A stretch of 32,314 nucleotides of DNA from Bifidobacteriaceae bacterium (GTDB lineage: Bacteria; Actinomycetota; Actinomycetes; Actinomycetales; WQXJ01), in the NCBI GenBank assembly GCA_031265345.1, contig JAISCU010000233.1:1-32314 (forward strand), in the 5' to 3' direction. Both the position numbers and the translations under genes were made by a program. The number at the start of each line of letters is the position of its first letter. Position 1 is the stretch's first letter. This document shows, in pieces, positions 1-32,314 of the stretch. Below the pieces are notes generated by a model. That model was not told the origin of the DNA. It searched no databases and saw only the letters and a program-made list of their open reading frames with translations.

Positions 1-33
1 GCATCTACTGCGGCTGAAACCCGCCCGTCCCCT

Positions 34-114
34 GAGACACCAACGCACACAAGTTCCCGAGACACAAACGTCCACAAGACTCCGAGACAGAAGTGTCCAC
101 AAGACTCCGAGACA
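34..114. repeat. Tandem 25-bp repeats, possible insertion-sequence end
   Basis: Three units with an exact 25-bp period start at 34, 59 and 84, and a partial fourth starts at 109. The shared core is GAGACA followed by TCCACAAGACTCC; units 2 and 3 are nearly identical and unit 1 is more diverged. Read on the minus strand each unit starts close to TGTCTC. Multiple short terminal repeats of this kind are typical of IS21-like and related transposon ends. No transposase is visible in the window, so the element would lie to the left. The transposon reading is inference. Confidence 0.55.
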
Positions 115-408
115 TGGCAGTGACCGGTCTTGGTCTCGAAGACACTCCCGTTGGCCCAAAGAGCGATGGCTTCTCCGGCGGGGCCGACCTCTACGGTCTG
201 GAGTTGGCAGCGCGCATCCGGCGGACTCAGCACGGCGCGTTGACGCGGCGTGACCTCGCCCTCCGGTTTCTGCATGGACCCCATCTTGTCAGTTGGGTCC
301 GACACTTCGCCGACGGCACCAAAAGCCACCGCTTCCGGAAGTGCCGATGCCGTCGTTCGTGCTGCCTGAGCTCGAAACTCTGATCGCCAGCGGCAAGGTT
401 GTCGGACG
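115..408. other. No supported gene
   Basis: Open frames here are short and overlap one another, and none resembles a known protein. A frame ending near 420 (about LPEVPMPSFVLPELETLIAS) has a plausible composition but no start or partner. The stretch may hold debris from the transposon end on its left or the lost 5' part of the broken gene on its right. Confidence 0.4.
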
Positions 409-1428
409 GCCGCCGCCCGCATCCTATTGACCGAGATTCCCAACAAGGTCACCAGCACCATGGCGATCATCGTGGACGTGGACCTGAGGGGCGAGGACGG
501 CTTGCGGTACTGGTCATCGCGGTCAACACGTCCCCGATCAGCTACCACGGCAAGTGCTACTACCGGTCGCGGGCTACCGCCTGAGAGTTGACCGGCAACG
601 CCTTGGACGACTTCATGCTCCGCAACGAGGGCAAGACCTGGGACGGTGTTCTGGTGCCGCATGCCGGGGTGCCCGACCTCGACCTGGTGACTTTCCGGGA
701 CTTCCGGCGCGAGGCGATTTCCAGCGACCGGTTGACTGCCGGGGACTTGGAGATAGGCGACGCGGAGTTGATCGACAGCCTCCGGTTGGCGGAGGGCAAC
801 TTCCTGAAGCGGGCTGCCTTTCTGCTGTTCCGCGAAGATCCGGAGCGGTGGTTCACCGGCTATGACAAGTACTTCAAGGGGATGCTCAGTTACCGGGGCA
901 TCCAGCGGATCGAGACCTTTCCCGTGGCAAAGGCCGCCATCAGGGAGGCGGTGATCAACGGCATCGTCCACCGCCAGTATTCGAGCGGCGTGCCGATCCA
1001 GATCAAGGTGTTTCCCGAACGAGCTCATCATGTACAGCGACGGCCGGCTGCCGCCCGGTTGGAGCGTCGACGACCTGTTGGCGAAGCACGTGCCCAAGCC
1101 GATCCCCGTCTTCAAGGCCCGGCCGCGGGAGGTGAACGTGACCTTCCCGTTCAGCATCTCTCTTGATGAAGGCCATTCAATGCCATCTGGCACTGTTGGC
1201 ACTGAAAGTTGCACTGGCGCCTACACTGGCGTGACATCGCGGGTACTTGGAGCTCTGGCTCAAGACGGCACCCTGACTTATGACGGGCTGTCAAGTACCC
1301 TGTCCGTGCCGAGACAGACCATCGCGCGAGAGATCCAGAGGTTCCGTGAGTCGGGCCTTATCCGCCGCGTGGGATCGGCTCGGCGGGGTGTCTGGCTCAT
1401 GGAGAAGGACGCCGAGCGGCGCGGCTAG
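409..1428 (+). pseudogene. Broken AlbA_2-type ATP-binding transcriptional regulator (RecG-like helicase-related)
   Basis: Pieces of one protein family follow in order but in different frames. Frame 1 (from about 409) reads LLTEIPNKVTSTMAIIVDVD, the end of an AlbA_2 domain. It then shifts near 505-512 to frame 0, which reads SPISYHGKCYYRSRATA and stops at TGA 582-584. The same frame resumes at 588 with ELTGNALDDFMLRNEGKTWD and reaches the HATPase-like segment AAIREAVINGIVHRQYS. Near 1017 it shifts to frame 1 (ELIMYSDGRLPPGWSVDDLL). The usual segment after KHVPKPI is missing, and the frame continues into VNVTFPFS and a C-terminal winged helix ending in RRVGSARRGVWLM. At least two frameshifts, one in-frame stop and one internal deletion make it nonfunctional. 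The 5' part of the AlbA_2 domain is absent. Family members bind DNA and ATP and often act as regulators or accessory genes. Confidence 0.8.
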
Positions 1429-1606
1429 CCGAACGGACACAATGGAGGGCAGACAACAGGCGCCCGAGAAGTTGGAGGAATCATTGCCTATGAGCCCTTC
1501 TGGGAATTCGCGGCCTGGCGGGTCGCGTTCGACTCCAGGGTTGTCGACCGGTATTCGGAGTACCCGAGCCGCATTTCCACGTCTGGCAAATTCCGATGCC
1601 GCGCGG

Positions 1607-1909
1607 TCACCAGCCGAGCTTGACGAATTCCCAATCGTCGCCAGACGCCTTCACATACACGGTTTTCCCTTGTCCGTCTCGCGCCTTGTCCCACAAGTCG
1701 TCGTCGTCTGGAAGCTGGACATCGACAGTGGTGCCGTCGGGCAGCTCGGCCTGGATCCAGGTGTGAATGGTGCCAGACGCGAGCGGCTGGTAGACGCTGA
1801 CGATCGTGGCCTCCTCCCCGGATGCGCACCCGCCCAAACTAATGGCCAGTCCCAAAGCCATGACCACCGCCAGCATCACCCTCACAGGGAGTTTCGCGCT
1901 TGTTGTCAC
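1607..1909 (-). CDS. Small lipoprotein of unknown function
   Basis: A 100-residue protein is predicted from the GTG at 1909. A strong Shine-Dalgarno (AAGGAGG) lies about 8 bases upstream, which argues against the longer open frame that extends to 2020. Residues 1-28 form a Sec signal peptide with hydrophobic core MLAVVMALGLAISLGG ending in a Cys preceded by Leu-Gly-Gly. This is a plausible lipobox, so the mature protein should be lipid-anchored outside the membrane. The remaining ~72 residues are acidic and look like a small beta-rich domain (ATIVSVYQPLASGTIHTWIQ onward), with a DDDD run in the middle. I do not recognise the family. It stands alone, between a pseudogene on the other strand and the beta-propeller gene region. 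Confidence 0.75.
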   Translation of the reverse strand: MTTSAKLPVRVMLAVVMALGLAISLGGCASGEEATIVSVYQPLASGTIHTWIQAELPDGTTVDVQLPDDDDLWDKARDGQGKTVYVKASGDDWEFVKLGW

Positions 1910-2359
1910 CGTTCTGCCCCTCCTTCGCCGGGATGCCGCATCAATGCGTCTGTCCCTTGGTGGTTTCCCGTTCGCCGCCCTCCGGCGGACCCTGCCCGTC
2001 TCAAATCTGCCATTCAGCACCAGGCTACCAGGCTAGATGCGTAGGTGATGGGCCGGAACGATGCCGAATGAGCCGGGTTTTCGCTCCTCAGAGCCCCCGC
2101 GAACTGGACGCCGACCGAAGGATCGCCCCGCCGCGACAACAGGCGGGGCGCCGCGAACAAACAATCCCGAGAGTGGCGCGGCCGTCCAACCTGCGATCCG
2201 AAACTGGACCGAGTGATCGGATGCCTGCCGGGCCCCTGTGAGACCCGTGCGCGGACGGGGTCCTGCCACCACGGCATCGGCACCCTGTTCAGGCGAGTCG
2301 CAAACCCGATCCCCGTCTCCCAGCCCGTCCTGCAGGGCGCGGGCCCGCAGGCCGACCGG
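1910..2359. other. Intergenic stretch with one strong hairpin
   Basis: No convincing gene is seen; the overlapping open frames on both strands are low-complexity Arg/Pro-rich translations of GC-rich DNA. The stretch contains the Shine-Dalgarno of the lipoprotein gene at its left end and a 9-bp hairpin at 2124-2150. Confidence 0.5.
2124..2150 (-). terminator. GC-rich stem-loop downstream of the beta-propeller gene
   Basis: Perfect 9-bp arms CGCCCCGCC (2124-2132) and GGCGGGGCG (2142-2150) enclose a 9-base loop. It lies about 210 bases past the end of the minus-strand beta-propeller gene. There is no T-run, so it may be a Rho-assisted or non-canonical terminator, or just a stable hairpin. Confidence 0.35.
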
Positions 2360-3955
2360 TCAACCGGCTATCAACGGGCGGATGACCGGGTGGTCGGCGC
2401 CGCCGGGCCACAGTTCCACCCACAGCGGGAGGCCGTGGTGTCTGGGCGGTCCGACGCCCACCGAATCCCCCGTCGTCGCGTTCCAATACTCCTGCCCGTC
2501 CGTCAGCGATATCGCCCGGATCGAGTAGCCGGCCCCGGTTTGGCTCCCGATGTAGGCAGACCCGGGACCCTGCGCCAGCAACTCGCAGCGCGCCTCGCAT
2601 TCCAGCCGGAACAGCACTTCGCCGTCACGGGCGCGAAAGGCGACCAGATGAGACTGGTCGCCCGGCGCGGCGTATGCCAGCGCCACGTCGCCCACGGTGT
2701 CGCCGGTCCTCTCGTCTGGGTCCGGGTTGGAAATGTCCGCGAGGACCTCGCCGCATTCGGCGGTCCAGAGCCTGGCGCCGCTGTTGATGTCGAGTGCGAC
2801 AACGTTCTGGGCCTCGTCCGCGTCCCACCCGTCCTCCTGGACCAACACCACCCCGGGCGCATGGACCATCCTCCAGAAAACCGGCTGGTCAAAGAGGCTC
2901 GCGGCCCAGATCTCCGCGCCCGAAGGGTCGAACCGTGCCAGGCCGCCGTCTTGCAGGTCCAAGCCCAGCTGGGCCATCTCGTCGCCGACAGTGGCAAACT
3001 CGCGCAGGGTCAGCTCAGATTCGGCGTTCCAAGCGAATCCGACCGGTTCCCCCGTCTCGGTGTCCACGTAGCCGTCTTCGGTCCAAGCCCAGAACACCCC
3101 ACTCGTCTGGTTGTAGACCGGCCCGATCCGAACCGAATACCCCTTGGTGTTCGCCGTGGCCCAGGCCGGCTTCCCGAGGTCAGCGGTGGGCCAGGCCTCT
3201 ATCGCGTCGCTCGCGCGGTTGTCCACGATCACGATGCCGTTTTGGCATCCCATGACGCTGCCGACCAACTCGCTGTGGGAGGCCACGGCGCCATCGGCAT
3301 CGATCGTGACCAGAAGTGAGCCGCTGGAGTCGTCGAGCGAAGACAAATCGACCAGTGCGTTGCCGCGCCGGTCCGGCCAGACCGCTGCCCAATCGACCGA
3401 ATCCGCCTGCGCCCAGCCCGCTTCCGAGGCCACCCGGTGCAGGTCCGTCTGCTACTTGAGTCCGCCGGTGCCCAGGTCGAACGCGGCGAGGGCCAGCGCT
3501 GGCGAACGCTCCGGATTCTGCGCTATCCCCAAGACCGCGACCGTCTCCGTGTCGAGTGGGTTGAAGAAGAACTGGTCAAAGCCGCCCGCCATGGCGGCTT
3601 TGGGGTCGATCTCCGGGCCGAGGACCAATTCGACCGGCGCCGCGCCCGGGGCCGGCGGCCCGGCGGATCCGGCCGACTGGGGCGAACGCGAAGGACTGGC
3701 GGGCTGGTCGGAGTTTGGTGACGTGGCGCCGACGTCCGGGTCCTCGCCTTGGAAACGCGACACCCCGAACCAGATCGCGCCGCCGACCGCGATGGCGCTC
3801 ACCGCTGCGGCCAGCGCGATCATCGCAGTCTTCTTGCGCGCGGGGCGACCACGCGGCGGCCTTGCGGGGGTGGGGGCCTGCGCCGCGAACCTGTACGCCA
3901 GCGCGGGGTCCGGGGGCGGCGGCACAGGTGGCTGGCGGCCGTCGACAGACTCCAT
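2360..3955 (-). pseudogene. Membrane-anchored PQQ-like beta-propeller protein interrupted by an in-frame TAG
   Basis: One continuous reading frame of 532 codons runs from ATG 3955 to TGA 2360-2362 and is broken only by TAG at 3452-3454 (codon 168). Before the stop come a Pro-rich cytoplasmic N-terminus, one membrane segment (about residues 44-64, AMIALAAAVSAIAVGGAIWF), a Ser/Pro-rich linker and the start of a globular domain ending FDLGTGGLK. After the stop the frame continues QTDLHRVASEAGW into several propeller-like repeats, including VVALDINSGARLWTAECGE and AISLTDGQEYWNATTGDS, as in BamB/PQQ-type proteins. A GTG at 3433 could restart translation but would lack the anchor. A single CAG-to-TAG change would explain it. 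Recoding is unlikely because TAG ends several intact genes here. A sequencing error is possible. Confidence 0.75.
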
Positions 3956-4070
3956 GCACCCAGCCTACCCGCGGCCATGGGCGCCACATCGGGTGCTGGC
4001 CCAGACCATGACCAACGTCCTGGCGTGAGAGGCCAATAGCGCTCGGTTGAGGTCAGCTGGGCCGGGTCGA

Positions 4071-4100
4071 TTGGCCTGGATCCGCGCGATAACGTAGAAT
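4071..4100 (+). promoter_or_regulatory. Putative promoter of the 4.2-kb lipoprotein gene
   Basis: TTGGCC at 4071-4076 and TAGAAT at 4095-4100 are separated by 18 bases, giving a plausible -35/-10 pair. It would leave a leader of about 60 bases before ATG 4166. Confidence 0.4.
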
Positions 4101-4165
4101 TACCGCCGTAATCGCAAGTGATCGCAGTCTCCCAGAACTGCCCCGTCCCCCCGAGAGAGACCATT

Positions 4166-4828
4166 ATGCGCAAGATTGTAGCTGTCGTCGCTGCCGCCTG
4201 CGCCGCCATGTTGGCGGCGGGCTGCGCAGGCGATCCAGACGCCGCCGAACAAACCGCCGAGCAGACCCCGACCGTTGAATCGCCCACGCCGCCCGCTCCC
4301 GCGGAACCCAGCGTGGAGCCCAGCGAAGCCCCCGAAATCGAGGCCTTGAAGGACGGCGAAATCGCGGTCGACCTGGTGTTGGAGGATCCGGAGACGGGCA
4401 ACTCCGTCAAGGTGATCTCCTATATCCCGTCCGTGCCCATGCCCGAAGGCTGGGCGGCGGAGTTCGCTGCGACAGCGGAGGGTTCATCGTTGTTGCTGGC
4501 GCGGGTGGAGTTCTCGGTGGCCGCCGAACCGGAGTTCCAGAACGGCTTGGCGGACGGCGACGTGAAGCTCTTCGGCACGGGCGCCGAAGGGGCATACGGC
4601 GCGGACAGCGCCTCGTCCATTCTGTATGACTACTTGGCGCAGGAGTACCCCCCGGTGCAGACCACCGCCAGCGGCGGCACGTCCACCGGCTGGCTCGCCT
4701 GGCGGGTGGGGCCCGCGGACGGCGCGGCCCCGTTCCGGTTGGTGTTGCCCCGCAAGGACGGCGCCGTGGACGCGACGGGGAACACCCTCCCGGCTGCCGA
4801 GTTCGAGGTCGAGCTTCCCGCAGCCTGA
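4166..4828 (+). CDS. Secreted lipoprotein, unknown function
   Basis: A 220-residue protein is predicted from ATG 4166; the purine-rich GAGAGAGA just upstream serves as ribosome site. The longer frame from 4118 would put 16 unlikely residues before the signal peptide. MRKIVAVVAAACAAMLAAGC is a classic lipoprotein signal with the lipobox LAAGC; the Cys is residue 20. An acidic Glu/Pro/Thr-rich linker (about 21-65) follows, of the type that spans the cell wall. The rest is a globular domain beginning near DGEIAVDLVLEDPETGNSVK. Its motifs GWLAWRVG and the C-terminal FEVELPAA suggest a beta-sandwich, like the DUF4352/immunoglobulin-like domains of Gram-positive lipoproteins. That comparison is inference, and no substrate can be proposed. 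The gene is monocistronic, followed by a dead acetyltransferase fragment. Confidence 0.8.
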   Translation: MRKIVAVVAAACAAMLAAGCAGDPDAAEQTAEQTPTVESPTPPAPAEPSVEPSEAPEIEALKDGEIAVDLVLEDPETGNSVKVISYIPSVPMPEGWAAEFAATAEGSSLLLARVEFSVAAEPEFQNGLADGDVKLFGTGAEGAYGADSASSILYDYLAQEYPPVQTTASGGTSTGWLAWRVGPADGAAPFRLVLPRKDGAVDATGNTLPAAEFEVELPAA

Positions 4829-4849
4829 TCCCGCCGCACCGGCGGATGC

Positions 4850-5055
4850 GTCCTCGTCGGCCACCCGTCCTACTATCGGCGGCTGGGGTTCGTCCGCCTG
4901 GGGGCCCCATATTCGACGGCCTCCCCGAGGAGGTGTTCTTCGGCATGCCTTTCGATAGAACCCGGCCCAATCCAGGAGATCCCGCGGGGCGGAGAGGCCG
5001 GCTGCTCGCGGCGCCTCCGCTGATCCTTCGCCCCGGCGCCGCCTGGCGGGAATAA
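4850..5055 (+). pseudogene. C-terminal remnant of a GNAT N-acetyltransferase
   Basis: From 4850 one frame reads VLVGHPSYYRRLGFVRLGAP, which closely matches the acetyl-CoA-binding end of GNAT enzymes (the usual pattern is VLVLGDPAYYxRFGF). Near 4915 the match moves to another frame, reading FDGLPEEVFFGMPFD, the usual next segment, and that frame ends at 5055. The N-terminal two thirds are absent, because the lipoprotein gene ends only 21 bases earlier. So this is a truncated, frameshifted gene end, possibly joined to the lipoprotein gene by a deletion. Confidence 0.6.
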
Positions 5056-5083
5056 CGCACCGCTGGCGGGCGTTACCGTCAAC

Positions 5084-7300
5084 GTGACAAACTCCCCGCT
5101 TCTCCCCGGCCCCGGCCTGCGTCCCCGCGCCGGATGGCGGTTCCTCCGCTACGCGGGCCTCGCGGTCTTCGCGTTGGTCGCCGCGACCGTTTTGAGCCTG
5201 GGCGTGGCCTCGCCGTTCGGTTTGCCGCCCGCCAGGGGCGCCACCGTGAGGACGTTCGTGGTGGACGATATCAGGACTGGCACCAACGGCACGGCCGACA
5301 GGGACACCGACGACAACATTTGCGAAGCCAAGTCCACCTCGAGCTGCACGCTGCGCGCGGCCATAGAGCAGGGCAACGAGACCAGCAGCAACATAGAGGT
5401 TGTGATCACGGTCGAGAAGAACCTGCGGGCCGGCATGGACATGCCGATCACATCGGCGTCCGATGCGTACATGACCACTTCTTCCGTGGGCAGCGGGAAC
5501 AGCGGCGGCGCCTACTTCCACATCAAGCGTGCCATGACGATCGACCTCGGCAACAACCTCTGGGTCTATCCTTCGGGGACCATGACCTCGGAGACCCGCC
5601 CTGCGGCGGCCTTCTACGTCAACGCCAAGGGCGTCAAGCTGGAGAACTTCACGGACATCTACTCCACCGGGACCTCGATCGTGTTCGGCCCTGATTCTGA
5701 CGGCTCGTCCCTGACGGGCGGGAGCCTGAAGGACCCGCCCAACACCTACCAGAACGGGGCGATCCGGGTGCGGCCCGGGGCGAACAACATCACTATCAAG
5801 GACGTCACTCTAGGCAGCATGCCCAAGCCGGCCGCAGACACGGGGGCCGGGATGATCCGCCTCGCCTCCGAGTCCGGTTCGGCCCCCATCGAGAACCTGA
5901 CGATCTCCGATGTCGTCTTCGACAACACACTGCCCAGCGGCAAGACCTGCACGGCCGCGAGCACCGAGGGCTGCCCGGACGGCGGCATCGCCGCCAGCGC
6001 CGGCTCCGGCCTCACCAGGGGCCCCAAGCTCGTCAACCTGAAGATCCTGAACTCCACGTTCAAGAACTTCCCCGCGACATCCCAGGCCATCAACCTGGGT
6101 CTGGCGGCCGCCGGGTCCACGTTCGACATCCGGGGCAACCGCTTCGAGAACATCGACACCGGCGCGGCCGCCGACGACGCGGCCATCCTCCTGCCCCGCG
6201 ACGTGAAGCTCGGCGACGTCAACTTCGTCACGAATACAGGCACCCCCAGCTTCATCAAGGAGAACGTGTTCGACGACCGGGGCTCCACCGTCCAGAAGAC
6301 CGCGATCCGTTGGTACGGCGCTTACGACTCCAACCAGGTCGCCTACCCGGATACCGCCTCTTCGGGGCTGTTCATCGAAGACAACGACTTCGACGGATTC
6401 CTGGGCGCGGCCATTGTCCTCAACCGTACCGCCGCCGTCACGGTGCGACGGAACACCTTCGGGGCCCAAAGCGTGTCCAGGCCGGGCGGGGCGGACCGCG
6501 CCGCCCTGGAGGAGACGATCGGCGGCGGCGACGCCGACCCGACGCCTCCCATGGTGCTGAACTACGACAAGACCGCCAACGGGCGTGTTCTCACGTGGTA
6601 TCCCACCCAGGCCGTGGTCACACAGCAGTGCACGCTGGAAGTCTCGCTGGACCGCCCGGGCGTGCAGGCCACCGGCTCCGAGTGGTCCCAGCCCGAGAAC
6701 CCGGTCGCGGTCGACGTCTACTACACCGGCGAGCGCACGGCCGAGGCCTACCTGGGGAACCTCCCGGAGGTCCGGGACCGGACGGTCGCGGAGCAGCCAG
6801 GCGGGAACCTCGTGGAGACGTCGCTCCCGATGCCCCGCGTCCACGAGGTCGACGACCCGTCGCCGGGCACTGAGACCGTCCCCGTCCTAAGCGTCGCCGA
6901 CCTGCCGGTCGGAAAGGGCTACATCCGCGTCCAGACCCAGGCGCCGGCATGGAAGGGCCAGGCCGCGAGCTCGCAGTTCTCGCGGACCGTGGAGGTGGAC
7001 ATCCCGGCGCGCTGCAACGAGCCGCAGCTGGACCTGACGGTCCAGGGGTGGACCGGCGTGCCCTCGGACGCCGACTCCTACGAGGAGATCATGGACAGCG
7101 TGGACGCCGGCGATGAGATCGAGGCGGGTTCGCACGTCTCAGAGGACGAGCCGGTCTACCTCACCTACACCGTGAAGAACACCGGCCCGGTCGCGCTCTT
7201 CGATGTGGCGGTCCGCGACGATGGGACAGAAGACGAAGTATGCGCCATCGAGGAGATTCTCCCGGGCGAGTCGAAGGGATGCTGGCGGCGCCTGAACTAA
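5084..7300 (+). CDS. Secreted right-handed beta-helix protein with CSLREA-like N-terminal motif
   Basis: A 738-residue protein from GTG 5084. Residues ~20-52 form an export signal (hydrophobic RYAGLAVFALVAATVLSLGV, likely cleavage after PARGA). Near residues 80-100 is NICEAKSTSSCTLRAAIEQ, a variant of the CSLREA motif found at the start of secreted beta-helix proteins. About residues 100-480 hold beta-helix rungs with repeated N-x-F and D-N-x-F steps (ENLTISDVVFDN, LKILNSTFKNF, IEDNDFDGFLGAAIVLNRTA). The C-terminal third has beta-sandwich repeats, ending in a DUF11-like stretch (LTYTVKNTGPVALFDVAVRD). No LPXTG motif or C-terminal membrane anchor is seen. The last residues (ESKGCWRRLN) stop where such domains usually continue, so the 3' end may be truncated. 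Likely an adhesin or polysaccharide-binding or -cleaving surface protein; no catalytic triad is assigned. Confidence 0.8.
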   Translation: MTNSPLLPGPGLRPRAGWRFLRYAGLAVFALVAATVLSLGVASPFGLPPARGATVRTFVVDDIRTGTNGTADRDTDDNICEAKSTSSCTLRAAIEQGNETSSNIEVVITVEKNLRAGMDMPITSASDAYMTTSSVGSGNSGGAYFHIKRAMTIDLGNNLWVYPSGTMTSETRPAAAFYVNAKGVKLENFTDIYSTGTSIVFGPDSDGSSLTGGSLKDPPNTYQNGAIRVRPGANNITIKDVTLGSMPKPAADTGAGMIRLASESGSAPIENLTISDVVFDNTLPSGKTCTAASTEGCPDGGIAASAGSGLTRGPKLVNLKILNSTFKNFPATSQAINLGLAAAGSTFDIRGNRFENIDTGAAADDAAILLPRDVKLGDVNFVTNTGTPSFIKENVFDDRGSTVQKTAIRWYGAYDSNQVAYPDTASSGLFIEDNDFDGFLGAAIVLNRTAAVTVRRNTFGAQSVSRPGGADRAALEETIGGGDADPTPPMVLNYDKTANGRVLTWYPTQAVVTQQCTLEVSLDRPGVQATGSEWSQPENPVAVDVYYTGERTAEAYLGNLPEVRDRTVAEQPGGNLVETSLPMPRVHEVDDPSPGTETVPVLSVADLPVGKGYIRVQTQAPAWKGQAASSQFSRTVEVDIPARCNEPQLDLTVQGWTGVPSDADSYEEIMDSVDAGDEIEAGSHVSEDEPVYLTYTVKNTGPVALFDVAVRDDGTEDEVCAIEEILPGESKGCWRRLN

Positions 7301-7326
7301 GCCAAGCCGGCCGGCCTGGGCTTGGC
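7301..7326 (+). terminator. Stem-loop directly after the beta-helix gene
   Basis: GCCAAGCC (7301-7308) pairs with GGCTTGGC (7319-7326) across a 10-base GC-rich loop, beginning right after the TAA stop. There is no T-run. The position favours a transcription terminator or 3'-end stabiliser. Confidence 0.5.
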
Positions 7327-7789
7327 CATGGCGATGGTGGGCTACAACCTGCTGCGGCGCTGGCGTTCGGGCATCTGAACGTCGCGAAGGACGGCTCCGA
7401 CTTCCGCTCGTTCGTCAGGCGGTTGTTCTCCAAACTGTGGAGTTGGGCGCCGAACGGCTGGAGCCGCTGTTCCAAGCGATGGACGCCGTGGCCGCCGCGC
7501 CGGGCTGACACCAGCCAGTATCAGCCAGATCCCGTCCTTGCAGTCGACCGTCGCCGACGTCGGGGTGGAGGGGACGATGCCGTCCGGGTCGGTTTGGCAG
7601 CGGCTGTCCATGGTCATCGAGCCGCCCAGGTCGTACGGTCGATAGCGAACGCGATCCTCGCGAGCGTCGGCGCCGGGCGGGCCCACCTCGGGGATGGTCG
7701 CCCATGGATAAGGTAGTGGCACGAGCGGCCTGAGGGCCGGGTGACAGCGCGGCGGGAGCGCCGTCCGGCGCCGAGAAAGGAACAACACC
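7327..7789. other. Intergenic region with possible coding remnants on both strands
   Basis: No intact gene is supported. On the plus strand one frame reads LAMAMVGYNLLRRWRSGI to a stop near 7378, and another reads LRLPLVRQAVVLQTVELGAE to a TGA at 7506-7508. Together they could be one frameshifted 3' end. On the minus strand about 7515-7715 has coding-like third-position GC and reads DLGGSMTMDSRCQTDPDGIV and VDCKDGIWLILAG, without a start or clear end. I recognise neither. The last 30 bases hold the Shine-Dalgarno of the next gene. Confidence 0.4.
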
Positions 7790-8254
7790 ATGATGAGGAA
7801 CCCGGAGCAGACTATCGGCAACCTGATCGACAAACAGAGCGTGGCGTTCGTCGCTTCCGTGGACTTGGACGGGTATCCGAACATGAAGGCGATGCTCTCG
7901 CCTCGGAGGCGCGAAGGCATCGAGACGTTCTACTTCACCACCAACACGTCCTCCATGCGGGTCGCCCAGTACCGGGCGAACCCGAGAGCCAGCATCTATT
8001 TCTATGACAAGCGGTTCTTCAGGGGAGTGATGCTGAGGGGAGCGATGGAGGTGCTCACCTACCCGGCGAGCAAGGAGTTGATCTGGCGGGACGGCGACAC
8101 CATGTACTACCCCGGCGGCGTGTCCGACCCGGACTATTGCGTCCTGCGGTTCACGGCGACCTCCGGGCGCTACTACGCCAATTTCAAGTCCGAGGACTTC
8201 GCGGTCTCAACGGACCCGGGCGCCAGCCGAGAAGACGACGCACGCGACGACTGA
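7790..8254 (+). CDS. Pyridoxamine 5'-phosphate oxidase family protein (general stress protein 26-like)
   Basis: A 154-residue protein from ATG 7790, with AAAGGAA about 7 bases upstream as ribosome site. The fold is the split-barrel flavin-binding (PPOX) family. Diagnostic stretches are VAFVASVDLDGYPNMKAMLS, GIETFYFTTNTSS, RANPRASIYFYD and ELIWRDGDTMYYPGGVSDPD, ending in a RYYANFKSEDF motif. This pattern fits the small FMN- or F420-dependent subgroup annotated as general stress protein, not true PdxH. A soluble cytoplasmic redox role is likely; the substrate is unknown. It is monocistronic, followed by ~470 bases of repeat-bearing non-coding DNA. Confidence 0.88.
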   Translation: MMRNPEQTIGNLIDKQSVAFVASVDLDGYPNMKAMLSPRRREGIETFYFTTNTSSMRVAQYRANPRASIYFYDKRFFRGVMLRGAMEVLTYPASKELIWRDGDTMYYPGGVSDPDYCVLRFTATSGRYYANFKSEDFAVSTDPGASREDDARDD

Positions 8255-8368
8255 CGGTTCAGGCTCGGATTGCTCGATGGAGTCGGCGGGGGTGTGCCCT
8301 TCCGCGCTGCCCCCGACGCCGCGAGCGCGTCGAGGCCGGGGAACGGCAACCCGGCGTCCGCTTCCGTT

Positions 8369-8562
8369 GACCGGAGCCACCGCCGGAGCGGACAAGGCGC
8401 CTCCCACGGTGGTTTGGGGACACGACGGGAAAGGGGTGCCGATGCCGCCAACCCGGTGACCTGCGCCAACACGGGTCGCCGAGCGGGCGGCATCGGGCGT
8501 CGGGTGACCGGAGCCACCGCCGGAGCGGACAAGCCGCGCGCCACGGTGGCTCAGGGACACTA
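8369..8562. repeat. Two-hairpin repeat module, left copy beside glnS
   Basis: The module is about 195 bp. It starts and ends with a palindromic unit in which GAGCCACCG pairs with CGGTGGYTY: arms 8374-8382 with 8407-8415, and 8511-8519 with 8544-8552. Between them lies a conserved spacer containing GCCGATGCCGCC and GGTGACCTGCGC. The same module occurs at 10556-10751, in the same orientation and with the same 137-bp distance between hairpins. No open frame fits it. The stretch 8255-8726 contains nothing else beyond this, the short repeat at 8641-8688 and a CGTCCGCGGACG palindrome at 8712-8723, just past glnS. Confidence 0.7.
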
Positions 8563-8640
8563 CGGCTGGGCATCCCGACGGGGGAGGCTTCGATTCAAGG
8601 GACGCCGGGACCGGCCCCAACCGCAGGCGCTCGAACGCGG

Positions 8641-8688
8641 GCGGACGGCCAGGCGGCATCGGACATCGCTGTCCGGAAACCACCGCCC
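8641..8688. repeat. Short dispersed repeat, left copy
   Basis: GCGGACGGCC followed by GCGGCATCGGACATCGCTG and CCGGAAACC recurs with a few changes at 11053-11103. It contains a small hairpin, CGGACA-TCGC-TGTCCG (8660-8675). It follows the two-hairpin module in the same order on both sides of glnS. Confidence 0.55.
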
Positions 8689-8726
8689 CGGCGCCAGGCG
8701 GTGCGCGCCAACGTCCGCGGACGCGC

Positions 8727-10430
8727 CTAACTGGACAGGCCTTGGCGCGCCTGGAGCTTGGCCCATTCGTCCCTCAACCCGACAGTCCGGTGGAAGACCA
8801 TCGGCTCGTGGGGGTCGGGCGCGAAGTAGCCCAAGCGCTCGAACTGGACGGTCGCGCCGGGGCGGTCGTCCTTCAAGGCGGGCTCGACCTTGCAGCCGGT
8901 CAGAGTCTCCCGGGAGCCGGGATCGATGTCATCGAGAGGATCCCCGGTGGCCTGCCCCGGCACCTCGGCGGCGAACAAATGCTTGTACAAATTGACCCTG
9001 GCGTCCACCGCATGGGCCGCCGAGACCCAATGCAGGGTGGACTTGACCTTGCGGCCATCCGGTGCCCGGCCGGACCGAGTCGCCGGGTCGTAGGTGGCGT
9101 GAACCTCCATTACCCGCCCGGCCTGGTCCTTGACCACTTCGTCAGTCGCCCGCACCAGGTAGGCGCCCCGCAGGCGCACCTCGCGCCCCGGAGTGAGCCG
9201 GTAGTACTTGGGGGGCGCCTCCTCCCGGAAATCATCTTGCTCAATGAAGAGCGTGCCGGAGAACGGCACGCGGCGCACGCCATCGTCCGGGTTCTCAGGA
9301 TTGTTGGCCACCTCCACCCAATCGACCACGGGCGTGCCGTCGGGGTTGGACGGCCAGTTGTCGATCACCAGGCGCAACGGCCGCAGCACAGCCATGCGGC
9401 GGAGCGCCACGCGGTTGAGTTCGACCCGCACATGGTGCTCCAGCTCCTCGATCGCGTGCCGGGAGTTGGTCTTCGACACCCCGATCGAGGCGCAGAAGCT
9501 CCTGACGGCGGCCGCCGGGTAGCCGCGCCGCCGCAGACCCCGCAAGGTTGGCATTCGCGGATCGTCCCAACCGTCCACCACGCCCTCGGCCACCAATTGG
9601 GCCAGGCGCCGCTTTGAAGTGACGGTGTGGGTCAGCTCCAAACGGGCGAACTCGTATTGCCGCGGCTGGTCAAAGGGCAGTTCCAGGTGGCTCAAGTACC
9701 AGTCGTAGAGCGGACGGTGATCCTCGAACTCCAACGTGCACATCGAGTGGGTCACCCCTTCGACGGCATCGGACTGCCCGTGGGCCCAGTCGTACATCGG
9801 GTAGATGACCCACTGGTCCCCGGTGCGGAAATGGTGGCCGCGCCTGATCCGGTACATCACCGGGTCGCGCAACTGCATGTTGTCGGCCTGCATGTCGATC
9901 TTGGCGCGCAGAACCATGGCACCGTCCGCGAATTCGCCGGCCCGCATGCGCCGGAGCAGGTCGAGCGACTGATCGCGGGGCCGGTCACGGTAGGGGCTGT
10001 CAACCCCGGGGCGGCCGAAACGTCCGCGCTGGGCGGAGATGGTCTCGCCGTCCTGTTCATCCACGTAGGCCAGGCCAGCCGTGATCAAGTCCTCGGCCCA
10101 CAGATAGAGCTGGTCAAAGTAGTCGGACGCGTAGAAGACGTTGGCCGGTGTGAAACCCAGCCACGCGATATCCTCCAGGATCGATTGGATGTACTCGGAA
10201 TCCTCGGTGTCCGGGTTGGTGTCATCGAAACGCAGGTTGCAAATTCCGTCGAACTGCTCGGCGACGCCGAAGTCCGCGCTGATCGCCTTGGCGTGGCCAA
10301 TGTGCAGGTAGCCGTTCGGCTCCGGGGGGAAACGGGTCTGGACCCGGCCGGAGAAGGTGCCCTTGGCGTTGTCCGCCCGGACGGCATCGGCGATGAAGTC
10401 TCCCGCGCCGGCGGCGCCTCTGGTGGTCAT
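8727..10430 (-). CDS. glnS: Glutaminyl-tRNA synthetase
   Basis: A 567-residue class I aminoacyl-tRNA synthetase that charges tRNA-Gln with glutamine in the cytoplasm. It matches bacterial GlnRS from end to end: TRFPPEPNGYLHIGHAKAI with the HIGH motif near residue 42, NLRFDDTNPDTEDSEYIQSI, SPYRDRPRDQSLDLLRRMRA, YPMYDWAHGQSDAVEGVTHS, and the KMSKS-equivalent VTSKRRL followed by DDPRMPTLRGLRRRGY. The anticodon-binding beta-barrel half is complete, ending near KLQARQGLSS. Length is normal and no key residue is missing. The start ATG lacks a clear Shine-Dalgarno. Most Actinobacteria make Gln-tRNA through Glu-tRNA and GatCAB and lack this gene. With the direct repeats on each side, that suggests acquisition by transfer; this part is inference. 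Confidence 0.95.
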   Translation of the reverse strand: MTTRGAAGAGDFIADAVRADNAKGTFSGRVQTRFPPEPNGYLHIGHAKAISADFGVAEQFDGICNLRFDDTNPDTEDSEYIQSILEDIAWLGFTPANVFYASDYFDQLYLWAEDLITAGLAYVDEQDGETISAQRGRFGRPGVDSPYRDRPRDQSLDLLRRMRAGEFADGAMVLRAKIDMQADNMQLRDPVMYRIRRGHHFRTGDQWVIYPMYDWAHGQSDAVEGVTHSMCTLEFEDHRPLYDWYLSHLELPFDQPRQYEFARLELTHTVTSKRRLAQLVAEGVVDGWDDPRMPTLRGLRRRGYPAAAVRSFCASIGVSKTNSRHAIEELEHHVRVELNRVALRRMAVLRPLRLVIDNWPSNPDGTPVVDWVEVANNPENPDDGVRRVPFSGTLFIEQDDFREEAPPKYYRLTPGREVRLRGAYLVRATDEVVKDQAGRVMEVHATYDPATRSGRAPDGRKVKSTLHWVSAAHAVDARVNLYKHLFAAEVPGQATGDPLDDIDPGSRETLTGCKVEPALKDDRPGATVQFERLGYFAPDPHEPMVFHRTVGLRDEWAKLQARQGLSS

Positions 10431-10555
10431 CGGCCCAACGTACCACGCGCCCGGGGCCGGGCCGAGACCAGGCCCATGGCGAGCACGGTCGCGGTCCGGG
10501 TCCGCCGATCGAGCCTCGCCGACCGATCACGGGCGTCCGGTCGGGGCGGCATCGG

Positions 10556-10751
10556 GTGACCGGAGCCACCGTCGGAGCGGGCCGGGGGCGCGCCACGGTG
10601 GCTTAGGCACGCTATCCGACAGGGATGCCGATGCCGCCGACCGGGTGACCTGCGCAAACACGGGTTGCCGATTGGGCGGCGTCGGGCGTCGGGTGACCGG
10701 AGCCACCGCCGGAGCGGACAAGGCGTGTCCCACGGTGGTTTAGGACACGAC
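10556..10751. repeat. Two-hairpin repeat module, right copy beside glnS
   Basis: This is the second copy of the ~195-bp module at 8369-8562, in the same orientation. Hairpin arms lie at 10563-10571 with 10596-10604, and at 10700-10708 with 10733-10741. The alignment to the left copy is collinear without visible gaps. The right hairpin of this copy most resembles the left hairpin of the other, as if units had exchanged by recombination. Confidence 0.7.
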
Positions 10752-10864
10752 GCCCACGGAGGCCGGGACCAGAAAGCCTCCAGAAAGCCCAATGCCATTG
10801 AGTCTTGGGGGCGTGGCCGCGTGCATTGTGGATGTGGCTTACGGGTGGTGGTCAGGCGAAAACG

Positions 10865-10904
10865 CAGGATCCGTGGTTGTCGCGCGCGAGCGTCAGGGAT
10901 CCTG
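10865..10904 (-). terminator. Candidate terminator downstream of the helicase gene
   Basis: CAGGATCC (10865-10872) and GGATCCTG (10897-10904) form a perfect 8-bp stem around a 24-base GC-rich loop. A T-rich tract follows on both strands (TCTTTTC on plus, CGTTTTCG on minus). It lies about 230 bases past the helicase stop, between that gene and glnS. The rest of 10752-11052 shows nothing recognisable. Confidence 0.4.
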
Positions 10905-11052
10905 TCTTTTCTGGCCGCCCGGACCATCGGAACCCGGCCCCAAGTGAACAGCATTGCAAGAAAGCCTCAAGAAGAACTATTGGTTGCGTTTCTCGGCGAG
11001 GCAGACCGCTTGCCTGCGACGGCGGGGCCGACCACGACCGGAGACGCGTGGG

Positions 11053-11103
11053 CGCGGACGGCCGACCCAGCGGCATCGGGCATAGCTGTTCGGAAACCGC
11101 ACT
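11053..11103. repeat. Short dispersed repeat, right copy
   Basis: This matches 8641-8688: GCGGACGGCC, then GCGGCATCGGGCAT, GCTGT and CGGAAACC. It has a three-base insertion after the first block and a degraded hairpin. It lies just downstream of the helicase stop codon. Confidence 0.5.
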
Positions 11104-11136
11104 ACCGGGCACGAGCGGCGGCGCAAATTGGGCGGA

Positions 11137-14100
11137 TCAGTCGCTCGACGCCCGTTCCCAGGCCTCGAGCTGGCTCGCGAGAACGCTGAAGAACTGGTGC
11201 TTCTCCCACTTGTCTCTGTCGCCTATGACGTACAGCCGTCGCTTGGCGCGGCTTACTGCCACGTTCAACAGATTGGGCTCGGCCGCCGCCCATCGCTTCG
11301 CGCCGGGGCGCTCGGGGTTGCCGCCCAGGACGATGATGACAATGTCGCCCTCTTTGCCCTGAGCGGTGTGGATGGTCCCCGCTGTGATCCCTGGGTAGGT
11401 CTTCGCCTTGTGCCGCAAGCGCGTCGCCACGGTTCGGAACGGCGACACGACCAGCACCTCCCGCATGTCGAAATCGATACTGAGGAGATAGTCCAGGACG
11501 CGGTCGAGCTCTTTGCCCTCGTCGGGTAGCCAGTGCCCCGCGCCCGGGACGCCGCTGGCGGGCACGTCCAACCATTTCGACCGAGGAAGCCTGAGATACC
11601 GCTTGGCGAACCCCTCGCCCATCGCTTGCGGGGTCCCGCTCACCATCAGCCCGTCATACGCGATCATGTTGGAGATGGAGAACATCGGTTCGTCGCAGCG
11701 CCGGTGCACCACGAGTGGCAGGCCGACCCATTTGGTGCCGCCCGTCACTTGGTCGGCTAGTTCCGTCCCCCAGCCGGTGGCGTGATCGGCTAACTCTTGG
11801 GCGGACGCGCGCGTGGTCAGCCAGCGTTCCGGGATGTCGAAGCCTCGCCTGAGCGCCTGCTCCGCCTTGAAGGAGAAAGACGTCACCGGCTTCAGCTGAT
11901 TCGGATCGCCCACCACGACCGCGCGCCGGGACCGCCAGATGGCGCCGACGGCCTGCTGGGGACCGACCTGACCCGCCTCGTCCAACAGGAGCCAGCCGAT
12001 CTGCCCCGGTCCGACCGAGCCGAACAGGCGCGCGAACGATGCCAAGGTCGTCGAGACGACCGGAACGACGCAGAAGAATGATTGCCAGGCCGCGAGCGCG
12101 GCATCGTCGCTGATCTTGGCCCCGTTCATGACGTCGAGCACGGCGGCGAGGTTCCGCTTGATGTTCGCGTGGTTGTGCATGATGAAGGCCTTGTGCAACC
12201 GGAGAGCCTCCAACGCCAGGCGGCTGCGGTCCTCGTTCCAACTCGGATCGGTCCACAGCGACCCCAGCTCCCGTGATATCCGAGCGGACGGATCGAACCA
12301 AGCTTCGCCCGGTAACTGGGGCCCCAAGTGAGAACGCCAGTTCGCCACCAGCGTTTGCCCGGCGGCCAGGCGCTCATTCAGGCGCGAGGCTTGGCCGCGC
12401 AATCGTTGGACGGCTTGCGCGGGCTCGCCCTGGTCTCGGTGATCGGCCCAGTCGCGCTGGCTGCGTCGAGCGGTGTCCAACTCAGATTCCAGTTCCGATA
12501 CGGTGGCGGCGTACGCCCTGTCCGCGCGCCGCCATTCCGCGTGGGCGCGGCCCAGCGTCATCAGGGTCGACCACAATCCTGGACGGAACCGCGAATGCTC
12601 GGTCCTTCGGTCGAGAGCACTTTGACGGTCTTCCTGGAGCGCCGCGATCTTCGACCCGAGTGCCCGCACGGCCTGGTCGGCCTGCTCGACCTCCGCGGCC
12701 GCGCGCGCCAAATCCGCGTCCGTGCGGGATATCGCCGCGAGGATGCTTCGCCTCGCGCTCATGGCGGCGAACACCGCTTGGCGATCTTGTTGGCCCTGCC
12801 TGGCCGCGTCGAGCGCACGGGTGAATCTGAGGACGGATTCCTCCCAGCTAGGGGTTCGCGCACCTGCGTCGAGCAATTCCGCCATTCCCGACACGCCGCC
12901 GTTCTCCGCTTTCGGCCAGTAGAACGATTGGGTGAAGTCCGCGCAGTTCTTCTTGTTTCCGAGCCTGGCGGCGAGGAGCGCCCAGGCTTTGCGGCCGGGC
13001 CCAGGGTCTGCATCTGACTCTGGCGCCGACGGCTTCCCCGGTGTCGAGGCCTTCCCGGGTCCTGTGCCCGACCCAGCCCCCGGTCCTCTGCCCGGCCCCG
13101 CCCCCGGTCCCGACCCAGGCCCCGTCACCAGCGCGGTGGCCAGGGCTGAGAAGTAATCCACCTCTGCGGCCCGTTCGATCCATTCCGGGCCCAAGGCCTT
13201 GTCGAGCGGGATTTCGAGGACCACGTTCTCGACCGCCCCATTGTTGGTCGAGGCCACAACTATTTCATGGCCAGTCAAGTCGTCGCGCAATTGGTGGACT
13301 CGAAAGGTTCTGTCATTGCGCTTGAAGGTGATGGTCTTGGTGAAAGCGTCACCAGGTCGCGCCAATTGACTCAGGCGGATCGCGCGTTCCACCACGACAT
13401 CGGCTATGAGGTCGCGCAAGAGCGTGGTCTTCCCAGTGCCTGGCGGTCCGTTCACGCCCACCACGCCCTCGCCGGTCCCCAGAACACTTTTCGCGTAGTT
13501 GACGGCCGATTGCTGACCCAGGACCAGGGGCTGTTCAGGGGCTGCTGGCCAATGCCCCAAAGGGATCCGTTCCGGGGCGAGGTTGTCGAACACGGCGCCG
13601 AGGGCATCTCTGACATCGACCCGATCGGTCGGCGCGGCCCCCCGTCCCGGCCCCAGGTAGGCGCCCAGCGCGCCGCGGGCCCGTCCCCGTCGCAGACTGT
13701 CCTCCACTCGGGCGAGGTCCTCGAGGAAGAAGCTGTTGAGGAACTCCCCGCCGTGCTCCGGATTCCTTCGGCTGATTCTCTTGGTCCGGACGCGACAGGC
13801 GTCTGGCCGGAGGCAACTCTCCACGTTCAACCGCTCCGCGACCAGACTCCGCGCCCGCTCCAAGTCCGGCTGGGCGAGCGGGGCCTCAGGGCAGTCCCGC
13901 CCTTCGCCAAGGCAGTGCTCCACTTCGTCCGCGAGTTCCGCCACCAGGGAGTCGAAGCCGGCCTTCTTCAGCGGGAAGACGGTTCCCTCTTTGAGGAATT
14001 CGCCCATTCCCCAGGCGCAGGTCGATAGGGCGAATGTGTCGGGGACATACTGGCCGCGCTCGTCCACGCACACGTACGCCATGGCCGCCTCACCCGCCGG

Positions 14101-14373
14101 ATATTGGTCCTCGCTGTCAGGGTCCGGCGGGAAGAATCTGGTGATTTCGCTGAACACCCGTTCCTGGTCGAAGACTCCGATGAACACGTCATGGGCGAAA
14201 ACGGTTTTCGATTTGCCGGATTCGTCCGGCGCGTAGGCGGGCAGGCGCCAAGGAACATCGGTGCCCAGAGTGCACACATGTTCGCTGTCATCTACCTTGG
14301 GCGCGAGCTGGGGATAGAACATCTCAACCATCTGCCAGTGTTGCAGGGCTCTGACCTGCTCCGGATCGCGCAC
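11137..14373 (-). CDS. Superfamily 1 (Upf1/Dna2-like) DNA/RNA helicase
   Basis: A 1078-residue protein from GTG 14373, with GGAGGGGGG about 8 bases upstream. Helicase motifs in order: Walker A GVNGPPGTGKTTLL (near 306-319), Walker B LLLDEAGQ (near 797), motif III GDPNQLKPV (near 823), motif V GTIHTAQGKEGDIVI (near 1000) and motif VI NVAVSRAKRRLYVIGD (near 1040). The two RecA halves are separated by a Gly/Pro/Ser linker (about 412-455) and a long helical, probably coiled-coil, insert (about 540-700). The N-terminal ~280 residues (RALQHWQMVEMFYPQLAPKV onward) resemble the lead domain of large prokaryotic Upf1-like helicases of unknown role. No nuclease motif is seen. Such stand-alone helicases often occur in accessory or defence islands. 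It is divergent from the AAA-ATPase gene across a hairpin-rich region. Confidence 0.88.
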   Translation of the reverse strand: MRDPEQVRALQHWQMVEMFYPQLAPKVDDSEHVCTLGTDVPWRLPAYAPDESGKSKTVFAHDVFIGVFDQERVFSEITRFFPPDPDSEDQYPAGEAAMAYVCVDERGQYVPDTFALSTCAWGMGEFLKEGTVFPLKKAGFDSLVAELADEVEHCLGEGRDCPEAPLAQPDLERARSLVAERLNVESCLRPDACRVRTKRISRRNPEHGGEFLNSFFLEDLARVEDSLRRGRARGALGAYLGPGRGAAPTDRVDVRDALGAVFDNLAPERIPLGHWPAAPEQPLVLGQQSAVNYAKSVLGTGEGVVGVNGPPGTGKTTLLRDLIADVVVERAIRLSQLARPGDAFTKTITFKRNDRTFRVHQLRDDLTGHEIVVASTNNGAVENVVLEIPLDKALGPEWIERAAEVDYFSALATALVTGPGSGPGAGPGRGPGAGSGTGPGKASTPGKPSAPESDADPGPGRKAWALLAARLGNKKNCADFTQSFYWPKAENGGVSGMAELLDAGARTPSWEESVLRFTRALDAARQGQQDRQAVFAAMSARRSILAAISRTDADLARAAAEVEQADQAVRALGSKIAALQEDRQSALDRRTEHSRFRPGLWSTLMTLGRAHAEWRRADRAYAATVSELESELDTARRSQRDWADHRDQGEPAQAVQRLRGQASRLNERLAAGQTLVANWRSHLGPQLPGEAWFDPSARISRELGSLWTDPSWNEDRSRLALEALRLHKAFIMHNHANIKRNLAAVLDVMNGAKISDDAALAAWQSFFCVVPVVSTTLASFARLFGSVGPGQIGWLLLDEAGQVGPQQAVGAIWRSRRAVVVGDPNQLKPVTSFSFKAEQALRRGFDIPERWLTTRASAQELADHATGWGTELADQVTGGTKWVGLPLVVHRRCDEPMFSISNMIAYDGLMVSGTPQAMGEGFAKRYLRLPRSKWLDVPASGVPGAGHWLPDEGKELDRVLDYLLSIDFDMREVLVVSPFRTVATRLRHKAKTYPGITAGTIHTAQGKEGDIVIIVLGGNPERPGAKRWAAAEPNLLNVAVSRAKRRLYVIGDRDKWEKHQFFSVLASQLEAWERASSD

Positions 14374-14427
14374 CTTTGGCCCCCCTCCAATCGGACACAG
14401 CCAACGTTACAGGCCGTGGCTGACGCC

Positions 14428-14507
14428 ACTTTGCCCGATGCAGCCCAACCGGTTCCCACCGCATCCCGGCTCCTAGCGCGCACGGGTTCGCGCCGTTCGG
14501 GTGTCCC
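14428..14507. repeat. Left member of a direct-repeat pair flanking the AAA-ATPase gene
   Basis: The 80 bases starting ACTTTGCCCGATGC align without gaps to 16086-16165. The first 14 bases are identical and about two thirds overall match by eye, including shared CGGCTCC and CGCGCCG blocks. The pair encloses the hairpin array and the AAA-ATPase gene. Confidence 0.5.
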
Positions 14508-14530
14508 CTACGTGTCCGATTCCAAACAAA

Positions 14531-14625
14531 GCCCGCCAAAACGTGGTCGTGAACCCCGGTTTTGGCGAGCAATAGTCAGATTGCTCGCCAAAACGTTGTC
14601 GCACGCTATGGTTTTGGCGAGCAAT
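14531..14625. repeat. 52-bp tandem hairpin array, candidate operator of the ATPase/helicase pair
   Basis: There are four arms. Arms b (14559-14573) and d (14611-14625) are identical, GTTTTGGCGAGCAAT. Arm c (14580-14594) is their exact complement, ATTGCTCGCCAAAAC. Arm a (14531-14542), GCCCGCCAAAAC, is a slightly diverged complement. Arms a-b and c-d form hairpins with equal 16-base loops, and b-c form a 15-bp perfect inverted repeat with a 6-base spacer, so the period is 52 bp. Possible promoter elements for the rightward gene (TTGCTC 14581-14586, TATGGT 14606-14611) lie inside it. That location suggests autoregulation or a recognition site for the encoded ATPase; the function is inference. 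Confidence 0.75.
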
Positions 14626-14642
14626 GAGAGGGGTTGAGCGCC

Positions 14643-16055
14643 GTGCTGATTGGCCGAGTCGAGGAGGTGGCCACGCTCCGAGCGTGCTTCGAGTCGCCAA
14701 ATTCGCACTTCGTCGCTGTCTATGGCCGTCGTAGAGTCGGCAAGACCCACCTTGTCAAGACCCTGTTCCAAGATGATTTCGCCTTCTATTGCACTGGACT
14801 GGCCAAGGAAGGGACGCGCCGCCAACTGGCGAACTTCGCGGATTCGCTGGCAGACTCCGGTGAATCTAGGTCGGCTCCGCCGCAGGATTGGTTCGAGGCC
14901 TTCCGCCGTTTGCGCGACTTGCCACGTGGCCGCTCTTCGGCCGACAAGGCGGTGGTGTTCCTGGATGAACTGCCGTGGATGGACACCCACAAGTCGGACC
15001 TGACTTCGGCATTGGAATGGTTTTGGAACGCTTGGGCCTCGACCAACGACGTGCTCCTGATCGTTTGCGGATCGGCCACGTCGTGGCTGATCCGAAAGGT
15101 CTTCGCCGACCACGGCGGTCTCCACAACCGTGTCACGCGGCGTGTTCACCTTGAGCCCTTCACGCTCGCGGAGTGCGAGGCGTTCCTGGAAGCCAAAGGC
15201 GTGGTGATGGCACGGAAGGAGATCGTCGAGGCCTACATGGTCTTCGGCGGAATCCCTTTCTACTTCGACCAGTTCGACGGACGGTTCTCGCTGGCCCAGA
15301 ACATTGGTCGCCTCTGCTTCTCGCGGATGGGCCCCCTGCGGCACGAGTACGAGGAACTGTACGCGTCCTTGTTCAAACAGCCCGACAACCACATGAAAGT
15401 GGTCGAGGCACTGAGTCGCCGAGGCCAGGGCCTGCGGCGCGATGATATCGCTGCGCAAACGGGGCTCGCCTCTGGCGGTGGGTTGTCGAAGGTGCTGAAG
15501 GAGTTGGAGGACTCGGGGTTCGTCCGCAGCTACCAGCCATTCGGTCGCAAACGCCAAGGGGCGCTGTACCAACTGATTGACTCCTTCACGCTTTTCCACT
15601 TCACGTTCATCGAGAACGGTTCCGTGGACCCGGACTATTGGGTGAAATACGCGTCCACGGGAAGCCACTCGGCATGGTCCGGCTATGCCTTCGAGAAGGT
15701 TGTTCATTGGCATGAGCGGCAGGTGCTGGCCAGGCTCGGCGTTCTCGGAGTGATCACGCGGGTGCAGGCGTGGCGTAGCGAGCAAGTCAAACCCGGTGCC
15801 CAGATCGACTTGGTAATAGACCGGGCTGATAACGTCATCAACCTCTGCGAAGTGAAATTCGCCACCGACGAGTTTGCGGTCGCCAAGGCCCTCGAACAGG
15901 ACTTGCGCCGCAAGAGGACGGCGTTCGTCGCGGAGACGGGCACCAAGAAAGCCATCCACTGGACGATGATCACGACCTACGGCCTGGCGCGGAACGCGTA
16001 CCGCAGCGCCGTGCAGTCCGAGGTCACGGCTGACGACCTGTTCCGGGAGACGTAG
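14643..16055 (+). CDS. AAA-ATPase with winged helix and DUF234-type PD-(D/E)XK-like C-terminus
   Basis: A 470-residue protein. GTG 14643 is preferred because GAGAGGGG ends 9 bases before it; TTG 14634 in the same frame has no spacing from that site. Walker A is GRRRVGKT (28-35) and Walker B is VVFLDELPW (about 104-112). The sequence runs from MLIGRVEEVATL through the ATPase core. Next comes a winged-helix DNA-binding segment, DDIAAQTGLASGGGLSKVLK (about 265-285). The C-terminal DUF234-like domain contains GAQIDLVID and NLCEVKF (about 385-405), the D...E-x-K pattern of the PD-(D/E)XK nuclease fold. This architecture is common in prokaryotes and archaea, yet its role is unknown. The 52-bp hairpin array sits directly upstream and ~80-bp direct repeats flank the gene, which together look like a self-contained accessory unit. 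Confidence 0.88.
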   Translation: MLIGRVEEVATLRACFESPNSHFVAVYGRRRVGKTHLVKTLFQDDFAFYCTGLAKEGTRRQLANFADSLADSGESRSAPPQDWFEAFRRLRDLPRGRSSADKAVVFLDELPWMDTHKSDLTSALEWFWNAWASTNDVLLIVCGSATSWLIRKVFADHGGLHNRVTRRVHLEPFTLAECEAFLEAKGVVMARKEIVEAYMVFGGIPFYFDQFDGRFSLAQNIGRLCFSRMGPLRHEYEELYASLFKQPDNHMKVVEALSRRGQGLRRDDIAAQTGLASGGGLSKVLKELEDSGFVRSYQPFGRKRQGALYQLIDSFTLFHFTFIENGSVDPDYWVKYASTGSHSAWSGYAFEKVVHWHERQVLARLGVLGVITRVQAWRSEQVKPGAQIDLVIDRADNVINLCEVKFATDEFAVAKALEQDLRRKRTAFVAETGTKKAIHWTMITTYGLARNAYRSAVQSEVTADDLFRET

Positions 16056-16085
16056 CGCAGTCCGCCTTCATCTGCGCGGGCGCCT

Positions 16086-16165
16086 ACTTTGCCCGATGCC
16101 GTGCAGTCGGCGCCCGCCGTGCCTCGGCTCCCGAGCTGTGCGGGTCCGCGCCGGTTCAGTGTTCC
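16086..16165. repeat. Right member of the direct-repeat pair flanking the AAA-ATPase gene
   Basis: This aligns with 14428-14507; see that entry for the match. It begins 30 bases after the ATPase stop codon. A 9-bp inverted repeat, GCGGGCGCC (16076-16084) with GGCGCCCGC (16109-16117), overlaps its left part and could serve as the gene's terminator. Confidence 0.5.
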
Positions 16166-16219
16166 GGGAGATCACCGGTGGGCGCGCTTGAGGGAGCACG
16201 CTGGAGGTGTCTGCGATTC

Positions 16220-16240
16220 GCGGACCCGCGGCAGGTCCGC
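16220..16240 (-). terminator. Stem-loop immediately downstream of the Fic gene
   Basis: GCGGACC (16220-16226) and GGTCCGC (16234-16240) pair around a 7-base loop, 9 bases past the Fic stop codon. There is no T-run; the assignment rests on position. Confidence 0.45.
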
Positions 16241-16248
16241 CAGGCACG

Positions 16249-17391
16249 CTACTCCGGGAACACCTTGGACGTGTCGGCTGGCGGGGCGTCCGCGACGATC
16301 CGGTCCCAAATGGCCGCCACCGCCGGGCCGGCGGAATAGGCGCGGGCACGGTTGTCGCCTTGAGCGGTCAATAGCCCTGCGGCGGCCAGGGCGGCCAGGT
16401 CGCGAGCGGCGGCCCTGGCTGAGAGGGTCTGGCCGTCGGCGGCGAGCAGCGCCTGGTAAGAGGCTCGGGTGACGCGCAGGCCGAGGGCGGCGTCCATCAG
16501 GGCGGTCAGAGCGCGTTCGTCAGCATTGTCCGCGAGCGACGCGAGCTCCAGCCACAACCGGTCCAGGTCGCGCAGCCGCCGCTGGTAGGACTCGGTCTGG
16601 TGCAGGTGCGCGGCCAGGACGAACCGGACCCACGGCAACGCGGATCGTGCGGGCTGGTGGCTGGAACCAGTGGAGGCCAATGCCGCATAGTACGCATTGG
16701 TGTTCGTGCCGAGGTATTCCTCGATGCTCATGAACTGAGCGGAGACAACTCCGTGCCGCGCCAGCACCAGGCTCTGCAGGCAGCGCGCCGTGCGCCCGTT
16801 GCCGTCGCGGAACGGATGCACGCGCACCAGGTTGAGGTGGGCCATCGCTGCGGCCACCAGCGGCTGGTCGGTCGGCTGGTTGAGGGCGCCGACCAGTTCC
16901 GCCATGAGACCAGGCACCTGGTCGGGATCCGGCGCGGTGTAGGCGATCGCGCCCCCGGCGCCGGTCACGTAGATCGGACCGGCCCGCCAGCTACCCGGCC
17001 TGGCCCGCGAGTCGCCGGACGTGATCATGAAGTGGAGGCCGCGGATCAAATGAGACGAGTATTCAGGGGCCTCGTGATCGTCCGCGAGCTGCAGCGAGAA
17101 CGTCATGGCGTCGCGGTACCCCGCCAGGGCGCGCTTGGTCGACTCGGCCAACTCGCCCGCGTCGCGTCGGTCCACGACGGCGACCGCCTGGTCCAGCGAA
17201 GAGATGAAGCCCTCGATCTGGTTGGAGCTCTTGACGGCCTCGCCCAGGGCTAGCCGCCGCAGGTTCCGGGTCCACCGGCGCGGCTCGGACAACGAGCCTC
17301 GCAACTGGGCGCGCAGGTGATCGATCCGGCCGATCACGTCCATTTCCGAATCGCCCAAGGGCGGCGCCGAATAGAGCACCTTGTCCTCCAT
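16249..17391 (-). CDS. Fic family protein, probable class II AMP-transferase
   Basis: A 380-residue protein from ATG 17391, chosen because a TATAAT box ends 7 bases upstream, which predicts a leaderless message; an in-frame ATG lies 24 bases further upstream. The catalytic motif HPFRDGNGRTAR (about 193-204) is the canonical HPFx(D/E)GNGRxxR, so AMP transfer to a protein hydroxyl is likely. SSNQIEGF (about 54-61) matches the inhibitory (S/T)xxxE(G/N) helix, N-terminal to the Fic core. That makes it class II and self-inhibited. The C-terminal ~100 residues form a winged helix (QTLSARAAARDLAALAAAGL), common in Fic proteins of the DOC/Fic-wHTH type. No separate antitoxin gene is adjacent. The target protein is unknown. 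Confidence 0.92.
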   Translation of the reverse strand: MEDKVLYSAPPLGDSEMDVIGRIDHLRAQLRGSLSEPRRWTRNLRRLALGEAVKSSNQIEGFISSLDQAVAVVDRRDAGELAESTKRALAGYRDAMTFSLQLADDHEAPEYSSHLIRGLHFMITSGDSRARPGSWRAGPIYVTGAGGAIAYTAPDPDQVPGLMAELVGALNQPTDQPLVAAAMAHLNLVRVHPFRDGNGRTARCLQSLVLARHGVVSAQFMSIEEYLGTNTNAYYAALASTGSSHQPARSALPWVRFVLAAHLHQTESYQRRLRDLDRLWLELASLADNADERALTALMDAALGLRVTRASYQALLAADGQTLSARAAARDLAALAAAGLLTAQGDNRARAYSAGPAVAAIWDRIVADAPPADTSKVFPE

Positions 17392-17442
17392 GTGGCAGAT
17401 TATATCAGCCACCATGGCTCATTGCCTACGACAATCTGCCAC
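17392..17442 (-). promoter_or_regulatory. Fic leaderless promoter inside a 10-bp inverted repeat
   Basis: On the minus strand TATAAT (17404-17399) is followed by 7 bases and then ATG 17391, so transcription would begin at or next to the start codon. GTGGCAGATT (17392-17401) and AATCTGCCAC (17433-17442) are perfect inverted arms, centred about 33 bases apart. One arm overlaps the -10 box, as expected for an operator. The winged helix in the Fic protein makes autoregulation possible (inference). Confidence 0.55.
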
Positions 17443-17477
17443 CAGTTTCCGCCATCTGGCATCCGGGACTGAACACG

Positions 17478-17495
17478 CGGGGCCGATCGGCCCCG
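17478..17495 (-). terminator. Palindrome downstream of the rhamnosidase operon
   Basis: CGGGGCCGATCGGCCCCG is a perfect 18-base palindrome lying about 135 bases past the GH78 stop, between two minus-strand genes. There is no T-run. It may end the long glycan operon before fic. The rest of 17443-17628 shows no gene. Confidence 0.35.
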
Positions 17496-17628
17496 GATTC
17501 GGACTTCGCGGCCTTCTGGGGACGCGGCGCCCGCCCGATCTGTCCCCGGAACGGGTCTTGGTCCGAGTTGGGCCGCCCCGCGCCCCGATGACTTCTACGG
17601 GCCCACCCGTATGCCACCTGCGGGTCGT

Positions 17629-20097
17629 TCACGCGGCGGCGTGGCTCGTCGACACTGCATCAGGCACGCACGCACGCGCAGGCAACGCCACGGTGAAACG
17701 GTGCTTGCCGCCACGCGCGGACACTACCCGTCCGTCGGGGAGCCAGATGTCAGCCGGAACCCGACCCGGCAGAGAGACCTCAAGCTGGAACACGGCATCG
17801 TCCACCACCCGCCAAGACACCGCGATCAACCCGACCGGTGAATCATGGGCGGCGCGAACCCGCGTGATGCCCGGCCCGGGGCGCGGGTGGATGGCGATCC
17901 GGCGGTAGCCGGGCGCGGCGGGTCGGATGCCGCCCACCACCTGGTAGATCCAATCCGCTACGGCCCCGAGCGCGTAATGGTTGAAGCTTGTCATGGAGTC
18001 GGCGTTGAGGGTCCCGTCCGGCCGGAGCGAGTCCCACCGCTCCCACAGCGTGGTCGCGCCCATCGAGACCTGGTAGAGCCAGGAAGGGCACTGAGCCGCG
18101 AGCAGTAGGCGGTAGGCGTCATCCACGTACCCGTTCTCCGACAGCGCCCAGGTCACGTACGGAGTGCCCGCGAAGCCGGTGGACACACGGTGGCACGCCT
18201 GGCGCACCAATTCCGCGAGCCGGGCCGCGGCGAGAGGCACAAGAGCAGGCTCCAGCACGTCGAAATGCAGGGCCAGCGCGTAGACCGTGGCGCAGTCGGA
18301 CCGCACCCGGCCTGTGGCGCGGTCCACGTAATGCCGCTGGAACGCCTTCCTGGTCCGGCAGTGAAGCCGTGCCCAACGGCTCGCGTCGGCGGCCAGCCCC
18401 AGTGCTGTGGCCGCTTGCGCCGCGAACCCCGCGTCGCGGACCAGCGCCGCCGTCGCCACGACCGCCGGGTCGGCCTTGGCCCGCAGCGGCTGGTCAGGTG
18501 GCGAGTCGGGGTCCACCCAGTCGCCGAATTGGAAGCCCGTGTCCCACAGGCCGGTCGGGCTGAGGACTCGCTCGATCGACTCCAGATGGGTCGTCATTGC
18601 CGGGTAGTGGGCGGCGAGCCGGTCCCGGTCGCCGTACGCGTTCCAGAGGGCTTGCGGCACCCAGATCGCGGCGTCGCCCCACACGGCGGTCGGCCCGAGT
18701 CCGAACCGCGCCACATCGGCCGGAGCCGCACCGTGTTTGAGCACCTGGGGAACAACATATGGCACGATGCCGCCGGGCTGGCCCGCCGTCTCGGCCGCCA
18801 AGTCCTGAAGCCACTTATGGAGGAAGTCCGCCACGTCGAACTGGAAGCAGGCCGTGGGCGCGTACACCGCAACGTCCCCGGTCCAACCGAGGCGCTCGTC
18901 CCGTTGGGGGCAGTCAGTCGGCACATCCAGGAAGTTCCCCTTCTGGCTCCAGATCGAGTTGCGGACCAGTTGGTTCACGCGGGGGTCGGAGCACTCGAAC
19001 TGGCCGGTCGGACGCATGTCGCTGTGCACCACCACGGCTTCGAGGCTGTCCGGCGTCAACTCTCCCGGCCACCCGGACACGGAGATGTACCGGAAGCCGT
19101 GGAACGTCATGGTCGGCTCGAAGGCGTCGAGACCTCCGGACAGGACGAAGATGTCGGTGGCGCGGGCGTCGCGCAGCGGGCCGGTGGCGAGCTCGCCGTC
19201 TTTCAGGACCTCGGCGTGGCGGATCGTGATCTCGGCGCCGCGCCGCCCCTCAACCGAGAATCGGACCCAACCGACCAGGTTCTGGCCGAAGTCCATCAGG
19301 GTGGCGCCCGAAGGCGAGCGCCAAATCCGCTCGGGCCGCAGGACCTCCTGCCGTCTGACGAACGGCGCGGTTTGCGGGACCAGGGTGGACCGGTCGTAGG
19401 GGACTGCGACGACCAGATAGTCGGTCTCTGCAGTCGGATAGGCCTCGGCGCCGGCCCCAGAATCCGTCCTCGGACACGGAATGGGGTCAGGCCCCATTCC
19501 GTGTCCGAGCCGCGCCGTTCCAGCCGTCGCCGAACCAACCGTGGAAGCCTTGCGCAGACGCGCGTCGATGCGTTGCCCGTGGTAGAGGGAGTTCCTGGTG
19601 GTGGCGCTGACGCGGGCCTCCCACTCAAGGGAGGTCGGGACTCGCTGAACGGCATCGTCGACGTAAATGATCTCGAGGACGGCCGCCAGTCCCGTCTGCT
19701 CGCCATAGTTGGCCCTCGTGCCACCGAACCCGAGGTCGCCCCGATACCAGCCGTTGCCGAGCTCCGCGCTCAAGGCCAGCCTGGCCGGACCCGAACGGAC
19801 CAGGTCTGTTATGTCGAACTCCTGGTACTGGAGGCGCCATTCGTAGGCCGTCCAACCGGGAGCGAGGACGCAGTCGCTGACCGGGACGCCATTGACCATG
19901 AACTCGTAGACCCCGTGGGCGGTGGCGGTCAACCGGGCCCAGGCCACATTGCGCGGGGGCTGCGCAAGGCCCACCACGGTGCCCAGGCGCACCGCCGCCT
20001 CACGCGGGGCCAATGCGCCGATCATCGTTACGCCGTCGAGAGGGCACGCATGGGGGCGCTCGAGGGGACGCTCGCTGGAGGGCATGACGGGTCTCAT
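17629..20097 (-). CDS. Glycoside hydrolase family 78 alpha-L-rhamnosidase
   Basis: An 822-residue enzyme expected to release terminal alpha-L-rhamnose by inversion. The N-terminal beta-sandwich domains contain VYEFMVNGVPVSDCVLAPGW and RLALSAELGNGWYRGDLGFG, typical of bacterial GH78. The (alpha/alpha)6 catalytic barrel carries DVPTDCPQRDERLGWTGDV (about 389-407) with the conserved acidic residues. TTLWERWDS (near 682) holds the likely general-base Glu, and a C-terminal beta-domain ends in the Ala-rich tail. There is no signal peptide, so it acts inside the cell. It is last in the operon, 46 bases after GH38. A palindromic DNA element at 19469-19509 is read through in frame and adds LGHGMGPDPIPCPRT before the second sandwich domain. 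Start ATG 20097 has GAGAGG upstream; ATG 20085 is an alternative. Confidence 0.92.
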   Translation of the reverse strand: MRPVMPSSERPLERPHACPLDGVTMIGALAPREAAVRLGTVVGLAQPPRNVAWARLTATAHGVYEFMVNGVPVSDCVLAPGWTAYEWRLQYQEFDITDLVRSGPARLALSAELGNGWYRGDLGFGGTRANYGEQTGLAAVLEIIYVDDAVQRVPTSLEWEARVSATTRNSLYHGQRIDARLRKASTVGSATAGTARLGHGMGPDPIPCPRTDSGAGAEAYPTAETDYLVVAVPYDRSTLVPQTAPFVRRQEVLRPERIWRSPSGATLMDFGQNLVGWVRFSVEGRRGAEITIRHAEVLKDGELATGPLRDARATDIFVLSGGLDAFEPTMTFHGFRYISVSGWPGELTPDSLEAVVVHSDMRPTGQFECSDPRVNQLVRNSIWSQKGNFLDVPTDCPQRDERLGWTGDVAVYAPTACFQFDVADFLHKWLQDLAAETAGQPGGIVPYVVPQVLKHGAAPADVARFGLGPTAVWGDAAIWVPQALWNAYGDRDRLAAHYPAMTTHLESIERVLSPTGLWDTGFQFGDWVDPDSPPDQPLRAKADPAVVATAALVRDAGFAAQAATALGLAADASRWARLHCRTRKAFQRHYVDRATGRVRSDCATVYALALHFDVLEPALVPLAAARLAELVRQACHRVSTGFAGTPYVTWALSENGYVDDAYRLLLAAQCPSWLYQVSMGATTLWERWDSLRPDGTLNADSMTSFNHYALGAVADWIYQVVGGIRPAAPGYRRIAIHPRPGPGITRVRAAHDSPVGLIAVSWRVVDDAVFQLEVSLPGRVPADIWLPDGRVVSARGGKHRFTVALPARACVPDAVSTSHAAA
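19469..19509. repeat. REP-like perfect palindrome inside the GH78 gene
   Basis: Two 18-base perfect arms (19469-19486 and 19492-19509) flank the 5-base spacer TCAGG; the core reads AATGGGGTCAGGCCCCATT. GGGGTC-type palindromes next to ATT are known from REP sequences moved by RAYT/IS200-like transposases. The insert keeps the reading frame open. Confidence 0.7.
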
Positions 20098-20143
20098 CCC
20101 GTGCCAGCCTCTCTCATCCGGTCGCCTCTGTCATGACGCGCCC

Positions 20144-23100
20144 TCATCCGCCGTCGGCCCCGGTCGCGAAACGCAACGTAACCAGTTCGAACGGCCGGAG
20201 AGTCAACTCGACGTCGCCTCCGCTCGCGACGGGCAGCTCAGGGATCGCCCGCTCATGGAGGTCGGTGGCGCAGACGCCGCCATGCGGCACGCCCAGCCGG
20301 ATGGCGGTCGCGGCCCGATCGCCGCGCGCCTCGTACAGCCTCACGATTAGGTCACCGCGCCCGTCCTCGGAGAGCTTGACGGTCTCGATAGGGACTGCCG
20401 GATTGGCGCTGGCGACGATTGGAGGCACCGGTCCCGCGCCCCTGACGAGCCTGGTCGGGAGGTTGACGAGGTAGCCTTCCTCAACGGCTTCGCCGAGGCC
20501 CGCGCCCGGCCGGATGGTGACCACGAACTCGTGGTGCCCGTGGTCGCGCCCAGGATCGGGATAGTGCGTGGAGCGGAGGAGCGAGGCGAACACCGTCGTG
20601 GTGGTGCCACCGTCGGCCCGCATTCGCCGCGTGACCGAATGCCCGTAGCAGCATTCGTTCGCGATGGCGACGCCATAGGAGGGCTCGCCGACATGGATGA
20701 AACGCTGGGCGCAGAACTCGAAACGGGCGGCGTCCCAGGACGTGTTCTGGTGTACGGGCCGCCGGATGTGGCCGAACTGGATCTCCGAGGTGGAGTACTC
20801 GGCGCGCAGGTCGAGGGGCACGGCGAGCACCAGCAGGCGGTCGCGCTCGGCCCAATCGACGGCGATTTCAATGCTCAAGGAACGCCGCTCCGGCAGGAGC
20901 CTGATGGTTTGCGTGGCGCGGCAATCCTCGTGTTCCAGGGTCACGGCGACCCCGTCGCCGCCAGCGAGTGGCCGCGCCCGCCCGGTGGCCGCGAGCACGG
21001 TCCGGCCGCGCACGTGGTGGGTCTCCAGGTTCCACGCGTCGAAGGAGGTCGGCACGTCGGGATGGAGTTCGAGCCGGTTCGCCACTTCGCCCGGCGCCAC
21101 GGCCTCCCGTCCGGTGAGGTGGTCTATCAGGGAGACGATGCCGCCGGCCGAGTCCATCCCCACCGCGAGCAAGCCGTTGTCCAGCTTCCAGCCATTCGTC
21201 GACGGGGTGAGGGCCGTGGGCGGTGGCCGCTCAGCGATCACGACGCCGAACGCGGGAACTTCGAACGTATGCGCCCCGGACGAGGGCAGACGGGTCGCCG
21301 TCGCTGGCCCACCGTACGCGCGTGAGCCGGGCGCTGACCGGCGAGACGTGGTCGCGCCCGCAGGAGGTGTGTCCGCCGAAATCGGGTCCAGCACCAGTGC
21401 CGGGACCGGAGCCGTCGCCGGGGAGGGCGGCCCAGCCCGGACCGGCGCCGGGTTGGCCACCAGCTCCACGTCCCCCTCGCCGACCAGCGCGCCGAGCGAA
21501 CGGTCGATGATGGCCCGTGCCGCGTTCGCGACGCGGTGGAGCGCGGCACGGGCGTCTTGGTTGACCCAGGCGATTGAGCTGCCAGGCACAATGTCGTGGA
21601 ACTGTTGGAGCAACAGCTCCCGCCAGAGCCGGCGGAGCTCCTCGCCGGGGTAGGGGAGCCCCCGGCGCAACGACGCGCTCGCCGCCCACAGCTCGGCCTC
21701 GTGGAGCAGGCGCTCGGCCTGCCGGTTGCCGCGCTTCAGCGAGGCCTGGGACGAATAGACGCCCCGGTGGAACTCGAGGTAGAGCTCGCCAGCCCAGACG
21801 GCGGCATCGGCGTACTGCTGGCGGGCGTGATCGAAGAACGCGGTCGGCGTCCCGTAGGCCAGCCGGGGCGATCCCTCCAGAGATCGGAGCCTGCGCGCCC
21901 GTTCCAGCATCGTGGGAGTCGGGCCGCCGCCGCCGTCCCCGTACCCGAACGGGGCGATCGAGGCGTCGAACCGGCCCTTCTCGCCGTTGTTCCGGGTCGC
22001 GTGCGCCAGGTCTTCCGCGCTGAGGTCGGACAGGTAGGTGTCGATGGGCGGGAAATGCGTGAACAGCCGGGTTCCGTCGATCCCTTCCCACCAGAAAGTG
22101 TGGTGCGGCAACTGGTCGGTGTCGTTCCAGGACAGCTTCTGCGCCAGGAGCCCGCGCGCGCCCGCCGCCGCCGCGATCTGGGGCAGCGCGCCGGAGTACC
22201 CGAACGAGTCTGGCAGCCACACCACCTCCGGCTCCACGCCGAACTCCTCCCGGAAGAAGGCCGCGCCCTCGATGAACTGCCTGGCCATCGACTCGCCGGA
22301 GGGCAGGTTCGTGTCGCTCTCCACCCACAGTTGCCCCAGCGGGACGAATCGCCCTTCCCTGACGCGGGCGGCGATGCGCTTGAACAATTCGGGGTAGAAC
22401 TCCTTCATCCAGGCGTACTGCTGCGCGGATGACGCCCCGAAGATGAACTCCGGGTCGCGGTCCATCAGGTCGAGCGCGTTGGCGAAGGTGCGGGCGCATT
22501 TCCGCACGGTCTCGCGGACGGGCCAGAGCCAGGCTGAGTCGATGTGCGCATGGCCGATGGCGGTGAGCGCATGGGCGCTGGCGTTCGCCGGGCGGGCGAG
22601 GACCGGCCGCAGGACCTCCCGCGCTTGGGCCGCCCGGACGCCCACTGGGTCCGCGCCGATCAGGTCAAGCGCGCCTTCGAGCGCCCGCAGAATGCCGTGT
22701 CGGCGCTCGCCGTCCTGGGGCAGCACGCGCATCAGGTGCGCCAACACTTCCACGTCGTGGAACAGCGCCTCGACCTGGGTGTCTCGATTTATGAGCACGA
22801 TGCCGCGCAACGAGTAGGCGGGCTCCGTCGGGCTGGTCGCCCGGTCGCCTGTCAGGATCGGCGAGAAGTCCGGCCTCTCGTTGTTGGGGTTGCCCGCCGC
22901 TTCGATGTAGAGCTCGAACGGGCCCGGCTCCAGCCGGACGTGGCGGTTGCGCGGGTTGATCCCTTTGACGATGGTCCCGTCCGGCCGGACCACCAGGCCT
23001 TCGGCTTGGAAACCGGGGCGGCCCTGGTCGAATCCGAGGTCCGCTTCGAGTTCGGCGGCGGTCCATCCTTCCGGGACCTTGCCGCGTATTCGCAGCCAAG

Positions 23101-23305
23101 TGGTGGTCCAGGGCGCGCCCCACGGCTCGCCTCGCCGCGCTGGCCGGTAGGGCGCCGCCAGCCCCTCGCTGATCGAGGCGGGTTCGCCCTCCACGTCCCA
23201 GCGCGCGAGGTCCACGGGGGCGCGGGCGGCGATCCGCGCGGGCGCGATTCTGGTCTCGAGGAAGCGGGCGATCCGGGCCTCCACGAGCCTGGTGTCGTCA
23301 TGCAC
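20144..23305 (-). CDS. Glycoside hydrolase family 38 alpha-mannosidase
   Basis: A 1053-residue zinc-dependent retaining alpha-mannosidase. An N-terminal beta-domain (WTTTWLRIRGKVPEGWTAAE) leads into the catalytic barrel. GHAHIDSAWLWPVRETVRKC (about 250-269) supplies zinc ligands, WLPDSFGYSGALPQI (about 360-374) holds the nucleophile Asp, and LLLQQFHDIVPGSSI a further zinc His. C-terminal beta-domains follow, interrupted by a Pro/Ala/Ser-rich insert near 625-680. The layout and length match bacterial and eukaryotic class II type enzymes. There is no signal peptide, so it should cleave alpha-mannosides after import. GTG 23305 lies 9 bases after the permease stop, so the two are probably translationally coupled. 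Pairing with GH78 suggests a substrate with both mannose and rhamnose; which one is unknown. Confidence 0.94.
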   Translation of the reverse strand: MHDDTRLVEARIARFLETRIAPARIAARAPVDLARWDVEGEPASISEGLAAPYRPARRGEPWGAPWTTTWLRIRGKVPEGWTAAELEADLGFDQGRPGFQAEGLVVRPDGTIVKGINPRNRHVRLEPGPFELYIEAAGNPNNERPDFSPILTGDRATSPTEPAYSLRGIVLINRDTQVEALFHDVEVLAHLMRVLPQDGERRHGILRALEGALDLIGADPVGVRAAQAREVLRPVLARPANASAHALTAIGHAHIDSAWLWPVRETVRKCARTFANALDLMDRDPEFIFGASSAQQYAWMKEFYPELFKRIAARVREGRFVPLGQLWVESDTNLPSGESMARQFIEGAAFFREEFGVEPEVVWLPDSFGYSGALPQIAAAAGARGLLAQKLSWNDTDQLPHHTFWWEGIDGTRLFTHFPPIDTYLSDLSAEDLAHATRNNGEKGRFDASIAPFGYGDGGGGPTPTMLERARRLRSLEGSPRLAYGTPTAFFDHARQQYADAAVWAGELYLEFHRGVYSSQASLKRGNRQAERLLHEAELWAASASLRRGLPYPGEELRRLWRELLLQQFHDIVPGSSIAWVNQDARAALHRVANAARAIIDRSLGALVGEGDVELVANPAPVRAGPPSPATAPVPALVLDPISADTPPAGATTSRRSAPGSRAYGGPATATRLPSSGAHTFEVPAFGVVIAERPPPTALTPSTNGWKLDNGLLAVGMDSAGGIVSLIDHLTGREAVAPGEVANRLELHPDVPTSFDAWNLETHHVRGRTVLAATGRARPLAGGDGVAVTLEHEDCRATQTIRLLPERRSLSIEIAVDWAERDRLLVLAVPLDLRAEYSTSEIQFGHIRRPVHQNTSWDAARFEFCAQRFIHVGEPSYGVAIANECCYGHSVTRRMRADGGTTTTVFASLLRSTHYPDPGRDHGHHEFVVTIRPGAGLGEAVEEGYLVNLPTRLVRGAGPVPPIVASANPAVPIETVKLSEDGRGDLIVRLYEARGDRAATAIRLGVPHGGVCATDLHERAIPELPVASGGDVELTLRPFELVTLRFATGADGG

Positions 23306-23314
23306 TGGTGCTCG

Positions 23315-24202
23315 TCATCCCTTCAGAGCCCCGGCCGCTCCGGCGCTGCGGAGGAACTGCTTCTGGAACAGGAGGAACAACGTCACCGGTATCAGGACGG
23401 TGATGAACATGCCAGCGAGCAGCAGCGATTGGTCGGCCGTCCTGGCCACTTTGGTCAAGGCGACGGACAAGGGCTGCAAGTCCGGGGAGGGCAGCGCCAA
23501 CAGCGGCCAGAGGAAGTCCTTCCAAGCGCCGGTGAAGGAGAGCAGCCCCAGCACACCGATGATTGGCTTCGCCATCGGCAGGAAGATGTTCCAGAACAGC
23601 CGGAAGGGTCCCGCGCCGTCTATCCGGGCGGCCTGGAACAACTCGTCGGGAACCGATTCCGCGAATTGCTTCACGATCAGGAAGTTGAAGGCACTGGCGG
23701 CGGTCGGGAACCAGACGGCCCAGTACGTGTTGATCAGCCCCAGGTCGATCACCGTGAGGTACAACGGCACCAGGGTGACCACGGACGGGATGAACAGGGT
23801 GGCCAGGACGGCGGCGTTGACGGCTCGGCCGATCCTCGGCTTCAGCACGGCCACCGCGAAGCCGCCGGTCAACGCGACGAGCAGGCACGCGATCACCGTC
23901 CCACCTGCCATGAGCACCGTGTTGACCGTGTATTCACCGATCTTGATCTTGTTCCAGGCATCGGCCAGGTTGCTCCATTGGATGCCGGAGGGCCACCAAC
24001 TCAGGGGGTCTTTGACCGTGTCCTGAGTGGTCGACACAGCGGCTTTGGCCAGCCAGATCGCCGGACCGGCGCATACCAGGGCCAGGAAGGCGACTATGCC
24101 TGTGATCACCGCGCGCAGCACCGCACGGGTGCCCGGACGCGCCCGTTCGGCGGGCGAGATCAGCGTGCGCTGTTCCGGATCGGCCTTGGTTCGCGCTCTC
24201 AT
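23315..24202 (-). CDS. Carbohydrate ABC transporter permease, MalG type
   Basis: A 295-residue inner-membrane permease from ATG 24202. Its start overlaps the stop of the preceding permease gene as ATGA; an ATG 12 bases further upstream is less likely. About six membrane segments are visible, starting with AVITGIVAFLALVCAGPAIW, and a periplasmic-side loop carries DPLSWWPSGIQWSNLADAWN, typical of MalG-like proteins. The ATPase-docking EAA loop reads FQAARIDGAGPFRLFWNIFLP. With its partner it should form the channel for the binding protein at 25.2-26.6 kb. No ATPase gene is nearby, so a shared MsiK-type ATPase is presumed (inference from Actinobacteria). Confidence 0.92.
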   Translation of the reverse strand: MRARTKADPEQRTLISPAERARPGTRAVLRAVITGIVAFLALVCAGPAIWLAKAAVSTTQDTVKDPLSWWPSGIQWSNLADAWNKIKIGEYTVNTVLMAGGTVIACLLVALTGGFAVAVLKPRIGRAVNAAVLATLFIPSVVTLVPLYLTVIDLGLINTYWAVWFPTAASAFNFLIVKQFAESVPDELFQAARIDGAGPFRLFWNIFLPMAKPIIGVLGLLSFTGAWKDFLWPLLALPSPDLQPLSVALTKVARTADQSLLLAGMFITVLIPVTLFLLFQKQFLRSAGAAGALKG

Positions 24203-25137
24203 GACATGCTCCAAGCTCTGGTCGCGCGCCGGTAGACGGCGGACAGCACGCCGAGGAAGATGGCCAACAGCACACTGAGCGCTGTCGCGCCGCCGAAGTC
24301 ACCGCCCACGAACGCGTAGCGGAAGATGTGAAGCAGGATGGTCAAGGTGGCGTTGTTGGGACCGCCGCCGGTCATCAAGTATGGCTCGGTGAAAATCTGG
24401 AAGGTGCCGATCACTTGCAGCAGGAGCATCAGCAGCAGTAGCCCTCGTAGCTGGGGCAGCGTCACATGCCAGAACCGTTTGAGGATTCCCGCGCCGTCGA
24501 TCTCCGCCGCGTCGTATTGATCGGCGGGCACCGACGTCAGGGCCGCCAGGTAGATGACCGTGGCTGACCCGAAACTTGCCCACGTCACCTGCACCATGAT
24601 CGCGGGCATGGCGATCAGCGTGTCCTGCAGCCAGCCGGACGGCTCCAGTCCGAGCGCCGCCAGAACGGTGTTGAAGAGCCCCGTCTTGCCGGGGTTGTAG
24701 AAGAGCTTCCACAACAGGACCGAGACCACAGGCGGCATCACGATCGGCAGGAACACTAGGACTGACGCGATGCGTCGAGCCCGGCGCATCTCCGCGATCA
24801 AGGTGGCGAACACCACTGGCACCGCGAATCCGAAGAGCGCCGCCAGCACGGTGAAATAGAGCGTGTTCAGAGCGGCGGTATGGGTCAGGGGGTCGGAGAC
24901 GACTCGGACGAAGTTGCCGAATCCGACCCACCGGGTGGTGACCATGTTGGTCTGCTGGAAACACAAGACCACTCCGCGCAAGATCGGCCACCAGGAGAAC
25001 ACCCCGAACACGAAGAGCGTCGGCAGGAGGAAGACGATCTTCCCTGGGCCGCCGCCCCGCCACCATTTGGCGATGCCGCGCGCCCGTGGCGGGTGCGCAT
25101 CCAAGTCGTGCGCTGCGGTGTGCGTGCTCGTGGTCAT
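24199..25137 (-). CDS. Carbohydrate ABC transporter permease, MalF type
   Basis: A 312-residue permease. ATG 25137 is chosen because AAGGA lies just upstream and the extra 26 residues of the longer frame are not membrane-like. The first membrane segment is IVFLLPTLFVFGVFSWWPIL, followed by the usual FQQTN and NFVRVVSDP region. The EAA loop is YDAAEIDGAGILKRFWHVTLP, and GTFQIFTEPYLMTGGGPNNA is the typical signature of MalF/UgpA-like sugar permeases. The stop overlaps the next gene's start by four bases, so the two permeases are co-translated. Confidence 0.92.
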   Translation of the reverse strand: MTTSTHTAAHDLDAHPPRARGIAKWWRGGGPGKIVFLLPTLFVFGVFSWWPILRGVVLCFQQTNMVTTRWVGFGNFVRVVSDPLTHTAALNTLYFTVLAALFGFAVPVVFATLIAEMRRARRIASVLVFLPIVMPPVVSVLLWKLFYNPGKTGLFNTVLAALGLEPSGWLQDTLIAMPAIMVQVTWASFGSATVIYLAALTSVPADQYDAAEIDGAGILKRFWHVTLPQLRGLLLLMLLLQVIGTFQIFTEPYLMTGGGPNNATLTILLHIFRYAFVGGDFGGATALSVLLAIFLGVLSAVYRRATRAWSMS

Positions 25138-25169
25138 GGGTTCCTTAGTGGACAGGGGAAACTGGCCGG

Positions 25170-25209
25170 TCGGCGGAGCGGCTTGGGGTCCGGACGACCG
25201 CTCCGCCGA
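25170..25209 (-). terminator. Intercistronic stem-loop between binding protein and permease genes
   Basis: Perfect 12-bp arms TCGGCGGAGCGG (25170-25181) and CCGCTCCGCCGA (25198-25209) flank a 16-base loop. They sit in the 82-base gap after the solute-binding gene. A hairpin here commonly gives partial termination or protects the upstream message, so that binding protein exceeds permease. No T-run. Confidence 0.6.
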
Positions 25210-25219
25210 GCGCACTCAG

Positions 25220-26596
25220 CTAGCCATTCTGCGCGAGTTCAAGAGCGTCGACAGCCTGGGCCTGCGCATCCGCTAGAAGCTGGTCGATGTCAGCGTTCGG
25301 ATCGGTGCGCACGGCCTGGACCACTGGGTCCAGGAGAGCGTAGATCTGCTGCGCCTCCACCGGCGGCTCGTTGATGACCGCCAGGCTCGAGTCCAACAGA
25401 CTCGCAAAGTTGTCCAGCGGCACGTTGGTGTACTCGGCCACGGCGTCAAGGTACGCCGCGTTCTGTTCGGCGTTGACCATCGGCAGCCGCAGCGTCGGCA
25501 CGGCTTGTCCGTCTGCCGCGTCGGCCTTGGCACGCTCCTTCGCGCCGTCCAGGTCGAAGTACTGACCGAGGGAATAGAACTCGATCCACTTGATGGCTGC
25601 CGCCGCTTCTTCCTCGGTGACGTCAGCCGGGATGATGCTAACGCTGCCGCCTCCGAGAGCGCCCAGGCCACCCGGTGCTTGGGGCATGGCGAACATTCCC
25701 AGATCCTCCGGATTCATGCTCTTCCCGGTGACGAGGGTTCCGTACCAGTTGGCTCCGATCACCATTCCGACGTTGCCCGCGGCCAGGTCCGTCATGCCTG
25801 TGTCGTGATCAAGGAGGGCGTTCGCGCTCATGGAGTCGTTGTTGTCATGAATCCACTGGAGAGCGGCTTTCGCCCCGTCGTTGTCCACGTTCGCGACGGC
25901 GGTGTCGCCGTCAAGCGTTTCCATCTCGCCGCCGAAGGCCGTGGTCATGGCGGTCAAAATCCAGCCGCCGAGGTTATTGGTGCTCAAGAGGCCCATGCCT
26001 GCGGCGTCGGTCTTCTCGGTGATGGATTTCATAGCGGCGGAGACGTCGTCCCAGGTCGTTAACGGGCCATCAGGATCGAGTCCGGCTTCCTGGAAGACAG
26101 GACGGTTGATGAGCACGCCCAGTGCGAATAGGTCCGTGGGGACGCCGTAGTAGTGTCCGGACTCGTCGGCGGCCGCCTGCAGAGCCTTGGCATCGAGGGC
26201 GTTGAAAACGTTGTCGTCCTTCACCAGGTCTGTGATGTCGTAGAGCTGTCCTCGTCCGATCAAGCTGCGTGTCTCAGTGAAAGGCACTGTCATGGTCGCA
26301 GGAAGGGTGTGAGCGGCCAGTTGGGCGGCGAAGGTCTGGGCGTCCCAGACGGTCTCTTGCGGATCTATCTTGATCCCTGGATTGTCCGCCTCGAATTGGG
26401 CGACCATGTCGAGGAAGTAGGCTCGGCCGGATTCGTTGTCGCTGGTCGGGAGATCGCCCACGGCGATCGTGACTTCGGGGTTTGATGCTGGACTGTCTTT
26501 CCCGTTCGACGTGTCGGCGGAGTCGCACCCGGCGACACCAACCGTTGCCGCCAGGCAAGCTGCTGCGGTCATGATCAATGGGCGAGAGATTCTCAT
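25220..26596 (-). CDS. Extracellular sugar-binding lipoprotein of an ABC importer (family 1)
   Basis: A 458-residue protein from ATG 26596, with a GGAG ribosome site about 6 bases upstream. The signal peptide MRISRPLIMTAAACLAATVG ends at lipobox VAGC (Cys 24), so it is anchored to the outer face of the membrane. A Ser/Asp-rich linker follows, then a bilobed binding fold with family-1 landmarks: FLDMVAQFEADNPGIKIDPQ, YYGVPTDLFALGVLINRPVF, LTTWDDVSAAMKSI and IKWIEFYSLGQYF. It should capture an oligosaccharide for the two permeases. It is first in the operon with GH38 and GH78 and is divergent from a LacI regulator, so it is probably induced by the imported sugar. Confidence 0.93.
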   Translation of the reverse strand: MRISRPLIMTAAACLAATVGVAGCDSADTSNGKDSPASNPEVTIAVGDLPTSDNESGRAYFLDMVAQFEADNPGIKIDPQETVWDAQTFAAQLAAHTLPATMTVPFTETRSLIGRGQLYDITDLVKDDNVFNALDAKALQAAADESGHYYGVPTDLFALGVLINRPVFQEAGLDPDGPLTTWDDVSAAMKSITEKTDAAGMGLLSTNNLGGWILTAMTTAFGGEMETLDGDTAVANVDNDGAKAALQWIHDNNDSMSANALLDHDTGMTDLAAGNVGMVIGANWYGTLVTGKSMNPEDLGMFAMPQAPGGLGALGGGSVSIIPADVTEEEAAAAIKWIEFYSLGQYFDLDGAKERAKADAADGQAVPTLRLPMVNAEQNAAYLDAVAEYTNVPLDNFASLLDSSLAVINEPPVEAQQIYALLDPVVQAVRTDPNADIDQLLADAQAQAVDALELAQNG

Positions 26597-26636
26597 GCTT
26601 ACTCCTTCATTGGAAGTAGTGGATGCGCGCTTTCAT

Positions 26637-26672
26637 GCGCAAGCGCTTACACAACGATAGCGCAATCTTCAA
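26637..26672 (-). promoter_or_regulatory. LacI-type operator over the promoter of the glycan operon
   Basis: GCGCAAGCGCTTACAC (26637-26652) contains the palindrome AAGCGCTT and fits the CG-centred operator of LacI-family repressors. On the minus strand TTGAAG (26672-26667) and TAAGCG (26649-26644) lie 17 bases apart as a weak -35/-10 pair, so the operator would cover the -10. A repressor bound there would block the operator-proximal binding-protein gene. Confidence 0.55.
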
Positions 26673-26718
26673 TGCTTGCCGACCGCCAACCGCAGAATCC
26701 AACTTCTGCGCATGCGCG

Positions 26719-26736
26719 CAAGCATTTGCGTGCTTG
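26719..26736. promoter_or_regulatory. Second inverted repeat in the lacI/operon intergenic region
   Basis: CAAGCA (26719-26724) and TGCTTG (26731-26736) face each other across TTTGCG. The near-palindrome GCGCATGCGC is next to it at 26708-26717, and another AATGCTTGCC half-site lies at 26671-26680. These could be auxiliary operators for the divergent lacI gene. Confidence 0.35.
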
Positions 26737-26851
26737 AGAACTGCCCGCGTGTCCGGCGCGACCTGCGGCGTTGACTTCGTAGGCGGCCTGCCGTCAGCGC
26801 CGGACGCCGAGCGATCGCCCTGGAGCCGGGCTGCGAAGCGCATGGCCGGGT

Positions 26852-26857
26852 TAGGAT
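26852..26857 (+). promoter_or_regulatory. -10 box for a leaderless lacI transcript
   Basis: TAGGAT ends 6 bases before GTG 26864, the spacing expected when transcription begins at the start codon. No Shine-Dalgarno is seen upstream of that GTG. Confidence 0.45.
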
Positions 26858-26863
26858 TCTTGT

Positions 26864-27946
26864 GTGAAGCCGTCCGTGACTCTAGCCGATGTGGCCGCGC
26901 TGGCTGGAGTCTCGGTCCCCACGGCGTCGCGCGCGTTGAACGGGGTGGGCCGTGTGTCCGCGGCGACCCGCGCGAGAGTGGCGGACGCCGCGGCTCGGAT
27001 CGGGTTCCGGCCAAATGCCCTCGCCCGGTCGTTCGTGACCGGCCGGAGCGGCGTGATCGGAGTCATCATCGACGCGCACAGGACATTCGCGGCACCGGTC
27101 ATCATAGGTGCGACCACGGCGTTGGGCGCGCGCAACATGGCAGCTCTCGCGTTCGACGCGCACGCCAACCGAGCTTCCCGCGCGGAAGTCATCGCCACGT
27201 TGAATGCCCGCAAGGTCGATGGCGTGCTTGTCATAGGGCATTCCGAACCGCTCCTGGAACCGTCCATGTTCGCAGGTCTGGACGCTCCGGCGGTCTTCGT
27301 CTATGGAGTCCGCGAAGCGCCCGATGCCGCCACCTTCGAGCCGGACGGTTTTGCCGCGGGCCGGATGGCCGGCGAACATCTGACGGGCCTGGGCCGTACC
27401 CGAATCTCGCACATTACGGCGGCGGGCGATCCTGCCGCCAACCAACGGGCCGCCGGGTTGCAGTCAGTGTTGCGCGAGCACTCGATGACGCTGGCGGGAG
27501 GCGGCGCTCCAGTCAGCGGAGACTGGACCCGTAGGACGGGCATCGAGGGCATGAAGCATCTACTCGAGCGGGGAGACGAGATCGATGCCGTGTTCTGCGG
27601 CAACGATCAGATCGCCTGGGGCGCTTACAGCGTGCTGCGCGCCAGGGGAATCGCGGTGCCGGACGATGTCGCGCTGATGGGCTACGACAACTGGACGGCC
27701 ATCTTGGAATCCACGAACAACTTCCTCACCACCATCGACCCCAATCTGGGCGAGCTCGGGGCGACAGCGGCAGATTTCCTCATCGACGCCATCACAGCCA
27801 CCTACCAACCGGGCGGCCACGGCATCGCCCCAACGTTGGTCCCAGGCATCTCGACGCTCGGCCCCTCGGGGCAAACTGGGCCCGCGTCGGCCGAAGGCGA
27901 AGACGACGGGGGCCTCAGCCTCCAAATGTGGATCAGCGCCATGTGA
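26864..27946 (+). CDS. LacI family transcriptional regulator
   Basis: A 360-residue sugar-responsive repressor. The N-terminal helix-turn-helix is VTLADVAALAGVSVPTASRA (about residues 5-24), followed by the hinge helix RIGFRPNALARSFVTGRSG. The core is a periplasmic-binding-protein-like sensor: IGVIIDAHRTFAAPVIIGAT, DGVLVIGHSEPLLEPSMFAG, DAVFCGNDQIAWGAYSVLRA and VALMGYDNWTAILESTNNFL. The recognition helix has TASRALN where most family members have TVSRVLN, which may alter operator preference. The ~30 C-terminal residues after GISTLGP are Gly/Asp-rich and unusual. It is divergent from the glycan operon, which it most likely represses until the sugar is present. Confidence 0.92.
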   Translation: MKPSVTLADVAALAGVSVPTASRALNGVGRVSAATRARVADAAARIGFRPNALARSFVTGRSGVIGVIIDAHRTFAAPVIIGATTALGARNMAALAFDAHANRASRAEVIATLNARKVDGVLVIGHSEPLLEPSMFAGLDAPAVFVYGVREAPDAATFEPDGFAAGRMAGEHLTGLGRTRISHITAAGDPAANQRAAGLQSVLREHSMTLAGGGAPVSGDWTRRTGIEGMKHLLERGDEIDAVFCGNDQIAWGAYSVLRARGIAVPDDVALMGYDNWTAILESTNNFLTTIDPNLGELGATAADFLIDAITATYQPGGHGIAPTLVPGISTLGPSGQTGPASAEGEDDGGLSLQMWISAM

Positions 27947-28044
27947 CCTGCGGCCTACGGCGCACGAATGCCCGTCCACCTAGATCGTCGACAATCTGCT
28001 CAAGCCCATGGGCAGGGCACGCGGCGACAGCGCTGCGGAGCGGG

Positions 28045-28467
28045 TCACCCCTCCTCTTCCGGGCCTACGGCCGGCGGGATCAGCAATGCCACGTCCGTAT
28101 GGGCCTGTGCGAGTCCTCGGTCGAGCGTGGCGAGAAGGCAGCCGTCGTGACGCCTCGCAAGCGATGCCAGGTACGCGTCCGTGAGCTGCCGGTGCCCCAT
28201 CACGCCGTCGAGGCCTGCCTCGCGGTATGAGAAGTCCTCGGGCCAGAACTGGTACCCGGGTCGCGCCGCCACGCGGTCCAGGACGGCCTTCGCCGGTCGG
28301 GCGGCCACGCCGGACCGGACAATGAAACGGAGCAGGGCGCCTTCGACCACCGGGCAGACCGCGAACTGATCGATCCCGGCCGCCCAATTGTTGGTCCGCT
28401 CCCAGTGGTCGTGCCCTTTGACCACGAGCGCGATCAAGGCGCTCGCGTCGAGCAAGTAGATTGTCAC
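28045..28467 (-). CDS. vapC: PIN-domain ribonuclease toxin, VapC family
   Basis: A 140-residue PIN-domain toxin. The four acidic residues of the metal site are present: Asp7 (YLLDASAL), Glu42 (VVEGALLRF), Asp97 (LTDAYLASLA) and Asp116 (ATLDRGLA). VapC toxins cut specific RNAs, often tRNA or rRNA, and are held in check by the partner VapB. GTG 28467 overlaps the antitoxin stop as GTGA, so the two are translationally coupled with the antitoxin first. The gene is convergent with lacI, leaving about 100 bases without a visible terminator. Confidence 0.9.
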   Translation of the reverse strand: MTIYLLDASALIALVVKGHDHWERTNNWAAGIDQFAVCPVVEGALLRFIVRSGVAARPAKAVLDRVAARPGYQFWPEDFSYREAGLDGVMGHRQLTDAYLASLARRHDGCLLATLDRGLAQAHTDVALLIPPAVGPEEEG

Positions 28468-28697
28468 GCGTCTTCGTCCAGCAACTCATCGACCTCGGAT
28501 TGGGCGAACGCGCGACCGAGGTCGATCACGGGGAACCCCGAGACTGGGTTGGTCTGAATATCGAGTGCGCGGTTCTGAACGCTCAAACCCAGGGCCGCCA
28601 GGCCGGCAACGGTCGCGGAGACTGACTGTCCCGTCTCCGTGGCGTACTGGCGGATCTGCGTGTGCAGGCCGGACGGTAGATCAACGGTGGTTCGCAT
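28464..28697 (-). CDS. vapB: Ribbon-helix-helix antitoxin, VapB type
   Basis: A 77-residue protein. MRTTVDLPSGLHTQIRQYAT begins a ribbon-helix-helix DNA-binding fold (about 1-40), with GQSVSATVAGLAALGL as the second helix. The acidic C-terminal tail (RAFAQSEVDELLDEDA) is the usual disordered segment that wraps and inhibits the toxin. It probably represses its own promoter. Confidence 0.87.
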   Translation of the reverse strand: MRTTVDLPSGLHTQIRQYATETGQSVSATVAGLAALGLSVQNRALDIQTNPVSGFPVIDLGRAFAQSEVDELLDEDA

Positions 28698-28714
28698 GCC
28701 TGCATCTTACTATG
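28698..28714 (-). promoter_or_regulatory. vapB leaderless promoter within a short inverted repeat
   Basis: On the minus strand TAAGAT (28709-28704) ends 6 bases before ATG 28697, so the message is probably leaderless. The box lies in TGCAT-AGTAAG-ATGCA, a 5-bp inverted repeat that could be the antitoxin's operator. Confidence 0.45.
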
Positions 28715-29217
28715 CATCGGGCGGGATGCGCAGTCCGCCGACACCCAGGCATTTGACACACGCGGGCGCTTGGCCCTGGGGCACATTGTCCACCGGACGG
28801 CCGTCGCGGCTCACTCCCGGCAACCGTCGGTGGTCGCCTCACCGTTGTCGAGTCGCATCACGTGTCGCATCACCGCCCATGGTTCACTTCGGCGCGTTCG
28901 TGCCCGCTCAAGCCCGGCGCGTCCATCCAGTGCGCCGCCGTTGTCGCAGGTCAGCGGCTCGGATCGCAGCAGCGGCCGGAGGTGCGCCGACGCTCGCGCC
29001 GCCCAACTGAACCATGGACGAAAGAGGCCGCAAGAGGGGCATAAGGCGCCCTCATCGGCAAAAGGTAAAGTATTGCGCACCGTCGTCCCGAGCCCGGATG
29101 GACCGTTCCGCCGTGTATCGCGGCACCAAAACGCGCCTGAAAGATGCTGTTACCTGCGTATTTGTGGAACGGAGCCAATTGGCGGCCAGCATTCTCACGG
29201 AGGCTGCGGCGCCGCGA
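28715..29217. other. Long intergenic region, no gene supported
   Basis: About 500 bases separate the divergent vapB and HAD genes. Open frames are Arg/Pro-rich shadows without ribosome sites. A short direct repeat, GTCGCATCAC, occurs twice near 28853-28873. A box-like TAAAGT lies near 29067 without a following gene. Nothing else is recognised. Confidence 0.5.
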
Positions 29218-29241
29218 GCGCAAACGTTTGTGGTGTAGTCT
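29218..29241 (+). promoter_or_regulatory. LacI-type operator and leaderless promoter of the HAD/GDPD genes
   Basis: GCGCAAACGTTTGTGG (29218-29233) has the perfect core CAAACGTTTG and shares the GCGCAA half-site with the operator at 26637. The -10 box TAGTCT (29236-29241) ends 6 bases before GTG 29248. The operator lies directly upstream of the -10, a classical repressor position. Confidence 0.55.
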
Positions 29242-29247
29242 CTTGGC

Positions 29248-30081
29248 GTGGCCAAGGTCGATGCTCGAGGGCTTGGTCCCGAGCGCCGCTGGTACCGGTG
29301 CTACATCTTCGACTTGGATGGGACCGTCTATCTGGGCGACGAACTCCTGCCGACCGTCGCGGAGTCGATCAACCGCATCCGGCGGCGCGGCGCGGCCGTG
29401 CGCTTCTTGTCCAACAACCCGACCCGCGCGCCCGAGGAATACGCCCGGAAACTGACACGGCTCGGACTCCCGACGCAGAGGCACGAGGTGGCGAACACGC
29501 TTGTCACCGCCACCAGATGGTTCCGGGCCAACCGTCCCGAAGCCGTTGTCTATCCGATCGGCGAGGAACCGCTCAGCGACGCGCTGGCCGGGGCGGGCAT
29601 CCGTTTGAGCGATGACCCGAGCAAGATCGACGTGGTGCTCGCGAGCTACGACAGGTCGTTCGACTACCGCAAGCTGCAGATTGCGTTCGACGCCATCTGG
29701 TTTCACAAACGGGCCGTCCTCATGTCGACCAACCCCGACCGGTACTGCCCGTTCCCGGCCGGCCGGGCCCAGCCGGACGCGGCGGCCGTGGTCGCCGCCA
29801 TCGAAGCCTGCGCGGGCGTGACCTGCCAAAGGACCTTCGGCAAACCCGACCCGATCATGCTCGAAACGGCCCTGGAACGAACTGGCGCTGAACCGTCGGA
29901 GACGCTCGTGGTCGGCGACCGACTGGCCACCGACATCCGGATGGCACGCTCGGCCGGAATGGACGCCGCGCTGGTGCTCACCGGGGACTCGCGCGCCGAG
30001 GACCTGGCGCTCGCGCCCCCCGCCGACTGCCCTACCCTGGTGGCGGGCCACCTGGCGGAACTCTTGCCGGTGGCGGAATGA
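29248..30081 (+). CDS. HAD-IIA family sugar-phosphate/nucleotide phosphatase
   Basis: A 277-residue soluble phosphatase of the NagD/AraL type. Motif I is FDLDGTVYLGD (about 20-30) with the nucleophile Asp and acid Asp. Motif II is VRFLSNNPTR (about 50-60), and the substrate-cap region contains VVLASYDRSFDYRKLQIAFD. Motif III/IV is GKPDPIMLETALE with VVGDRLATDIRMARSAGM. Members act on small phosphomonoesters, and AraL-type members clear sugar phosphates that build up during pentose or hexose use. Its GTG has no Shine-Dalgarno and fits a leaderless message. The following phosphodiesterase gene is in the same direction and probably co-transcribed. A LacI-like operator precedes it. Confidence 0.9.
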   Translation: MAKVDARGLGPERRWYRCYIFDLDGTVYLGDELLPTVAESINRIRRRGAAVRFLSNNPTRAPEEYARKLTRLGLPTQRHEVANTLVTATRWFRANRPEAVVYPIGEEPLSDALAGAGIRLSDDPSKIDVVLASYDRSFDYRKLQIAFDAIWFHKRAVLMSTNPDRYCPFPAGRAQPDAAAVVAAIEACAGVTCQRTFGKPDPIMLETALERTGAEPSETLVVGDRLATDIRMARSAGMDAALVLTGDSRAEDLALAPPADCPTLVAGHLAELLPVAE

Positions 30082-30191
30082 CGACCAGACGGCATCGTCC
30101 AAGAAATACCAGCTCGACGCGGCCACTTGCCGCCCTGAACGGCCGGTTCGAACACTCGCGACCGGACGCAACCATTACAAGGAGCAGACCC

Positions 30192-31070
30192 ATGCGCGAT
30201 CCCGAACCTGCAGGCCTGCGGCCAACCATAAGCGCCCATCGCGGCTATTCCGGCCGCGCGCCCGAGAACACCCGGTCAGCTTTCGCCCTCGCGATCCAGG
30301 CGGGTGCGGACGGGATGGAATGCGACGTCCACCTGACGGCCGACGGGCATCTGGCCATCAGCCATGATTCTGACGTGACGCGGATGTCCGATGGCACGGG
30401 ACTGGTGGCGTACATGACGCTGGCCGAGCTGCGCGCCCTGCGCTGGGGCGACGAGCGCCAGTACCCGGTCGCGCCTGGCACCGGTTGGTCGAGCCGCGAG
30501 TTGATGACTTTGCCGGAGTTGATCGACCTGCTCAAGGCCGCGCCCCGCCGCCTCGAGTTGTTCATCGAGACCAAGCACCCCAGCCCGGCCGGACGCGGGC
30601 TTGACCGCGCGGTGGCGGCCGTTCTGGCAGACGCGGGCTGGGGCGGGCCGGGACCCGATGGCGTGCCCAGCCCGGCGCGGATCGTCAGCTTCGATCCCGA
30701 CTCGTTGGTCGAACTCGCTGCCTGCGGTCTAGAGGTACCACGAATACTGCTGATCGAGGCCCGGCCCGGCCCATCGGCCGGTGAAGCCGCGCGCGCCGCC
30801 GACCGTGCGCTGGCCGCCCGCGCCCGCGAAGCTGTCGCCAGCGGAGCCGTCACCGGCTTCGGGCCGTGGATCCCGCTCCTCGTGTCCGGGCGCGACCGCC
30901 TGGCCGAGTTCGGTTTCAAACAGGACCCCGACATGCTGGTCTTGGCGTGGAACGTGATGAGCCGGGAGGACGTCCGTGTATGCCTGGACGCTGGCGTGAC
31001 GACGGTTGGGACCGACCATGTGGAGATGACGGCGGCGTTTCTCCGTGACATGGGGAATGGCGACGGTTGA
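30192..31070 (+). CDS. Glycerophosphodiester phosphodiesterase family protein
   Basis: A 292-residue enzyme from ATG 30192, chosen for AAGGAG 7 bases upstream. A longer frame begins at 30078, overlapping the HAD gene as ATGA, but adds 38 low-complexity residues. The TIM-barrel GDPD landmarks are present: ISAHRGYSGRAPENTRSAF with catalytic His-Arg and the E-N-T triplet, GMECDVHLTADGHLAISHDS with metal-binding Glu/Asp and the second His, LFIETKHP, and near the end LAWNVMSREDVRVCLDAGVT. It should hydrolyse glycerophosphodiesters to glycerol 3-phosphate and an alcohol. No signal peptide, so cytoplasmic. Next to the phosphatase it may recycle phospho-compounds from lipid or wall polymers. Confidence 0.9.
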   Translation: MRDPEPAGLRPTISAHRGYSGRAPENTRSAFALAIQAGADGMECDVHLTADGHLAISHDSDVTRMSDGTGLVAYMTLAELRALRWGDERQYPVAPGTGWSSRELMTLPELIDLLKAAPRRLELFIETKHPSPAGRGLDRAVAAVLADAGWGGPGPDGVPSPARIVSFDPDSLVELAACGLEVPRILLIEARPGPSAGEAARAADRALAARAREAVASGAVTGFGPWIPLLVSGRDRLAEFGFKQDPDMLVLAWNVMSREDVRVCLDAGVTTVGTDHVEMTAAFLRDMGNGDG

Positions 31071-31086
31071 TACGGGACCGTCCCAC

Positions 31087-31104
31087 TGCGCAATCTATTG
31101 CGCA
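31087..31104. terminator. Palindrome between convergent genes
   Basis: TGCGCAAT-CT-ATTGCGCA has perfect 8-bp arms in the 47-base gap between the GDPD and oxidoreductase stops. A smaller GGGAC-C-GTCCC lies at 31074-31084. There is no T-run. It could end transcription from both sides, or be an operator-like site, since its arms resemble the GCGCAA half-site. Confidence 0.4.
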
Positions 31105-31117
31105 CGATTGACTGCCG

Positions 31118-32314
31118 CTACGAGGTGGGCCCGGACACGTCTCGTGGTTGGGCCCAGTGCCTGAGGGAATCGGTGGCTTGGCAGGCAGTGGCGACGGCCT
31201 GCCGGGAGGCGGTCAGGTTGGTGCTGGTCGGGCCGCCTTGGACCAGCAGGCGCAAGAACTCGTCGATGGTGGCCTGGTCGGCGTCACGATGCCCCGGTGC
31301 CGTCCCTGGTATGGGTATCTCGACGTCTCCGGCAAGGTCCCAGTCGCGCCTGCGGTTCCACACCTTGATGACACCGCCGGTGGTGTCGCCGAAGTTCTCG
31401 GCCCGCCCCTCGGAACCGATGATGGTGTAGTTGCGCCAATAGTCGGGCGTGAAGTGGCATTGCGAGTAGCTGGCCAGCACGCCGTTCGCCAGTTCCAGGT
31501 TGACCAGTGACACGTCCTCGACGTCGACCACGGCGTTCAGGCCCGTCTGGGCGGCAGGCGGCCAGTTCTCGAGGGAGAACCAGTCCGGCATGATCGCGCC
31601 AGGGGCTTGGTGGTCACCGTCGCCGTGACCTTCACCGCGGGCGGCCCCAATCCCGCGCCGACCGGCGCGGCCGTAGACCATCAGGGATCCCATGGCGCTG
31701 ACGCGCCGGGTGAACGCGCCCGCCAGGTGGTGGATCGCGTCGATGTCGTGGCTGGCCTTCTGGAGCAGCAGCCCGCCTGAACGGGACCGGTCGGCGTGCC
31801 AGTCCTTGAAGTAGTAGTCGCCGCCGTGGCCCACGAAGTGGCGCACCCAGATGGTCTTGACCTCCCCGATCAAGCCTTGGTCGATCACCGATTTCAGGGT
31901 TTGGATCAGCGCGGTGCGGCGGAAGTTGTGGCCCACGTAGGCGGGCGTGGCGGTGGCCCGGGCGGCGGCGATGATCGAGTCCGCTCCGGCCACGGTGGTC
32001 GCCATCGGCTTCTCCAGATAGACCGCGACACCGGCCCGCAAGAGCTCGACCGCCACCTGCTCGTGGGTGTCGTCGGGGCTCAGCACCAGGGCCGCGTCGA
32101 TGCGCGCGCCGCTGTCCAAAGCTTCGCGGACCGACCCGAACAGGCCCGCGCCCGGATGCTGCCCGCCGGCTCGGACCAGTCCTTCCGGGGTCGGATCGAT
32201 CACGGCGACCACTTCGGCACGGATGCTCGACGCCTCCACGCACCGGGCCAACTCCCCGCGGGCGCCGAATCCGACCACCATCACCTTGATGGCGGCGGTC
32301 CGGCTCGCCGCCTC
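31118..32314 (-). CDS. Gfo/Idh/MocA family oxidoreductase, 5' end beyond the window
   Basis: An NAD(P)-dependent sugar or inositol dehydrogenase-like protein. At least 388 residues follow GTG 32284, and the frame stays open to the right edge (EAASRTAAIKV before MVVGFGARG), so the true start is probably outside. The Rossmann start VMVVGFGARGELARCVEASS, the conserved VYLEKPMATT (about 87-96) with the EKP lysine, and GGLLLQKASHDIDAIHHLAG (about 169-188) with the catalytic D-x-x-x-H place it in the family. SPDDTHEQVA is the usual beta4 motif. A Gly/His-rich insert (RGEGHGDGDHQAPG) near 212-225 is unusual. It is convergent with GDPD. The substrate is unknown; sugar oxidation or epimerisation in the same catabolic setting is an inference. 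Confidence 0.9.
   Translation of the reverse strand, partial: EAASRTAAIKVMVVGFGARGELARCVEASSIRAEVVAVIDPTPEGLVRAGGQHPGAGLFGSVREALDSGARIDAALVLSPDDTHEQVAVELLRAGVAVYLEKPMATTVAGADSIIAAARATATPAYVGHNFRRTALIQTLKSVIDQGLIGEVKTIWVRHFVGHGGDYYFKDWHADRSRSGGLLLQKASHDIDAIHHLAGAFTRRVSAMGSLMVYGRAGRRGIGAARGEGHGDGDHQAPGAIMPDWFSLENWPPAAQTGLNAVVDVEDVSLVNLELANGVLASYSQCHFTPDYWRNYTIIGSEGRAENFGDTTGGVIKVWNRRRDWDLAGDVEIPIPGTAPGHRDADQATIDEFLRLLVQGGPTSTNLTASRQAVATACQATDSLRHWAQPRDVSGPTS

What the first reader, a model, noticed from the sequence alone, without database searches (positions are those of the whole stretch)
14531..14642. 52-bp tandem hairpin array between a helicase gene and an AAA-ATPase/nuclease-like gene
Four copies of one 12- to 15-base arm alternate in orientation with equal 16-base loops and a 52-bp period, directly upstream of the ATPase start and within the divergent promoter region. 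The centre gives a 15-bp perfect inverted repeat with 6-base spacer. The encoded ATPase has a winged helix and a PD-(D/E)XK-like domain, so the array could be its binding or processing site, an autoregulatory operator, or a structured RNA leader. That is a possible gene-plus-cis-element system.
Basis: partly seen in the sequence, partly recalled or inferred. Interest (0 to 1): 0.72.

Follow-up and report, generated by a model that had tools for sequence, protein, structure and literature searches.

The report
Self-addressed operator of ATPase-nuclease gene
A set of mirrored DNA repeats in front of a bacterial ATPase-nuclease gene looks like the private binding address of the gene's own protein: nearly every relative has its own version, and two amino acids of the protein help to predict letters of each address.

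Summary
The array is real: four 15-bp half-sites in alternating orientation (three identical, one diverged), ending at the ribosome-binding site of a 470-aa STAND-like ATPase with a winged helix and a PD-(D/E)XK domain. The protein matches PADLOC's phage-defence candidate PDC-S27; it is not DUF234 by Pfam.

The layout is family-wide. Upstream half-site pairs with >=11/15 identity occur in 154 of 172 loci (shuffled 15, gene-internal 9) and in 73 of 78 loci fetched later (gene-internal 4). Spacing is mostly 30-31 bp. Nearly every locus has its own arm (151 distinct of 154).

Residue 277 (before the recognition helix) co-varies with arm positions 6 and 5, residue 305 (wing) with 4 and 2. On later loci, and on 40 non-redundant ones, each ranks first of 470 residues as predictor. 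In Bacteroidota and Bacillota the array sits on or beside the promoter. So the encoded winged helix very probably reads its own promoter: a private autoregulatory operator.

The array+gene unit has two empty sites in one genus, and direct repeats bracket 49 of 159 loci, the window included. How it moves, and what the nuclease cuts, are unknown.

The parts
14528..14542 (-). half-site 1, diverged (12 of 15)
14559..14573 (+). half-site 2, GTTTTGGCGAGCAAT
14580..14594 (-). half-site 3, identical to half-site 2
14611..14625 (+). half-site 4, identical to half-site 2; ends directly before the likely ribosome-binding site
14626..14633 (+). likely ribosome-binding site GAGAGGGG
   Evidence: read by eye
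14643..16055 (+). 470-aa ATPase_2 (STAND-like) / winged helix / PD-(D/E)XK protein, PADLOC PDC-S27
15381..15575 (+). winged helix, residues 247-311 (recognition helix 279-290, wing 294-311)
   Evidence: the names of the elements are my reading of the model
15471..15473 (+). codon of residue 277 (Ser), co-varies with arm positions 6 and 5
   Evidence: position 6
15555..15557 (+). codon of residue 305 (Gln), co-varies with arm positions 4 and 2
   Evidence: position 4
15756..15974 (+). PD-(D/E)XK-like domain, residues 372-444 (D389 nearly invariant; E403 and K405 invariant in 40 aligned sequences)
   Evidence: domain type read from motif and order of strands; PMC12988326 passage names it for PDC-S27
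14428..14507 (.). left copy of a diverged direct repeat that brackets array plus gene
   Evidence: 54 of 80 identical, E 6e-9; score 65, best of 500 shuffles 41
16086..16165 (.). right copy of the same direct repeat

Best explanation
The array is the private DNA operator of the gene behind it. The winged helix of the encoded ATPase-nuclease binds the 15-bp half-sites, two per head-to-head pair (30-31 bp apart, about three helical turns), in two to seven half-sites over and next to the promoter. It thereby holds back its own transcription until the protein lets go, for example on a nucleotide switch or a phage or DNA cue. Residue 277, just before the recognition helix, and wing residue 305 set part of the sequence read, so protein and operator change together and paralogues stay insulated from one another. 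Shown by comparison: family-wide layout, a private arm at nearly every locus, residue-base covariation confirmed on loci not used to find it, and position on or beside the promoter in Bacteroidota and Bacillota. Inferred: physical binding, repression rather than activation, the release signal, and a role in phage defence.
For: Layout: upstream pair >=11/15 in 154/172 loci vs 15/172 mononucleotide shuffles and 9/172 gene-internal; >=12/15 in 133 vs 2 and 3. Another scoring finds a pair at 30-32 bp in 119/172 vs 1/172 dinucleotide shuffles, 1/171 gene-internal and 28/170 downstream. In 78 later loci 73 vs 4 gene-internal. Spacings between pairs are helically phased. Covariation: leading pairs of 470 x 15 are 277 x arm 6 and 305 x arm 4; train/test split; nearest-pair contrasts on a tree built without the winged helix, p 6e-6 (305, R or not, x arm 4) and 5e-6 (277 class x arm 6). 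Later loci: 277->arm 6 40/54 (baseline 12), 277->arm 5 35/54 (29), 305->arm 4 46/49 (38), 305->arm 2 34/42 (20), each residue first of 470. Non-redundant 40 of these, under 70% identical to training: 27/38 (6), 25/39 (19), 32/35 (26), 27/32 (17), each first without ties. The model puts 277 just before the recognition helix and 305 in the wing (pLDDT 92). Promoter: Bacteroidota box in 34/42 loci, 28 of them at -19 to -16 or +3 to +15 from the end of the last arm; Bacillota -10-like box at the tail of the last left arm in 14/20 vs 13% at random positions. Privacy: all 6 sites with <=1 mismatch in a 3.5-Mb genome lie at the own locus.
Against: No experiment. 18 of 172 loci and 5 of 78 later loci show no clear pair. 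Residue 287 x arm 3, seen in training, failed on later loci (50/53 = baseline). In the nearest-pair scan with any letter change counted, 277 is first for arm 6 but residue 274, not 305, is first for arm 4 (305 is not among the best four shown). No sigma-70-like promoter was found in the window. At 2 mismatches the arm tested has 20 sites away from its locus (reversed-pattern control 8 in all). 32/152 loci carry own arms after the stop codon too, which simple autorepression does not need. Whole-protein similarity tracks arm similarity only weakly (rho 0.14). Only part of the arm is explained: positions 9-12 have no validated reader residue.
Confidence: 0.83

Rival explanations
1. The arrays are (also) the ends of a mobile unit: the ATPase-nuclease binds arrays at its own ends and helps move or copy the array-gene(-array) unit; repression is a by-product.
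For: Own arms directly after the stop codon in 32/152 loci; in 26 of these 32 the upstream and downstream stretches match better as direct than as inverted copies. Direct repeats bracket the gene in 49/159 loci vs 0/159 swapped, and in 23/74 vs 1/142 background pairs; 27 of the 49 overlap the array, 18 lie outside it. Two empty sites (G645, G650) among 60 genomes of one genus; homology of related units in G675, G647 and G642 starts at the first arm, with left flanks that do not match that of L013. A 98% identical second copy in one isolate genome has other flanks.
Against: Most loci lack the downstream array. Insert ends at the empty sites lie about 55 and 35 bp outside the arms, without a clean target duplication. 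In one genome the bracketing repeat is itself dispersed (about ten further matches), so the unit may be a passenger. Pfam shows no transposase domain in the window's protein. No empty site is known for the window.
Confidence: 0.25
2. Structured RNA leader: the hairpins act in the mRNA (attenuation or translation control).
For: Strong predicted folding of both strands; the array ends next to the ribosome-binding site here and in most of the 20 Bacillota loci.
Against: In 23 of 34 Bacteroidota loci with a box, the box lies downstream of the last arm's end, so the array would precede the transcript start (box consensus recalled). In 14 of 20 Bacillota loci a -10-like box lies at the last left arm, so both arms of that pair would not be transcribed. 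Arm bases follow residues of a DNA-binding-type domain. No Rfam match at gathering thresholds.
Confidence: 0.04
3. Initiator-type site, as for archaeal Orc1/Cdc6 genes beside their own origins (recalled).
Against: 25 matches in one bacterial genome; the array sits at the promoter; likeness to 2qen/2fna and to NLR/CED-4 chains scores higher.
Confidence: 0.03
4. Site of an unrelated host regulator, or a terminator.
For: Inverted repeats are common near genes: score >=10 also in 33/86 stretches downstream.
Against: Arm sequence differs between loci and follows residues of the adjacent protein; no T-run terminator-like site at the array.
Confidence: 0.02

Closest known systems
PDC-S27 (PADLOC phage-defence candidate)
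   Same: Full-length match, E 9.9e-188, residues 2-467 on profile 4-473 of 474; an ATPase fused to a PD-(D/E)XK domain, as a passage of PMC12988326 says.
   Different: In PMC12988326 the terms palindrom, promoter, winged and wHTH do not occur; only passages of it and of PMC13356809 were read. [quoted passage not shown] it was not tested here.
PDB 2qen and 2fna, archaeal Walker-type ATPases
   Different: Those alignments span model residues 1-322; the C-terminal domain was barely tested by that search.
STAND ATPases of the NLR / Apaf-1 / CED-4 type
   Different: There the winged-helix domain is a switch element (recalled); here it appears to read DNA.
RptR, repressor of a defence island (PMC12255303, abstract and outline read)
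   Same: Repressor acting on repeats in the promoter of a defence locus.
   Different: Separate small regulator whose minimal site is a conserved 6-bp palindrome; here the effector-like enzyme itself carries the DNA reader, and the site differs at nearly every locus.
Archaeal Orc1/Cdc6 and adjacent origin repeats (recalled)
   Same: AAA+ ATPase with winged helix, gene beside cognate inverted repeats.
   Different: Here promoter overlap, a nuclease-like domain, and many copies in some bacterial genomes.

Membership tests
PDC-S27 | match to the family profile over its whole length | tested here: met
   E 9.9e-188, profile 4-473 of 474
PDC-S27 | protects against phage | not testable with these tools
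   candidate status only, from a PMC12988326 passage
DUF234 (PF03008, accession recalled) | Pfam profile match | tested here: not met
   one search lists ATPase_2, AAA_16, AAA_14, AAA_22 only (E up to 0.001)
STAND-type ATPase | ATPase plus winged-helix arrangement of the class | tested here: inconclusive
STAND-type ATPase | diagnostic sequence motifs of the class | not tested
   motifs not scored
PD-(D/E)XK nuclease | D-(D/E)xK motif on an alpha/beta core | tested here: met
   D389 nearly invariant, E403 and K405 invariant in 40 aligned sequences; strands 387-394 and 398-405
PD-(D/E)XK nuclease | cleaves nucleic acid | not testable with these tools
   none
autoregulatory operator | site lies on or beside the gene's own promoter | tested here: met
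   for Bacteroidota and Bacillota by consensus boxes; no promoter recognised in the window
autoregulatory operator | bound by the encoded protein | tested here: inconclusive
   covariation confirmed on later loci but no binding experiment
autoregulatory operator | changes transcription of the gene | not testable with these tools
   none
mobile element | empty sites in relatives | tested here: met
   G645 and G650 for the L013 unit among 60 genus genomes; not for the window, whose genome is not held
mobile element | defined target-site duplication | tested here: inconclusive
   direct repeats in 49/159 loci of varied length, none clean at the empty sites
mobile element | encodes its own transposition enzyme | not testable with these tools
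   no activity data

The most novel reading that the evidence does not exclude
PDC-S27 genes are one-gene mobile units with private addresses: a STAND ATPase-winged-helix-nuclease that reads diversifying arrays at its own ends and promoter, uses them both to silence itself and to move or defend its locus, and must evolve a new address to coexist with its many paralogues.
Probability: 0.2. Interest if true: 0.92.

Novelty: new variant of a known kind. Interest (0 to 1): 0.76.

Why it matters
PDC-S27 is an abundant and still putative defence system: PMC12988326 reports 3503 detected in archaea and 4562 in bacteria (passage), and PMC13356809 reports 2865 in rumen genomes (passage). A private operator with a partly readable protein-DNA code gives a direct handle: some of the DNA letters each protein should bind can be predicted and tested. 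It also offers a natural set of many separate regulator-operator pairs, and raises the question of why an NLR-like ATPase-nuclease sits on, and evolves with, its own promoter.

Tried and rejected
RNA leader: rejected as main reading. DUF234 label: not supported. A single-sequence search of viral contigs found no relative. Residue 287 x arm 3 looked strong in training and was dropped. The whole-protein Mantel correlation is weak: rho 0.14, exceeded by at least one of 500 permutations and by none of 1000. Within-genome arms are slightly less alike than between-genome arms at equal protein identity; I did not test this for significance. Distant relatives L088-L096 were left out of the array counts; haloarchaeal relatives (L368, L369, L371) share a different upstream sequence, not analysed further. 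The idea that homology ending at the array in 77-79% identical pairs proves mobility was dropped: diverged flanks would vanish anyway. NCBIfam gave no match to the ATPase. In the paper searches I saw no report of these arrays in the listings and passages shown; subscription papers and preprints are mostly not in that library.

Rows dropped before counts: the search for related loci kept the best 80 of 576 confirmed relatives. 222 hits gave 176 distinct genes; 172 entered the array counts, three of them with reading frames under 430 aa. 131 of the 154 with a pair (pair >=12/15 and open protein of at least 430 aa) entered covariation. In one search, 78 of 79 later loci were used (one exact duplicate), 56 in the code test, and positions where the two arms disagree were skipped. 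Seven of these 56 are at least 70% identical to a training protein (one 99%), and some later loci may come from genomes of the first set; one search repeats the test on 40 without such kin. G008 and G025 arm counts cover only paralogues with a pair >=12/15. The half-site model was fitted on the same loci that scores.

Full report
Observation. The core 13-mer occurs only there in the window (3 matches with up to 2 mismatches; 0 of 100 shuffles reach 3). It ends directly before the likely ribosome-binding site of a gene that probably starts at GTG 14643. ARAGORN finds no tRNA and Rfam no family at gathering thresholds in the window.

The gene. Pfam finds ATPase_2. The family is large: 7999 of the 8000 candidates scored pass E 1e-30. 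The AlphaFold model is confident (mean pLDDT 92.1): an ATPase part, a winged helix with recognition helix 279-290 and wing 294-311, then a domain carrying D389, E403 and K405 in PD-(D/E)XK order. The best structural matches are 2qen and 2fna; plant NLR and CED-4 chains follow. PADLOC calls it PDC-S27, a defence candidate; [quoted passage not shown]

The array is family-wide. From 80 genome loci (best 80 of 576), 16 viral loci, the loci of a paralogue search in 35 genomes and 100 further stretches I obtained 176 distinct genes, 172 of them used. An inverted-repeat score of 10 or more lies in the 150 nt upstream of 72 of 87 loci, against 4 of 88 gene-internal and 33 of 86 downstream. A half-site model (about GWTWYVGCNRAWTAT, head to tail) finds a head-to-head pair with >=11 of 15 identical bases in 154 of 172 loci, against 15 of 172 mononucleotide shuffles and 9 of 172 gene-internal stretches; the spacing is 30 or 31 in 146 of the 154. 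The model was fitted on these same loci, which favours real over control sequence. With another scoring, a pair at 30-32 bp is found in 119 of 172, against 1 of 172 dinucleotide shuffles, 1 of 171 gene-internal and 28 of 170 downstream stretches. The 78 loci fetched later, which had no part in the fit, give 73 of 78 against 4 of 78 gene-internal. Two to seven half-sites occur per locus. Tail-to-tail spacings fall at about 21-24, 31-33, 42-44 and 50-55 bp; the periodicity (best period 10.9) exceeds 500 random sets for all 133 spacings and for the 56 of 28 bp or more, and only their 95% level for the 35 of 40 bp or more.

Each locus has its own arm. Mean identity is 12.5 of 15 within loci and 7.2 between; copies were chosen by likeness within a locus, which raises the first figure. 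151 of 154 consensus arms are distinct. Among paralogues with a clear pair, G008 has 22 with 22 arms and G025 14 with 14. In G008 (3.5 Mb) the arm of L255 occurs with <=1 mismatch at 6 places, all at its own locus; with 2 mismatches there are 21 sites, 20 of them elsewhere (reversed-pattern control: 8 in all). An exact pair pattern from L256 occurs 4 times, all at its own locus. Only these two arms were searched genome-wide.

The protein reads the arm. Mutual information between 470 protein columns and 15 arm positions (131 loci) puts 277 x 6, 305 x 4, 277 x 5, 287 x 3 and 305 x 2 at the top. Residue 277 Ser goes with G (22 of 24), Asn with A (30 of 35), Asp with C (28 of 42); residue 305 Arg goes with A (43 of 48), Lys with T (46 of 51). 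Trained on 64 named loci, the code predicts 66 others: arm 4 from 305 62 of 66 (baseline 41, next best residue 49), arm 6 from 277 49 of 66 (22, 36), arm 5 from 277 44 (36), arm 2 from 305 only 43 (39, tied with another residue). On the later loci the residues rank first of 470: 277->6 40 of 54 (baseline 12), 277->5 35 of 54 (29), 305->4 46 of 49 (38), 305->2 34 of 42 (20); 287->3 fails. On 40 of these that are under 70% identical to training, one per 70% cluster: 27 of 38 (6), 25 of 39 (19), 32 of 35 (26), 27 of 32 (17), each first without ties. On 65 nearest pairs of a tree built without the winged helix, residue-class change and base change go together (p 6e-6 for 305, 5e-6 for 277); with any letter change counted, 277 is first for arm 6, but 274 and not 305 is first for arm 4. 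Asn-adenine and Asp-cytosine are contacts known from other DNA readers (recalled). In the window 277 is Ser with G at arm 6 and 305 is Gln with T at arm 4, in line with the code.

It acts at the promoter. In Bacteroidota a TAnnTTTG box (consensus recalled) lies within 75 nt of the start in 34 of 42 loci with an array: 3-15 bp after the last arm's end in 19, 16-19 bp before it in 9, elsewhere in 6; 0 of 20 Bacillota have it. In Bacillota a -10-like box sits at the tail of the last left arm in 14 of 20 (random positions 13%), with a -35-like box in 7. The arm tail is itself A+T rich, so part of this overlap is shared composition. An RNA-hairpin role is therefore unlikely. The window shows no recognisable sigma-70 promoter.

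A mobile unit. Own arms follow the stop codon in 32 of 152 loci; in 26 of these the upstream and downstream stretches match better as direct than as inverted copies. Within 250 bp after the stop, own arms occur in 33 of 130 loci against 6 of 130 for another locus's arm. Direct repeats (E<1e-6) bracket the gene in 49 of 159 loci and inverted ones in 25, against 0 and 0 of 159 swapped pairs; 27 of the 49 overlap the array, 18 lie outside it, 4 have no called array. In a subset the figure is 23 of 74 against 1 of 142 segment pairs away from the gene. The window has one outside the array (54 of 80). In the genus of G008 (60 genomes searched with L013), G645 and G650 are empty sites whose flanks abut; in G675, G647 and G642 homology begins at the first arm with left flanks that do not match L013's, and in G642 and G647 that left flank repeats 56-62 bp of the right flank. 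Two 98% identical copies in one isolate genome have different flanks, but their bracketing repeat is dispersed there. So units come and go; who moves them is open. The family is patchy: 1 of 346 genomes of the phylum of G031 (L069, Propionibacteriaceae; E<=1e-60), 11 of 247 of the phylum of G030 (Segatella) and 49 of 295 of the order of G008 (both E<=1e-90), the centre genome counted in each.

Verdict. A private, co-evolving autoregulatory operator of a defence-candidate ATPase-nuclease, probably carried on small mobile units. Binding, repression and any cutting of the array remain to be shown at the bench.

Noticed in passing
11137-14373 (-): The divergent helicase gene matches PADLOC MkoC (2.3e-59), so the ATPase may sit among other defence-like genes.
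   Followed up: partly
16249-17415 (-): Fic/DOC-family protein directly downstream.
   Followed up: no
30-114: Tandem repeat of 25 bp, 3.4 copies, at the window's left end.
   Followed up: no
13054-13124: Tandem repeats of 24 bp and shorter units inside the helicase gene.
   Followed up: no
L342, L343 (genome G022): Repeats of about 60 bp, with about ten further matches in one isolate genome, border the ATPase units, like cassette borders.
   Followed up: partly
L368, L369, L371: Three haloarchaeal relatives share AAGTCATTATCGCAGTAATCATTA just before the start, a different operator candidate.
   Followed up: no
L088, L089: Distant viral-contig relatives carry AAATCACGATT twice before the start.
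   Followed up: no
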